Origin: an uncultured Hyphomicrobiaceae bacterium
GTDB lineage: Bacteria > Pseudomonadota > Alphaproteobacteria > Rhizobiales > CAMYJA01
NCBI GenBank assembly: GCA_947258705.1
Contig: CAMYJA010000002.1
Location: 184,478 to 248,477, forward strand
Direction of reading: 5' to 3'
DNA length: 64,000 bases
Part shown: positions 1 through 64,000 of the stretch, piece by piece
How positions within the stretch are numbered: the stretch's first letter is position 1
Layout: each line of letters begins with the position of its first letter
The notes under the pieces: generated by a model
Database searches by the model: none
Told to the model about the DNA's origin: nothing
The model's input: the letters and a program-made list of their open reading frames with translations, nothing else
Program-made: the position numbers and the translations under genes

Positions 1-1
1 G

Positions 2-616
2 CGCGGGCAGAAAATCGCCAAGTGCCTGAAGATCGCCAAGTCGAAGGTTAAAAGCAGTTTTTCCGATTTCATGAGCGCGGTGCGCGCGCTTGACAGCGGA
101 GAACTCTATCAGCCCGCATCACCCTATAATTGTGCGCGGCTCGAACAGGGATTGAGCGAAAATGATCCCAGCATCTGGCAATCCTCATATGCCTATCATA
201 AATGGCAAATGCTCGCCGGTGAACTCGCTGGCGCGCGCAATAGCGAGCTCGCTAGCGAGAACGTTCAGGAGGATAGTGCAAGTTTCGACCCCAAATCCCT
301 GAGCATGCAATTGATCAAGCTGGTCTGCACGGAAAAGCCCTATGCGCGCTACATCGCTGAGGGGGTGACACGGCGCATTATTCACAGGATCCCCGATACA
401 TTGGGCGCAAGCGATCCCGCAAATCAAAAATGGCTCAAATTTAAAGGCGACAGCGCAGCGTTTCTGGACGAGATGAAATCCGCGCCCGCCTGCGGGAAGG
501 CGCGTAAAATGTCCGGCAACCTGCTTTGGCAATTGGAGCTCGCAGTCGAGATCGAGCGGCGCGAGGCGGCGGCCAATACCGTAAGCACGGAGGGCACGCA
601 GGGGGCTGTGCAATAA
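2..616 (+). CDS. Hypothetical protein, 5'-truncated by window edge
   Basis: The reading frame is open without a stop from base 2 to the TAA at 614-616, so the gene probably starts left of the window; 204 residues are visible. An ATG at 71 could give a 181-residue protein, but no clear ribosome binding site precedes it and the upstream codons (lysine-rich) look coding. The protein is hydrophilic, with no membrane segment, signal peptide or motif I recognise, and its C-terminal part is rich in charged helices. It is followed by a short gap and a tRNA on the opposite strand. Function unknown. Confidence 0.6.
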   Translation, partial: RGQKIAKCLKIAKSKVKSSFSDFMSAVRALDSGELYQPASPYNCARLEQGLSENDPSIWQSSYAYHKWQMLAGELAGARNSELASENVQEDSASFDPKSLSMQLIKLVCTEKPYARYIAEGVTRRIIHRIPDTLGASDPANQKWLKFKGDSAAFLDEMKSAPACGKARKMSGNLLWQLELAVEIERREAAANTVSTEGTQGAVQ

Positions 617-757
617 CCGAAGCCCTGGCTCAGGAGGAAGCAACTTGTTACTGGCAACGAGTTGTTAGCAACTGGTTGCTGGCGGAGAGTTCCGAACAAA
701 GTTCGAACTCGGAGCCACGCGCGCAGGGTTGGCGTGGCGGCTGCGCGCAATCAGAAA

Positions 758-847
758 TGGCGGAGAGAGAGGGATTCGAACCCTCGGTACGCTTGCGCGC
801 ACAACGGTTTTCGAGACCGCCCCATTCAACCACTCTGGCACCTCTCC
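758..847 (-). tRNA. tRNA-Ser (anticodon CGA)
   Basis: On the minus strand a complete cloverleaf of 90 nt can be drawn. The acceptor stem GGAGAGG pairs with TCTCTCC, followed by discriminator G and an encoded CCA (758-760 on the plus strand). The anticodon loop CTCGAAA gives anticodon CGA (serine, codon UCG). There is a long variable arm typical of tRNA-Ser, and a TpsiC arm with GGTTCGAATCC. It sits between an unknown gene and the FMN glutamate-synthase-like gene. Confidence 0.95.
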
Positions 848-901
848 GCAGCAAGTGTTACGCATGAATGCCGGCGCGGTTCCGGATGGCAGCGCTGCTC
901 C

Positions 902-2419
902 TTATGAAGCGACCTTGATCGCGTTTTCGCTACCGGTAGGTGGATAGAGCTCATCGAGGGGTACGGATTTGCCCGTGTCCTGAACGATGCGGCAATGAAA
1001 ACGCTTTAACGCGCGTGGATGATGAACGCCGCAGGAATGGGCGATAATGCCGACGCCTTTTTTCATGCTCTCCACGTAATTATGCACCCTGACGGCCTTG
1101 TCGGCGGGATCGAGACCGCGCTGCAACCGTCTGTCATGGGTGGTGATGCCGGTCGGACATGTATTCTTGTTGCATTTCAGAGCCTGGATGCAGCCCAGCG
1201 CAAACATGAATCCGCGCGCTGAAACAACCGAGTCGGCGCCGACGCAATAGGCCCAGGCGACCTCTGCCGGCGTGATCAGCTTGCCTGAGGATATGATCTT
1301 GACGTGATCGCGCAAACCATGTCGCGCCAGGATATCGACGACCATGGGGAGCGATTCTTTCAAGGGCAATCCGACATTGTCCATGAGCGGCATCGGCGCC
1401 GCGCCGGTACCGCCGTCGCCGGAATCGACCGTGATGAAATCGGGAGCCCATTCGATGCCGCGCTCACCGATCTCTTTCATCATTGTCTCGAGCCAGCCAT
1501 AAGCCCCGACAACCGCCTTGAAGCCGGTGGGCTTGCCCGTAACGTTTCTGATGCGCGCCATATAGTCCAAAAGCTCACCGACATTGTCGATCTCCGGGTG
1601 GCGGTTGGGTGAAATGGACGCTGTATGGGCGGGTATGCCGCGTATTTTCGATATTTCCCTGGTGACTTTCACGGCCGGTAAAATTCCGCCCTTGCCCGGT
1701 TTGGCGCCCTGGCTCATTTTGAGCTCGAACATTTTGACTTCAGGGTGGGCCGCGACCTCGGCGAGTTTCTTGTCGTTCAGGCTGCCATCTTCATTGCGCA
1801 CGCCATATTTGGCCGTGCCTATCTGGTAAACGATGTCGCAACCGCCTTCCAGATGGGCCGGCGCCAGGCCGCCTTCACCGGTGTTCATCCAGCAGCCCGC
1901 TCTGGCAGCGCCGTTGGAAAGCGCGCGAACCGCCGGCCGCGACAATGCTCCATAGCTCATGCCCGACACGTTGATGATGGACCGCGATTCATATGGCTGG
2001 TCGCGGCTCGCACCGATAATCAGGCTGGGGGGTGCTGCGGCGTCTTCCTCGAGTGTCGGGAAAGGGCAATTCACGAAAATAACCGTGCCCGTTGGCGTCA
2101 GGTTCTTGGTCGAGCCAAAAGCAATGGTGTTGTCTTCGCCTTTAGAGGATTTATAGACCCAGTCGCGCTCGGCCCGGTTGAACGGCATTTCTTCACGGTC
2201 CATAGCGAAGAAATACTGACGGAAAAATTCACCCAGGGAGGTGAACAGATTGCGAAACCGGCCGACGACAGGGTAGTTCCTGCGGATCGTGTCCTTGTTC
2301 TGCATGATGTCGATGACAAACAGTATCATCAGCAGAAGGACGATCATCCCTACGGCCATGACAAACATGGTGGTGAGAAAACTTACACCCTGCATTGTGA
2401 ATGCGCTGATCCAGTTCAC
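902..2419 (-). CDS. FMN-binding glutamate synthase family protein (GltB-like, membrane-anchored)
   Basis: Stand-alone homologue of the FMN/Fe-S synthase domain of glutamate synthase, without the glutaminase domain. Family motifs are visible: 'SGDGGTGAAPM' in the FMN-phosphate region and 'CNKNTCPTGIT', the cysteine cluster that holds the iron-sulphur centre in this superfamily. One strong hydrophobic segment at about residues 12-36 suggests an N-terminal membrane anchor facing the cytoplasm. I chose the GTG at 2417-2419 because GAGGAG lies six bases upstream; a TTG at 2456-2458 would add 13 residues but has no ribosome binding site. Product 505 aa. The physiological substrate of these short homologues is not established. 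Followed by the tRNA-Ser gene. Confidence 0.88.
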   Translation of the reverse strand: MNWISAFTMQGVSFLTTMFVMAVGMIVLLLMILFVIDIMQNKDTIRRNYPVVGRFRNLFTSLGEFFRQYFFAMDREEMPFNRAERDWVYKSSKGEDNTIAFGSTKNLTPTGTVIFVNCPFPTLEEDAAAPPSLIIGASRDQPYESRSIINVSGMSYGALSRPAVRALSNGAARAGCWMNTGEGGLAPAHLEGGCDIVYQIGTAKYGVRNEDGSLNDKKLAEVAAHPEVKMFELKMSQGAKPGKGGILPAVKVTREISKIRGIPAHTASISPNRHPEIDNVGELLDYMARIRNVTGKPTGFKAVVGAYGWLETMMKEIGERGIEWAPDFITVDSGDGGTGAAPMPLMDNVGLPLKESLPMVVDILARHGLRDHVKIISSGKLITPAEVAWAYCVGADSVVSARGFMFALGCIQALKCNKNTCPTGITTHDRRLQRGLDPADKAVRVHNYVESMKKGVGIIAHSCGVHHPRALKRFHCRIVQDTGKSVPLDELYPPTGSENAIKVAS

Positions 2420-2743
2420 AATCTTCTCCTCATTGTCCGCCGTTACTATCCGTCCCAAAGTCAGTATGCGCGATATTTCCGGCTGCTCGAAACCAAATTT
2501 TCACCGGTTGGGTCAAAACTCAAATCACAATCGTGCGATTGACTTCGCCAATAACATGCGTATATTGCGGCGGTTGTCATGAATATTTCGAGATTTGTGG
2601 CGAAATCGCTGCCCGAGGCCATCCCAAATGGTGTGACAGTCGTCCAGCCGGCAAAACCGGATGGATAAATTGTTTTGAAGCTCGCAGACTGGGACGATTG
2701 AACTGCGACGCCGCAGGGCGCGGACAATAAGGAGACATAAGCC
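2420..2743. other. Divergent intergenic region upstream of rplU
   Basis: A 324-base gap between the divergent GltB-like gene and rplU. It holds the probable rplU promoter (2539-2566) and a GGAG ribosome binding site at 2730-2733, 10 bases before the rplU start. I see no supported gene; the open frames here lack ribosome binding sites and familiar sequence. Confidence 0.5.
2539..2566 (+). promoter_or_regulatory. Putative sigma-70 promoter for rplU-rpmA
   Basis: TTGACT (2539-2544) and TATATT (2561-2566) are separated by 16 bases, close to the sigma-70 consensus, and point toward rplU, whose start is about 180 bases downstream. No other equally good pair is apparent in the gap. Confidence 0.5.
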
Positions 2744-3409
2744 ATGTACGCTGTCATCAAAACCGGCGGCAAGCAATACCGTGTTGCACCGGACGACATT
2801 ATAAATATTGAAAAGCTTCCCGGCGATGCGGGCGAGCAGCTGCAATTCACCGACGTTCTGATGATCGGTGGCGATGGCGACCCGGTGATCGGATCGCCTC
2901 TGGTCGAGGGCGCGAGCGTTGCGGCCGAGGTCGTGGAGCAGAAACGCGCACGCAAGATCATCGTTTTCAAGAAAAAGCGGCGTAAAAATTATCGCCGCAA
3001 ACATGGTCATCGCCAGCATCTTACCGCGGTTCGCATCACCGATATTCTGACGGACGGCAAAAAGCCTGCGAAGAAAGCAGCGCCAAAGGCGAAGCCGAAG
3101 CCCAAGGATGACGCAAAGGCGAAAGCGGCCGAAGGCGGCAAGCCCAACCAGAAGAAGGGCCAGGACGATATTTCACTGATTTCCGGCGTCGGACCCGCTT
3201 TGGAGAAAAAACTGCACGGTTTCGGGGTCACGGAATTCAAGCATATTGCAGATATGAGTGAAGCCGATATTGAGAAAATGGACGCTGAGCTTTCGCTTGG
3301 CGGGCGCCCGATGCGGGAAGACTGGATTGAGCAAGCGCGTGAATTGATGGCAGGAAAGCCACCGCGCGCGAAGGCCGACAAAAAGGCCGCGGCAAAGAAC
3401 ACGGATTAA
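2744..3409 (+). CDS. rplU: 50S ribosomal protein L21 with C-terminal helix-hairpin-helix extension
   Basis: Residues 1 to about 103 are standard bL21, which binds 23S rRNA in the large subunit (start '[14 protein letters not shown]', basic '[17 protein letters not shown]'). At 221 aa it is about twice the usual length. A Lys/Ala-rich linker (about 104-140) leads to a compact domain at about 141-203 with the helix-hairpin-helix signature '[13 protein letters not shown]' and '[11 protein letters not shown]'. Extended L21 proteins of this kind are known in Rhizobiales. A very similar domain ends L19 in this window. Followed after 73 bases by rpmA, the usual operon partner. Start supported by GGAG upstream. 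Confidence 0.97.
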
Positions 3410-3482
3410 TCGGTCCCGAACGACCGGGGTTCGTTTCGGCCCGGCTATATCGTTCAGGTGAAGACAGAAGGAATCAGGAACC

Positions 3483-3749
3483 ATGGCACATAAAAAGGCA
3501 GGCGGTTCATCTCGCAACGGCCGCGATTCAGCAGGGCGGCGCCTCGGCATCAAGAAATATGGCGGCGAGCACGTTGTTTCGGGAAATATCATCCTCAGGC
3601 AGCGCGGCACCAAATGGCACCCCGGCGACGGTGTCGGCATCGGTAAGGACCACACAATCTTCGCCGTTGAGGAGGGTCAGGTGAAATTCAGGACGAAGAG
3701 CGGCGGCCGTATTTTCGTATCGGTTGAAAAACCGGGAGCCGCATCCTAA
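3483..3749 (+). CDS. rpmA: 50S ribosomal protein L27
   Basis: Complete 88-aa bL27, starting '[16 protein letters not shown]', the conserved N-terminal tail that reaches toward the peptidyl-transferase centre, followed by the '[10 protein letters not shown]' core. No N-terminal cleavage extension of the Firmicutes type is present. GGAATC lies upstream of the ATG. Second gene of the rplU-rpmA pair; a stable hairpin follows at 3813. Confidence 0.98.
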
Positions 3750-3812
3750 CTGACATTGATCTGATGGATATCCGTCAGCCTTAGCTCAGGGCTTCGATTG
3801 GGCGAGATTATC

Positions 3813-3847
3813 GGGGGGATGGGAAACCGTCTCCCCTTCTTCGTCTT
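3813..3847 (+). terminator. Probable intrinsic terminator after rpmA
   Basis: GGGGGGATGG (3813-3822), loop GAAA, and CCGTCTCCCC (3827-3836) form a 10-bp stem with two G-U pairs and a GNRA tetraloop, followed by a T-rich run (TTCTTCGTCTT). The placement 63 bases after the rpmA stop fits the end of the ribosomal protein operon. Confidence 0.6.
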
Positions 3848-3968
3848 GTGCGCGCCACGCAATAGGATATCTTGTGCAAACCCGCGCGGATGATGGTGAA
3901 ACGTAACCCTGCCCGCATCAGCCTCCAGTTGAGGCAGAAAGCGTTAATAGTATCAAACGGAAGACGCC

Positions 3969-5018
3969 ATGAAATTTCTCGATCAGGCCCGCGTCTATAT
4001 CAAATCGGGAGCCGGCGGCGATGGCTGCCTCAGCTTCAGGCGGGAGAAATATGTCGAATTCGGCGGACCGGATGGCGGCGACGGCGGAAAGGGCGGCGAT
4101 GTATGGGCAGAATGCGTCGACAATCTCAACACTCTGATCGATTTTCGCTATCAGCAGCACTACAAGGCCGGGCGCGGCGTCGGCGGCATGGGTAAAAACC
4201 GCTCCGGAAAAGCGGGCGAGGATGTGGTTCTGAAAGTGCCACCCGGGACACAGATTTTCGCCGCGGACAATGAAACGCTGCTCGGCGACCTGACCGAAGC
4301 CGGGGAGCGCCTTCTGCTCGCGCAGGGCGGAAATGGCGGCTTTGGCAATGCGCGGTTCAAGTCATCGGTCAACCAGGCGCCACGCAGGATCAATCCCGGC
4401 GAACCGGCCATCGAGGCCGAGGTCTGGCTCAGGCTCAAACTGATTGCCGATGCGGGTCTGGTCGGGATGCCCAATGCGGGCAAATCGACCTTTCTTGCGG
4501 CCGTCAGCGCCGCAAATCCCAAAATCGCCGATTATCCGTTCACAACGCTGCATCCAAATCTTGGTGTGGTGAAGGCTGGCAATGTGGATTTCGTTCTGGC
4601 GGATATTCCCGGCCTCATCGAGGGCGCGCACGAGGGTGCGGGCATTGGCGACCGGTTTCTCGGACATGTCGAGCGCTGCCGGATCAATCTGCATCTCATC
4701 GATGTCACCCAGGACGATCCTGTGCGTGCTTACGATATCATCCGGGGCGAACTAGAAGCTTACGGCAACGGATTGGCAGAGAAACAGGAGCTGGTTGCAC
4801 TGACCAAATGCGACGCGGTGGTCGAGGAAACGGCAAATGATGCGGCGGCCCGGCTCGAGGAGCATCTGGGAGAGCCCGTATTGCGATTGTCGGCCGTTTC
4901 CGGCCAGGGGGTCAGAGATGCATTGCATCTGCTGGGCGGCGCGATAAAATCCGCGCAGGATCATGAACGGCAGGCAAAATCTGGTCAGCCGGCAATGGAA
5001 GAAGGCTGGCGACCGTAA
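3969..5018 (+). CDS. obgE: GTPase Obg/CgtA, 50S assembly factor
   Basis: Essential GTPase that acts on the 50S subunit and links ribosome assembly to growth control. The glycine-rich Obg fold ('[15 protein letters not shown]', then many Gly-Gly repeats) spans residues 1 to about 158. The G domain follows with G1 'GMPNAGKST' near residue 164, 'ADYPFTTL', G3 '[14 protein letters not shown]' near 210 and G4 'TKCD' near 278. At 349 aa it has the short C-terminus common in alphaproteobacteria. It precedes proB by 18 bases in the frequent obgE-proB-proA-nadD order. Confidence 0.97.
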
Positions 5019-5036
5019 GGAGGGCATAAAGCCCCG

Positions 5037-6161
5037 ATGCTGAATGAGTGGAAAAATGCCCGGCGGATCGTCGTTAAAATAGGTTCATCCCTTTTAACGG
5101 ACGCTGATACAGGCCGTCTCAAGCGCGACTGGCTGGCGACGCTGGTCGAGGATATCGCAGAGTTGCGCGCCCAGGGACACGAGGTCGTTCTGGTTTCATC
5201 GGGTGCTGTTGCGCGTGGCCGGCGTATTCTCGGGCTCGAGCCCGGGGTGCTGAAGCTCGAACAGGCGCAGGCATCCGCCGCCGTAGGGCAGATCGGCCTG
5301 GCCCATGCCTATCAGGACCTGTTCGAGGAACGTGGCCTGGTAACAGCGCAGATTTTGCTGACCCTGGGCGATACGGAAGAACGCCGGCGTTATCTCAACG
5401 CGCGAAACACGATCGAGGCATTGCTTTCCCTGGGGTCGGTTCCGGTGGTCAATGAAAATGACTGTGTGGCAACAAACGAAATCCGATATGGCGACAATGA
5501 CCGGCTGGCGGCGCGCGTTGCAAGCATGATCAGCGCCGACTGCCTCGTTGTGCTGTCCGACGTGGACGGGCTCTACACGGCGCCACCGAGCGAGCAGGAA
5601 GACGCGGAACGCATCGAGGTCGTCGACGAAATAACGCCGGAAATCGAAGGGATGGCCGGGGATGTGACGGGCGGCGGGCCTTCACGCGGCGGCATGATCA
5701 CGAAAGTGGCCGCCGCCAAGATCGCGGTTGCCAGCGGCACGCATATGATCATTGCGTCGGGGCAGGTTTCCCACCCTCTCAAGGCGCTTTCCGAAGGCGC
5801 CAACCATACATTGTTTCGCGCCCACTCCGATCCCGTCACGGCATGGAAAAGCTGGATCGCGGGAAGCCTCGAGCCGAAAGGGAAAATCATCATCGATGCG
5901 GGTGCGGTCGATGCCCTCAGTTCGGGCAACAGCCTTTTGCCAGCCGGCGTGATCGGCGTTGACGGCGATTTTGACCGGGGCGATGCGATCATCATCATGT
6001 CTCAGAATGGAGATGAACTCGGTCGCGGACTGTCAACCTATGCGAAGGACGACGCCGAGCTTATTATGGGCCGCCAGAGCAGCGAAATAAGTGATATACT
6101 CGGCTTTGAGGGGCGCGCCTGCATTGTTCATCGCGACGACATGGTGTTGAGCACGCGGTAA
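5037..6161 (+). CDS. proB: Glutamate 5-kinase
   Basis: Phosphorylates glutamate, the first step of proline synthesis. The amino-acid-kinase domain occupies residues 1 to about 260 ('VVKIGSSLL', 'SSGAVARG', 'NENDCVATNEIRYGDNDRL', 'GGGPSRGGMITK'). A C-terminal PUA domain follows at about 283-365. The full length is 374 aa. AAGGAGG at 5016-5022 supports the ATG at 5037. Cytoplasmic; the next enzyme of the pathway, proA, follows after about 96 bases. Confidence 0.97.
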   Translation: MLNEWKNARRIVVKIGSSLLTDADTGRLKRDWLATLVEDIAELRAQGHEVVLVSSGAVARGRRILGLEPGVLKLEQAQASAAVGQIGLAHAYQDLFEERGLVTAQILLTLGDTEERRRYLNARNTIEALLSLGSVPVVNENDCVATNEIRYGDNDRLAARVASMISADCLVVLSDVDGLYTAPPSEQEDAERIEVVDEITPEIEGMAGDVTGGGPSRGGMITKVAAAKIAVASGTHMIIASGQVSHPLKALSEGANHTLFRAHSDPVTAWKSWIAGSLEPKGKIIIDAGAVDALSSGNSLLPAGVIGVDGDFDRGDAIIIMSQNGDELGRGLSTYAKDDAELIMGRQSSEISDILGFEGRACIVHRDDMVLSTR

Positions 6162-6257
6162 TCCGATGTAAGGTCAGGGCCTTCTTTTGCTCGCGCGGTC
6201 TTTGCCCGGGTTGGGGCGGGTGACATATGAACCAAGATAAAAAACGGGAATTCCTTC

Positions 6258-7553
6258 ATGGATGCAGCGGTGGAACAAGACAGTGAGTTCGCAAATATCG
6301 AGGAGATGATGCTCGACATGGGGCGGCGTGCCCGCGAAGCCTCGCATGAAATCGCGCTGGCCTCGACCGAGAACAAGAACGATGCTCTTCAGGCGATGGC
6401 GGAAGCGCTGGACGGACGCGCGCCCGAGATACTTCTCGCCAATCAGAAAGACATTGCGGCGGCGCAGGAATCCGGTAAGGACAACGCATTTCTCGATCGT
6501 CTCAAGCTCGACGCGGACCGCATCGAGGGCATGGTAAAGAGTATTCAGAGTATTGCGGCGCTCGACGATCCCATCGGCGATATTCTGGCGGAGTGGGAAC
6601 GTCCGAATGGGTTGCGCATTCAACGCGTTCGCGTGCCGCTCGGCGTTATCGGCATCATTTACGAAAGCCGCCCGAATGTAACCTCGGATGCCGGAGCTCT
6701 GTCGCTCAAATCGGGTAATGCCGTAATTTTAAGAGGCGGATCGGACAGTTATTATTCCAGCACCGCCATTCACGGCGCCCTTCAGGAGGGATTGCGCAGC
6801 TCGTCTCTGCCTGAAGATTGCATTCAACTGGTACCGACAACGGACCGGGACGCTGTCGGGTTTCTGCTCTCGGGGCTGGACGGCACGGTCGACGTCATTG
6901 TGCCGCGCGGTGGAAAAAACCTTGTCGCCCGGGTCCAGAAGGAAGCCCGCGTTCCGGTCTTTGCCCATCTTGACGGTGTCTGCCATGTCTATGTGGACAA
7001 GAAGGCAAAAAGAAATATGGCGGTCGATATTGTGGTTAACGCCAAGATGCGGCGCACGGGGATCTGCGGCGCGGCGGAGACCCTGCTCGTCGACCGGGAG
7101 GTGGCGGACACATATCTCGGCCCGCTCGTCGAGGGGCTCGTTTCGGCTGGCTGCGAGGTGCGCGGCGACAAGGCAACGCAAAACGCCGACCCGCGCGTCA
7201 TTGCCGCTTCCAAAGATGACTGGGGCCATGAATATCTCGACGCCATCATCGCTGTCAAAGTCGTGGACGGCGTTGAGGCCGCCATAGATCATATCAATGC
7301 TTTTGGCTCTCACCACACGGATGCCATCGTGACGGATGACAAGGCGGCGGCGAAGGAATTTCTTGAAAAGGTCGATTCCGCGATCGTGCTTCACAACGCC
7401 TCGACCCAGTTTGCCGATGGCGGCGAATTCGGAATGGGGGCGGAAATCGGCATTGCAACCGGCCGCATGCATGCGCGCGGGCCGGTCGGCGTCGAGCAGC
7501 TCACCAGCTTCAAATATGTGGTGCGGGGCAGCGGCCAGACACGGCCGGTTTGA
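6258..7553 (+). CDS. proA: Gamma-glutamyl phosphate reductase
   Basis: NADPH-dependent reduction of glutamyl-5-phosphate to the semialdehyde, second step of proline synthesis. Aldehyde-dehydrogenase-fold protein of 431 aa, with '[15 protein letters not shown]' carrying the catalytic cysteine near residue 271 and the conserved '[17 protein letters not shown]' at the C-terminus. Its N-terminus is about 13 residues longer than many homologues. The stop codon TGA overlaps the nadD start by one base (TGATG), so translation is probably coupled. Confidence 0.97.
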
Positions 7554-8206
7554 TGTCTCGGCGCGGTTCGGGAAAAATCAAAGCCGGGCGGGCGCCGTCG
7601 AGTTTCGGCGGCATTCATGTGAAATTACCGACCGTCGCACCGGGGCAGCGCATCGGATTGCTTGGCGGCTCTTTTAACCCGGCCCATGAGGGACACAGGA
7701 ATATCAGTCTGGCGGCGCTCAAGCGTCTCAATCTCGACTGTATCTGGTGGATCGTCAGCCCCGGCAATCCGCTGAAGTCGCACGGCGATCTCGCATCTTT
7801 CGACGATCGCGTCGAACATGCCCGCAAGGTATCCGAACATGGCCGCATTCTGGTAACCGATTTCGAGGCCAGCTTGCCGACGCCCTTTACGTCCTCCACG
7901 CTGGCTTTTTTAAATGCGCGGCATAAAAACGTGAATTTCATCTGGTTGATGGGGGCCGACAACCTGGCTCAGATCCATCTCTGGAAAAACTGGCGGTCGA
8001 TTTTCGATCAGGTTCCGGTGGCGGTCTTCGACCGGCCGGGATATCGCCACCGCGCCCGTGCTTCGGTCGCAGCGCAAAGTTATAGCTGGGCGCTTGTCGA
8101 CGAATCAGATGCCGCGGGTCTCGCGCTCATGGAAGCACCGGCCTGGACATTTCTGAGCGTTCGGCTGAGCGCAATTTCTTCAACGGAATTGCGTAATAGC
8201 AGATGA
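7553..8206 (+). CDS. nadD: Nicotinate-nucleotide adenylyltransferase
   Basis: Transfers AMP from ATP to nicotinate mononucleotide in NAD synthesis. The nucleotidyltransferase signature 'GLLGGSFNPAHEGHRNIS' is at residues 36-53, and the C-terminal 'SSTELR' matches the ISSTxxR motif. The ATG at 7553 overlaps the proA stop; about 25 residues precede the conserved core, so a later start cannot be excluded. Product 217 aa. Gene order proA-nadD-rsfS-rlmH is typical for the group. Confidence 0.95.
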   Translation: MSRRGSGKIKAGRAPSSFGGIHVKLPTVAPGQRIGLLGGSFNPAHEGHRNISLAALKRLNLDCIWWIVSPGNPLKSHGDLASFDDRVEHARKVSEHGRILVTDFEASLPTPFTSSTLAFLNARHKNVNFIWLMGADNLAQIHLWKNWRSIFDQVPVAVFDRPGYRHRARASVAAQSYSWALVDESDAAGLALMEAPAWTFLSVRLSAISSTELRNSR

Positions 8207-8479
8207 ATCCCCATATATCACCTGCCATTAAGGCAATCTGGCCTTTGTCATAATTGCACGAGTTTGCGTTCAGCAATTGACATTGGACCGCGCAAATTGT
8301 TGAATTTGGCAATCGCGACCGGTTTTTGCCGATAAATACGACACCATCAGGAACCGGCTACATTTAAAACCAGTCTATTGAGACCCCTAAAGGTGTGATC
8401 AACCGGCCTCGAAACAGCAATGTTCAAGGTCAAATCGGACCAGACAAGGGGTCCATGACGGAAGGAATGCCAACTAAAT

Positions 8480-8893
8480 ATGCGCACATCACTAGAAGGT
8501 GCTGATCAGAGCACGTCTTCTACCGAGTCTGCACTCAAGGTTCAGAACTCGAACGATCTCCTGAAATTCATCACAAACAGTCTTGATGATGCGAAAGCTC
8601 TCGATGTGATTTCCATTGATCTCGCGGGTAAGTCTTCGATCTGCGATTACATGATCGTGGCGTCGGGCCGCTCGGAACGACATGTGGGTGCCGTTGCCGA
8701 CCGCGTTATGCGCGACCTCAAGGAGGCCGGGCACGGTTGGGCGCGCGTGGAGGGCCTGCCCAATTGTGACTGGGTGCTTATCGATACGGGAGATATTGTG
8801 GTGCATGTGTTCCGGCCGGAAGTCAGGGAATTTTACAAGCTCGAGAAAATGTGGTCGACCGACCGGCCCATGAAACCGGACAATGAAGACTAG
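8480..8893 (+). CDS. rsfS: Ribosomal silencing factor RsfS
   Basis: Binds L14 on the 50S subunit and blocks subunit joining under starvation. The conserved core starts near residue 27, with 'SICDYMIVASGRSERHVGAVAD' split over the family's characteristic segment, then 'WVLIDTGDIVVHVF' and 'REFYKLEKMW'. Length 137 aa. A 273-base gap separates it from nadD, so it may have its own promoter, though I find no clear one. Its stop codon lies inside a 14-bp tandem repeat. Confidence 0.95.
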   Translation: MRTSLEGADQSTSSTESALKVQNSNDLLKFITNSLDDAKALDVISIDLAGKSSICDYMIVASGRSERHVGAVADRVMRDLKEAGHGWARVEGLPNCDWVLIDTGDIVVHVFRPEVREFYKLEKMWSTDRPMKPDNED

Positions 8894-8946
8894 TCTTCAA
8901 AGACCAGTCTTCAAAGATTAGTCTTCAAAGATTAGTCTTTGCGGAC
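8891..8946 (+). repeat. 14-bp tandem repeat, four units, in the rsfS-rlmH junction
   Basis: Four consecutive 14-bp units: 8891-8904 TAGTCTTCAAAGAC, 8905-8918 (1 mismatch), 8919-8932, and a diverged fourth at 8933-8946 (TAGTCTTTGCGGAC). The first unit contains the rsfS stop codon TAG, and the array ends 25 bases before rlmH. Looks like slippage-driven duplication. It could also form alternative AGTCTT/AAGACT hairpins in mRNA. Confidence 0.9.
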
Positions 8947-8971
8947 TGATCCTTATCGGCGCTGATCAAAA

Positions 8972-9454
8972 ATGAAAATTTCCATCATTGCTGTCGGGCG
9001 ATTGAAAAAAGGGCCCGAGACGGCCCTTTTCGAGCGCTATGAGGGGCGCATCAAAACCGCGGGCAAGAGCGTTGGAATAAGCGCCCTTAAACTCACCGAA
9101 ATCGCGGAAGCCGGCGGTGGCACGGCAGTCCAAAGATGTGCTGCCGAGGCCGAAAAGATACTCGCGGTTAGCCGGACCTCGGACTTTCCGATCGCGCTGG
9201 ATGTAAAAGGCAAACGGCTGACATCCCTGACATTTGCCGATCTTCTGTCAAACGCCCGGGACGAGGGGTGCCGGTCAATGGCGTTCCTGATCGGCGGTGC
9301 GGACGGGCACGGCGCCGAAATCGAAAAGAAATCCCGCATGAGCCTTTCGATGAGCGATATGACATTGCCGCATGGTCTTGCACGGATTGTTCTCGCGGAG
9401 CAAATCTACCGGGCGGTTACCATCATGGCCGGGCACCCCTATCACCGGGAATGA
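8972..9454 (+). CDS. rlmH: 23S rRNA (pseudouridine1915-N3)-methyltransferase RlmH
   Basis: SPOUT methyltransferase that methylates pseudouridine 1915 of 23S rRNA in assembled ribosomes. 160 aa, with 'MKISIIAVGRLKKGPE' at the N-terminus, the AdoMet knot 'FLIGGADGHGAEI' near residues 105-117, and the C-terminal 'AEQIYRAVTIMAGHPYHRE'. Complete. Same strand as rsfS, separated by the tandem repeat array. Confidence 0.97.
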   Translation: MKISIIAVGRLKKGPETALFERYEGRIKTAGKSVGISALKLTEIAEAGGGTAVQRCAAEAEKILAVSRTSDFPIALDVKGKRLTSLTFADLLSNARDEGCRSMAFLIGGADGHGAEIEKKSRMSLSMSDMTLPHGLARIVLAEQIYRAVTIMAGHPYHRE

Positions 9455-9599
9455 ACCTTGAGAGCAGGCGCCGGGCCGGGTGCTGTCCCACCCGTGCGGG
9501 TGGTCCCAAATGGCGAATGCGTGTAGTCTATGGCCCTTTCACAGGCGCTACCTCATTATGCGCCATAATTTAAATGTATTAGCGCTGTGTGATCTTCCG

Positions 9600-9614
9600 T
9601 TAACCGGTTTTAAC
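9600..9614. promoter_or_regulatory. TTAA-N6-TTAAC motif upstream of the EnvC-like gene
   Basis: TTAA (9600-9603), six bases CCGGTT, then TTAAC (9610-9614), 46 bases before the start of the EnvC-like gene. Resembles a CtrA box (TTAA-N7-TTAA) but with one base less in the spacer. Three similar N6 motifs occur elsewhere in the window. Confidence 0.3.
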
Positions 9615-9659
9615 TCTCGTCCTAATAGAATAGCCTGAGGACACAAATATCTGGCGGCC

Positions 9660-11108
9660 ATGGGTTTGAACATACAAGAAAACATTGCGGCAGGCATGTT
9701 GTTCGGAAAAACCGGCATGCGCGCCCTGCCGCTCATATTCTGCTCATTCCTGATAATCGGTTTCGGGCAATTTGTGCAATCCACGCCCGTTCACGGCCAG
9801 ACAAGCACGGTTCCAAAACGTGACGAGGCCCAGCGGTCCCTGCGAAACCGAAAACAGGATTTGGAAAAAACGCTTCAGCAGCAGAAACAAGTTCAAAAAG
9901 ATGTCGTCTTTCTCAAAAAAGAAAGAGCGCGGCTGAACAGAAAGCTTGTCGATACGGCCGGGCTGGTCAAACAGGGCGAAGCACGCTTGTCGCAACTTGA
10001 AGACCGGCTTGGAGAACTCAATGAGCAGGAAAAGCTGGTTCGCGGATCGCTCAAACGGCAACATGGCACGTTAAAGAGACTTCTCGCAGCGATGCAGCGG
10101 ATGGGACGCAATCCGCCTCCGGTGGTGGTGACGCGTCGTGACGATGCCCTGGATATGGTGCGAAGCGCGATGATGCTGGCCAAAGTCTTCCCGAAACTCA
10201 GGGGAAAAGCTCTGGCGCTTGGCGAAAAACTCAGCGAACTCCAGCGCATCATGACAATCACGCAGGAGAAACGCGACAGGTTGAGCACCGAAAACAAGCG
10301 TCTCGCGGACACAAGGCTGAAACTCAAGACGCTGGTTGCGGAAAAGCAGAATACGATTTCAATGCGTCATTCGGAACTGGTTGAAATCCGCCAAGCTGCC
10401 GAAAGGCTTTCACGCTCCGTAACGGATCTGAATGTCTTGATCTCTAAACTTGATGAAGTGGTGGCGGACAAAAGCAAACTGGGCGAGTATCAGCGGGAAT
10501 TGGCCCAACGCAAAGCAGAGAGCGATGGGCCGGATACCAAACCGGCGCAAGGAAAAAAAGCCCCAAAAATTGCTGACAAGCAGGAAACGCCCTCAAAACC
10601 GGCTGTCGAGTTGCGGCCTTCGTCACGACGGTTTGCAATGCTCAAGCCCGGACGCCTGAAGCCAACCATCAGCTTCAGAAAATCCAAGGGCTCGTTACTG
10701 ATGCCAGCGAGTGGCCGCCATCTTCTCAAATTTGGCGATAAAACGAGATTTGGGACGAAATCCAAGGGCATCGCCATCGCCACGCGCCCGGCCGCCCAAA
10801 TAACGTCACCATCGGATGGTTGGGTGGTGTTTGCAGGACCGTTCCGTTCATATGGACAGCTCTTGATTATTAATGGCGGCGGGGGGTACCATGTGCTGCT
10901 CGCGGGCTTGTCTCAAATTGACGTGTCGCTTGGCCAGTTCGTCATCAAGGGCGAACCGGTCGGCATTATGGGTGAGAGAGCAAAAACTTCCCAACCGGAG
11001 AGTGGTCAGGATGCGAATCCGGTACTATATGTAGAATTAAGGAAAAAGGGCCAGCCTATTAATCCAAAACCATGGTGGGCCCGTGAAACGAAAAAGGTAC
11101 AAGGATGA
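9660..11108 (+). CDS. EnvC-like murein hydrolase activator (coiled coil plus degenerate LytM/M23 domain)
   Basis: Secreted 482-aa protein. A hydrophobic stretch at about residues 20-40 ends near 'VHGQTS', a likely signal peptide. Long coiled coil about 50-270 (repeated 'QQQKQVQKDVVFLKKE', 'LSQLEDRLGELNEQEK'), a basic low-complexity linker, and a C-terminal LytM domain ('GWVVFAGPFRSYGQLLIINGGGGYHVLL'-like segment near 385-420). The zinc-binding His/Asp residues of active M23 peptidases are largely absent, as in EnvC, which activates amidases at the septum rather than cutting peptidoglycan. Its TGA overlaps the ATG of ctpA by four bases, as in other alphaproteobacteria. Confidence 0.9.
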   Translation: MGLNIQENIAAGMLFGKTGMRALPLIFCSFLIIGFGQFVQSTPVHGQTSTVPKRDEAQRSLRNRKQDLEKTLQQQKQVQKDVVFLKKERARLNRKLVDTAGLVKQGEARLSQLEDRLGELNEQEKLVRGSLKRQHGTLKRLLAAMQRMGRNPPPVVVTRRDDALDMVRSAMMLAKVFPKLRGKALALGEKLSELQRIMTITQEKRDRLSTENKRLADTRLKLKTLVAEKQNTISMRHSELVEIRQAAERLSRSVTDLNVLISKLDEVVADKSKLGEYQRELAQRKAESDGPDTKPAQGKKAPKIADKQETPSKPAVELRPSSRRFAMLKPGRLKPTISFRKSKGSLLMPASGRHLLKFGDKTRFGTKSKGIAIATRPAAQITSPSDGWVVFAGPFRSYGQLLIINGGGGYHVLLAGLSQIDVSLGQFVIKGEPVGIMGERAKTSQPESGQDANPVLYVELRKKGQPINPKPWWARETKKVQG

Positions 11109-12445
11109 TACGTAAACCTGAAATCGCTTTCTGGGTCTTTGTCGTGGCCTCGGTCATGGCCGTCAGCACGACCGCCTTCAATGTCATGCGCTCGCGCAGC
11201 GCTGAAGCGGCGGGCGCCGATATCTACCGGCAGCTCGATCTTTTTGGCGATGTTCTGGAACGCGTCAGGTCCGACTATGTCGAAAAACCAAAAGATGAAA
11301 AACTCATCGAATCGGCCATTAACGGCATGCTTGCGGCCCTCGATCCTCATTCCTCCTACCTGAACCCAAAACATTTTCGTGACATGCAGGTGCAGACGCG
11401 CGGCGAATTCGGCGGTCTCGGGATCGAGGTTACAATGGAAAACGGCGTCGTGAAGGTGGTTTCTCCCATCGACGGAACGCCCGCGGACCGTGCCGGCGTG
11501 CAGGCCAGCGACCTGATCACCCATCTCGATGGCGAACAAATTGTCGGTCTTACGCTCGGGGAAGCGGTCGAAAAAATGCGTGGCCGCGTCAACACCCCCA
11601 TATTACTGACAATCGTGCGCAAGGGCGTCGATGATCCCTTCGATATCAAGATCGTCCGGGATGTCATCCGCATCAATCCCGTCAAGGCACGGGCCGAAGA
11701 GGATGTGGGCTATGTCCGGATTACGACTTTCAACGAGCGGACCAATGCCAATCTGAAGACTTCGGTAGCCGAGTTGAAAAAGAAAATCGGCTCAAAGCTC
11801 AAGGGATTTGTTATCGACCTTCGCAATAATCCGGGCGGCCTGCTCGATCAGGCGATTTCAGTCTCGGATGCTTTCCTTGAAAAGGGTTCGATTGTTTTGA
11901 CGCGCGGACGCAATCCCGACGAGGCACAGCGCTCGAACGCCCGCCCCGGCGACATTACGGATGGCCGCAAAATTGTCGTACTCATCAATGGCGGTTCGGC
12001 CTCCGCATCGGAAATCGTTGCCGGCGCTCTTCAGGATCACAAGCGAGCTACCATTATCGGTACGCGCTCCTTTGGAAAGGGCTCTGTCCAGACGATTATC
12101 CCGCTGGGTCCAAACGGAGCTATCCGGCTGACCACGGCGCGCTATTACACGCCGTCCAATCGCTCTATTCAGGCGAAGGGCATCGATCCCAATATCGTGG
12201 TAAATCAGAAATTACCTGAGGAACTGAAAAAGAAGAAAGTTAAACCAAGGGGTGAAGCAAGCCTCAGGGGACACTTGAAAAATGAGAGCCAGGAGGAAGC
12301 TTCAGGTTCGTCGTCTTATGTTCCCAAGGATCCGAAAGAGGACACCCAGTTGATCTATGCGCTCAATATGCTGCGTGGCATCAAACAGGGACAGACTGCA
12401 GCCAAAATCAACCCTCTGCCTTCGGAAAAAACAAAACCGAATTGA
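11105..12445 (+). CDS. ctpA: Carboxy-terminal processing protease, S41 family
   Basis: Periplasmic tail-specific serine protease, 446 aa. N-terminal signal or anchor segment 'AFWVFVVASVMAVSTTAF', PDZ domain at about 85-165 ('GGLGIEVTMENG', 'SPIDGTPADRAGV'), and S41 catalytic domain about 195-370. The nucleophile lies in 'NGGSASASEIVAGAL' and the general-base lysine in 'GTRSFGKGSVQT'. A charged tail of roughly 75 residues follows. Translationally coupled to the EnvC-like gene (ATGA overlap). Confidence 0.95.
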   Translation: MIRKPEIAFWVFVVASVMAVSTTAFNVMRSRSAEAAGADIYRQLDLFGDVLERVRSDYVEKPKDEKLIESAINGMLAALDPHSSYLNPKHFRDMQVQTRGEFGGLGIEVTMENGVVKVVSPIDGTPADRAGVQASDLITHLDGEQIVGLTLGEAVEKMRGRVNTPILLTIVRKGVDDPFDIKIVRDVIRINPVKARAEEDVGYVRITTFNERTNANLKTSVAELKKKIGSKLKGFVIDLRNNPGGLLDQAISVSDAFLEKGSIVLTRGRNPDEAQRSNARPGDITDGRKIVVLINGGSASASEIVAGALQDHKRATIIGTRSFGKGSVQTIIPLGPNGAIRLTTARYYTPSNRSIQAKGIDPNIVVNQKLPEELKKKKVKPRGEASLRGHLKNESQEEASGSSSYVPKDPKEDTQLIYALNMLRGIKQGQTAAKINPLPSEKTKPN

Positions 12446-12592
12446 TTCAGGCTGCGAGGGAAATGCGGTTCGGACGCGATTGACAGATTGTCGCCATGAG
12501 TGGCAGTCAATGTTCGTGTCATCCGCCATGTACCGCGGTATGTGGACCGCGCCGTTCAGCCGGTGGTGGTCGGTCATAGATGATCCAGGGGC

Positions 12593-13444
12593 TTGCTTGA
12601 ATTGAAAACGCTTGCATCTTTTGTTGTGGTCGTTGGCCTTGGCGTTACCTCGGCGGTAAAATGGTTCGAGGCGCCAAGCGAGCTGCTCGTCGGCGAGCCG
12701 ATCACCATCATTGAGATCGGGCCGCAAGTTGAAGCGGCGCCCGAACCCGCAAATTCCGAATTCTCAATACCCGAGCCCTCAATTCCCGAGCCCTCATATT
12801 CAGAACCCGCCGATTCCGCACCCTACCCCGGCTTGAACAGCGATGGCAGCGTCATAAGAAACGAGGGGATCGAAACTCAACCGACCGCGGCCGCCCCGCC
12901 GCAGGATGCGCCCGTCCCCCTTGCTTCGCTGGCCGGCAGAGAAGAACCTGTCGAAAACGATGGTTCGCCTGTCCAGCAGGTTTCAGCGCCGCAAGATGAG
13001 GTTCCCGCAATTGCCTCCCAGGCCGAGAGCGGGGAACCGGCCGAGAATCCCGCCCCTCCTGTCCGACAGGCTTCCGTGCCGGATGAAGTGCAACAGGAAA
13101 TCAGGGCGCTCTCAACCACAAGCCGCGTTGAATCAAGCGTCATTACCGATCAGAAATTGCAACAACCCGAGGTGGTGTCACCGGAGACTTCGGAAAATGT
13201 CGGGATTGAACGCCCGGAAATCCCGCTGCCCGTGCGGTCGCCCTTCACTTTAGGTCCTAACGTTTCAGCAACCGTCGCAGGTTCGGTTCTGGTCGATCAA
13301 GACGCCAATGCCGGGAGCGCTGTTCAGGGAGCAGAGCGTGCCGCTCAGATCCGGGCGAGGCAGGCAGCGGCAGCGAAGGCGAAGGCGAAGGCAAAAGATC
13401 TGGACCCGGAGGACTGGACATACGAGCCCCTCGGCCTCGACTGA
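12593..13444 (+). CDS. Hypothetical Pro/Glu-rich membrane-anchored protein
   Basis: 283 aa, start uncertain: TTG at 12593 or TTG at 12602, the latter preceded by AGGGG at a 10-base spacing. One hydrophobic segment near residues 6-22 ('LASFVVVVGLGVTSAV') suggests an anchor or uncleaved signal. The rest is low-complexity, with repeated 'PEPS' and 'SEPA' units, about 200 residues of Pro/Glu/Ala, and an Ala/Lys helix near the C-terminus. In many Rhizobiales this slot between ctpA and rppH holds a divergent polysaccharide deacetylase; no deacetylase domain is visible here. Function unknown, probably periplasmic. Confidence 0.65.
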   Translation: MLELKTLASFVVVVGLGVTSAVKWFEAPSELLVGEPITIIEIGPQVEAAPEPANSEFSIPEPSIPEPSYSEPADSAPYPGLNSDGSVIRNEGIETQPTAAAPPQDAPVPLASLAGREEPVENDGSPVQQVSAPQDEVPAIASQAESGEPAENPAPPVRQASVPDEVQQEIRALSTTSRVESSVITDQKLQQPEVVSPETSENVGIERPEIPLPVRSPFTLGPNVSATVAGSVLVDQDANAGSAVQGAERAAQIRARQAAAAKAKAKAKDLDPEDWTYEPLGLD

Positions 13445-13524
13445 GGGTGCTTCAGATTTTACGAGGAGCTGCAATCCGGTTTTCTGCCGGCGTTGCGTAA
13501 CCGGCGCAGATTTTTCAGGACAAG

Positions 13525-14025
13525 ATGGACACTTCGATTAACAGACTGCCATATCGGCCCTGCGTCGGCATATTTCTGATCAACGCCCAGGGGCTGGTGT
13601 GGATCGGACGGCGTATCGCCAAACCGCATGATCGGCATGACGCGCATGTCTGGCAGATGCCGCAAGGCGGTATTGACGACGGCGAGGACCCGGAGGGTGC
13701 CGCTCTACGCGAGCTCAGGGAAGAAACCGGCGTCGTGACGACGGAAATCCTCGCCGAGACCAAGGAGTGGGTCAATTATGATCTGCCCGATCATCTGCTC
13801 GGCAAGGCCCTTAAAGGCCGCTATTGCGGGCAGACGCAAAAATGGTTCGCCATGCGCTTTCTGGGAACGGACGATGAAGTGAACATACTTGAAAAGCCGG
13901 GGCATAAGGCGGAATTCGATGCGTGGCGGTGGGAACAGGCTTCGGTTCTGCCGGAGCTCATCGTGGAATTCAAACGCCATGTCTATGAAGAGGTTGTAAA
14001 AGAGTTCTCTCATTTACTGGGCTAG
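13525..14025 (+). CDS. rppH: RNA pyrophosphohydrolase (Nudix)
   Basis: Removes pyrophosphate from 5'-triphosphorylated RNA, triggering decay; also the IalA/NudH group. 166 aa, complete. The Nudix box starts at '[19 protein letters not shown]' and continues with 'ETGV', matching GX5EX7REUXEEXGU, at about residues 48-70. '[11 protein letters not shown]' opens the fold. Last plus-strand gene before the convergent atp operon; a set of short direct repeats begins at its stop codon. Confidence 0.95.
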
Positions 14026-14077
14026 AGCGGCTACCGGGCTAGAGCGGCACATCTCAGCCAGTGCGGCATCTCAGCCA
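14019..14077. repeat. Two short direct repeats between rppH and atpC
   Basis: GGGCTAGAGCGGC occurs at 14019-14031 and again at 14036-14048 (17-bp period). It runs straight into a second repeat, GCGGC(AC)ATCTCAGCCA at 14044-14060 and GCGGCATCTCAGCCA at 14063-14077. The first copy includes the rppH stop codon. This fills most of the convergent gap between rppH and atpC; no typical terminator is visible. Confidence 0.85.
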
Positions 14078-14107
14078 AAGCAGCCGTTAGGACTGAGCGA
14101 TATCCGC

Positions 14108-14515
14108 CTAAAGCGCTTCGGCGACAGACTTGACGAGTTTCAATTGCTCCAGCATGTTTTGCGCCGTCGTGCGGCGGTCTTCATCCTTGGCGTCCGCAAT
14201 GTCTTCCTCGGTGTTGGCTATTTCCTGCGCGAGCCATGATTTGTCGAGCTCGTCGAGATCGATCGCCTGCTGCGCCAGCACGGTCAGGCTCAACGGATCG
14301 ACTTCGGCGATGCCGCCGCGGACAAATATCCTGCTTTCCGCGCCATCTTCATCGATCACATCGAGCAGGCCCGGTTTTAATGTCGACAGGACCGGCGCAT
14401 GGTTCGGCAGCACCGTAAAATCGCCCTCGGAACCGGGCACGAGAACCTGCCGGACATCTGCTGAGATGAGCAGTTTTTCCGGTGAAACGAGCTCGAATTT
14501 GAACGTGTCGGCCAT
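14108..14515 (-). CDS. atpC: F1 ATP synthase subunit epsilon
   Basis: Central-stalk subunit that regulates F1. 135 aa, beginning 'MADTFKFELVSPEKLL', with the beta-sandwich domain to about residue 88 ('VPGSEGDFTVLPNHAPVL') and a C-terminal two-helix part. Last gene of the minus-strand operon atpHAGDC. Confidence 0.97.
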   Translation of the reverse strand: MADTFKFELVSPEKLLISADVRQVLVPGSEGDFTVLPNHAPVLSTLKPGLLDVIDEDGAESRIFVRGGIAEVDPLSLTVLAQQAIDLDELDKSWLAQEIANTEEDIADAKDEDRRTTAQNMLEQLKLVKSVAEAL

Positions 14516-14548
14516 GGATCTTTGGTCCTCGTCTTATTCCGAAACCGG

Positions 14549-15912
<1,364 letters not shown>

Positions 15913-15939
15913 TGTTTGTACCTCGTGGTCTTAAACTGA

Positions 15940-16836
15940 TTAGAGCGCTTCGGCGCCTGAAATAATTTCGATAAGTTCTTTAGTAATCTGCGCCTGGCGC
16001 TGACGGTTGTAGATCAGCGTCAGGCTGTCGATCATTTCACCGGCATTTCTGGTGGCGCTGTCCATTGCAGACATGCGCGCACCCTGCTCGGATGCGCCAT
16101 TCTCAAGAAGCGCGCGATAAATCTGGGTCGAAACGTTGCGCGGCAGCAGGTCATTGAGGATTTCGTCTTCCTCCGGCTCATATTCATAGGCTGCGACGGG
16201 ACCCAGGGTTTCCGTATCCGCCTCCCTGTTTTCGCTCTCCGGCAATTTGGCCGGTATGAGCTGCATCGCCGTCGTCTTTTGTTCCATGACCGACTTGAAT
16301 TCGGCGAAATAGAGCGTGCAAATGTCAAACGCGCCTTCGTCGAACATAGCAAGAATACGGGTACCGATTTCCAGCGCGTTTTCATAGCCGATCTGTTTGA
16401 CTTCTTTCAGGGAAATAGTGTCGACAATCGCACTCTCGAATTCGCGCTTGAGAACATCGTATCCCTTGCGGCCGACGCATAAAAATTTAACCGATTTACC
16501 GTCCGCGATCAGACGGCGGGCATGGTCTCGGGCGAGCCGCGCGATATTGGAGTTGAAACCGCCGCACAAGCCCCGGTCGGCCGTCGCGACGACGAGCAAA
16601 TGCGTGTCTTCCTTTCCGGTTCCCACAAGAATAGGCGAGGCGCCTGCCATGTCGGTGACTTTCGCGCCGAGATTGGCCAGCACGCTGTCCATGCGCACGG
16701 CATATGGCCGTCCCGCTTCAGCCGCCTCCTGCGCGCGCCTGAGTTTGGCCGCCGCCACCATCTGCATGGCTTTCGTGATCTTCTGTGTAGACGTCACAGA
16801 AGTGATCCGGTTGCGAAGGTCTTTAAGACTGGCCAT
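15940..16836 (-). CDS. atpG: F1 ATP synthase subunit gamma
   Basis: Rotary shaft of F1. 298 aa, N-terminal helix '[20 protein letters not shown]', conserved '[12 protein letters not shown]' near residues 86-97, and C-terminal helix '[20 protein letters not shown]'. Length normal; no lesion seen. Lies between atpA and the damaged atpD. Confidence 0.97.
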
Positions 16837-16871
16837 TTCGGCTATGCTCGCTTGTTCGTTGGTTCTAGAAT

Positions 16872-18404
16872 TCAGGCCGCGAAGGATTTCGCGAAACCGT
16901 CGACCGCATCTTTCAGCTTGTCGCCGGTTTCATCGGTTATTTCCTTTTCGCTGCGAATGCTGTCCAGAATTGCGGCATGTTCGTCGCGCATGTAACGAAG
17001 AAGTTCTTCTTCGAAACGGCCAACATCCTTCTGATCCAGCTCATCAAGATAGCCACTGGTGCCGGCGTAAATAGAAACAACCTGTTCCTCCACCTTGAGA
17101 GGCGAGAATTGCGGCTGCTTGAGAAGCTCCGTCAGGCGTGCGCCGCGGTTGAGCAATCGCTGGGTTGCGGCATCGAGATCTGAACCGAACTGCGCGAATG
17201 CCGCCATTTCTCGGTATTGGGCGAGTTCGCCCTTGATGGCGCCGGCGACCTGTTTCATGGCTTTCACCTGGGCGGCAGAGCCAACCCGCGAAACGGAAAG
17301 GCCGACATTCACCGCCGGCCGGATGCCCTGATAAAATAGGTCGGTTTCAAGAAAGATCTGGCCGTCCGTGATCGAAATCACATTGGTCGGAATATAGGCC
17401 GACACGTCATTGGCCTGGGTTTCGATGACCGGAAGCGCCGTCAGCGAGCCCGCGCCATTATCGTCGTTCATCTTGGCCGAGCGTTCGAGCAGGCGCGAAT
17501 GAAGATAGAATACATCGCCCGGAAATGCCTCGCGACCAGGCGGGCGGCGAAGAAGAAGCGACATCTGACGATACGCCACGGCCTGTTTCGAGAGATCGTC
17601 ATAAGAGATCAGGGCATGCATGCCGTTGTCGCGGAAATATTCGCCCATTGTGCAGCCCGTAAACGGCGCCAGGAACTGCATCGGCGCCGGATCGGACGCG
17701 GTTGCCGCGATGATGATCGAATATTCAAGCGCGCCATTGTCCTCGAGTACCTTTACAAATTGCGCGACGGTCGAACGCTTCTGGCCGACGGCGACATAAA
17801 TGCAATAAAGCTTTTCGCTTTCATCGTCCGACTGGTTCAGAGGCTTCTGGTTCAGCATGGTATCGAGAATGATGGCCGTTTTACCCGTCTGGCGGTCACC
17901 GATGATGAGTTCGCGCTGTCCGCGGCCGACGGGGATGAGCGCATCGACGGCCTTCAGGCCGGTCTGCATCGGCTCGTGAACCGATTTGCGCGGAATGATG
18001 CCGGGCGCCTTGACATCGACCATGCGCCGCTCCGATGCCTCAATCGGCCCCTTGCCGTCGATCGGATTGCCCAGGCCATCGACCACGCGGCCGAGCAGGC
18101 CCTTGCCCACCGGCGTATCGACAATGGAACCGGTTCGCTTGACCGTATCGCCTTCCTTGATGCCGCGGTCGTCGCCAAATATAACGACGCCGACATTGTC
18201 GACCTCGAGGTTGAGCGCCATTCCGCGGATATTGCCGGGAAATTCGACGAGCTCGCCCGCCTGAACATTGTCCAGACCGTACACGCGCGCGATACCGTCA
18301 CCTACCGACAGCACCTGCCCGATTTCGGAGACTTCCGCCTCATTGCCGAAATTCTTGATCTGATCCTTGAGGATCGAGGAAATTTCCGCGGCCCGAATAT
18401 CCAT
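16872..18404 (-). CDS. atpA: F1 ATP synthase subunit alpha
   Basis: Non-catalytic nucleotide-binding subunit of F1. 510 aa, P-loop '[10 protein letters not shown]' near residue 170, '[19 protein letters not shown]' and '[18 protein letters not shown]' intact. The ATG at 18402-18404 overlaps the atpH stop by one base, so the two are translationally coupled. Confidence 0.98.
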
Positions 18405-18964
18405 CAGCCCACCTCTTTCATGGTCGTTTCGAGATTGTTGAGTTTTGTTTTCAAAGAACTGTCGATCATGCGGCTTCCTATCTTGACGACGAGGCCGCCA
18501 AGGAGCGATGGATCGACATGCGTGTGCAGTTCGACGTCCTGGCCAACAGCCGATTTAAGCGTCGATTTCAATGATTTAATCTGTGCTTTGGAGAGTTCGG
18601 TGGCCGAGGTTACTTCGGCATCGACCTCACCTTTATGGCGGGCAAGGAGCAGGTTGAAGGCCTTGATCATGTCGCCCACCGCAAACAGGCGCCTGTTTCT
18701 CGCCACCAGAGCAAAGAAATTTGCGACCAGGCCCGAATATCCAGCTTTTTTCACGATTGCCGCAATGGCTCCCTGTTGCTGTTCAGCCGTGAAAACCGGA
18801 CTTGATACCAGGCGTTCGAGATCATCGCTTTCATGCAGAGCTTTCGCGAATGCGTTGAGGTCTTCAGCGGCGCTTTTGAGTTCCCCGGCTTCCTCCGCCA
18901 GCTCGAACAGAGCCGTGGCGTAACGACCGGGCATGCCTGCGATTATCGGATCCTTGCCTGACAC
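18404..18964 (-). CDS. atpH: F1 ATP synthase subunit delta
   Basis: Stator subunit joining F1 to the peripheral stalk. Core '[17 protein letters not shown]' at the N-terminus and '[20 protein letters not shown]' at the C-terminus. I place the start at GTG 18962-18964, giving 186 aa, because homologues begin a few residues before the 'GRYA' motif; a GTG at 19001-19003 would add 13 residues without family support. First gene of the operon. Fo genes are elsewhere, as usual in alphaproteobacteria. Confidence 0.93.
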
Positions 18965-19315
18965 CTGATAGTTCCCATTCCAGCGCAATCGCGCCCTCGT
19001 CACCTTGATTTTCGGTGACCCGATATTGCGTAAAATTTGCGATCATTGATGAGGAGAGCGAAGTCTGTCAGCTCCCTCTTTCGAGAGTCGCCATCATCTA
19101 TCACAGGAGCGTTGGCACTTCAACAACAGGGTGGGCTTTGTGTACGATAAAGAGTGGATTTTTTTTACGTGGATTTTGACGGATTCGAACGCCAGGGCAT
19201 GATCGTTCCCGATGGCGCCAAGTCAGGGCTTGCCGCCTGAACCGGAATTGTATGTCAAAGACCGATACACGCTTTCGGCGGTAGCGCTCATGCTTCAGCC
19301 TCGAAGGACCGGGCG
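18965..19315. other. Gene-free stretch upstream of the atp operon
   Basis: About 350 bases between atpH and the 3' end of priA, both on the minus strand. It contains a candidate atp promoter (19095-19123) and an A/T-rich patch at 19157-19170. I find no supported gene and no strong hairpin for priA termination. Confidence 0.5.
19095..19123 (-). promoter_or_regulatory. Putative promoter of the atp operon
   Basis: On the minus strand TTGAAG (complement of 19118-19123) and TAGATG (complement of 19095-19100) are 17 bases apart, about 130 bases upstream of atpH. The match to sigma-70 is moderate. Confidence 0.35.
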
Positions 19316-21554
19316 CTAGAGAAAGCTGTATGGATCAATGTCGATGGCCATGCGCAAATCGCCACCCGGTTTCGGCAAGTCCCGGCGCCAGGCCCGCATA
19401 TAGCCGGACAGATCTATTTCCCTGGATGCCTTCACCAGGATGCGATAGCGGTAACGGCTTCGGATAATGCTTATAGGCGCCTCGCTCGGGCCCAGAACGA
19501 GAACCTTGTCCGATCGGGGCGCGCGCAGGCTGACGGTGCGGGCGAATTCCGCCGCGACGTCTCTCGAGCGCGATGAAATGACGATCGCCGCCAATCTGCC
19601 GTAAGGCGGCATCTCCGCCTTCGCCCGCGCATTGATTTCGGTTTCCAGGAAGTCCTCCCGGTCGCCATTGATGATGGACTTCATCACCGGGTGTCCGGGC
19701 ATATGGGTCTGGATCAGACCGCGGCCTTCGGTCCAGGCGCGGCCCGCCCGGCCCGTCACCTGATGCAGTAACTGAAATGTCCGCTCGGCCGCGCGCGGAT
19801 CGGCCTGGCCAAGGCCAAGGTCGCCATCGACCACCCCCACAAGGGCGAGATTGGGAAAGTTATGACCTTTGGCGACGATCTGGGTTCCGATGATGATTTG
19901 CGCTTCACCGGATTCGATTCTTTTCAAGACCGCGCGCAAATCGTGCAGGTCGGTGATGAGGTCGCTCGACAAAAGCGCGAGGTTGGCATCGGGCAGGTTT
20001 TCCGCGACTTCCTCGGCGATCCGCTCCACGCCCGGGCCGCACGGGATCAGGCTGTCCGTATCGGCGCATTTCGGACAGGTCTTCGGAAGTGGCGCCGAAA
20101 AACCGCAATGATGGCAGGCCAGGCGGTCGCGGAAGCGGTGTTCCACCAGCCATGCAGCGCATTGCGGACAGTCGAAACGATGTCCGCATGACCGGCAGAG
20201 GGTCAGTGGCGCATATCCACGGCGGTTGAGAAAAAGCAGCGTTTGCTGTCCCCTGGCCAATGTTTCTCTCATTGCCTCCGTCAGAACGGGCGACAGCCAT
20301 TTGCCGCGCTCCGGCGGATCTCCCTCCTTGCGAAGATCGACCGCCTGAATTGTCGGCATGGATGCGCCGCCGAACCGTTCGGTCAGCCTGACGGAGCGGT
20401 AACGGCCGTCGCGGGCGTTGACCTGGGTCTCGATCGAGGGTGTGGCCGAGGCGAGGACCCGAGGCGAGGACTATCGGAATGTTGCCGATCGAGGCCCGTA
20501 CCACGGCCATGTCGCGGGCATGATAGATGACGCGGTCTTCCTGCTTGAAGCCCGGATCGTGTTCCTCGTCGACCACGATCAATCCGAGATTTTGATAGGG
20601 GAGGAACAGAGCCGAGCGCGCGCCGACAATCGCCCGGGCCCGTCCGGTGGCCACATCCGTCCATGCTCTTGTCCGCTCGCCCTGGCTGATCGAGGAATGC
20701 CATTCAACCGGCAGGCAGCCGAAGCGCTTCTTGAAGCGGGCAAGAAACTGCCCCGTCAGGGCAATCTCCGGCAGCATGATCAGAACCTGCTCTCCCTTTT
20801 CCAGCGCGCGCGCCACGGCCTCGAAATAGACCTCCGTTTTGCCAGATCCGGTAACGCCGTCGAGCAGGGTCGCGGAATAAATGCCCGCGTCGACGAGCGA
20901 CCTCATCAGAGAGACGGCCTCAAGCTGACGATCGCTGAATTCCTGCGCGGTAAAATGGGGATCTGGGACGGAGGGCCGTTCGGGAGAGAGCTCGGCCTCG
21001 ACCAAAGTGCCCGATTTGACGAGACCGCCTATGACGGCGGTGCTGACGCCGGCTTTCTCGGCAAGAGCGGTTTTGGACCAGAGTTCGCCATCCTCGAGCA
21101 ATTCAAGCACCCTGGTGCGGGCCGCCGTCATTCGCTCGGGCGCCGCGCCGCCCCGGCAAACGCCGATCTTGGGTTTTTGATGTTCGAACACGCCTTTGGC
21201 GCTCATGAACATTTTCAGAGTCATGCCGCGATCGGTGAGTGTATATGACGCAATCCAGTCGATGAATTGCAATGCCGTCAAGGGCAATACCGGCACGTCC
21301 AGAGGAGAAATGACAGGCTTGAGACGGCTGTCGTCGACGGTGCGCCCTGCATCTTCATCGCGCTTATGCCATACGACGCCAATTTTTTGCTGACGGCCAA
21401 AGGGAACGAGCACGAACTGGCCGGGCTGCAAATCATACTCCTCCGGGCAGGCATAGTCGTAGGCCAGATCGAGCGCCATGGGCAGCAGAACGGGCACCCG
21501 CCTGACGGGTGGGTGATTTATCTTGTCCTGCTCAACCGGAAAAAGGCTTTCCAT
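19316..21554 (-). pseudogene. priA: Primosomal helicase PriA, frameshifted by an exact 13-bp tandem duplication
   Basis: PriA is the 3'-to-5' helicase that restarts stalled replication forks. The N-terminal part (from ATG 21554) has the DNA-binding domain, Walker A 'DGVTGSGKTEVYF', and the DEEH box 'VDEEHDPGFKQED'. The frame is lost after 'IPIVLAS'. The C-terminal part (from about 20445 to 19316) has the eight zinc-binding cysteines ('CRSCGHRFDCPQC', 'CHHCGF', 'CPKC') and helicase motifs 'GTQIVAKGHNFPN' and 'QVTGRAGRA'. GTCCTCGCCTCGG is present twice in a row at 20446-20471; removing one copy restores one frame of 741 aa. Everything else looks intact. Confidence 0.93.
20446..20471. repeat. 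Exact 13-bp tandem duplication inside priA
   Basis: Plus strand CCGAGGCGAGGAC at 20446-20458 is repeated without change at 20459-20471. It lies in priA motif III coding sequence and shifts the frame by one. The expected protein continues 'VLASATPSIETQ', which reads correctly with one copy. Confidence 0.97.
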
Positions 21555-21620
21555 TATATCGGGGGCCGCTCTCGAAAAATGCCGAATCAGTCCATCATTC
21601 TAATGACCTTGTGGTCAATC

Positions 21621-21639
21621 TTAAGGAACTATTAACCAT
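21621..21639. promoter_or_regulatory. Perfect CtrA-type box between priA and xerC
   Basis: TTAA (21621-21624), seven bases GGAACTA, then TTAACCAT (21632-21639): an exact match to the CtrA consensus TTAA-N7-TTAAC and to the rhizobial half-site TTAACCAT. It lies 58 bases before the chosen xerC start and 66 bases before priA, so it could act on either divergent gene. cckA, which controls CtrA phosphorylation, is in this window. Confidence 0.6.
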
Positions 21640-21697
21640 ATGGTCCGAGGCTTTGAATGGTCTGGCCGATAATATATGGGGTGGAGGTTTGGTCCAT

Positions 21698-22666
21698 TTG
21701 CTCAAGAACTTGTCCACTGAAATAACAGACGCCACGGATGGGCTTGCGCTTTCCGGCGATCTCATCGACGCTGCGTCCGGCTGGCTCTCCCACCTCGTCG
21801 GGGAGCGTGACCTCGCGGATAAAACCATCGAGGCCTATGAGCGCGATCTCAGGCAATTCCTGGTTTATTTAAAAAAACGTCTCGGGCATACGCCGTGCCT
21901 GGCCGATCTTGAGATGCTGGAGCCGAAAAACTTTCGCGGGTTCCTCGCTTCGCGCAGACGGCAACATGCAACGAGCCGCTCTCTCGCCAGAAGCCTGTCG
22001 GCGCTGAGGATGTTTTTCCGCTATCTCGAAGATCAGGATATCGTCGCCAATCGCGCCATACTCGCCATCCAGAGCCCCAAGATCGGCCATTCCCTGCCGA
22101 AGCCTCTGACGGTGGACAAGGCCAGGTCTCTTGTCGACGAAGGCGTCGAGGCGCAGGCCGAATGGGTCGGGGCGCGCGACACGGCGGTTCTCCTCCTCCT
22201 CTATGGTGCGGGTTTGCGTATCTCGGAATGTCTCGGTCTCAAGGCCGGGGATGCGCCTCGGGTGGGTTGCGACGTTTTGAGAATAACCGGCAAGGGCGGC
22301 AAGGAGCGGCTGGTGCCCGTATTGCCCGTCATTCAGAAATCCGTCGAGCGATATTATGAGCTTTGTCCTTTCGCGTTCAACCTTGACGGGCCGCTCTTCT
22401 TCGGCGTGCGCGGCGGGCCGCTCAGCCCGCGCATCATTCAGCTTCTTATGGAGCGGCTGAGAGAGAAACTGGGGTTGCCCGACACGGCCACGCCGCATGC
22501 GCTCAGGCACAGTTTTGCCACGCATCTTCTGGGGGCCGGCGCCGATCTCAGGCAGATTCAGGAATTGCTCGGCCATGCATCCCTGTCGACGACCCAGGTC
22601 TATACGGAGGTAGACCGGAAACGGCTTCTCAAGGTCTATGAAGCGGCACATCCGCGCTCGAAATAG
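21698..22666 (+). CDS. xerC: Tyrosine recombinase XerC
   Basis: Resolves chromosome dimers at dif with XerD. The N-terminal SAM-like domain begins around 'ASGWLSHLVGERDLADKT'; the catalytic domain carries Arg in 'GAGLRISECLGL', Lys in 'GKGGKERLVP', 'HALRHSFATHLLGAGADLR', 'LGHASLSTTQVYTEVD' with the nucleophilic Tyr. I chose TTG 21698 (322 aa), preceded by GGAGG at a 10-base spacing; the frame is open further upstream to a GTG at 21509, but that overlaps priA and has no family match. Beside priA and under a CtrA-type box. Confidence 0.94.
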   Translation: MLKNLSTEITDATDGLALSGDLIDAASGWLSHLVGERDLADKTIEAYERDLRQFLVYLKKRLGHTPCLADLEMLEPKNFRGFLASRRRQHATSRSLARSLSALRMFFRYLEDQDIVANRAILAIQSPKIGHSLPKPLTVDKARSLVDEGVEAQAEWVGARDTAVLLLLYGAGLRISECLGLKAGDAPRVGCDVLRITGKGGKERLVPVLPVIQKSVERYYELCPFAFNLDGPLFFGVRGGPLSPRIIQLLMERLREKLGLPDTATPHALRHSFATHLLGAGADLRQIQELLGHASLSTTQVYTEVDRKRLLKVYEAAHPRSK

Positions 22667-22687
22667 ACCGGCGGGTTGTTGCCGGTT

Positions 22688-22897
22688 CTAAACCTCAGCC
22701 TTTTTCCGCAGGCGCAGGAGCAGGGCGAGTATCAGCGAAAAGATTCCGACAATAATGGCAACGGCGGTCCAGGCGATGATCGTTGAACCGGTCTCAGCCA
22801 GAAGGATCGCGTAGGCGAGAAATGCGACGACACCGGCGCAAGCGACGCAGACGAGCGATATCGCCATCAGTAGCGTTTTATTGGGTGTTTGGGCCAT
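22688..22897 (-). CDS. Small two-helix membrane protein downstream of lpdA
   Basis: 69 aa, with hydrophobic segments at about 11-33 and 40-61 and a basic C-terminus 'RLRKKAEV', predicting a double-spanning inner-membrane protein with a cytoplasmic tail. It follows lpdA by 12 bases on the same strand, so it is probably co-transcribed. No family recognised. Convergent with xerC; a short ACCGGC/GCCGGT hairpin lies between the two stop codons. Confidence 0.65.
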   Translation of the reverse strand: MAQTPNKTLLMAISLVCVACAGVVAFLAYAILLAETGSTIIAWTAVAIIVGIFSLILALLLRLRKKAEV

Positions 22898-22909
22898 GGC
22901 GACAGAGAT

Positions 22910-24313
22910 TTACATGTGCAAGGGGCGTTTGTCCACGGCCAGGGCCGCCTCCCTGACCGCTTCGGTCAATGTCGGATGAGCATGGCAGGTGCGGGCGAGA
23001 TCTTCCGAAGAGCCGCCAAATTCCATAATCACGGCGGCTTCGGCGATCATCGTTCCCGCATCGGGGCCAATGATGTGAACACCGAGGATCCGATCGGTGG
23101 CCTTGTCGGCCAGGACCTTCACGAATCCTTCCGTCTGATGATTTACCTTGGCGCGGGCATTGGCGGTGAAGGGAAACTTTCCCTTGTTGTATGCGATACC
23201 GGCTTCCTTGAGCTGCTCCTCGGTTTGACCGACACTGGCGACCTCCGGATAGGTGTAAATAACGTTGGGGATGACGTCGTAGTTCACATGACCGGCCTGG
23301 CCGGACAGAATTTCGGCCACTGCAACGCCTTCGTCTCCGGCCTTGTGCGCAAGCATCGGACCGGCGATCACATCGCCTATGGCATAGATGCCCGGAACAT
23401 TTGTCGAGAAATTTTCGTCAACCATGACACGGCCGCGATTGTCGAGACGAACGCCCAGATCCTCCAGGCCCAGGCCATCCGTAGAGGGCTGCCTGCCAAT
23501 GGCGATGAGCGCCCTGCCGGCACTCAGGGTCTGATGTTCGCCGCCTTTCGACGGCTCGATCGTGACGCGTGCGCTTCTCGTAGTCGTCTCTACGCCCGTG
23601 ACCTTGTGGCCGAGCATGAATTTCATGCCCTGTTTGGTCAGAATGCGCTGAAACTGCCTCGATACCTCCTGGTCCATCTCCGGCGTGATCCGGTCCATAT
23701 ATTCGACGACCGAGACTTCCGCACCAAGCCTGCGCCAGACGGAGCCCAGTTCAAGACCGATAACACCGCCACCGACAACGATCATTTTTTTCGGTACTTT
23801 GTGAAGTTCGAGCGCACCCTTTGAGGACAAAACCCTTTTTTCGTCGATTTCGACGCCGGGCAGTGCCGTGACATCGGAGCCTGTCGCAATGACGATCGAT
23901 CCGGCCTTGAGGTCGGTGACGGCGCCGTCGCCCGAAGTCACCTCCACCCGGCCGGGCGCTGCGATCCTGCCAACGCCCTGAAAAGTCGTGATCTTGTTTT
24001 TCTTGAGGAGAAAGGCGACGCCCTGGATATTTCCCTCGACCGCTTCATCCTTGAACGCCATCATTTTCTTGAGGTTAAGGCCGGGCTCGACGTCTATCCC
24101 CATGTCGCCGAGGCCGTTGCCGGCTTCCTCATACAGTTCGGAGGCATGGAGAAGCGCCTTTGACGGGATGCATCCGACATTCAGGCAGGTGCCGCCATGG
24201 GTCGCGCGCTTCTCGACGACGGCGACCTTTCGGCCGAGCTGGGCGGCGCGTATGGCACATATATAGCCGCCCGGGCCCGTGCCGATCACAATGAGGTCGA
24301 AATTTTCCGGCAT
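22910..24313 (-). CDS. lpdA: Dihydrolipoyl dehydrogenase (E3)
   Basis: FAD/NAD oxidoreductase that reoxidises lipoamide of the 2-oxoglutarate dehydrogenase complex. 467 aa, with FAD-binding '[19 protein letters not shown]', redox disulphide '[16 protein letters not shown]', NAD-binding '[15 protein letters not shown]', and the active-site base in '[14 protein letters not shown]'. Third gene of the sucA-sucB-lpdA unit. Confidence 0.98.
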
Positions 24314-24343
24314 CTATCCATCCAACTCCCAAACAGACTGCGA

Positions 24344-25663
24344 CTATAGCTCCAAAATCAGCCGCTGCGGATCCTCGAGGCTTTCCTTGACGCGCACAAG
24401 GAACGTTACGGCTTCGCGCCCGTCAACCAGCCTGTGATCATATGACAGGGCGAGATACATCATCGGTCGGGCGACGATCTCGCCGTCTCTCACGACCGGT
24501 CTCGTTTCAATGCGGTGCATGCCGAGGATGCCCGATTGTGGGGCGTTCAAAATGGGCGTCGAGAGCAAGGAGCCGAAGACGCCGCCGTTCGACAGCGTGA
24601 AGGTGCCGCCCTGCAGATCCTCGATTGATAATTTACCGTCACGGGCCTGCTCGGCGAAACCGGAGATTTTCGTCTCGATCTCGACGATGCTCATGCGGTC
24701 GGCATCGCGCAGTACCGGCACAACCAGGCCCTTCTCGGTGCCGACGGCAACGCCGATATGATAATAGTTCTTGTAAACAACATCAGTGCCGTCGATCTCG
24801 GCATTGACCGCGGGCACTTCCCGCAAGGCCTGAATGCAGGCTTTAATGAAGAAACCCATGAAGCCCAGGCGAACGCCATGTTTCTTTTCAAAGAGCTCCT
24901 TATATTCATTGCGAAGCTCCATCACCGCTGTCATGTCGACATCGTTAAACGTGGTCAGTATGGCGGCGGTGTTTTGCGCGTCCTTCAGCCTGCGGGCGAT
25001 GGTCTGGCGGAGACGCGTCATGCGAACGCGCTCTTCACGGCTTTCGTCATCCGGCAGGACCGGTAGGCGCAGGTGCTCTGCCGGTGCTGGTGTCGGCACC
25101 GGTTCGGATGCGGGCGCGGACGCGGGCTCTGCAGTTGGCGTGGGCGATGGCGCGGGAGCCGCCTCCGATCTGCGTTCAAGGGCCGACATGACATCGCCTT
25201 TAAGGATTTGACCACGCTTGCCGGTGCCCTCGATAGCGGCCGGATCGATTTGGTTTTCAGCCATCAATTTGCGTGCGGCGGGAGCGGGCGTCATGCCGTT
25301 TCCGGCCGTTGCCGCGGCAGCCTGCGCTTCTGGTTCGGTCGATGGGGCGGGTGCGGCGGCGGCGGGCGCGCCTGCCTGTGCTTCTGGTTCGGGCGAAGGG
25401 GCGGGGGCGGATGCAGGTGTCCCGGCCCCTTCCTTGATCGCGCCCAGAAGCGCGCCAACCTCAACGGTTTCTCCTGCGCCAACCAGAATGTCCGACATTA
25501 TCCCGCTGATCGGCGCCGGCACTTCGAGCGTCACCTTGTCGGTCTCAAGCTCGACCAATGGCTCGTCGGCATTTACATGATCGCCCGGTTTTTTGTACCA
25601 TTGGCCGACCGTTGCTTCGGACACGGATTCACCCAATGTGGGCACGCGAATTTCTGTGGACAT
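24344..25663 (-). CDS. sucB: 2-oxoglutarate dehydrogenase E2, dihydrolipoamide succinyltransferase
   Basis: Core of the 2-oxoglutarate dehydrogenase complex. Start at ATG 25661-25663 ('[16 protein letters not shown]') with AAGGG upstream; 439 aa. Lipoyl domain to about residue 77 with '[14 protein letters not shown]' (lipoylated Lys), an Ala/Pro linker with a repeated '[13 protein letters not shown]'/'[12 protein letters not shown]' unit, peripheral-subunit-binding domain near 130-170, a second linker, then the acyltransferase ending in '[15 protein letters not shown]', with the catalytic His and Asp. Confidence 0.97.
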
Positions 25664-25768
25664 GGCAATCGCCCTTTTTCTTACCTCTACGAACCGCGCT
25701 ATCTGGCTATCGTAGTTCATAATCTTGGTTCTTTTCCAGTTCTGCTCGCATTCTCAATCTGCGAAAAT

Positions 25769-28723
25769 TCAGTCGTTGAGACCCAGCGCCTCGCTGACAA
25801 GCGCGTTCTGCTCGGTCTTGTGCTTGCTCAGGAGACCCGTTGCGGTCGAGGCGGATGCGGACCGGCCGACATAGCGCGGCCGCGCCACCCTGGCGTCGAT
25901 ATGGTCGAGCACCCATTCAATATTCGGTTGTATGAAGGCCCATGCACCCATGTTTTTCGGCTCCTCCTGACACCAGACAAAATCGGCATTGCCAAAACGC
26001 TGCAATTCGTTGATCAGGGCGCGCGCCGGGAAGGGATAAAGCTGTTCAACGCGCAACAGATAAATATCGTCGATGCCCTCTTCTTCACGCTTCTCATAGA
26101 GGTCGTAATAGACCTTGCCCGAGCAGAGGACGACCCTGCGGATTTTCTCGTCCTGGACAAGCGTGATTTTTTCGCCGCTGCTGTATTGGGCAGTATCCCA
26201 GAGAATTCTGTGGAATGTCGAATTCGGGCCGAATTCTTCAAGGGTCGATTTCACCCGCTTGTGGCGCAGCAGGGATTTCGGGGTCATGATAACCAGGGGC
26301 TTGCGAAACTTGCGGTGTAGCTGCCGCCTGAGAATATGGAAATAATTCGCAGGCGTGGTGCAATTTGCGACCTGCATATTGTCTTCGGCACAGAGCTGCA
26401 AATAACGTTCAAGCCGGGCGGAGGAGTGCTCCGGGCCTTGACCTTCATAGCCATGGGGCAGCAGCATGACGAGGCCCGACATGCGCAGCCATTTTCGTTC
26501 ACCGGCCGAGATAAACTGGTCGATAACGACCTGGGCGCCATTTGCGAAATCGCCAAACTGGGCCTCCCACAGCGTCAGGGCCATGGGTTCGGCCAGGGAA
26601 TAGCCATATTCAAAGCCAAGCACCGCCGCTTCCGAGAGCATGGAGTTGATGACTTCGAACGGCGCCTGATCGGGAGATATGTTGCCGAGCGGAACGTATT
26701 GATCTTCGTTTTCCTGATCGAGAAGTACCGCGTGGCGCTGAGAAAAAGTGCCGCGTTCGCAATCCTGACCGGACAGTCGAACCGGCGAACCTTCATTTAC
26801 GAGACTTGCGAAGGCCAGCTGCTCCGCCATTGACCAATCCAGGCCTTCGCCGGTCTCGACCATTTCACGCCGGTTCTTCATCAACCGCGCAAGCGTCTTG
26901 TGGAGCTTGAACGTTCTCGGAACCGTGGTTATGCGCTTGCCCAGGAATTTCAGGGTGTCGATCTCGACGCCGGTATTGCCGCGTCTCGGCCCTTCTTCAG
27001 CCAGGCTGATTGTCGACCACAGGCCGTCAAGCCAGTCGGCCTTGTTCGGCATGTATGACTGGCTGGCCTGAAATTCGCTTTCGAGATGGTCGCCCAGATC
27101 GGCATGCATCCTGGTGACATCTTCCGATGTTAATAGACCTTCCCCGACGAGACGGTCGGCATAGATCTTTGCCACCGTCTCATGCGTCTTGATCCTGCGA
27201 TACATTCGCGGCTGGGTGAATGACGGTTCGTCGCCTTCATTATGGCCATGCCTGCGGTAACAGAACATGTCGATCACGACGGGCTTGTGAAAACGCTGGC
27301 GGAACTCGGTTGCAACCTTCGCCACGTAGACAACGGCTTCCGGATCATCGCCATTGGCATGAAATATCGGCGCCTCGACCATCCGTGCCACATCCGACGG
27401 ATAGGGGGAGGAGCGCGAAAAAACCGGCGAGGTGGTGAAGCCGATCTGATTGTTGATGATGAAATGTATCGAGCCGCCGGTCCGGTGCCCTTTCAGGCCT
27501 GAGAGCCCGAGGCATTCGGCTACGACGCCCTGACCGGCAAATGCCGCATCGCCGTGCAGGAGAAGCGGCAATACCCCTTTGCGCTCGCGGTCGTCATCAT
27601 GATCCTGTTTTGCACGCACCTTGCCGAGAACCACCGGGTCGACAATCTCAAGATGCGAGGGATTGGCCGTGAGGGACAAATGCACATTGTTGCCATCGAA
27701 GACGCGATCGGATGATGCGCCGAGGTGATATTTCACGTCGCCGGAACCTTCAACGTCTTCGGGTTTCGACGCGCCGCCCTTGAACTCGTGAAATATTGCG
27801 CTTCTGGGCTTGCCCATCACATTGGAGAGAATATTGAGGCGGCCGCGATGGGCCATGCCCAAAACGATCTGCTTGAGGCCGAGCTGGCCACCGCGCTTGA
27901 TGATCTGCTCGAGCGCGGGCACGACCGCTTCGCCGCCCTCGAGGCCAAAACGTTTCGTGCCGGTATATTTTTTATGCAGGAAACGTTCAAAACCCTCGGC
28001 TTCGATCAGCTTGTTGAGGATCGCGAGCTTTCCTTCGGGCGTGAAGCTGACTTCCTTCTCGGGCCCTTCGATGCGCTCCTGTATCCATGCCTTTTGCTCC
28101 GGATCGGATATATGCATGAACTCGACGCCGATATGCCGGCAATAGGTTCTGCGGAGAATGCTCATGATTTCCCGCAATGTCGCCGTCGTCAGGCCAAGAA
28201 CGTTATCCAGAAAAATCGGCCGGTCCATATCGGCTTTCGTAAAACCGTAAGTCGACGGCTTGAGTTCAGGATGCTCCTCGCGTTCTTTCAGACCCAGGGG
28301 ATCGAGATCGGCCTCAAGGTGACCACGAACACGGTAGGAGCGGATGAGCATCAATGCCCTGACGGAATCCTGGGTCGCACGCATGGTGCTGGCTGGCGAG
28401 ACATCGGCGCCAAAATATTGCGCGGTGGCTGCGAGTTTGTCCTCTATGGCGCTTTCAATGCCCGCCCAATCGCCGGTCATTGCCGCGGTTTCCTCGCCAT
28501 TGTTCTCGCGCATCATATCGTCCGGCGTCCAGGACGGGCCGTCGATTTCGACGCTCACATCATGCCGGTCGTCCTGAAGATTGGCGAAAAAAATGCGCCA
28601 TTCCTCGCTGACGGAACCGGGATTCTCCTGATAGCGTGCGTGCAATTCCTCGATATAGGGGGCATTCGCTCCCTGCAGAAAAGAGGTGCTTGCAAACGCC
28701 TTGTTCAGATCCTGGCGTGACAT
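25769..28723 (-). CDS. sucA: 2-oxoglutarate dehydrogenase E1
   Basis: Thiamine-diphosphate enzyme that decarboxylates 2-oxoglutarate. 984 aa, normal length. The N-terminal E2-binding helix 'GANAPYIEELHARYQENP', 'LGMAHRGRLNIL', and ThDP/Mg2+ motif 'LHGDAAFAGQGVVAECLGLS' through 'NNQIGFTT' are all present, as are 'HGYEGQGPEHSSARLER' and the C-terminal 'QEEPKNMGAW'. Starts the sucA-sucB-lpdA group, 165 bases after sucD. Confidence 0.98.
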   Translation of the reverse strand: MSRQDLNKAFASTSFLQGANAPYIEELHARYQENPGSVSEEWRIFFANLQDDRHDVSVEIDGPSWTPDDMMRENNGEETAAMTGDWAGIESAIEDKLAATAQYFGADVSPASTMRATQDSVRALMLIRSYRVRGHLEADLDPLGLKEREEHPELKPSTYGFTKADMDRPIFLDNVLGLTTATLREIMSILRRTYCRHIGVEFMHISDPEQKAWIQERIEGPEKEVSFTPEGKLAILNKLIEAEGFERFLHKKYTGTKRFGLEGGEAVVPALEQIIKRGGQLGLKQIVLGMAHRGRLNILSNVMGKPRSAIFHEFKGGASKPEDVEGSGDVKYHLGASSDRVFDGNNVHLSLTANPSHLEIVDPVVLGKVRAKQDHDDDRERKGVLPLLLHGDAAFAGQGVVAECLGLSGLKGHRTGGSIHFIINNQIGFTTSPVFSRSSPYPSDVARMVEAPIFHANGDDPEAVVYVAKVATEFRQRFHKPVVIDMFCYRRHGHNEGDEPSFTQPRMYRRIKTHETVAKIYADRLVGEGLLTSEDVTRMHADLGDHLESEFQASQSYMPNKADWLDGLWSTISLAEEGPRRGNTGVEIDTLKFLGKRITTVPRTFKLHKTLARLMKNRREMVETGEGLDWSMAEQLAFASLVNEGSPVRLSGQDCERGTFSQRHAVLLDQENEDQYVPLGNISPDQAPFEVINSMLSEAAVLGFEYGYSLAEPMALTLWEAQFGDFANGAQVVIDQFISAGERKWLRMSGLVMLLPHGYEGQGPEHSSARLERYLQLCAEDNMQVANCTTPANYFHILRRQLHRKFRKPLVIMTPKSLLRHKRVKSTLEEFGPNSTFHRILWDTAQYSSGEKITLVQDEKIRRVVLCSGKVYYDLYEKREEEGIDDIYLLRVEQLYPFPARALINELQRFGNADFVWCQEEPKNMGAWAFIQPNIEWVLDHIDARVARPRYVGRSASASTATGLLSKHKTEQNALVSEALGLND

Positions 28724-28888
28724 GTCATTCGGGTCCTCTGGTCTTGAATTTGTCCCGGGTTAGAACGCCCCCGGACATTTGACTGACCATCAATTTCACA
28801 AACCTTCACCGACAAATCATACGAAAATGACAAATCTTACGAAGCTTCGTTCACTACTCAACAGATGTAGTGCTTCCCGGGCCCGATT

Positions 28889-29764
28889 TCACCCCGCCAA
28901 TATGCCGGCAAGCGTCGTCCCCAGTGAAGCGGGCGAATCCGCGACCGCGATGCCGGCGGATTTCATCGCTTCAATCTTGTCTCCGGCGCCGCCCTTGCCA
29001 CCGGAGATGATGGCGCCCGCATGACCCATGCGGCGGCCGGGCGGCGCTGTCAAGCCGGCGATAAAACCGACGGTCGGCTTCTTGACGGTCGCCGATTTAA
29101 GGAACGCCGCAGCCTCTTCCTCGGCAGAGCCTCCGATTTCGCCGATCATGATGATTGATTCGGTCTCGTTATCGGACAAAAACATGTCAAGGACGTCGAT
29201 AAATTCAGTGCCCTTTACCGGGTCGCCGCCGATGCCGACGCAGGTGGATTGACCGAAGCCCGCGGCCGTCGTCTGAGCAACGGCTTCATAAGTGAGCGTG
29301 CCCGACCGCGATACGATGCCGACCGTGCCGCGTTTGTGGATGTGGCCGGGCATGATGCCTATCTTGCACGCATCAGGCGTGATGACGCCCGGGCAGTTCG
29401 GACCGATCAACCGTGACTTCGAGCGGTCGAGAGCGCGTTTCACCTTGACCATGTCCGTGACCGGAATGCCCTCGGTGATGGTGACGATAAGGGGGACTTC
29501 CGCGTCGATGGCTTCGATGATGGCGTCCGCTGCAAATGGCGGCGGTACGTAGACCGCGCTCGCCGTGGCGCCGGTTGTTTCGACCGCATCCGCCACCGTA
29601 TCGAATATCGGCAGGCCAAGGTGCTCCTGGCCGCCTTTGCCGGGGGTGACGCCGCCGACCATTCTGGTGCCGTATGCGATGGCCTGTTCCGAATGAAACG
29701 TGCCCTGGCTTCCTGTAAAACCCTGACATATGACCTTGGTGCTTTCATCGACGAGTATGGACAT
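28889..29764 (-). CDS. sucD: Succinyl-CoA synthetase subunit alpha
   Basis: CoA-binding, phosphohistidine-carrying subunit of succinyl-CoA synthetase. 291 aa, CoA-binding Rossmann '[19 protein letters not shown]', '[13 protein letters not shown]', and the phosphorylated His in '[18 protein letters not shown]'. The ATG overlaps the sucC stop by one base (coordinate 29764). Confidence 0.98.
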
Positions 29765-30963
29765 CAGCCTGCCTCCCTGACCTGAGCGACAATCTTGCGG
29801 GCGGCGTCGCCGAGATCGTCGGCTGCGATGATCGCCAGGCCCGAGTCGTTCAGCATCCTCTTGCCAATATCGACATTCGTTCCTTCCAGGCGCACGACCA
29901 GGGGCACGTTGATCGCCATTTCCTTGGCCGCGGCGACGATCCCCTCGGCGATTATGTCGCAGCGCATGATGCCGCCGAAAATGTTGACGAGGATTCCCTT
30001 AACATTGGGGTCGGAGAGGATGATCTTGAAGGCGTTCATCACCTGCTCCTTGTTGGCGCCGCCGCCGACATCGAGAAAATTTGCGGGCTCCGAGCCTTCA
30101 AGCTTGATAATGTCCATGGTCGCCATGGCAAGCCCTGCTCCGTTCACCATGCAGCCGATTTCGCCGTCGAGCTTGACATAGTTGAGGTCATAGCGCGATG
30201 CCTCGACCTCGGCGGGGTCCTCCTCTTCTATGTCTCTCAACTCGATGACATCAGGGTGCCTGAACAGGGCATTGCTGTCGAAATTGATTTTGGCGTCAAG
30301 GCATTTCAAATCGCCGTCCTCGGTGACGATCAACGGATTGATTTCGAGCATGCTCATGTCTTTTTCGACAAAGGCGCGGTACAGATTTCCGACAAGCCTG
30401 ACGCATTGCTTCACCTGGTCGCCTTTCAGCCCCAGTCCGAAAGCGATCTTGCGGCCGTGAAAGGGCATGTAGCCGGTGGCCGGATCGATGGTCAGGGTGT
30501 GGATTTTCTCCGGGGTATCGGCCGCGACCTGTTCGATATCCATTCCACCCTCGGTCGAGGAGATAAAAGCGATGCGCGATGTGGCGCGGTCAACAAGGGC
30601 GGAGAGGTAGAGTTCGGTGGCGATCGATGAGCCGTCTTCTATATAAAGGCGCTTCACCACGCGGCCTGCGGGGCCCGACTGATGGGTGACCAGCGTCTTG
30701 CCCAGCATCTGCTCGGCGTTGTCGCGCACCTCTTCGGCCGATCTGGACAGCCGCACACCGCCCTGTTCGCCGGCCTCCGGTTCGGTGAACCTGCCTTTTC
30801 CGCGGCCGCCGGCATGGATTTGCGATTTGACCACCCAAATCGGGCCGCCCAGCTCCTTGGCCGCGTGCAAGGCTTCATCGGGGGAAAAGACAGCCATTCC
30901 CACGGGTACCGGCACGTCAAATTCCCTGAGCAGCGCCTTGGCCTGATATTCATGAATATTCAT
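29764..30963 (-). CDS. sucC: Succinyl-CoA synthetase subunit beta
   Basis: ATP-grasp subunit that makes ATP or GTP from succinyl-CoA. 399 aa, start '[20 protein letters not shown]', '[12 protein letters not shown]' in the nucleotide-binding region, and '[15 protein letters not shown]' in the ligase domain. Located between mdh and sucD, as in most alphaproteobacteria. Confidence 0.98.
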
Positions 30964-31000
30964 CGTTTATCCTGGCTTTCCATGGTGTCCCGACGTTTCC

Positions 31001-31996
<996 letters not shown>

Positions 31997-32076
31997 TCAG
32001 GCTTTTGCCCTGCCGAAAATCGCACGATTGGAATAGACCTTTCCAAAGCACTCGGCAAGGTGCCACGATCAGGTAT

Positions 32077-33195
32077 TCAGGATGCTGCATGTGTGTGAAC
32101 CGCGCCGTGGGGCGCTGCCAGATACTCCTCTGAACGCATTTCTGCGAGACGGGAAATTGTGCGCTTGAAGTGCTCGGATCCTTTCCCGACCTGATAAATC
32201 GACGCGGGCTCCGCCTCGGCGGATATGATCAGCTTGACACGATTATCGTAAAGCGTGTCAACAAGATTAATAAATCTGCGGGCCTCATTGCGCTGCTCGG
32301 GCTTGAGAACGGGAATATCGTCAATGAATATGGTGTGATATGAGCGCGCGATCGTGAGGTAGTCCGCGGCGCCGAGGGGCTGGCCGCATATCTCTTCGAA
32401 ACTGAACCGCGCGCAGCCCATCGCTGTCAGCGGCACGAGCAGTGAACGGCCACCCAGATCATGTTGCTCCGGAACGCCTGACAAGCCATTGGTGATCGCT
32501 AGCCATGCCGCGTCCATCTCGGTTTTGGAATTCGCATCCAGCGGAGTGAAATAGAGTTTGCGACTGGTAAGCTTCTCAAGCCGGTAGTCCCGGTCCGCTT
32601 CAAGTTCGTAAACCTCCAGATGGTCCTCGATAAGCTCGATAAACGGCACGAAGAGCTGGCGGTTGAGGCCGTCCTTGTAGAGCTCGGCGGGATGAGCGTT
32701 CGAGGTTGCGACGATGACCGTTTTCAATTCGATGAGGGCGCTGAATAATCGGGCCAGGACCATGGCATCGGTTATGTCGGTGACGTGCAGTTCGTCGAAA
32801 CAAAGAAGCGCCGCCTCTTTCGATATGGACTCCGCCACGATCTTGATCGGGTCACCTTTGGATGTCTCGCGCGCGGCCGCGATCCTTTCATGCACGTCGA
32901 TCATGAATTCGAAAAAATGATAGCGCCGTTTCGGCTCGAACGGGACTGCCTTGAAAAACATGTCCATGGCCAAGGTTTTGCCACGGCCGACCCTGCCGAA
33001 AATATACAAACCCTTTGGCGCCTCGCCGCGATTGCGCGTGAAATAGAAAAAAATGTCCGTGATGTCCGGCGGTGTGTAGTTGGAAAGGCGGTTCGAGAGA
33101 AGCTGGAGCTTTTCAAACAAAAGCGCCTGGCTTTGATCGAATTCAAGGACGCCTGACTGAACAAGCCTGCGATATTGTTCGACCAGTGTGGTCAC
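32077..33195 (-). CDS. zapE: Cell division protein ZapE (AFG1-like ATPase)
   Basis: AFG1/ZapE P-loop ATPase that acts on the Z-ring in proteobacteria and is related to a mitochondrial proteostasis factor. 372 aa, Walker A 'GRVGRGKTLAMDMF' near residue 67, Walker B 'LCFDELHVTDITDA', 'LVATSNAHPAELYKDGLNR' region. Located beside mdh, the frequent alphaproteobacterial setting. Confidence 0.95.
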   Translation of the reverse strand: MTTLVEQYRRLVQSGVLEFDQSQALLFEKLQLLSNRLSNYTPPDITDIFFYFTRNRGEAPKGLYIFGRVGRGKTLAMDMFFKAVPFEPKRRYHFFEFMIDVHERIAAARETSKGDPIKIVAESISKEAALLCFDELHVTDITDAMVLARLFSALIELKTVIVATSNAHPAELYKDGLNRQLFVPFIELIEDHLEVYELEADRDYRLEKLTSRKLYFTPLDANSKTEMDAAWLAITNGLSGVPEQHDLGGRSLLVPLTAMGCARFSFEEICGQPLGAADYLTIARSYHTIFIDDIPVLKPEQRNEARRFINLVDTLYDNRVKLIISAEAEPASIYQVGKGSEHFKRTISRLAEMRSEEYLAAPHGAVHTHAAS

Positions 33196-33513
33196 TGTTG
33201 AATCCCTTCAGGATTGCCGAATTCTATTCCAATTTGACGCCGGCCGGAGAGGCTGACCTTGTGCCTCTAAACAATATGCACGGTCAAGCTCCTCATTTGA
33301 CCGGAATATGACAGATCCATGCACTGAGCGCATGTTTGGAATGCGGTTCATAGGTTCTATTTCGGTCATGGATGCACCATATGTTGATCGCAATCGACGG
33401 GGCAATGGCTGGTCCGCGAGGCCTGCCCTCCCGGACCATATAAAAAAGGCTGCTTTGGAGGAAATTACTGGAAACTCATCCGCTTTCGTAAAAGCGTGTT
33501 AACGAGGTGTCAT
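33196..33513. other. Intergenic region between zapE and the GNAT gene
   Basis: About 318 bases between divergent genes. It contains a weak hairpin (AGAGGC/GCCTCT near 33246-33268), an A/T-rich patch at 33440-33447, and the GNAT ribosome binding site GAGGTG at 33504-33509. Short open frames here have no ribosome binding site and no recognisable sequence; I call no gene. Confidence 0.45.
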
Positions 33514-34116
33514 ATGAGCATTGGTAATATCCGTAAAGTCGAGACGTCAGAGCTGGACCAGTTCCGCGATCATTTGCTGCGGCTGGATAAACCGGCGCGC
33601 AGATCGAGATTTGCGCATTCGGTTTCGGACTCGTATATCGAGAAATACGCCGCCCTTCCGCTCGAGATCGAGACGGTCATTCACGGTTGTTTTGTGGACG
33701 ACGTTTTGCGCGGCGTCTCCGAGCTTCGTCCCATTGGCGGGGCCTGGGGCGATATGGCGGAAGTGGCTTTTTCGGTCGAGCCCGAATTGCAGGGCAAGGG
33801 CGTTGCAACGGAGCTGATGGGCCGGGTCATTCAGTCCGCCCGAAATCGCTGTATCACCTTTCTCACCCTTACGTGTCTCGCGGAAAACCACAAAATGCAG
33901 AGGATCGCGAAAAAATTCGACGCCCAGCTGAAATTCGAATATGGCGAGGTGACCGGTCAAATCCTGCCTCAGAAACTGCCTGCCGGGTCTGTTGCCGGCA
34001 AGCTGCATGGCGAGGAAGTCAGGCATTTGACGACAATCCTGGATCTCGACGCGCCCAGGTCCAGAGCCGGCGGGGGCGGGGCCGCAGCCGGGCGCACCGG
34101 TAAAAAGGTCGCCTGA
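33514..34116 (+). CDS. GNAT family N-acetyltransferase
   Basis: 200 aa, start ATG 33514 with GAGGTG five to ten bases upstream; a TTG at 33496 is less likely. The acetyl-CoA motif A is visible as 'EPELQGKGVATELMGRVIQS' at about residues 89-108, with the preceding strand 'MAEVAFSVEP'. The C-terminus has a glycine-rich tail 'RAGGGGAAAG'. Substrate cannot be inferred. Convergent with cckA, 19 bases apart. Confidence 0.85.
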   Translation: MSIGNIRKVETSELDQFRDHLLRLDKPARRSRFAHSVSDSYIEKYAALPLEIETVIHGCFVDDVLRGVSELRPIGGAWGDMAEVAFSVEPELQGKGVATELMGRVIQSARNRCITFLTLTCLAENHKMQRIAKKFDAQLKFEYGEVTGQILPQKLPAGSVAGKLHGEEVRHLTTILDLDAPRSRAGGGGAAAGRTGKKVA

Positions 34117-34135
34117 CCGGCTTGGCGCTCCGCGG

Positions 34136-36667
34136 CTAGCCGATCGTTTCCTTCACCGTCGAGGCCAATTGCTGAAGCGAGAACGGCTTGGGAAGGAATG
34201 TGAATTCCTCATCTTCAGGGAGGTTCTTCTTGAATGCGTCCTCGGCATAGCCCGATATGAAAATGACCTTGACGTCACGGTTGCTCTGGCGAAGTTCTTT
34301 CAGGAGGGTCGGCCCGTCCATCTCGGGCATGACGACATCGCTGACCACCAGGTCGACGACACCCTCATGGCCCTCGATAACCTCCAGAGCCTCCGTACCG
34401 CTGCCGGCTTCCAGCACATCATAGCCACGCGAGCGCAAAGCCCGAACCGCGAAGTCGCGCACCGCGCCTTCGTCTTCGACCAGCAATATGCAGCCGCTGC
34501 CCGTCAGATCGCGTTGCGGACGGTCGGGCTGCTTGTCGGCCTGTGCGCCGCCGGCCTCCTTCGGCTCTTCCTTGATTTGCCGGGGAAGATAAATGCGGAA
34601 AACCGTGCCCTCGTCGGGCTTGCTTTCGGGGAAAATGTAACCGCCGGATTGCTTGATGGTACCGTAAACCGTCGACAGCCCCAGGCCGGTTCCCTTGCCG
34701 ACTTCCTTGGTCGAGAAAAACGGATCGAAAATCTTCTCCATTATTTCTTCCGACATGCCCGAGCCGGTATCGCTGACCTCGCACAGAACATATTCGCCCC
34801 GGTCAATTCCCAGATGTCCGAGTTCGGCCGAATCGCGCTCCGAGACATTTGTGGTTTTTATTTCAAGTCTTCCGGCTCCGTTCATGGCGTCGCGCGCATT
34901 GACCGCGAGATTGACGATCACCTGTTCGAACTGGTTCAGGTCGGCCTTGACGTACCAGAGATCCCGGCCGTGGCTCAGCTTCAATTCGATGCGCTCACCA
35001 AGAAGACGGCTCAGCAATATCGACAGGTCCGATATGACGTCCGTCAGGGACAGGACCTCAGGGCGAAGGGTCTGGCGGCGCGAGAAGGCGAGTAGCTGGC
35101 GGACCAGGCCGGCGGCCCGGTTGGCGTTCTGCTTGATATTGATAATGTCCTTGAAGGCCGGGTCAGTGGGCCGGTGATTTTTCAACAGAAGATCAGAAAA
35201 ACCGATGATCGCCGTCAAAACATTGTTGAAGTCGTGGGCGATGCCGCCCGCGAGCTGGCCAACGGCCTGCATACTCAATGGCGTCATGTAGAACCTGCCG
35301 GTCCTGCAGCCCTTCGGGCCGAAGGTGATATCGACCGGCGCCAGACCGGTCCGGCCTTCGAGCACTGTCTTGAGGTTTTCGCGAACCTCATCGCGGGTCT
35401 CGGTCGCTACGTTGTCGATGATATTGAACGAGGTGCGTTCGCCCGGCGTCGCGACGCGGCCAAACATGCGGTTGAAGGAATGATTGGCGCTCTCGACATT
35501 CCCTTCCCCGTTGATCGAGGCTATGGCAAAGGGGGCCGTGTGGAAAAAGCGCGACAGGCTGATTTCGTTTTCTTCGCTGTCGCTGACAAGGCCGGGATCC
35601 AGCTTGCTCTCGAATATGAGTGCGGATCCCTCGCATTGTTCACCCTTGGTTGCGGGCGGTGCACGATAAATCAGCGTAATCGGCGTTCTGAGTTCGGAGT
35701 CCGCGCTGCGGTGGCCTGACAGAATAAAAGTCTGGCCCGGTTCCGTGTTGAGGCGTTTTTCCTCGAACTCGATCGCCGTTTCTGCATCGAAAATACACGG
35801 TAATTCCAGGGTGCCGGTCTGGCCGGATTTGTCGGATGACGCCTCGATCCATGCATTCATTTTATTGTTTGCGTGGATGATCGTGCCGTCAGCGGAAAGA
35901 GAGGCCCATGCGGTCGGTAGTGCGTTCAGTGCGCGCAATATGGTGTCGGTTTTTTCGTTCTGGATGTTCTCGGCAATCACCCGGCTCGATATGTCGGTCA
36001 GGCGCCATACGATGTCGTGCTTTTTATTGCGGCCGCGAACGAGCGGCGCAACATCCACGCGGAGCCATTTCGTGGCGCTGCCGGACTTCGCCCCCGCGCC
36101 GGACCTGATCTCGATCAGTTCGTGACATTTCTCGCCATTTTCCGCAGCGCGGGTGAGGCGGAAGATCTGCCCTGAATTCTGTGGCTGTTCGATCAGGACC
36201 TGCTCGACGGAAACGCCGGAACCGCGAAACCGGTTGGACAGGAGGCTGTCGAATGCGGGATTGGAATAAAGTACCTCGCCATCGGCCGAGGTGACCTGTA
36301 TGCCTTCTTCCGCGGCCTCCGCCAGCTCCGAGCCGAAATCCGCCGGGGGCGACTGGTATTGAAAACGCAAGAGGCCGACAGCACCTGCGAGGAGGAAGAA
36401 TACACCGAAAGTGGCGAGCACGGCCAGAAGCGCTATAATTACCGGTTCCGCTGCGCTGCGGACGATGATTGTCATCATGGCAAGCGCTGCCGCGACGATG
36501 ATGGCAAGCAAAATCATCAAGCCCGCCCTACCGTCGCGTTCCTGCATCGCCCAGCGCTCGAGCGCGCCCGAGATCGGCATGTCGAAGTTTTTCATGGAAA
36601 TGATATTTAGCTGATTCGCGCGGCTGATGGCCGCCACGCGTTTCGCAAACGCAATTACTTTACTCAC
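34136..36667 (-). CDS. cckA: Hybrid histidine kinase CckA, possibly with an internal in-frame deletion
   Basis: Membrane kinase that, through ChpT, sets CtrA phosphorylation in the alphaproteobacterial cell cycle. Two membrane segments lie at about 49-70 and 76-100, then PAS-type regions to about 460, H-box '[19 protein letters not shown]' with His478, ATPase domain ('[12 protein letters not shown]', '[11 protein letters not shown]'), and receiver domain with the phosphorylated Asp777 ('[12 protein letters not shown]'). 843 aa. The usual linker before the H-box ('DTTEQK...FAQSQK') is missing: 'RFYMTPLS' runs straight into '[10 protein letters not shown]' at residues 458-475. About 30 residues seem lost in frame (near 35270-35278). 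Confidence 0.93.
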
Positions 36668-37054
36668 TCTTACTCACCGGTTTTATTATCGTTTGACGAG
36701 AAGGCTGAACTCTAGAGCTGAACTCTAGAGTTGAACTCTACGGTCTCGTCTCAATATTTACTCCCACATCAGGAGCCGGAGGATCGCGTGATGGTCTCCG
36801 CTAGCTTCTGATCCAACCACAGTTGCGCGATCAGAGTAAAAATTCGGTAAAGGCGGGCGTAAAAATGAATCACTCCGGCGATCGGGCGGGTAAAAAACCG
36901 CATATTTCACCGGCTCCGGGAAATTGTCGCCGCCCTGCACCTACCTCCGAGGGTGACAGGCCGGGGGCGAATAACGTATTGTCTCGAATGTGGCCGGCCG
37001 GGATGGCCGGTTAAAGCCGGTATTTCAAAACAATAACCGATTTGAGGGAATGAT
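36668..37054. other. Divergent intergenic region between cckA and the FliO-like gene
   Basis: 387 bases without a supported gene. It contains a 13-bp triple tandem repeat (36704-36742) and A-rich stretches near 36836-36900. It should hold the promoters of both neighbours, but I see no convincing -35/-10 pair and no CtrA box. Confidence 0.5.
36704..36742. repeat. 13-bp tandem repeat, three units, upstream of cckA
   Basis: GCTGAACTCTAGA at 36704-36716 and again at 36717-36729 (identical), then GTTGAACTCTACG at 36730-36742 (3 mismatches). Lies 37 bases upstream of the cckA start codon, in its likely leader or promoter. Same unit size as the duplication that breaks priA. Confidence 0.92.
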
Positions 37055-37426
37055 ATGGGAATTCTGTGGTGGATCCTGGGTTTGGCGCTCTTGGGCGGGA
37101 TCGGTTATGGCGCCTATTGGTATTACGGTGCGTTTCTTGGCGGCGAAAACTCTCTGAGCAATCCGTTTGGGGGCAAGCGCGAAAAAAGACTTGGGGTGCT
37201 CGAACAGACCTCGGTCGACGGCCGCCGCAAGCTGGTGCTTGTCCGGCGTGACAATGTCGAGCATCTCATCATGACCGGCGGGCCGGTGGATGTGGTGGTT
37301 GAAACCGGCATCGGCCCTCAAAATGCTCATGAGAAAGTGGACGGTGAACGGATCGAGCCACATGACAGCGGCGAACTCTCGTTCGGAAAATCAAATCGCC
37401 GGGTGGCCCAGACTCTGGAAAAATAA
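37055..37426 (+). CDS. FliO/MopB-like membrane protein
   Basis: 123 aa with one N-terminal membrane segment (about residues 3-26, 'LWWILGLALLGGIGYGA'). The cytoplasmic part has the FliO pattern 'RLGVLEQTSVDGRRKLVLVRR' followed by 'VEHLIMTGGPVDVVVETGI'. FliO assists assembly of the flagellar export gate. No other flagellar gene is in the window; such homologues beside cckA and dksA also occur in non-flagellated Rhizobiales, so a flagellar role is not certain. Ribosome binding site GAGGGAATG precedes the ATG. Confidence 0.82.
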   Translation: MGILWWILGLALLGGIGYGAYWYYGAFLGGENSLSNPFGGKREKRLGVLEQTSVDGRRKLVLVRRDNVEHLIMTGGPVDVVVETGIGPQNAHEKVDGERIEPHDSGELSFGKSNRRVAQTLEK

Positions 37427-37463
37427 CCCGGCGGTCTTGCCACGGGCGGCCGGATCAAGGCCC

Positions 37464-37913
37464 TTATTCTTCGATATCACCGAAGGATGCCAGCTCGTAT
37501 AAATCCACCCTGTAAGGCGTGAGCTCCGAAGTGAATGATGTGGCAATCGTTTGCGGCGCGGTCCGTGTCCCGGAGAAAGACCCGGTTTCAGAAACCGTGC
37601 CGCTTGACGGGCTCAAGAATATCAACGCCAGCGATAAAAGGCCCAGCATCAGGATTCTAGTGCCATATCCGGACGTCAGGATTTTCACCTTCGACCATTG
37701 CACCGCATTTCCTGCCCGGACGCCTGCGGCCGTCATAATGTCTCGCCCGTGTCGGGCCTGACCGGCCTTCAATTCGTGCATGTATCGAGCCCTGTCCATC
37801 TCTAATAATACGAATAACGGTTGAGACGCCTCTTCGTGCGTCTGACGACCACATTCGAATATCATGGTTAATTCGGAATTAAATTTCGGACGGAACAGGC
37901 GTCGAATCGTCAT
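37464..37913 (-). CDS. Hypothetical membrane protein downstream of dksA
   Basis: Up to 149 aa. One membrane segment at about 88-103 ('LMLGLLSLALIFLSP'), basic cytoplasmic N-terminus and a Ser/Thr-rich C-terminus that would face the periplasm. Start unclear: ATG at 37913, 37865 or 37799, none with a good ribosome binding site; the last would give 111 aa beginning 'MDRARYMHEL'. It lies 59 bases after dksA on the same strand, so it may be in its operon. No family recognised. Confidence 0.55.
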   Translation of the reverse strand: MTIRRLFRPKFNSELTMIFECGRQTHEEASQPLFVLLEMDRARYMHELKAGQARHGRDIMTAAGVRAGNAVQWSKVKILTSGYGTRILMLGLLSLALIFLSPSSGTVSETGSFSGTRTAPQTIATSFTSELTPYRVDLYELASFGDIEE

Positions 37914-37972
37914 CGAATTGACGTGGTTCGCGGGGTTTTCAGGATTGAGCTATCAGACGCACCGCCAGCGTG

Positions 37973-38395
37973 TCAGCCGTCGCGGTAGACGCGTTCCCGG
38001 CGCTCATGACGTTCTTGCGCTTCGACACTCAATGTGGCCACGGGGCGTGCGTCGAGACGCTTGAGATTGATCGGCTCGCCCGTTTCTTCGCAATAGCCAT
38101 ATGTACCGTTTTCAATACGCTCTATTGCGGATTCGATTTTTTCAATTAATTTACGCTGCCGGTCTCGTGCCCTGAGTTCCAGTGCGCGATCCGCCTCGCT
38201 GGTCGCACGATCGGCTGCATCGGGATGTTTTCCCGTGTCGTCATGAAGATGGGAGACGGTCTCGCGGTTCAATCGCACGATTTCGTCGCGCCAGGTCGTC
38301 AATTTGTTCAGGAAATAGGCTTTTTGGCGCGCACCCATGAACTTCTCGTCTTCCGACGGTTTGTAGTTCCTTGGCAATTTAATCGGTTTAGCCAT
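37973..38395 (-). CDS. dksA: RNA polymerase-binding transcription factor DksA
   Basis: Binds the secondary channel of RNA polymerase and works with ppGpp on stable RNA promoters. 140 aa: coiled-coil hairpin about 25-95 ('DRATSEADRALELRARDR') and the zinc-finger region 'YGYCEETGEPINLKRLDARP'. Only one of the four canonical zinc cysteines remains (CEET...LSVE instead of CxxC...CxxC), the common alphaproteobacterial form. Likely functional without zinc. A 927-base gap lies upstream. Confidence 0.95.
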   Translation of the reverse strand: MAKPIKLPRNYKPSEDEKFMGARQKAYFLNKLTTWRDEIVRLNRETVSHLHDDTGKHPDAADRATSEADRALELRARDRQRKLIEKIESAIERIENGTYGYCEETGEPINLKRLDARPVATLSVEAQERHERRERVYRDG

Positions 38396-39152
38396 GGCGA
38401 CTTCGCCAAACTCCCTATGATCTAACGATATCCTTCATGCGTCGCGCCCGTATGTTTTGCGTCTTTTTACAGGCGTTTCCGCAAATATCGTGCCTGATTT
38501 CCGTCCTCAATCCGAACCGTACTTCCGGTGAGCGCGGTCGGAACCCTATTCGCGGTGAGATTCCGACTTTTCTCCTGTTTTCTCTCTTGTCTTCCCATTC
38601 CATCCTCTCGCCGATGGCGGGATAAAAACAGTCGAATATCTAATTTCGTCAACAAACTCAATCCGCTTGAAAACGTATTTAATCAGAGACCGGCCTGTGT
38701 CAAGAGACACTTGTCTGATTTTGCGCCTTTCGATCGAAATTTTGCCTGCAGGGCGAGAAATTTCCATCCCCTGACCCAATTGATTTTTCACCCTGGGTTT
38801 CAAGCAGATAGAGCTGTCGAAATCGTGACAAAGATAATTTTTTATGGGTTGTGTATTTATTTTATTACAACTTAACCGTGTGTTTAGATTTTGATCCCAT
38901 AATCCGTTTTGTTGGAGGGGCATATTATAACGCGGCCCAATCGACGATGATGCCGGTCGCGTTTCTTATTTCTCCCCGAGGATGCGCGACCGCTTGTTTT
39001 CAGGGAGTGCATCAAGAGATACGAGAGAAGTTGAATGGGTAGATGTAACCACGCCTCGGATGGCTCGCAGGTTGAGGGTCCCCCCCCTTTCTGTGCCGGC
39101 GTTCCAAACGGCATAGGTGTGAACATCTAATCGGATGGCCTGTTTGCTCTCG

Positions 39153-39191
39153 TAAAAAAAGCGACGTAATAAATTTCCCACGCACGTCGCT
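39153..39191 (-). terminator. Intrinsic terminator, minus strand
   Basis: On the minus strand AGCGACGT (complement of 39184-39191), a 16-nt loop, and ACGTCGCT (complement of 39160-39167) form a perfect 8-bp stem followed by TTTTTT. No minus-strand gene is known to the right, so it would stop an antisense or small RNA transcript starting in the MoxR leader. Confidence 0.6.
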
Positions 39192-39230
39192 GGCGTCACC
39201 CCTTTTACCCAGGGGGTGGCGCCTTTTTTT
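39192..39230 (+). terminator. Strong intrinsic terminator, plus strand
   Basis: GGCGTCACCCC (39192 on) and GGGGGTGGCGCC (39212-39223) form an 11-bp stem with one G-U-type mismatch and an A-rich loop, followed by seven T at 39224-39230. It sits directly beside the minus-strand terminator. Confidence 0.85.
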
Positions 39231-39322
39231 ATGCATGCTCGGTACCTGCGACCTTCCATGCTGTTGATCAAAAATGCATATCGGCATATGGTCCGCCACG
39301 AATTTTTTGTACAGGATGGATC

Positions 39323-40171
39323 ATGCGTTTTCAGGGCACCAAATCCTACGTGGCCACAGATGACCTCAAGATCGCCGTTAATGCGGCCATAACCCTTGAG
39401 CGGCCGCTGCTGGTCAAGGGCGAGCCAGGCACCGGCAAGACCGTGCTCGCACATGAGGTCGCCACCGCGATCGGCGCGCCGCTTCTCGAATGGCACATCA
39501 AATCGACAACAAAGGCCCAGCAGGGGCTTTACGAATATGATGCGGTCAACCGGCTGCGCGATTCCCAGCTTGGCGATGAAAAAGTCCGGGATATCGCCAA
39601 TTACATAAGACGCGGAAAACTCTGGGACGCGTTCGTGATGAATGAGCGGCCGGTGCTGCTCATCGATGAAATCGACAAGGCCGATATCGAGTTCCCCAAC
39701 GACCTTTTGCAGGAACTCGACCGCATGGAGTTCTTCGTTTATGAAACCGGCGAGGTGATCAAGGCCGCGCAACGGCCGATTGTCATGATTACGTCGAATA
39801 ACGAAAAAGAACTTCCCGATGCGTTTTTACGCCGGTGCTTCTTTCATTACATCAAGTTTCCGGATGCCGAGACCATGCGCGATATCGTCGAGGTTCATTT
39901 CCCCGATCTGAAACCGCGGCTGGTCCGCGAAGCGCTGAACATGTTTTTTGAAATTCGCGAGGTTCCGGGCCTGAAGAAAAAACCCTCGACTTCCGAGCTC
40001 CTCGACTGGATCAAGCTTCTCCTCAACGAGGATATTTCGCCGGAGACCCTGCGCGAAAGAGATCCGAGGAAGCTCATTCCGCCATTGCACGGGGCGCTCA
40101 TAAAAAACGAGCAGGATGTGCATCTTTTCGAAAAGCTTGCCTTCATGAGCCGGCGCGAGGGGCAGAGATGA
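39323..40171 (+). CDS. MoxR-family AAA+ ATPase
   Basis: 282 aa. Walker A 'GEPGTGKTVLAHE' near residue 33, Walker B 'VLLIDEIDKADIEFPNDLLQ' near 112, sensor 'MITSNNEKELPDAFLRRC'. MoxR/CoxD-type ATPases usually act as chaperones with a von Willebrand factor A partner (CoxE) for metalloenzyme maturation. Here no VWA gene follows; the next gene is a DUF302 protein. The ATG at 39323 is preceded by GGATGGATC. Normal length. Confidence 0.93.
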   Translation: MRFQGTKSYVATDDLKIAVNAAITLERPLLVKGEPGTGKTVLAHEVATAIGAPLLEWHIKSTTKAQQGLYEYDAVNRLRDSQLGDEKVRDIANYIRRGKLWDAFVMNERPVLLIDEIDKADIEFPNDLLQELDRMEFFVYETGEVIKAAQRPIVMITSNNEKELPDAFLRRCFFHYIKFPDAETMRDIVEVHFPDLKPRLVREALNMFFEIREVPGLKKKPSTSELLDWIKLLLNEDISPETLRERDPRKLIPPLHGALIKNEQDVHLFEKLAFMSRREGQR

Positions 40172-40300
40172 CTCCCTGGGCTTTGGGACGGGCCGCGGCC
40201 CGGACCGGGCTTGTTATTGCCGATCAACTTAGCCATATTCATGGGTCTTGCCGGTCGGCTCCGACGGGTTGAGCCTGTGCTTTCGTCAAAGGAATAGAAA

Positions 40301-40867
40301 ATGCGTTTTGTCTGGAATATTTTAGCCGTTCTCGGTCTCGTAGCAGTGTTGGGACTGGGATTTGCCGCATGGACATTTCGGGGCTTTGACCCGGGTGCGC
40401 TGTCCACCTACACCGATCTGGTCAGGAATCTTGCCAGCACGGGAAATGCCGCGGAGGCGACCGTCTGGAAAAGAAAAGTGGCCGACGGGCTCAGCTTCAA
40501 GGAGGTGGACGAATCCATACGCGAAATCGCCAACTCCAATAACATCAGGGATGTGGGCGCCCTCCCGCTCGGCGATGAGGTGTCGAATATGATGGGCAAG
40601 CCCTGGCGAAAGCTGAAAATATATCTCTACTGCAATCCATTGACGGCGGCCAAGATGGTTGATTTTTCAGATGCCTACTCTGCCTATCTCCCCTGCCGGG
40701 TTGCCTTGCTCGAAGACAAGAAGGGTCAGCTCTGGATCTATTCGCTCAATATGGATATGATGATCCATGGCGGCACGCCCTTACCGCCCGACCTCAAAAA
40801 AGAAGCAAATCATGTCAAGAAAATCATCCTTGACGTGATGGATCGGGGTTCCAAGGGCGACTTTTAA
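40301..40867 (+). CDS. DUF302-like membrane-anchored protein
   Basis: 188 aa with an N-terminal membrane segment (about 5-26) and a periplasmic domain. The segment 'LPLGDEVSNMMGKPWRKLKI' leading into 'YLYCNPLTAAKMVDFSDAY' and 'LPCRVALLEDKKGQLWIYSL' fits the DUF302 fold (cofactor or metal-binding small domain of unknown role). Start ATG 40301 with AAAGGA upstream. Followed 21 bases later by the TPR gene, probably in one operon. Confidence 0.75.
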   Translation: MRFVWNILAVLGLVAVLGLGFAAWTFRGFDPGALSTYTDLVRNLASTGNAAEATVWKRKVADGLSFKEVDESIREIANSNNIRDVGALPLGDEVSNMMGKPWRKLKIYLYCNPLTAAKMVDFSDAYSAYLPCRVALLEDKKGQLWIYSLNMDMMIHGGTPLPPDLKKEANHVKKIILDVMDRGSKGDF

Positions 40868-40888
40868 CCGGAGGTTACAGCAGCCCGC

Positions 40889-42211
40889 ATGCTATTCTGG
40901 AAAACAGGCATGTGTGCGGCTTTTAAGCTGCTTCTCCTGAGTGCCGCTATCGCCACCCTGCAATGCCGGCCGTCCCTTGCCGACGAACTCAACGACCTCA
41001 ATGCCGAGGTGGCGAAGCTGTTAAAGGCGGGGAAATATCGGCAAGCGGTTCCGGTGGCAAAGCGCGCCCTCGAATTTGCGGAGAAAAAATATGGGCGCTA
41101 CCACCCGCGTGTGCGCAAGCCGCTTGAAACGCTGGTGACGCTTTCCAAGCCCCCTCGCCACATACCCAACTATGATGCCGTGGGATATCTATACCGCAGT
41201 CTCAAATACCGGGAAAAAACTTTGGGGCCCGATCATCCCGATGTCGCACAAGCGCTTTATGACATGCATCAGGTTCCAAATGTCGGTGCCAGCCGGAACC
41301 TGGCGGAAAAGAAACGCGCCCTCGCCATTCGTGAAAAGGCGTTTGGCCCCAACCATCTCGATATCGCCGCGTCGCTGCATGATATAGGTCGATTTCATCG
41401 CTCCAATAGCCATCTCTCGAAGGCGGAACCGCTGTTCAAGCGTGCCCTTGCCATCCGCGAGAAAATACTGGGTCGCGATCATCCCACCGGTAGCGATACG
41501 ATTGAGGAGCTCGCAGAAATTTACAAAAGGCAGAAGCGCTATGCCAAGGCCGCGCCGCTCTATCGGCGCCTGATCAAGATCCTGGAAAAGAAACAGGCGC
41601 CAATGGGGCGGGCGGAATGGGGATATTTCTATAATAAATTGATGACTCTGTCAGGGATTTACCAATCGCAAGGCAAGTATGCCAAAGCCTTGTCGTTGCA
41701 CAAACGCGGGCTTGCCGGCTTCGAGAAAATACACGGGCGCAGCCTTGCCATATTGGAGCGCGCGCCGGGAGATGCTCAGGTCGGCATACTCCCTGGCATG
41801 CTAAGCACCCTTGCCGGGCTTTATGAGTTGCAAGGCCGGGACAAGGAGGCCGAGTCCCTTTATAAACGTGCTCTCTCCAGCAGACACGATTCGTACGGAA
41901 GCTATTTGGATCTTTTAAAAAAAGTCGCCGCCTTTTACATGGCACGGCGCAGGTTTAAACAGGCCGAGCAGCAAGTCCGGCACGCGCTGGAGATCGTGTA
42001 CGAAACTTATGTGCCCCATAACGCCTATATCGGCGATTTGTTGAATGAGCTCGCGGTGATTTACCGGGCTTTGAAACGGCCGGACGATCTGGCGATGATC
42101 GAACTGCAATTGGTGAGTTGGAGAAAATGCGTGGCGAGCAGTAAAAAAGGCCGGATTTGCAAGAAGGGGCCCCTGACCGGTTTGCCCAAAACCGGAGCAC
42201 CCCGTCGCTAA
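40889..42211 (+). CDS. Secreted tetratricopeptide-repeat protein (kinesin-light-chain type)
   Basis: 440 aa. Signal peptide about 1-32 ('FKLLLLSAAIATLQCRPSLA|DE'). At least five 42-residue TPR units of the kinesin light chain pattern are visible, e.g. 'KRALAIREKAFGPNHLDIAA' and 'KRALAIREKILGRDHPTGSD', spanning about 35-400. The last 40 residues are basic ('CVASSKKGRICKKGPL'). Probably a periplasmic scaffold; partner unknown. CGGAGG lies upstream of the ATG. Confidence 0.85.
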   Translation: MLFWKTGMCAAFKLLLLSAAIATLQCRPSLADELNDLNAEVAKLLKAGKYRQAVPVAKRALEFAEKKYGRYHPRVRKPLETLVTLSKPPRHIPNYDAVGYLYRSLKYREKTLGPDHPDVAQALYDMHQVPNVGASRNLAEKKRALAIREKAFGPNHLDIAASLHDIGRFHRSNSHLSKAEPLFKRALAIREKILGRDHPTGSDTIEELAEIYKRQKRYAKAAPLYRRLIKILEKKQAPMGRAEWGYFYNKLMTLSGIYQSQGKYAKALSLHKRGLAGFEKIHGRSLAILERAPGDAQVGILPGMLSTLAGLYELQGRDKEAESLYKRALSSRHDSYGSYLDLLKKVAAFYMARRRFKQAEQQVRHALEIVYETYVPHNAYIGDLLNELAVIYRALKRPDDLAMIELQLVSWRKCVASSKKGRICKKGPLTGLPKTGAPRR

Positions 42212-42333
42212 GAACCTGTTTTCGGATTGCCGTGGCCCTGCGTTTGCTACCCAGGAAAGAGGATGCCCGGGGGCAATGCCATTGGCTCTCACAAGATACT
42301 TCTGATTTCGGACAATTTCCATGAGGCACTTAA

Positions 42334-43590
42334 ATGTTCAGGCACAGAAAACTTAAGTTATCAGAAGTCCGAAATGCTCTCGCGCGGTTCTCCTGCGCCC
42401 GAGGCGGAAATGTCGGAATGCTCTTTGCCTTGCTGGTCGCACCGGTCGTTTTGTCTTTCGGCATAGCCACAGACTACGGCAATGCTTACCGTATGCGGTC
42501 CAAACTCCAATATGCCTTGGATACCGCGGTACTGGCCGGCGCACAGGGAACCCATTTGACCAACGCCGAGCGAATCACACTTGCCAAAATGACATTCAAA
42601 ACAAACTTCGTCGGCGACCGCATGACCGCGCGGCCTACTCCAACATTTACCGTCGATACAAACGGGCGTATCAAATCCACTGCTTCCACATATGTGGAGT
42701 CGTCATTTATGAAGGTTGTTCACATCGACAGAACCCTGATTTCCGCAAGCTCGTCAGCAACGGCCCTTAATCCTCAGGCCGTTTGCCTGCTCGCGTTAAA
42801 CAAAACGATGGACAAGGCCATCAACGTGACCGGGACCGGTTCCCTCGAAGCAGTTGGTTGCGCCGTGCAGGCCAATTCGACCAGTCCCACAGCAATTTAT
42901 GCTGGCGGCAATTCGTCAGCAGAGGCAGCGGCCTTCTGTACGCCGGGCGGATATTCAGGCCATAATTTCACGCCGACACCGAAGAGCTGTTACACGGTCG
43001 AAGATCCTTATCAGGACATGGAGCTGCCTGTTGCCGGTCATTGTGACCACCGTAATACGCGTATCAAGAAACGTGGCGGTAAAAAGATTTTACATCCGGG
43101 AACATATTGTGGCGGCATCAGCATTGACTCACATGCCAAGGTCACGTTCAGGGCAGGTGTCTATATCATCAAAGACGGTGATTTTTCCGTTAGTGCGCAT
43201 TCCGAGGCCAAGGGAGAAGACGTAACCTTCTATTTAACCGGCAATCGTACGGGTGTTAAGGTCACCTCGAGCTCGAATGTTTCACTATCCGCGCCGAAGG
43301 ATGGAGATTATGAAGGTTTCCTGTTTATACAGGATCCCGACTCGAACCCGGGCGGCGTCAATTCCATCAATGGTGGTGGAGCGATCAATTTGGTAGGAAC
43401 GCTCTACTTTCCAACCCAGGGTGTCGATATTGGCGGCGGCGGTACCCTTGGCGTAAACTCACCGATGATGCCGATCATTGCCGATCACTTTAATGTACGC
43501 GGTAACGGCCTTTTCCAGGTCGATCTCGATGAAGCCAATATGGATATCGAACTGCCGATGACAAATGACGGCTCCGTCGTCATGAACTAA
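42334..43590 (+). CDS. TadE/TadG-like pilus assembly protein
   Basis: 418 aa. The N-terminal region carries a TadE/G-like segment: 'RGGNVGMLFALLVAPVVLSF' at about 23-42, then 'DYGNAYRMRSKLQYALDTAV' with small-residue helix 'LAGAQG'. The rest is a long extracytoplasmic domain rich in Gly/Ser/Asn with several Cys and beta-strand repeats ('GVYIIKDGDFSVSAHSEAKG'), as in TadG proteins of Flp-type pili or putative adhesins. No tad operon partners are in the window, so its function in a pilus is an inference. Confidence 0.8.
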   Translation: MFRHRKLKLSEVRNALARFSCARGGNVGMLFALLVAPVVLSFGIATDYGNAYRMRSKLQYALDTAVLAGAQGTHLTNAERITLAKMTFKTNFVGDRMTARPTPTFTVDTNGRIKSTASTYVESSFMKVVHIDRTLISASSSATALNPQAVCLLALNKTMDKAINVTGTGSLEAVGCAVQANSTSPTAIYAGGNSSAEAAAFCTPGGYSGHNFTPTPKSCYTVEDPYQDMELPVAGHCDHRNTRIKKRGGKKILHPGTYCGGISIDSHAKVTFRAGVYIIKDGDFSVSAHSEAKGEDVTFYLTGNRTGVKVTSSSNVSLSAPKDGDYEGFLFIQDPDSNPGGVNSINGGGAINLVGTLYFPTQGVDIGGGGTLGVNSPMMPIIADHFNVRGNGLFQVDLDEANMDIELPMTNDGSVVMN

Positions 43591-43734
43591 GAAAAATTGT
43601 TTTGAGATGTATGGTTGTATCTCTAAATGACCGAACTTTAAAAGCCTCAATCCGAACGTTGAATAGTTTCAGATGATGCTTTTTAGGGACAGCGTGTACG
43701 CCTCCTAGCAAAGCCAAATCCTTTTAAAGCAGAC

Positions 43735-43759
43735 GCCTCAGGGATTCAGTCCCTGAGGC
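43735..43759. terminator. Perfect 10-bp hairpin between convergent genes
   Basis: GCCTCAGGGA (43735-43744), loop TTCAG, TCCCTGAGGC (43750-43759). It lies between the TadG-like gene (plus) and the M3 peptidase (minus), so it could end transcription on both strands, though neither side has a strong T tract. Confidence 0.5.
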
Positions 43760-43848
43760 ATTCATCATTTATCGGTCGGTCTCCCTTAATCTCATATGGA
43801 AACTCAAATTGTTCGCGCCGTCTCACGCCGGACTGAAGCCCGGGCGGG

Positions 43849-45900
43849 CTAATTCGTGGCCAGGCCCTTCTTCTCGAGCATGGCGTCGATTTCGGGCATC
43901 CGGCCCCTGAAAGCCCGATAGGCCTCTTCCGGCGGGACCGCGTTTCCGACCGACAGGATCGTGTCGCGCAGGCGTGTCGCCGTGTCCGGATCAAAGGGAT
44001 CGCCCTTTTCCTCAAAGGCGTGGAAGGCATCGGCATCCATGACCTCCGACCAGAGATAGCTGTAGTAGGCCGACGAATAGCCGTCGCCCGAAAAGATATG
44101 GGCGAAATGCGGTGCGCTGTGGCGGGCTTTGATGGCGTCGGGCATCTCAATCCTCGCAAGAACCGCCGCCTCGAAATCCATCAGATTGATGTTTTCGGGA
44201 TCGCTTGCCGTATGAAGGTCGAGATCGACCATCGCGGAGGCGACATATTCGACGCTGGCAAAGCCCTGGTTGAATTGGCGCGCCTTGAGAAGCTTGTCCA
44301 GCATTTCATCCGGCATGGGTTTACCGGTCTTGTGGTGAACGGCGAAGCGTTTCAATATTTCGGGACGCGTCAGCCAATGCTCGAAAAGCTGGGACGGGAG
44401 CTCGACGAAATCCCGGGACACCGATGTGCCGGCCAGGCTCGGATAGGTGACATTCGACAGCATCCCGTGCAGGGCGTGGCCGAATTCGTGAAACAATGTG
44501 CGGGCGTCGTCAAGGGTCAGAAGGGTGGCCTCTCCCTCGGCTCCAGCTATGAAATTCATGACATTGACGATGATCGGCCTGATATCGCCGCCCAGTTTCT
44601 CCTGGCCTCGAAAGGCACTCATCCAGGCGCCGCTTCTTTTCGAGGGCCGGGCGAAATAATCGCCCATGAACAGGGCCAGATGATCGCCATTCCGCTCCTT
44701 CACTTCGAAAATGCGCACATCATCATGGTATTTCGGCACATTCATCTGCTCTTCGAAGGTCAATCCGAACAGTTTGCCGGCCGTGTCGAATGCCGCCTCG
44801 ATCATCTTGTCGAGCTGCAGATAAGGCTTGGCGTCGGCCTCGTCGATGTCAAATTCGGCCTTGCGTAATTTTTCCGAATAATAGCGCCAGTCCCATGCCT
44901 CGAGTTGAATATTGGCGCCCTCGGCACGGGCAAGTTCGCTGAGCCTCCGGCCCTCCTCTTCGGCCTTCATGCGGGCGGGCTGCCATACTTTCGCGAGAAG
45001 ATCCCGGACATTCCCAGGCGTTTTGGCCATGGCATCATCGAGCCGGAATTCGGCGTAATTATTAAAACCCAGCAAATTTGCCTGCTCATGGCGCAAGCGT
45101 ACCGTTTCCTCGGCGATGGCGCGATTGTCGGTCTCGCCATCGCTGCCGCCACGCGAAGTATAGGCTGTAAATGCTTCCTCTCGGAGATCGCGCCTGGCTG
45201 AATATTGCAGGAATGGATCGATACTCGAGCGCGCGAGGGTGATGACATGTTTGCCGGGCTCTCCCAGTTCCTCTGCCGTCCGGGCAGCGCTCCGGACAAG
45301 AAAATCGGGCAGGCCCTTGAGATCCTCGTTGGATTCCAGAATAAGCCTGAACTGATTTTCAGCCTTCAGGATATTTTGTGAAAATTCCGTTCCGAGACGC
45401 GCCAGGCGTTCCGTGATTTCACTCATGCGTGTCCGGTCGTGACCCGACAGTCTGGCGCCAGCGCGGATAAAATTTGTGTGGTAACGCTCCAGCAGGCGTT
45501 CCTGTTCGGCCGTTAAATCGAGATCGCCCGCGCTCTTTACCAAATGTTCAATACGGGCGAAGAGGGCTTCGTTCATATAGGTCGCCTGAGCATGTTTGGC
45601 GAATTTGGGTGTTACCTCCCGCTCGATTTTCTGCAGCGCTTCATTGGTGTCGGTCCCTGCGAGATTGAAAAATACTCTGGCGAGGCGCGTTAATCCGGCG
45701 TCCGCTTTCTCGAGTTCCTCAACGGTATTTTCAAATGTCGCGGCCGCTTCATTGCCGGCAATGGTGTCGATGGCGGTGCGATAGGCCTCGAATGCGCGCG
45801 CAAAGGCGTCCTCGAAATCGCCAGGCGCGATACTGGAAAATGGCGGTGCCCCGAACGGCGCGGTCCATTCGTTGAGCAGCGGATTGGCGTTTACTGACAT
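43849..45900 (-). CDS. M3 family oligopeptidase (Dcp/oligopeptidase A type)
   Basis: Cytoplasmic zinc oligopeptidase that degrades short peptides. 683 aa, normal for the family. Zinc motif 'LFHEFGHALHGMLS' near residue 475 and the downstream 'RDFVELPSQLFEHW' with the third zinc ligand. N-terminal 'NPLLNEWTAPFGAPPF' is typical of peptidyl-dipeptidase Dcp and oligopeptidase A; which of the two specificities applies cannot be told. Intact. Confidence 0.95.
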   Translation of the reverse strand: MSVNANPLLNEWTAPFGAPPFSSIAPGDFEDAFARAFEAYRTAIDTIAGNEAAATFENTVEELEKADAGLTRLARVFFNLAGTDTNEALQKIEREVTPKFAKHAQATYMNEALFARIEHLVKSAGDLDLTAEQERLLERYHTNFIRAGARLSGHDRTRMSEITERLARLGTEFSQNILKAENQFRLILESNEDLKGLPDFLVRSAARTAEELGEPGKHVITLARSSIDPFLQYSARRDLREEAFTAYTSRGGSDGETDNRAIAEETVRLRHEQANLLGFNNYAEFRLDDAMAKTPGNVRDLLAKVWQPARMKAEEEGRRLSELARAEGANIQLEAWDWRYYSEKLRKAEFDIDEADAKPYLQLDKMIEAAFDTAGKLFGLTFEEQMNVPKYHDDVRIFEVKERNGDHLALFMGDYFARPSKRSGAWMSAFRGQEKLGGDIRPIIVNVMNFIAGAEGEATLLTLDDARTLFHEFGHALHGMLSNVTYPSLAGTSVSRDFVELPSQLFEHWLTRPEILKRFAVHHKTGKPMPDEMLDKLLKARQFNQGFASVEYVASAMVDLDLHTASDPENINLMDFEAAVLARIEMPDAIKARHSAPHFAHIFSGDGYSSAYYSYLWSEVMDADAFHAFEEKGDPFDPDTATRLRDTILSVGNAVPPEEAYRAFRGRMPEIDAMLEKKGLATN

Positions 45901-46050
45901 ATTGCGGGCCTCTTGGCGTTTATCATCGTTGAGGGAACATATGGGGGCATAACGGGGTTCATAACAAGATGTTCATGCACGGTTCATGACCGCTTCTTTA
46001 CTCTCTGAATCATGGATCACCCGTTTAGGTGATATTTTAAGGAGGGGAAT

Positions 46051-46140
46051 ATGACTTATCATTATCTGCGCGGCACCGTGCTCCTGCTCTCGCTCTATGC
46101 AGCCCTCATGGCCTCGACCATCGTTTCGGGTCTGATCTAG
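46051..46140 (+). CDS. 29-residue small membrane protein
   Basis: ATG 46051 to TAG 46140 encodes 29 residues beginning 'MTYHYLRGTVLLL' and ending 'STIVSGLI', with one hydrophobic segment covering residues 9-29. A very strong ribosome binding site AAGGAGGGG (46038-46046) is five to six bases before the ATG, far better than those of most genes here. Located in the gap between the M3 peptidase and ycjX, on its own strand. No family recognised; predicted single-span inner-membrane peptide. Confidence 0.65.
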   Translation: MTYHYLRGTVLLLSLYAALMASTIVSGLI

Positions 46141-46231
46141 AGCGCCTGACCGTCAATTCCCGCTTGATGAGAGGGGACCACAGGCCCTACATCTCTATCC
46201 AATTGGTTTATGGTTGTGATTGAGGTGCCTC

Positions 46232-47701
46232 TTGGATCTGTCCGAACTCAGTATAAACGCGCGCGACGCCTATTCCGGCGCGCGCCAATTTGCAGGCAAT
46301 CTCCTGCATCCGACGCTGCGGCTCGGCGTGACCGGGCTCGCGCGTTCGGGAAAAACGGTCTTCATCACCGCCCTTGTGCGCAACCTCATTGCAGGCGGGC
46401 GCCTGCCCTTTTTCTCGCCTTTGTCGGAGGGGCGCATTATCGGCGCCTATCTCGAACCGCAGCCTGACGACCAATATCCGCGTTTCGACTATGAACGGCA
46501 TCTATCGGCGCTTCTGGCTGATCCTCCCTTCTGGCCGGAAAGCACAAAACAGATCAGCCAGCTCAGATTGACCATCGACTTTGAGCCCTCGTCGGCGTGG
46601 CGGCATCTTTCGAGGCGGCGTTCGCTGCATATCGATATTGTCGATTATCCGGGCGAATGGCTTCTCGACCTTGCCCTGCTCGGTCAAAGCTACGACGCAT
46701 GGTCGCGGGAAGCCTTGGCATTGGCGCGCGATGAAAACCGCGCCGCTATCGCGTCCGACTGGCTGGCCTTTCTCGACGGGATAGATCCCGGGGCGCACCT
46801 GGAAGAAGAGCGCGTTATTCAAGGCGCGCGGCTCTTTCGCGATTATCTGAGTGCCGCCAGGTCGGAACCGCACATATGGTCGGCGCTGCCGCCCGGACGG
46901 TTTCTCATGCCCGGCGATCTTGAAGGGTCGCCCATGCTGACCTTCTTTCCGCTGCCCGCTGGTGAGGGGGATGCCGGACAATCCACGCCGCTCCATAAAA
47001 TGATGAAACGCCGGTACGAGTCCTATCTGGCTCATGTGGTGACACCGTTTTACCGGGATCATTTCTCAAGGCTCGACCGTCAAATCGTGTTGGTGGATAC
47101 GCTTGGCGCGCTCAATGCCGGTCCGCCCGCATTGCATGATCTCGAACACGCCCTCGGCTCCATTCTCGGCTCCTTCAGATCGGGGAAAAACAATATTCTC
47201 TCGTCATTGTTCCGGCCGCGCATCGACCGGATCCTGTTCGCCGCCACAAAAGCCGACCATGTACATCATTCGGATCATGACAAGCTTGCGGGACTTCTCA
47301 GATATATGACGCAGCGCTCCATAGAGCGGGCCCGGTACAGGGGTGCGGACGTCAAGGTGATGGCGATGGCGGCGATACGCGCAACGAAAGAGGGGCTCAG
47401 GGAAGACGGATCCGATCCTCTGCCCACTCTCTCCGGGGTGCCGCTCAAGGGCGAGGCGATCGGCGGCAAGATATTCGATGGCGAGGAGATGGCCGCGATA
47501 TTTCCCGGCGATCTTCCGGAAGATCCAGTGCAGGCACTGGCGCATGGCAGGGAAGCCGCGGCAAGCGCGGCGGAAATGGATATGCGGTTCATTCGTTTCA
47601 GGCCACCAGGCGGAAGCGGGACACCGGCCTCCTCTTCCCATGTGTTTCCCCATATCCGCCTTGACCACGTCCTGGAATTTTTAATCGGAGACAGAATCTG
47701 A
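46232..47701 (+). CDS. ycjX: YcjX family P-loop protein (DUF463)
   Basis: Predicted nucleotide-binding protein of the YcjX/DUF463 family, which in E. coli belongs to the phage-shock (PspF) regulon with ycjF. P-loop 'GLARSGKTVFITALVRNL' near residues 35-50, 'VDYPGEWLLDLALLGQSY' near 136, 'RPRIDRILFAATKADHVHH' as the base-recognition part. I chose TTG 46232 (489 aa): GAGG is six bases upstream; TTG 46220 adds four residues. Overlaps the next gene by one base. Confidence 0.92.
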   Translation: MDLSELSINARDAYSGARQFAGNLLHPTLRLGVTGLARSGKTVFITALVRNLIAGGRLPFFSPLSEGRIIGAYLEPQPDDQYPRFDYERHLSALLADPPFWPESTKQISQLRLTIDFEPSSAWRHLSRRRSLHIDIVDYPGEWLLDLALLGQSYDAWSREALALARDENRAAIASDWLAFLDGIDPGAHLEEERVIQGARLFRDYLSAARSEPHIWSALPPGRFLMPGDLEGSPMLTFFPLPAGEGDAGQSTPLHKMMKRRYESYLAHVVTPFYRDHFSRLDRQIVLVDTLGALNAGPPALHDLEHALGSILGSFRSGKNNILSSLFRPRIDRILFAATKADHVHHSDHDKLAGLLRYMTQRSIERARYRGADVKVMAMAAIRATKEGLREDGSDPLPTLSGVPLKGEAIGGKIFDGEEMAAIFPGDLPEDPVQALAHGREAAASAAEMDMRFIRFRPPGGSGTPASSSHVFPHIRLDHVLEFLIGDRI

Positions 47702-48717
47702 TGGCTGGCAAGAGTGACCGCAGGCAACCCCGGGCGTTCGATATCGACGATCCGAAGATCAAAAGTGCCGCCCCCGAAGCGGATTTCGATCCTTACTCTT
47801 TCGAGGGGGATACGGATCAGGCGGAAACCGAGGTCTCGCGCATGCCGAATGTAGCCGACATCAAGCGTGGATTTCGCTGGGGCGCCTTATTCGTTGGAGC
47901 GGCGTTGGCGCTTTCGGGCCTCGCCATCGGTCTTTGGTTCGAACGTTTCATATCCGTGACGCTGGCGCGGGACGACTGGCTCGGCTGGGCGGCATTCGGT
48001 CTCGTATGCCTGATGGCTTTGGCCGCCATAATGATCCTCATGCGCGAACTCGTCGGCCTCTTTCGCCTTTCACGCCTGAAGGAATACCGGCGTGAAGCGG
48101 AGCATGCGCTCGGTGAAAACGATGCGAAACATGCGCGGCGCCTGACCGGGAGGCTCATGAAGGCTTATCGGAACCGCCATGATTTGAGCTGGGCACTTGC
48201 GCGTTTTCGCGAGCATGACGGTGATATTCTCGACGGGCGGGAGGTTCTGAAACTCGCGGACCGGGAGCTGATGGCGCCGCTCGATAATCGCGCAAAGGCG
48301 CTGGTGGCAAAAGCCGCCAAGCGGGTTTCGATCGTGACGGCGCTCAGCCCGGCCGCCATACTCGATGTCATTTACGTATTTGTCGAGAATATCCGTCTTC
48401 TGCGCGGGCTGGCCGGTCTTTATGGCGGCCGTCCTGGCCTGCTCGGGGCCATCCGGCTGGGCCGCATGGTGATCGTGCACATCGCGGCCACGGGCGGACT
48501 GGCGCTGACGGATGATCTTTTCGGACAATTTCTCGGACAGGACCTTGTCCGGCGGCTTTCACGGCGCGCAGGCGAGGGCGTGTTCAACGGCGCCCTGACC
48601 GCACGGATTGGTATTGCCGCCATTGACGTGTGCCGGCCGCTTCCCTTCATCGAGGCGAAACCACCCAGGTTTCGTGACTTCGCGGTCGAGATTTTCAAGA
48701 AAAACAAGGCTGGTTAA
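47701..48717 (+). CDS. ycjF: YcjF/TIGR01620 family membrane protein
   Basis: 338 aa partner of YcjX. Two membrane segments at about 60-82 and 94-116 ('GALFVGAALALSGLAIGLWF', 'AAFGLVCLMALAAIMILM'), and a third hydrophobic region near 250-275 within the DUF697-like C-terminal domain. The ATG overlaps the ycjX stop (TGATG), so the pair is translationally coupled. Function linked to envelope stress by the family only. Confidence 0.93.
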   Translation: MAGKSDRRQPRAFDIDDPKIKSAAPEADFDPYSFEGDTDQAETEVSRMPNVADIKRGFRWGALFVGAALALSGLAIGLWFERFISVTLARDDWLGWAAFGLVCLMALAAIMILMRELVGLFRLSRLKEYRREAEHALGENDAKHARRLTGRLMKAYRNRHDLSWALARFREHDGDILDGREVLKLADRELMAPLDNRAKALVAKAAKRVSIVTALSPAAILDVIYVFVENIRLLRGLAGLYGGRPGLLGAIRLGRMVIVHIAATGGLALTDDLFGQFLGQDLVRRLSRRAGEGVFNGALTARIGIAAIDVCRPLPFIEAKPPRFRDFAVEIFKKNKAG

Positions 48718-48729
48718 TCGCAATTAACC
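48712..48729. promoter_or_regulatory. GGTTAA-N6-TTAACC palindrome at the end of ycjF
   Basis: GGTTAA (48712-48717) and TTAACC (48724-48729) are inverted copies separated by six bases; the first includes the ycjF stop codon, and the right half reads TTAACCAT. Related in sequence to a CtrA box but with an N6 spacer. It may instead be a weak hairpin. Confidence 0.3.
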
Positions 48730-48952
48730 ATATTGGCATCCGCGTTTAGCGGATTTTATTATTTGTCTTCTAAAATCCTCGATGTGTCTCCGGCATGTAG
48801 GTAAGGATCATTTTCAGTATTGCGTATTGATCCAGACACCATGCCGGAGGCCATTTCCCTTCAACTTCCCAAAAACCGGACACTATTGCGGCTTTGACGG
48901 TAGTGGACTCCGCCGAATATGGCGTGCATCCCGGCACTGACCGGAATGCGCC

Positions 48953-49753
48953 CTATTTTTTCTTGCGCCGGGCGGATTTGAAAGAGGGACAAAGGTAGAT
49001 CGGCGGTTCGTAGAGGATTGGCCGATAGGTCGAGGATTCGGATGGCCGGCTCATCAGGCCCGAATTATCGACCGAGATATTCGATCCCGTGGTAATGCCG
49101 ACATGACGGAACAGAACCCTGTTTTTCGGCATTGTCTTGGCATGGACGCCGCGTCCGATCCGTGTGCGTTCTCCATCCCAGCGCGCATTCCAGGCGACGA
49201 TACATCCACCGTCCTGGAAAATCGTCGGGCGCCAGCCATTTCGATAGGCGGCATCATAGACCGCTTTGGCATTGGCGGTGATTTTCGACCAACGGCATCC
49301 GGCCTTGCGCAGGATGGAAGAAGCCACAAGTGCGCATGAATTAAATCCGGCGATCCGGCCTACCGGGGTGTCGATGGCGGTGGCATTGGTGTGGGTGCGT
49401 ACGCCGTAAAGCAGGCCCTTGCGCTCCTCTTGAAAGTTTTCAGGGGCCTTGCTGGCATAATAGATAATGGCTTTCCGGGAACAATTGGCCTTGGGCGGCT
49501 TTTTGGAATCCTGACTCTGCAGGAAGCCGAAGATTTTCGGGCCGCTGGAGGGCGCATGCATTTTTCCGCTGCCGTCAACGGATACGTATCCACCGTCAAA
49601 ATTCGGCAATGGCGAGGCATCCGCAAGCGAAAGATCAGCGTCGCCGGAATAGAGGCCGTTCATGGACGTCCCGCTTAACAGCGAGAGTACGGCCGCCATT
49701 ACAAGGCCGCCGCCCAATACGCTGGCCAGGAAAATTGCTTTCTTTCGATTCAT
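48953..49753 (-). CDS. Secreted NlpC/P60-like cysteine peptidase-type protein
   Basis: 266 aa with a signal anchor at about 6-28. The order of motifs in the C-terminal half matches the NlpC/P60 and CHAP fold: 'GFNSCALVASSILRKAGC' (candidate catalytic Cys140), 'GGCIVAWNARW' in place of the usual 'GDIVxW', 'RHVGITTGSN' (His217) and 'VDNSG' (Asn230). Such enzymes cut peptidoglycan or related amide bonds. Assignment is from motif order only. Basic C-terminal tail 'SARRKKK'. Confidence 0.6.
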   Translation of the reverse strand: MNRKKAIFLASVLGGGLVMAAVLSLLSGTSMNGLYSGDADLSLADASPLPNFDGGYVSVDGSGKMHAPSSGPKIFGFLQSQDSKKPPKANCSRKAIIYYASKAPENFQEERKGLLYGVRTHTNATAIDTPVGRIAGFNSCALVASSILRKAGCRWSKITANAKAVYDAAYRNGWRPTIFQDGGCIVAWNARWDGERTRIGRGVHAKTMPKNRVLFRHVGITTGSNISVDNSGLMSRPSESSTYRPILYEPPIYLCPSFKSARRKKK

Positions 49754-49911
49754 GTAACCGGCCGTTCCTTTCAGTGCCGCGGCTTAAACCCAGATTGTGC
49801 GGCATATATTGCCCCGATTTGTGTCAGCTTAGAGATATGGTCGGCATTTGTCAGGTGCAATAGGCGGCATCTGTGAATAATTGCCCTCGACCATAGCGCA
49901 AAAAAACCAGC

Positions 49912-50796
49912 TCAGGGCCCGTTTTGCGCCCGGATCGCATCGGCAATCGCGACGGTCCTTCGCGCCATTTCGGCATGCAGACGCTCGACCATGCGGCCGT
50001 CTACGGTGATCGCCCCTTTTCCCTCGTTTTCGGGCAGCTCGAAGGCTTCGATGATTTTCCGCGCCGTTTCGATCTCCGCCTCTGTGGGGGAAAAGGCGTC
50101 ATTGCACGGGCCGATCTGGCCCGGGTGTATCAGGGTCTTGCCGTCCATACCGAGCGCAACTCCCTGATTGCATTCCCTGACAAATCCATCTTCATCGCGA
50201 AAGTCGTTAAAGACGCCGTCGATAATGTCTATGCCATATGCCCGGCCCGCGGCGATGCAGGTCGAGAGCCAGGCGAGCATCGGCTCGCGCCCTGGCGCCA
50301 GGCGCGCGCGGGTGTCCTTGGCGAGATCATTGGTGCCCATGACGAAACATTTAAGACGCGGATCCGACCGGCTGCCCGTTTCGGCGATTTCTGCCGCTTT
50401 CAGCATGGCCAGCGGGGTTTCCATCATCGCCCACAAGCCGATCGTATCGGGTGCCCCTGCCGATTTGAGATCCGATGCCGTGCGGGCGACATCATCGGCC
50501 GTGGAGACTTTCGGGATGAGGACCGCGTCGGCGCCTGAGGTGGCGGCCGCTTCGATGTCGTCCTCGTACCAGGGCGTGCCCCATCCGTTAACGCGGATGG
50601 CGATTTCCCGTTCGCCATATCCGCCGCCCCCAACCGCGTCCCCGACCTGACCGCGCGCCTCTTCCTTTTGATCGGGGGCAACGGCATCTTCGAGATCCAT
50701 GATCAGACAGTCTGCCGCCAGCGTTTTTGCCTTTTCAAGGGCGCGCATGTTCGAGCCGGGCATGTAGAGGACGCTGCGGCGGGGACTGATATCCAT
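49912..50796 (-). CDS. HpcH/HpaI aldolase/CitE family CoA-ester lyase (malyl-CoA lyase-like)
   Basis: 294 aa TIM-barrel enzyme. N-terminal 'RRSVLYMPGSNMRALEKA', acidic metal ligands in 'IMDLEDAVAPDQKEEAR' and 'MMETPLAMLKA', and 'GVFNDFRDEDGFVRECNQG' typical of the L-malyl-CoA/beta-methylmalyl-CoA lyase subgroup. Likely cleaves or forms (3S)-malyl-CoA or citramalyl-CoA; exact substrate cannot be read. Not in an obvious operon. Confidence 0.9.
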   Translation of the reverse strand: MDISPRRSVLYMPGSNMRALEKAKTLAADCLIMDLEDAVAPDQKEEARGQVGDAVGGGGYGEREIAIRVNGWGTPWYEDDIEAAATSGADAVLIPKVSTADDVARTASDLKSAGAPDTIGLWAMMETPLAMLKAAEIAETGSRSDPRLKCFVMGTNDLAKDTRARLAPGREPMLAWLSTCIAAGRAYGIDIIDGVFNDFRDEDGFVRECNQGVALGMDGKTLIHPGQIGPCNDAFSPTEAEIETARKIIEAFELPENEGKGAITVDGRMVERLHAEMARRTVAIADAIRAQNGP

Positions 50797-50944
50797 GGGA
50801 ATGTCCTGAGTTTCATTTCATTAAGCGACTGTTTAAATGAGTAAGGCGCGCGCGGCCATAATTTTTTCACCGAAGAAATGGGGAAAACTTTGATGCGCAG
50901 CTGAGCTGATGGATTTGAAAAATCGCCCGCCGGGTCGAATGCGA

Positions 50945-52996
50945 TTATTTCACAAAGCCAACCGATCCAAAAGCGCCGGGCTTGGCGCGGCTGATATCAT
51001 TCAGGAGAGCGACAACCTTACTCTTGTCCTCTGTAATTCCCAGCACTTCGGCCTGTTTTCGGGCCTGGGCAAAATCTCCCGGTGTCAGGTTTTCTATGCG
51101 CAGCCCGTCTTCCGGCACATCGCTCATGGCGAAGAAAATCTTATAGGCCTTGGCCAGCGCATCGGCGTCGAGAAACTTGAAGCGAATGTGAAACGTAAAG
51201 CGGCGCAGGGAGGCGGTGTCCATGCGGTCCATGAGATTGGTCGTAAAGCAAACGGGCAGCGGGTGCTCCTCCATCCAGGTGAGCATCTCATTGACCTGAG
51301 TGATTTCCCACGAACGCACCGCCTGGCTGCGATCGAACAAAAGCGAGTCGGCCTCGTCGAAAATAAGGAAAGCCTTGGATTCGCGCGCCTCTTCGAAAGC
51401 ATCGGCGATGCGCTTTTCGGATTCGCCGACAAAGGCGCCTAACAGGTCTGATGCGCGTTTTTGCAGAACCTCGAGACCAAGCATGTTGGCGAGGTGGCGC
51501 GCATAAGCCGATTTTCCGGTTCCGGGCGGGCCGGACAGGCAGAGCGAAAACGCCAGCTTGCCGCCGCTTTCAAGCTGGCCGGTCAATTTCTCGAGGTCGA
51601 TGCTGGCAACGCTTATAGCGGGATCGAAGTCGGGGATCCTGCCAGGGTGCTTGGCGGCCTGCCCGGAGACAGCGCGTATGATCCCGACCGCCGCACGCTC
51701 GACCGCATTTGCGCCGCCGCCCGAGAAATGCGCCGCCTTCAGAGCATTTTCGATAATTGCCGGTGTGGCATCGATGCGCGTCGCCAGCCTCATGATTTCA
51801 TCATCGGTGAGCGGCACTTCGATACGGTCCGCCAGGCGGCGCATGATGCGCTGACGCTGGCTCGCGGGCGGCGCCTTCAACTCTATGGCAAGGGTCATGC
51901 GCCGGAGAAGCGCCGGGTCGATTTCATGAATGTTGTTCGACGTCCAGAGAACCGGCACCGGGTTTTTTTCTAGAAGGCGGTTGAGATAGACCTTGGAGCC
52001 GCCACGGCGCATCAGCTGCCAGGCAATGTCTTCCATTTCATCGAACAGAACCACCGAACCTTTGGCGCTCGAGAGCAGGCGCAGGCTGAAGACGAGATCG
52101 GACAGACGTTCCGCCCGGTCGGACTCGCCGCCCGTATTGAGTTCCTCTCCCGCGACATAGAGCGACAGTCCCAATGTCTCGGCGGCAACCTTGGTCAGTT
52201 CGGTCTTGCCCGATCCCGGGGGGCCGTAAAGAAGAATATTCACGCCTTCCGCGCCCGATTCTGCCGCACCCTTGATCACGTTGACGATTAGGTCGCGATC
52301 CTGGGTAACGTGATCGTAATCGCTCAGCTCGATGCGCGACCGGGCCGGCTCCCCCAGGAGCGCCTGGCGCAGCTCATGAAAATTCTCATAGGTACGGTCG
52401 ATACAATTGTTCACGCGCAGGGGGATCGAAAAACGCCCCGAATACCCGGCGATCTCGTCGCCATCGCGCAGCTGCAGGAGACCGGCGCCGACGATGTCGC
52501 CGGCGGGCGATACCAGATGTTCGACACTCCTTGTGGGCTCGCCTGTCAGCGTCGCCATGGCGCGGGACAAGGGTCCGGCGACTTCCGTCACGGCGTCGCA
52601 CAGATATTGAACCTGGTCGTATCGCGTATAGCAGGCGACGAGTCCGACAACTTTCCATGCTGCTTTCGGCAGGCCGAGTTCCTTGACAAGCTGCTCGATA
52701 TTGGTTGCAAGCGGTTCGGGCCGCTCGGTATCCGCCGCGATGACGCGCAGGAGGTTTATGATTTTTTCGCGCGACCCGCGATAGGCCTTCTCGAAGTCGG
52801 CCGCGTTGTAACCGCCCGCATACATCGAGCCGATGGCCTTGATCACGGGCTTTGGCAGCTCCAGATTGAACATTTCCGAGCGCTCATTGAGCCAGACCAG
52901 AATATGCCTGGTCGCGCGCAAAGGCATGTCGCCGCGTTCCAGAACACGGGCGATGTATCGCGCTACCAGTCCTCGCTCGATATCTGAAACAGCCAT
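50945..52996 (-). CDS. Large protein with two AAA+ ATPase domains
   Basis: 683 aa. An N-terminal region (about 1-225) of unknown type precedes AAA domain 1, with Walker A 'LYGPPGSGKTELTKVAAET' near 255 and Walker B 'GSVVLFDEMEDIAWQLM' near 315. AAA domain 2 has Walker A 'LSGPPGTGKSAYARHLAN' near 487 and Walker B 'AFLIFDEADSLLFDRSQ'. Domains resemble FtsH/Cdc48-like AAA modules, but there is no protease. Uncharacterised alphaproteobacterial family; single-gene unit upstream of asd. Role unknown; remodelling of a protein complex is inferred. Confidence 0.88.
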   Translation of the reverse strand: MAVSDIERGLVARYIARVLERGDMPLRATRHILVWLNERSEMFNLELPKPVIKAIGSMYAGGYNAADFEKAYRGSREKIINLLRVIAADTERPEPLATNIEQLVKELGLPKAAWKVVGLVACYTRYDQVQYLCDAVTEVAGPLSRAMATLTGEPTRSVEHLVSPAGDIVGAGLLQLRDGDEIAGYSGRFSIPLRVNNCIDRTYENFHELRQALLGEPARSRIELSDYDHVTQDRDLIVNVIKGAAESGAEGVNILLYGPPGSGKTELTKVAAETLGLSLYVAGEELNTGGESDRAERLSDLVFSLRLLSSAKGSVVLFDEMEDIAWQLMRRGGSKVYLNRLLEKNPVPVLWTSNNIHEIDPALLRRMTLAIELKAPPASQRQRIMRRLADRIEVPLTDDEIMRLATRIDATPAIIENALKAAHFSGGGANAVERAAVGIIRAVSGQAAKHPGRIPDFDPAISVASIDLEKLTGQLESGGKLAFSLCLSGPPGTGKSAYARHLANMLGLEVLQKRASDLLGAFVGESEKRIADAFEEARESKAFLIFDEADSLLFDRSQAVRSWEITQVNEMLTWMEEHPLPVCFTTNLMDRMDTASLRRFTFHIRFKFLDADALAKAYKIFFAMSDVPEDGLRIENLTPGDFAQARKQAEVLGITEDKSKVVALLNDISRAKPGAFGSVGFVK

Positions 52997-53090
52997 CTTT
53001 TCTTACTCAAACCCGCTCAACGATCCGGTGATAATCCGCCGCCTCAGTTTCTACGCGCATCTTTGGCGCGGAATTATGGTCGCCCGGGCT

Positions 53091-54116
53091 TCAGCCCGCC
53101 TTATCAACGAGATTTCGATTAATCATTGTTTCGGCGATCTGCACCGTGTTCAGTGCGGCCCCCTTGCGCAAATTGTCGGAAACGACCCAGAGGTTCAATC
53201 CGTTTTCGGTCGTTGCGTCCTCGCGGATGCGCGATACGAAGGTCGCGTAATCGCCGACGCATTCGACGGGCGTCACATAGCCGCCGTCCTCGCGCTTGTC
53301 CACGACCAGGACACCTGGCGATTCGCGCAGAATCTTGCGGGCCTCATCGACATCTATGGGCTTCTCGAATTCGATATTCACCGACTCCGCATGGCCGACA
53401 AACACCGGTACCCGCACGGCGGTCGCCGTCAGCCTTATCGAAGGATCGATGATTTTCTTCGTTTCCACCACCATTTTCCATTCTTCCTTGGTGGCGCCGT
53501 CCTCCATGAAGGCGTCGATATGCGGAATGACGTTGAATGCGATCTGCTTGGTGAATTTCTCGGCCTCGGGCGGCTGGTTGACGTAAATCCCCTTGGTCTG
53601 ATTGAAAAGCTCGTCCATGGCCTCCTTGCCGGCGCCGGAGACGGACTGATAGGTGGAGACCACGACTCGCTTGACCGTTGCCGCGTCATGAAGAGGCTTG
53701 AGCGCCACCACAAGCTGGGCGGTGGAGCAATTGGGATTGGCAACGATGTTTTTTTTGGCAAATCCCACAACCGCATCGGCATTGACTTCCGGCACGACAA
53801 GAGGAACGTCGATATCATAACGCCAGGCGGAGGAATTATCGATGACGACACAGCCGGTGGCGCCGATTTTGGGCGCCCATTCCTTCGCGATCGAACCGCC
53901 CGCCGACATCAAAGCAAACTGGCATTTGGAAAAATCGAAATTCTCAAGATCGTGGCATTTGAGTGCCTTGTCGCCATAGGACACTTCGCGGCCTATCGAC
54001 CGGCTTGATGCGATGGCGAATACCTCCTTGGCCGGAAAGTCGCGTTCCGCCAGAATATTCAGCATTTCCTGGCCCACATTACCCGTGGCGCCGATGATGG
54101 CTATATTATAGCTCAT
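53091..54116 (-). CDS. asd: Aspartate-semialdehyde dehydrogenase
   Basis: Reduces aspartyl phosphate, the branch point to lysine, threonine, methionine and diaminopimelate. 341 aa, NADP-binding 'IIGATGNVGQEMLNILAERD', catalytic Cys130 in 'VANPNCSTAQLVVAL', and 'VTRxxGVVSGAGKE'-type region represented by 'STYQSVSGAGKEAMDELF'. Complete. Near leuB and leuD. Confidence 0.97.
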   Translation of the reverse strand: MSYNIAIIGATGNVGQEMLNILAERDFPAKEVFAIASSRSIGREVSYGDKALKCHDLENFDFSKCQFALMSAGGSIAKEWAPKIGATGCVVIDNSSAWRYDIDVPLVVPEVNADAVVGFAKKNIVANPNCSTAQLVVALKPLHDAATVKRVVVSTYQSVSGAGKEAMDELFNQTKGIYVNQPPEAEKFTKQIAFNVIPHIDAFMEDGATKEEWKMVVETKKIIDPSIRLTATAVRVPVFVGHAESVNIEFEKPIDVDEARKILRESPGVLVVDKREDGGYVTPVECVGDYATFVSRIREDATTENGLNLWVVSDNLRKGAALNTVQIAETMINRNLVDKAG

Positions 54117-54228
54117 GTCTTTCCTCTTCAGGGATGTAATGCCGAGCGCGTATGGCTGCGCGCGGTAAGTGACCCGGGCGTTTCACTTAACCTTTAAAAC
54201 GAGTGAGTTCAAGCAGCGGGTTCATGCC

Positions 54229-55338
54229 TCAGGCAGACAGGCGGTCCAATGCCTCGATGATCGCAGTGCCCATGGCCTCGGTGCCGATCTCCGTCATGCC
54301 GTCCTGCATGATATCCGGCGTTCGAAGCCCCTGATCGAGAACATCGGCAATGGCCGCGTCGAGAAGGTCGGCCTCGGCGCCCATAGCGAAGGAATAGCGC
54401 AGCGCCATGCCGAAGCTCGCGATGGTGGCGATCGGGTTGGCCTTGCCCTGGCCGGCAATGTCGGGGGCGCTACCGTGAACCGGCTCATACATGGCCGGCC
54501 GCTTGCCTGTCTTGTCCTCGGCACCGAGAGATGCGGAGGGCAGCATGCCCAGCGAACCCGTGAGCATGGCGGCTGCGTCGGACAGAATATCGCCAAAGAG
54601 ATTATCGGTCACGATGACGTCAAACTGTTTCGGATTGCGGACAAGCTGCATGGCGCAATTGTCCGCCAATATGTGTTCGAGCTCGACATCGCCGAACTTC
54701 TCGTCATGCAGGCGGGTGACGACCTCATGCCAAAGAACGCCCGTTTTCATGACGTTGCGTTTTTCCGCCGAATGAACCTTGTTGCCGCGCTTTCGGGCCA
54801 GATCGAAGGCGACCTCCGCGATGCGCTCGATCTCGAAACTATCGTAGACCTGGGTGTCGACGGCGCGTTTCTGCCCATTGCCGAGATCGGTGATTTCCTT
54901 GGGCTCGCCGAAATAAACGCCGCCCGTTAGTTCGCGCACGATCATGATGTCGAGACCCTCGACAAATTCGCGCCGCAACGAGGACGCGTCAGCCAGCGCC
55001 GGATAACAAATAGCCGGTCTCAGATTGGCAAAGAGATCGAGATCCTTGCGCAGGCGCAGGAGCCCCGCTTCCGGCCGGGCGTCATATGGCACGTCATCCC
55101 ATTTCGGACCGCCCACCGCGCCAAGCATGACTGCATCCGCGGCCCGGGCCTTGTCCATGGCCGCGTCCGATATCGCCTCGCCATGAGCGTCATATGCGCA
55201 GCCGCCGACAAGATCGTCATCGGTGTCGATCGTCTTTGAGCTGTGCGCGTTGAACCATGCGATGGTCCGTTTGACCTCGCCCATAACTTCGGGGCCGATG
55301 CCGTCTCCCGGTAGAAACAATAAGTCAAAGCCTGGCAT
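54229..55338 (-). CDS. leuB: 3-isopropylmalate dehydrogenase
   Basis: NAD-dependent oxidative decarboxylation of 3-isopropylmalate, third step of leucine synthesis. 369 aa, with '[13 protein letters not shown]' at the N-terminus, '[14 protein letters not shown]' near 131, and metal-binding '[20 protein letters not shown]'. Follows leuD on the same strand, 113 bases apart. Confidence 0.98.
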
Positions 55339-55451
55339 GTCAGTTCCGTTCCATTGTCGTCAATTGGCCGCTTGGGGCGAAAATCGGGTCGATCGCGCAT
55401 GAGCCCGTGTGGTGAGCCGCATGCATTCGCGACAGGGCTGGCTCAGCGGTC

Positions 55452-56069
55452 TCAGCCGGATGCATTGAGCCAGGGGTGGGCCAATGACGCCTTGCTCTCG
55501 TAAGCGGCGATCTTGTCCGTTTTCTCCAGGGTGAGGCCGATATCGTCGAGGCCGTTCATAAGACAATGCTTGCGGAACGGATCGATATCGAAAGCGATTA
55601 CGCCACCGTCGGGGCCGCTGATTTCCTGTGCCTCCAGGTCGATGGTGATGGTGGCATTCTGCCCGCGCTCGGCATCGTCCATGAGCTTGTCGACTTCGCT
55701 CTGCGGCAGCTTGATCGGAAGAATGCCGTTCTTAAAGCAATTATTGTAGAAAATGTCCGCGAAGGAGGGGGCGACGATGCAGCGTATGCCAAAATCGAGC
55801 AGGGCCCAGGGCGCATGCTCGCGGCTGGAGCCGCAACCGAAATTGTCGCCCGTTACCAGAATCTGCGCCTTGCGGTAGGCAGGCTTGTTGAGAACGAAGT
55901 CGGCGATCTCATCGCCATTGTCGTCATAGCGCATTTCGTCGAACAGGTTTTTGCCCAGACCCGTGCGTTTGATCGTTTTGAGAAACTGTTTGGGGATGAT
56001 CATATCGGTATCGATATTGATCATGGGCAGCGGTGCCGCGACCCCTGTTATCTTGATGAATTTTTCCAT
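55452..56069 (-). CDS. leuD: 3-isopropylmalate dehydratase small subunit
   Basis: Swivelling-domain subunit of isopropylmalate isomerase; works with LeuC, whose gene is about 6 kb away on the other strand. Start at ATG 56067-56069 ('[20 protein letters not shown]'), 205 aa; an ATG at 56093 would add eight residues. Contains '[19 protein letters not shown]' and '[17 protein letters not shown]'. Upstream of leuB. Confidence 0.96.
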
Positions 56070-56106
56070 TGTTAATAAGTGTACCGTCTTCAATAAGTGT
56101 TCAGTC

Positions 56107-56538
56107 TCAGCTTCTCAGATGATCTGCCAGCGAGCGGAAATATCCTTCTGCTTCGAATAGTCGGTTGATCCGGGTTTCGTTCGCATGTTTTATCGCTTTC
56201 AACATGCCGGGCTCATCGACAAGAGTTTCAAGACGTCTTTTAACGCCAGCTATCTTGCGTCCGTCAAGATGATCTTTCAGTGTGTCGGTGATATCTTCGA
56301 CGTAACCGGCAATGCGGCCGAATTCCCGAACCGCATCCCTCTGGGCCTTATCATCGTTTTCATTGATCTGCAATTTTGCAAAAGTCCCGGCCGCGCGCGC
56401 CAGTGTGTCGGCGATCGTCTCGCAATATCGGGCAAGCCGTTCACGCTTGCTGCCGTCAAGCTCATTGAGCTGATCGTACCATTTATGGATGGTCTCGGAG
56501 AGTCCGAGCAATTTCAGCGTATAGTCGATTAGCCCCAT
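56107..56538 (-). CDS. Hypothetical helical cytoplasmic protein
   Basis: 143 aa from ATG 56538 ('[15 protein letters not shown]'); an ATG-less extension to 56628 is possible. Almost entirely charged alpha-helix with no signal or membrane segment, e.g. '[19 protein letters not shown]' and '[16 protein letters not shown]'. Stops 37 bases before leuD on the same strand, so perhaps co-transcribed. No family recognised. Confidence 0.7.
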
Positions 56539-56667
56539 ATTTGCCCGCTTAAGGTCCTGGCTGATTGGTCCGCTCGTAACATGCGTCCGGTCCGGCCGAC
56601 GAAATTTTAATCTTATCTCCGCCACCAACCGGCGGGGATCGATTTGAATTGACCGGCTATAGAAAGG

Positions 56668-57177
56668 TTAACGGACTTTTTTGGATTTATAACATTGGCG
56701 CATGGCCTCGCAGCGAAGCGATCCCGACAGATGCATTATGTCTCCGACAGCGGGTGAAATGAATTTGCACACCTGATTGAGGCCGGCAGGCGACATCCAA
56801 CCCTGACGCCGGCCGCGCTGTACCGCGAAGCAATCAGCGGTTTCCTCATCGGGTCCCCTGAATTGATGGGCGCATTCATGGGAGTAGATCCAAAGCTTGA
56901 CCGAATCGGGCACGGTCGCGATGAGGCGCGGATTGAGGATCAGGAATCCCGGGTAGGCGGCGCCGTAATCATCGAGTGTCGGGTCCAGCACGGTGGGCCG
57001 CCGGCCGCATATGAGGCGCTGGCCCGCCAGGCGGAGCTGACCCGCCGGTACTAGTTTCGCTTCAGGGCCGATCTGGGCAATATATTCCTCGGCAGTGGGC
57101 CCGGCCCGGGATGGTGAAGGAATTGAGACAATCAAAAGGAGAATTAGTGCTGGAAATATCGTTTTCAAATGCATCAT
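56668..57177 (-). CDS. Secreted mini-metalloprotease-like protein (HExxH)
   Basis: 169 aa from ATG 57177 (an upstream open frame to 57477 lacks a start context). Signal peptide 'MMHLKTIFPALILLLIVSIP' to about residue 25. A zinc-protease motif 'YSHECAHQFRG' (His100, Glu101, His104) is followed by 'DEETADCFAVQRG', with acidic residues placed like the third ligand of M48-like gluzincins. Contains five cysteines. Family unknown; substrate unknown. GGAG at 57140 region supports the leader weakly. Divergent from the next gene. Confidence 0.65.
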   Translation of the reverse strand: MMHLKTIFPALILLLIVSIPSPSRAGPTAEEYIAQIGPEAKLVPAGQLRLAGQRLICGRRPTVLDPTLDDYGAAYPGFLILNPRLIATVPDSVKLWIYSHECAHQFRGPDEETADCFAVQRGRRQGWMSPAGLNQVCKFISPAVGDIMHLSGSLRCEAMRQCYKSKKVR

Positions 57178-57498
57178 TAATGATCGCTGTGAATTTCGGG
57201 GTTTCAATTTCAGAACGTCAGTTTCGGTGGAAAGCCGACGATATGCAAGACCCCACCCATAAAAAACCGCAATTATGTTTACATGTGTGCCGGCTTCAGA
57301 GACGCTAATGGAGCGGTTCATTCTGATCAAATTTTGGCGCCGGACCGATTGAATTAAAAAAAGTGTGTCACGGAAAGCCAAAATGATTAATATTATCGTA
57401 TGCGCATATGATGCTATGCGCGAAAAAAATGAAAAGGCAGACCTGGAACAATTCGGGCTGGGATAATCGAACATCATCTTAGGGAAGGGCGTAACAGT
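57178..57498. other. Divergent intergenic region, 56-57 kb secreted genes
   Basis: 321 bases, notably A/T-rich at 57340-57430 (runs such as AAAAAAAGTGTG and GAAAAAAATGAAAA). It should carry promoters for both the HExxH protein and the DUF2147-like gene. The minus-strand frame is open up to 57477 but has no credible start. AGGGAAGGG at 57481-57489 is the ribosome binding site of the plus-strand gene. Confidence 0.45.
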
Positions 57499-57849
57499 AT
57501 GCGTATTTTGAATTTAGCAGCAATTTTTTCGGCATTCGTTATAGTATCAGCGGCGGCAAATCCGGCTTATGCGGTCGGTGGCGACTATCTGCGCAAGGGC
57601 AGTCAGACCATCAAAGTCTTCACCAGCGGCGGCAAGCTTTTTTGCAAACGCAAGAGCGACGGCTTCGAAATGTGCCATGGCATGAAGAAAGCCGGTAACG
57701 TCTGGAAGGGCGGTAATATGAAGCATCCGGATATGCCCGGTTTCATGACCTTCAACGGTACGGTCACCTTCAGCGGAGCCGGTCTCAGCATCAAGGGCTG
57801 CGCGATTGGCGAGTCTTTTTGCGATGCCGAAAAGTGGAAGAAGAAATAA
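57499..57849 (+). CDS. Small secreted DUF2147-like protein
   Basis: 116 aa, signal peptide cleaved near 'NPAYA|VGG' (residue 25). The mature part has the DUF2147-like ending 'PGFMTFNGTVTFSGAGLSIK' leading to 'GCAIGESFCDAEKWKK', with four cysteines probably in disulphides. Strong ribosome binding site AAGGG before ATG 57499. Followed by a strong intrinsic terminator, so probably a single-gene transcript. Confidence 0.75.
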   Translation: MRILNLAAIFSAFVIVSAAANPAYAVGGDYLRKGSQTIKVFTSGGKLFCKRKSDGFEMCHGMKKAGNVWKGGNMKHPDMPGFMTFNGTVTFSGAGLSIKGCAIGESFCDAEKWKKK

Positions 57850-57890
57850 GTTTGTCCTGACCGGATTTCATATCCGGTCCGATCAAATCA

Positions 57891-57925
57891 AGAAGGGCGC
57901 GTTTTGAAAACGCGCCCTTCTTTTT
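57891..57925 (+). terminator. Strong intrinsic terminator after the DUF2147-like gene
   Basis: AGAAGGGCGCGTTTT and AAAACGCGCCCTTCT (57891-57921) form a near-perfect 14-15-bp stem with a very short loop, followed by TTTTT. Also lies at the 3' end of the convergent repeat-protein gene. Confidence 0.9.
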
Positions 57926-57953
57926 GTTTCTGCACCTCAATTAATGAGGATGA

Positions 57954-59258
57954 TCAGCAGCGTGTGGAAACCCGGCGCCATTTATAGCCGCCGCGCCGTT
58001 TCAGAACGCGCTCATGGCGCACACCGTAGACCGGTTTATGATAAACGCGGTGATGACGCGCGTGGCGCACGATGACGCGTTGCTTGCGGACTCCATAAAC
58101 GGGCGCATGGTAGATACGGCGGTGCTTGGCCGCACGCACTAGAACGCGCTCTTTTTTGACGCCATAGACAGCCGGGTGATGCACCCGGTAATGACGCGCC
58201 GCGCGTACCAGGACGCGTTCTTTCTTCACGCCGTAAACGGGCGCATGATAGATACGGCGATGCTTGGCCGCACGTATGCGAACGCGTTCTTTGACGTAGC
58301 CATAGACGGCCGGATGGCGAACGGCGTGCCGCCGGGCGGATTTGACCAAGACGCTGCGCCTGACTGTTTTTGTGACGGCCGGCAGGCGCACCTTGCAGAT
58401 TTTCTCATTGCCATGGAAAAGGCGATGGCCCTTGCGCACCCATATTGTCCGCGACGGGCGCACAACGACGGTTTGACGGACCGTTTTGTAGACCGCCGGC
58501 GTCGTCCGGTAGGATGTGCTTGCGCGGCGGGTCAATACGCGTTTTGAGCGATAGCCATATACGGCGGGCTTCGTCCGCGTTTCATGCCAGCCGCGTTTGA
58601 TCAAGACGCGCTTCGAGCGATAACCGTAAACCGCGGGCTTGGTGCGGGTTTCCGTCCAGCCGCGCTTGATCTTGACGCGCTTCGAGCGATAGCCGTAAAC
58701 CGCAGGCTTGGTGCGGGTTTCATGCCAGCCGCGCTTGATCATGACGCGCTTCGAGCGATAACCGTAAACCGCGGGCTTGCTGCGGGTCTCGGACCAGCCG
58801 CGCTTGATCATGACGCGCTTCGAGCGATAGCCGTAAACCGCGGGCTTGGTGCGGGTTTCCGTCCAACCTCGTTTGGCCACAACCCTTTTCGAGCGATAGC
58901 CGTAAACCGCGGGCTTGGTGCGGGTTTCCGTCCAGCCGCGCTTGATCTTGACGCGCTTCGAACGGTAGCCGTAGACAGCGGGCGTCGAACGGGTTTCGTA
59001 CCAGCCGCGTTTCACGACTACCCGATGGGACCTCGTTCCGTAAACCGCCGGGGTGGTGCGGGTTTCGTACCAGCCCCGCTTGACGACAACGCGCCTTGAT
59101 ACAGTTCCATAGACATCGGGGGTGCGGACTTTTTTATAACAGGAAAGCGTTTTGCCATGACGAGCGCCATGGTCGAAACCAAAGGCAACGGCTTTATCTG
59201 CCATTAATGGAAGAGCCAGCAACGCCGCTCCCGCCATCAACAGTGATCGACTGCGCAT
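57954..59258 (-). CDS. Secreted cationic 23-residue-repeat protein, expanded copy
   Basis: 434 aa, signal peptide to about residue 25 ('DKAVA|FGF'). Sixteen tandem 23-residue units with core 'PAVYGxRSKRVxIKRGWxET': ten with the reference Pro at 47, 70, 93 ... 254, a 16-residue insert with Cys288, then six at 293, 316 ... 408. Cys40 precedes unit 1 and Cys434 is the last residue. Extremely rich in Arg/Lys/Tyr. Units at residues 93-253 are nearly identical in DNA, showing recent expansion. Similar 'PAVYKTVxxxVVV' repeats occur in envelope proteins of other Proteobacteria, but I know no function. Paralogue lies just upstream. Confidence 0.85.
   Translation of the reverse strand: MRSRSLLMAGAALLALPLMADKAVAFGFDHGARHGKTLSCYKKVRTPDVYGTVSRRVVVKRGWYETRTTPAVYGTRSHRVVVKRGWYETRSTPAVYGYRSKRVKIKRGWTETRTKPAVYGYRSKRVVAKRGWTETRTKPAVYGYRSKRVMIKRGWSETRSKPAVYGYRSKRVMIKRGWHETRTKPAVYGYRSKRVKIKRGWTETRTKPAVYGYRSKRVLIKRGWHETRTKPAVYGYRSKRVLTRRASTSYRTTPAVYKTVRQTVVVRPSRTIWVRKGHRLFHGNEKICKVRLPAVTKTVRRSVLVKSARRHAVRHPAVYGYVKERVRIRAAKHRRIYHAPVYGVKKERVLVRAARHYRVHHPAVYGVKKERVLVRAAKHRRIYHAPVYGVRKQRVIVRHARHHRVYHKPVYGVRHERVLKRRGGYKWRRVSTRC
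58500..58982 (-). repeat. Seven near-identical 69-bp coding repeats
   Basis: Units encoding residues 93-253 of the repeat protein are 69 bp each and differ mostly at one or two codons (Thr/His/Ser before 'ETR'; Lys/Met/Leu/Val before 'IKRGW'). Reading frame is kept in every copy. Length differences between strains are likely. Confidence 0.9.
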
Positions 59259-59302
59259 ATTTAAACTCCCTAAACTGACTTATACTGACGAAGGAATAAG
59301 AA

Positions 59303-59318
59303 TTAAAAACAGTTAACC
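59303..59318. promoter_or_regulatory. TTAA-N6-TTAACC motif upstream of the expanded repeat-protein gene
   Basis: TTAA (59303-59306), six bases, then TTAACC (59313-59318), 45 bases upstream of the gene start on the minus strand. Confidence 0.3.
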
Positions 59319-59478
59319 GTACCAACCCGCCTGAGGGTCGACAATCTCGCGGGGATATTATTTGCGTTTCATGGTTAACGGGAAGAATAGGGAGGAGACA
59401 GGGAGGTCAGGCATGAACGTGACCGGCAGCCTGTGTCGAGCGGGCATTCATGCCCGCTCGAGATTTCGTAAACGCCGT

Positions 59479-60240
59479 TCAGCAGCCCGGTGCGACGCGC
59501 TTCCATGCGGTCGTGCCGCGCCTTACGAGAACACTCTCGGAGCGCGTTCCGTATCGGGCCGGATGATTGACGACATGGCTCCGCGCCGGTGTCATCACGA
59601 TCCGCTCTGATACGGTCTTGTAGACAGGCGGATGGTAAACGCGTTTTGTCCGGGCGGGCGTGAGCTGGATGCGCTCGCTTGTCCAGGCATAAACGGCAGC
59701 TGTGTGGCTCGGTACCCGTTTCGGCCCCGAAACCATGACCTCGCGGGCGACCGTTTCGGTTAGGGCCGGCACGACCACTTTGCAAAGCTTGCTGTCGCGG
59801 CGCAAAAAACCGGTGCGCTTGGTGACCCATTTGGTGGTCGCGGGGCGGACGGTGCGCGTTTGATGAACCGTGCGGTAGACCGCCGGCGTGGTATGCCAGC
59901 TGGTCCGTGCCGGCGACACCAAAACGCGCCGTTTGCGGCTGCCATAGACGGCGGGCACTCTCACGGTTTGCCACCAGCCGGGCCTGACCTGGACACGTTT
60001 ATGGCGCGTTCCGTAAACTGCCGGGATGCGGCGCGTTTCCTGCCAGCCTTCACGAATGACCACCCGGCGGGAGACGTCGCGGTAAACATCGGGCGTGTGG
60101 ACTTTCTTGTAACATGCGAGAGCCTTTCCATGCGGCTCCGCCTGGCGATGAAGAAACTCGAATGCATTGGCGCCCGATCCCGCCGTGAGCGGGATGACGA
60201 GCGCTGATGCTGCTAAAATGAAATGACGTGCTGACCTCAA
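59479..60240 (-). CDS. Secreted cationic 23-residue-repeat protein, compact paralogue
   Basis: 253 aa, signal peptide to about residue 26. Same plan as its neighbour: units with reference Pro at 50, 73, 96, 119, a 16-residue shift with Cys153, then units at 158, 181, 204, 227. Cysteines at 43, 153 and 253 match Cys40, Cys288 and Cys434 of the expanded copy. Units are more diverged ('PAVYGTRHKRVQVRPGW', 'PPVYKTVSERIVMTPAR'). Adjacent tandem genes on the same strand, so a duplication pair. Likely periplasmic or outer-surface; function unknown. Confidence 0.85.
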   Translation of the reverse strand: MRSARHFILAASALVIPLTAGSGANAFEFLHRQAEPHGKALACYKKVHTPDVYRDVSRRVVIREGWQETRRIPAVYGTRHKRVQVRPGWWQTVRVPAVYGSRKRRVLVSPARTSWHTTPAVYRTVHQTRTVRPATTKWVTKRTGFLRRDSKLCKVVVPALTETVAREVMVSGPKRVPSHTAAVYAWTSERIQLTPARTKRVYHPPVYKTVSERIVMTPARSHVVNHPARYGTRSESVLVRRGTTAWKRVAPGC

Positions 60241-60361
60241 TTTTTTACTCCGTTACACGAACTAACAATGGTATTGAACGAACAGTCTTTCGTTAAGACT
60301 TTGGAAACCATATCCGGGAGTTCTTAACGAGTTGTTCACACATTGGCGCAATGGAATTCAG

Positions 60362-60379
60362 GGTTAACAAATATTAACC
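60362..60379. promoter_or_regulatory. GGTTAA-N6-TTAACC palindrome between the repeat-protein gene and trmD
   Basis: GGTTAA (60362-60367) and TTAACC (60374-60379) with a six-base spacer, 122 bases upstream of the compact repeat-protein gene and 64 bases before the trmD start. Confidence 0.3.
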
Positions 60380-60442
60380 AATCATTGCATTGTGGGACAT
60401 TGCATCTTCCGTGCCGAAACGCGCTTGAACAGGAGAGCGACG

Positions 60443-61150
60443 CTGACATCCGCCTGGACCGCCCGCATCATCAGCCTTTATCCCGAACTCTTTCCGGGTC
60501 CGCTCGGCGCCTCCGTCACCGGCCGCGCGCTCGAGGAGGGGATCTGGTCGCTCGAGACCACGCAATTACGCGACTTCGCCCACGACCGTCATGGTTCGGT
60601 CGACGCGGCGCCCGCCGGCGGCGGACCGGGCATGGTGCTCCGGGCCGATGTGGTCGGGGCCGCGATCGAACATGTCAGGACGTCGGCCGACACGGACATT
60701 CCGGCCATCTATCTCTCGCCCCGCGGCGAGCCCTTCACTCAGGAGTTGGCGCGCGAATTCTCGCAGGGTGCGGGCGCCATACTGCTTTGCGGGCGCTTTG
60801 AAGGCGTCGATGAGCGGGTCATCGAGCAACATCGCTTGCGCGAAATATCGATCGGCGACTATGTCATGACGGGCGGCGAACTCGCGGCCATGGTTCTCAT
60901 CGACAGCGTGGTGCGGCTTTTGCCTGGCGTCGTCGGGGATGAACGCTCGCTGGGGGAGGAAAGCTTCCAGGCCGGCCTGCTTGAATATCCGCAATATACA
61001 AAGCCGAGAAGTTGGGAAGGGCTTGAGATTCCAGAGGTTCTTCTGTCCGGCGATCATGGCCGCATCGCCGACTGGCGGCTGGCTCAATCGAAAGAGATCA
61101 CGGCCAAAAGACGACCCGACCTCATGGCGCGCAAAAAGGACAAAGAGTAG
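60443..61150 (+). CDS. trmD: tRNA (guanine37-N1)-methyltransferase TrmD, probable CTG start
   Basis: SPOUT enzyme that methylates G37 of tRNAs. 235 aa from CTG 60443-60445, which has AGGAGAG (60431-60437) at ideal spacing and gives the family-like start 'MTSAWTARIISLYPELFPGP'. In-frame alternatives GTG 60392 and TTG 60425 lack a ribosome binding site and add non-homologous residues. Trefoil-knot motifs 'LLCGRFEGVDERVIEQ' and 'EISIGDYVMTGGELAAMVL' are present. The usual rpsP-rimM partners upstream are absent. Followed by rplS. Confidence 0.93.
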   Translation: MTSAWTARIISLYPELFPGPLGASVTGRALEEGIWSLETTQLRDFAHDRHGSVDAAPAGGGPGMVLRADVVGAAIEHVRTSADTDIPAIYLSPRGEPFTQELAREFSQGAGAILLCGRFEGVDERVIEQHRLREISIGDYVMTGGELAAMVLIDSVVRLLPGVVGDERSLGEESFQAGLLEYPQYTKPRSWEGLEIPEVLLSGDHGRIADWRLAQSKEITAKRRPDLMARKKDKE

Positions 61151-61333
61151 GCGCTGAGGGCCGGGCCGGGCCTTGACCCGCTTGTTTTATCAAACTTGTG
61201 CATTCTCCTGTCGACAAGAGCGGTAAATTCGGTTAGAAAATCCACTCGATTTCCCAAAAAAGGGGCCGTAAGAGCCGGCAGCTTCATGTTGCGTGGCTCC
61301 TCTGCGCTTGAACAGCCGAGGTTCCATAGAAAA

Positions 61334-62095
61334 ATGACCAAGAAAATGAGTATTATCGAAGAGATCGAGCATGAGCACGCCACCCAGCTCGAACAGGAGC
61401 GTCCGGTGCCGGAATTCGCGCCCGGCGACACGGTTCGCGTCAATGTCAAGGTGGTCGAGGGCACACGCTCACGGACCCAGGCCTATGAAGGCGTCTGTAT
61501 CGGACGGTCGGGGGGCGGGCTCCACGAAAACTTTACAGTGCGCAAAATTTCCTATGGCGAGGGGGTGGAACGGGTGTTCCCGGTTTACTCGCCATTGATC
61601 GAATCCGTCGAGGTAATCCGGCGCGGCAAGGTTCGGCGCGCCAAGCTTTACTATCTCAGGGGACGGCGCGGCAAATCCGCCCGTATTCCGGAGCGGACGG
61701 ATGTGCGCGGCAAGAAACTGTCCCAGCGCGACAAATTTCGCGGCTTTAAAAAGCCCAAGGGCGAATCCGACAATCTGACCGAGATCACCGGTGTCGGCGA
61801 AGAACTGCAAAAACGCCTTAACAAATTCGGGATTACCCAGTTTGCACAGATTGCCAATTTTTCCGATGACGAGATCGAGAAAATTGATGAGGTTCTGAAT
61901 TTCAAGGGCCGGATCGAGCGTGAAGACTGGATCGGCCAGGCGCGCAATCTGATGGCTGCCGCAACGGTCGAAGAGGTGCCGGAAGAGGCGCTCGGCGAGG
62001 AGACGCCCGCGGAAGAGCCTCAAGCTGAGACTGCGCCTGAAGCCAAGTCCGAAGCCGCACCCGATGGCGGTGACGATAAGGACGAGAAAGCGTAA
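61334..62095 (+). CDS. rplS: 50S ribosomal protein L19 with C-terminal helix-hairpin-helix extension
   Basis: bL19 bridges the subunits. Core from '[18 protein letters not shown]' through '[20 protein letters not shown]', '[20 protein letters not shown]', '[15 protein letters not shown]'. At 253 aa it is about twice the usual 115-130 aa. Residues about 147-210 carry a domain closely like that ending L21 ('[17 protein letters not shown]', '[13 protein letters not shown]'), then an acidic tail rich in Glu/Ala. Start ATG 61334; ATG 61346 ('MSIIEE') is an alternative. Downstream of trmD, as usual. Confidence 0.95.
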
Positions 62096-62269
62096 AACCA
62101 CTGATGGGTTGGACGCGTGCTTTCTTCGAGCGCTTATTGCATAATGGAAAAACTGACAGGGAGATGTTCGCGCACCGGTTCGCGGGGCGCCTTCCTGACG
62201 GATACTCCCGAATTCAGGCCGGTGACAATCGACTGACCGGGGGCAACCGATTTTCGGAGGCAGGGCATT

Positions 62270-63670
62270 ATGGCCAGAACCTTGTACGATAAAATCTGGG
62301 ACGATCATCTGGTCGATGTTCAGGATGACGGCACATGCCTCATATATATCGACCGCCATCTCATTCATGAAGTGACAAGTCCGCAGGCCTTTGAAGGTTT
62401 GCGGATGACGGGACGAAAGGTCAGGGCGCCTGAAAAGACGCTTGCCGTCGTCGACCACAACGTGCCGACCACGGACCGGTCGCACGGCATTGACGATCCT
62501 GAATCAAAAATCCAGATCGATGCGCTGGCGGACAATTGCGCCGAGTTCGGCATAGAATATTTCAATGAGCTCGATCCGCGTCAGGGCGTCGTCCATATCA
62601 TCGGACCAGAGCAGGGCTTCACCCTTCCCGGCACGACCATCGTCTGCGGCGACAGCCATACCTCGACCCATGGCGCTTTTGGCGCGCTTGCGCATGGTAT
62701 CGGCACGTCCGAAGTCGAGCACGTTCTCGCCACCCAGACGCTTATTCAGTCGAAGGCCCTCAACATGGCGGTTCGCGTCAATGGAACGCTTGCCGAAGGC
62801 ATCACGGCCAAGGATGTCATTCTCGCGATTATCGGGGAAACCGGCACTGCGGGCGGTACCGGTCATGTCATCGAATATATGGGTGATGCGATATCTGCGC
62901 TTTCCATGGAAGGCCGGATGACGGTCTGCAACATGTCTATCGAGGCCGGCGCGCGCGCCGGACTGATCGCACCCGATGAAAAGACCTTCGCCTATCTCGA
63001 AGGCCGGCCCCGGTCGCCGAAGGGCGCGGCATGGGAGGCGGCTCTTGCCGATTGGAAAGAGCTGCGCTCGGATGAGGGCGCCCATTTCGACAAAGAGATC
63101 ACGATCGACGCGGCCAACCTGCCGCCCATCGTGACCTGGGGTACAAGTCCCCAGGACGTCATCGCCATTGGCGGCGCCGTGCCCGATCCGGGCACGGTGA
63201 CGGATGCCGCGAGGAAAGCGGCCATGAAACGGTCTCTGGACTATATGGGGCTGACGCCGGGCACGCCGATCAAGGATATCAATATTGACCGCGTCTTTAT
63301 CGGGTCTTGCACCAATGGCCGGATCGAAGACCTTCGCGCGGTTGCCGATGTCGTTCGCGGGCAACATGTGAACGAAAATGTCAATGCGATGATCGTTCCG
63401 GGTTCCGGACTCGTCAAGGAGCAGGCGGAAGAGGAAGGCCTTGACGATATCTTCAAGGCTGCCGGTTTCGAATGGCGCGAGCCGGGATGCTCCATGTGTC
63501 TTGCGATGAATGCGGACAAGCTCGAACCCAAGGAGCGCTGCGCTTCGACCTCGAACAGAAATTTCGAGGGACGGCAGGGACGGCAGGGACGGACGCATCT
63601 GGTGTCACCCGCCATGGCGGCGGCCGCTGCCATTGCCGGTCACTTTGTCGATATTCGGGAATTCGGTTAG
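62270..63670 (+). CDS. leuC: 3-isopropylmalate dehydratase large subunit
   Basis: Fe-S aconitase-family subunit that, with LeuD, isomerises isopropylmalate. 466 aa, complete. Cluster cysteines in '[15 protein letters not shown]' and '[15 protein letters not shown]'; catalytic region '[19 protein letters not shown]'; C-terminal '[20 protein letters not shown]'. GGAGG at 62258 region supports the ATG. LeuD and LeuB are encoded 6-8 kb away on the opposite strand. Confidence 0.98.
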
Positions 63671-63717
63671 AGCACCCCGGACCAGGGATCCGAAGATCCT
63701 CACCCAGCCAAGCTGAC

Positions 63718-63759
63718 AAAAAAATAGGGCCTGAAAAAGGGGTAACCTTTCAGGCCCTA
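63718..63759 (-). terminator. Intrinsic terminator, minus strand
   Basis: TAGGGCCTGAAA (63725-63736), an 11-nt loop and TTTCAGGCCCTA (63748-63759) form a perfect 12-bp stem. On the minus strand the stem is followed by seven T (complement of 63718-63724). It would end a transcript entering from the right edge; it may also act weakly after leuC. Confidence 0.8.
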
Positions 63760-63812
63760 GTTAAAGGAGGATTTGCGCCCTCACCCATAAATGCAAGAGG
63801 CGCTAGGAACTG

Positions 63813-63833
63813 ACCTGCATCAGTGATGCAGGT
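63813..63833. repeat. Perfect 9-bp inverted repeat, triloop
   Basis: ACCTGCATC (63813-63821), AGT, GATGCAGGT (63825-63833). A hairpin or a dyad operator; no T tract follows. Lies upstream of the minus-strand terminator in the same transcript. Confidence 0.6.
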
Positions 63834-64000
63834 GCCTGAACACTCTTATATTCGTATATTCTAATATAAGCAAGTGCTAAAATGAATTTTCCGGGTCTTT
63901 GTCCTTGCGTCTGTGCGGGATCGTTCGGCAGGCTGGAACAATTCTCGAGCAAATCCTGCGCGAAGCCGTATCGCGGCAACGTACCGGTCCCCGCTCCGAG

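Follow-up and report, generated by a model that had tools for sequence, protein, structure and literature searches.

The window, a stretch of 64,000 nucleotides from an uncultured Hyphomicrobiaceae bacterium, carries two adjacent minus-strand genes for repeat proteins, termed here P0001 and P0002 (Table 1). Both open reading frames were found where the preliminary description had placed them, and they are the only members of their family in the genome of the window. The N-termini of both proteins, read by eye, contain a positively charged hydrophobic segment resembling a signal peptide, in line with the export signals assigned to them before; neither signal region, with the ends given in Table 1, has a lipobox cysteine. 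The P0001 gene converges with a gene for a small secreted DUF2147 protein (57499-57849; 29.1 bits at a cut-off of 27), a second copy of which lies on contig C4. The stem with T-run between these two genes is a likely terminator, in a scan where sites were overall no more numerous than in shuffled sequence. Antisense open reading frames across the repeats (58584-59099 on the plus strand and others) were dismissed as by-products of the repeat.

Table 1. Coordinates of the repeat gene pair, its parts and its flanking features in the window
Feature	Position	Strand	Detail
P0001, large paralogue	57954..59258	-	434 aa, 10+6 units, ATG start
P0001 ribosome-binding site GGGAG	59266..59270	-	7 nt upstream of ATG (sequence)
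P0001 signal peptide	59184..59258	-	residues 1-25, cleavage between AVA and F, read by eye
P0001 block 1	58431..59120	-	ten 23-residue units, residues 47-276
P0001 Cys-bearing linker	58383..58430	-	residues 277-292, C288; block 1 ends with W273
P0001 block 2	57969..58382	-	six units, residues 293-430, then C434
P0002, small paralogue	59479..60240	-	253 aa, 4+4 units, TTG start
P0002 ribosome-binding site GGAG	60248..60251	-	7 nt upstream of TTG (sequence)
P0002 signal peptide	60163..60240	-	residues 1-26, cleavage between ANA and F, read by eye
P0002 block 1	59818..60093	-	four units, residues 50-141
P0002 Cys-bearing linker	59770..59817	-	residues 142-157, C153; W138 directly ahead
P0002 block 2	59494..59769	-	four units, residues 158-249, then C253
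Likely terminator	57890..57922		15-bp stem with T-run; P0001 and DUF2147 converge on it
trmD	60392..61150	+	divergent neighbour of P0002, identified from sequence

Automated counting gave a period of 23 residues at every step of both proteins save one, a 39-residue step carrying a cysteine in each, and returned the same exact period and unit numbers as had been reported. Residue identity at a lag of 23 was 0.58 in P0001, against a shuffled mean of 0.09 and a maximum of 0.14 in 2000 shuffles, and 0.245 in P0002, against 0.08 and 0.147. At the DNA level, a pattern of three in-phase PAxY codon sets matched the window eight times, always inside one of these two genes, and gave no match in 100 shuffles. 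Cysteines are located at residues 40, 288 and 434 of P0001 and at 43, 153 and 253 of P0002. The signal-peptide-like N-terminus, the period, the 39-residue step and three cysteines are thus common to both proteins, as expected of the adjacent paralogues with one plan that had been proposed. Block 1 of P0001 forms a 69-bp tandem array with 84% matches, which suggests that its excess units arose by a recent expansion.

Differences between repeat units and between the paralogues were biased to synonymous sites (pN/pS of 0.35, 0.55 and 0.58), and GC3 of the two genes was 0.69-0.70. Taken with the presence of homologues in many genomes, these values indicate that both genes are coding and under protein-level constraint. 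The strongly cationic character noted before is evident in mature P0001, with a net charge at pH 7 of +104.5 on 409 residues (75 Arg and 43 Lys, 118 in all, versus 13 Glu and 2 Asp, 15 in all). Mature P0002 carries +34.6, and net charge per residue amounts to 0.16 in P0002 and 0.25 in P0001.

Searches of Pfam and NCBIfam with P0001 and P0002 gave no family above cut-off, and the peptidoglycan-binding (PF01471) and OmpA C-terminal domains were absent from both in the Pfam search. The PDB sequence search found no relative of the repeat, its matches being confined to the peptidoglycan-binding domain of relatives. P0001 weakly matched one PHROG of unknown function (1.5e-5); a phage search gave no match and a plasmid search a single one, on a Methylobacterium bullatum replicon. 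Literature searches on the repeat also found nothing relevant, and the earlier statement that no function has been described still holds. A profile search, of the kind proposed at that stage as a check, detected relatives in 67 of the 297 genomes of the window's order, distributed over 29 of its 122 genera, so the pair are not orphans. At least 118 stretches matched the codon pattern for consecutive units in 85,000 species genomes; those listed belong to Alpha-, Beta- and Gammaproteobacteria, Campylobacterota, Myxococcota/Desulfobacterales, Bacteroidota and Verrucomicrobiota.

On sequence comparison we regard as solid the anatomy of P0001 and P0002 and also their assignment to a large unnamed superfamily, defined here as the PAxY-23 two-block envelope repeat superfamily. 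Both proteins have the exact 23-residue unit with PAxY and with V/I at position 11, and both follow the landmark order C1-block-W-linker-C2-block-W-C3, with C3 at W+7. In a cross-phylum alignment of 20 sequences C43, W138, C153 and W246 (P0002 numbering) are invariant; the conserved cysteine plan proposed before thus finds support in C1 and C2. Because the landmarks are invariant and the register is shared with anchored forms, the three cysteines can be attributed to the superfamily itself.

Outside the window's order, most listed members carry at their C-terminus either the peptidoglycan-binding domain PF01471 or an OmpA-like one. The usual anchored plan consists of an export signal or lipobox, a spacer, xGxCYA, units, WKKGxGP...TGEIMCLVEVP, a second set of units, W..VLCETN and PG_binding_1, the last being replaced by an OmpA-like C-terminus in flavobacterial members (L116 and others, read from sequence). 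For the repeat part of these relatives there is no model in Pfam or NCBIfam. Profile-profile alignment of short against anchored forms gave a probability of 100 over 210 columns, paired 1:1 with the register unshifted; the E value of 3e-41 is inflated by the repeats, but the landmarks nonetheless coincide. P0001 and P0002 stop at the third cysteine, where the wall-binding domain of the relatives begins. The anchored PF01471 lipoproteins (L158 of Melioribacteraceae, L157 of Pelagibius litoralis and L109 of Deltaproteobacteria) share with the pair the PAxY...V.V unit of 23 residues, the two blocks, the W-linker-Cys element, the first cysteine ahead of block 1 and the third behind block 2. They differ from it in having a lipobox, a spacer and a peptidoglycan-binding domain, none of which occurs in the pair, and in being near neutral. 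A sub-cut-off partial match to HxsA (TIGR03979) in one of them (L158:2866-3990, residues 257-375) extends past the peptidoglycan-binding domain into the last repeat unit. The superfamily also includes anchored four-block 3+3+3+3 forms in Thiotrichales and Campylobacterota (L106, L131, L141, L154, L202) and very long Caulobacterales/Hellea members of more than 1500 residues with tens of units (L093, L100, L114), of which at least L093 and L100 have Gly/Ser-rich C-terminal tails.

Short Hyphomicrobiales forms from Roseibium (L108), Labrenzia (L110), Bosea (L206) and Jiella (L130) likewise have a signal and no wall-binding domain, with 3+3 or 4+4 units. The three-cysteine plan of the pair is found in all of these save the Bosea forms, which are without the terminal cysteine. 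In contrast to the pair, their charge is moderate (0.01-0.15 per residue), no second copy was seen alongside and in the tree they group elsewhere. The order also has long, cationic proteins with two blocks (G032, G011, G018, G140), which match the pair in charge density, at about 0.25, in having expanded blocks and in belonging to its clade (98/94 support), but their blocks are mostly equal (9+9, 11+11, 7+7) and their linker is different, with extra cysteines in it; lemA is adjacent in all of them except G018. Phage tail-type repeats (LTPARYDNTNTFYSPTVTPGAVT) have PAxY spaced by 23 residues, as in the pair, yet they lack V/I at unit position 11 as well as the cysteine plan and were seen on viral contigs only. 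On such contigs (L061-L091, e.g. L085 near 3124-3342) this 23-residue repeat, as LTPARYDNTNTFYSPTVTPGAVT and in NYN-rich variants, is common, probably in tail or fibre proteins.

Charge and anchoring were associated among complete open reading frames: the median net charge per residue was 0.029 with a peptidoglycan-binding domain and 0.132 without (p 3e-8). Since 15 of the 16 high-charge proteins, P0001 and P0002 among them, fall in one clade of the order (98/94 support), this association may reflect a single evolutionary event, or nearly so, and not many. In the 18 genomes with short forms, none of the matches listed spanned both the repeat and a peptidoglycan-binding domain. Other anchor-less members, 3+3 forms in L054, L060, L011 and L122, have His-rich C-terminal tails that possibly bind metal.

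AlphaFold2 run on P0002 with 20 sequences gave pLDDT values above 90 across most of both blocks and predicted one 12-residue and one 7-residue strand per unit, arranged as an antiparallel beta-meander. The repeat solenoid for which a structure prediction had been suggested was not borne out. With a pTM of 0.34, the model does not fix the placement of the blocks relative to each other. For P0001 the prediction was confident solely where relatives align, and residues 69-194 remained under a pLDDT of 50, most likely because the aligned relatives do not cover the expanded units. Foldseek against solved chains returned no match at E 0.001 or better, and the best VIA Z was 2.9; weak beta-hairpin pore and viral rows in the fold search were discarded as not meaningful, their superpositions being very poor.

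Information on the arrangement of the blocks came from their lengths. The architectures counted were 3+3, 4+4, 6+6, 7+7, 9+9 and 11+11, plus the four-block 3+3+3+3. Blocks were equal in 50 of 66 complete two-block open reading frames, where 18.2 were expected and none of 20000 permutations, which ignore phylogeny, reached that number. Leaving out the 4+4 class, 20 of 36 were equal (6.6 expected), and in a hand-checked cationic set 9 of 12 (2.4 expected, p 5e-5). Within the window's clade, one genus shows 7+7, 7+7, 9+9, 9+9 and 9+11, another 9+9, 11+11 and 11+11, and single genomes 6+6 and 12+9, several of these counts including, at the start of block 2, a degenerate unit added by eye. The rule is common and not universal: P0002 follows it with 4+4, P0001 with 10+6 does not. 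With unit profiles built for each block from 4+4 members, the blocks of longer members, P0001 included, can still be told apart, which indicates that both blocks are ancient and that each has changed length, neither having been copied anew. As block lengths covary, the simplest reading suggests that the two blocks pair unit for unit, and the length match seen in most members is a stronger sign of a fixed arrangement than the cysteines alone. Pairing cannot be complete in all members, because P0001 (10+6) and two cationic relatives with 12+9 and 9+11 exist. The matching might also reflect common descent or counting and no physical pairing at all. We give this some weight but find it doubtful: the 3+3 and 4+4 classes are clade-wide, the permutations are blind to phylogeny and some counts rest on the unit added by eye, whereas matched changes occur inside single genera (7+7 to 9+9; 9+9 to 11+11) and 6+6 and 7+7 arise in unrelated phyla.

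From these features a mechanism can be outlined in which P0001 and P0002 would be exported envelope proteins whose cysteine-bearing linker divides two blocks of units. The covariation of block lengths makes it most likely that the blocks run alongside each other and form a hairpin rod that can be extended; the first and third cysteines would then lie at one end, where a disulphide clamp is possible, with the middle cysteine at the turn. In the relatives, such a rod would be kept in the periplasm by a lipid at the N-terminus together with a peptidoglycan-binding or OmpA-like domain at the C-terminus, the wall-binding role of the anchored forms being suggested by the domain. In the window pair, dense Arg and Lys most likely stand in place of these anchors and would hold the proteins to an anionic envelope polymer (peptidoglycan carboxylates or LPS phosphates), so that they would act as structural spacers. 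Binding of an acidic polymer by P0001 and P0002 is plausible. For the reading as a whole, a secreted, probably disulphide-clamped beta-rod that binds an anionic envelope polymer by charge in replacement of a wall-binding domain, we consider the chances about even; it agrees with the wall-anchored forms among the relatives. Somewhat more tentative is the general proposal of a new type of extendable rod, in which equal beta-meander blocks pair unit for unit, a disulphide joining the first cysteine to the third closes the base, both arms gain units together to set the length and one branch has swapped its wall-binding domains for surface charge.

The charge of P0001 would bind any polyanion, and neither window protein has a lipobox or a wall-binding domain. 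Both points are also compatible with released cationic rods that bind eDNA or capsular polysaccharide in a biofilm, as an extracellular matrix or nucleic-acid-binding protein would. We judge this unlikely, given that the relatives are envelope-anchored, that the signal appears to be of Sec type only and that no dedicated secretion system is encoded next to the pair.

A second alternative emerged from the genomic context. None of the window's neighbour genes recurs beside the repeat genes in 15 relatives' regions. The survey of gene neighbours envisaged in the preliminary description did yield a conserved arrangement among relatives, lost in the window: in six of these regions the repeat gene is divergent from lemA and two TPM-domain genes, and with shorter loci counted this holds for 13 genomes from four families of the order. 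The lemA adjacency is missing in the other nine regions (G020, G132, G199, G273, G047, G008, G018, G019, G029) and from the stretches examined around anchored members, whose neighbour clusters reflect clades only. The genome of the window has ffh-rpsP-rimM followed by lemA-TPM-TPM on another contig (L280 4934-9901), and trmD-rplS-leuC (60392-63670) is oriented divergently to the repeat pair. The order rpsP-rimM-trmD-rplS is a standard bacterial operon; in this genome it is split between L280 and the window. An exchange between rimM/trmD and repeat/lemA would leave exactly these two loci, and ffh, rpsP and rimM are absent from the lemA regions of relatives, as fits such an exchange. The window locus therefore looks like a rearranged descendant of the lemA-adjacent arrangement. 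The repeat proteins might thus be partners or substrates of a LemA-TPM membrane system, for instance envelope-stress proteins controlled from the shared intergenic region, as the recurrence of the divergent arrangement and the match of the split loci to a rearrangement would allow. The regions and anchored members without lemA, and the loss of the adjacency in the window itself, argue against this, and we hold it to be rather improbable. A cationic protein with toxic or self-directed action, for instance a membrane-disrupting antimicrobial, would agree with the high positive charge, the Tyr/Trp content and the tandem paralogues, but it is very improbable in view of the beta-repeat architecture, which is long, predicted with confidence and conserved in the anchored relatives, of an immunity gene that was nowhere seen and of PADLOC, which gave no match.

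Beyond what had been described, the analysis adds a superfamily with peptidoglycan-binding members, blocks of matched length and a lemA-TPM neighbourhood in relatives. The superfamily is widespread but undescribed, extending over several phyla with neither a Pfam or NCBIfam model nor a solved structure. The matched block lengths are its most surprising part and amount to a direct structural prediction from sequence alone. In Rhizobiales, which have no Lpp, the outer membrane is tethered to the wall via other proteins (PMC10787603), and a cationic envelope rod in this group would bear on how the envelope holds together. If charge does replace the wall-binding domain, the pair would show clearly how a tether can switch its mode of attachment.
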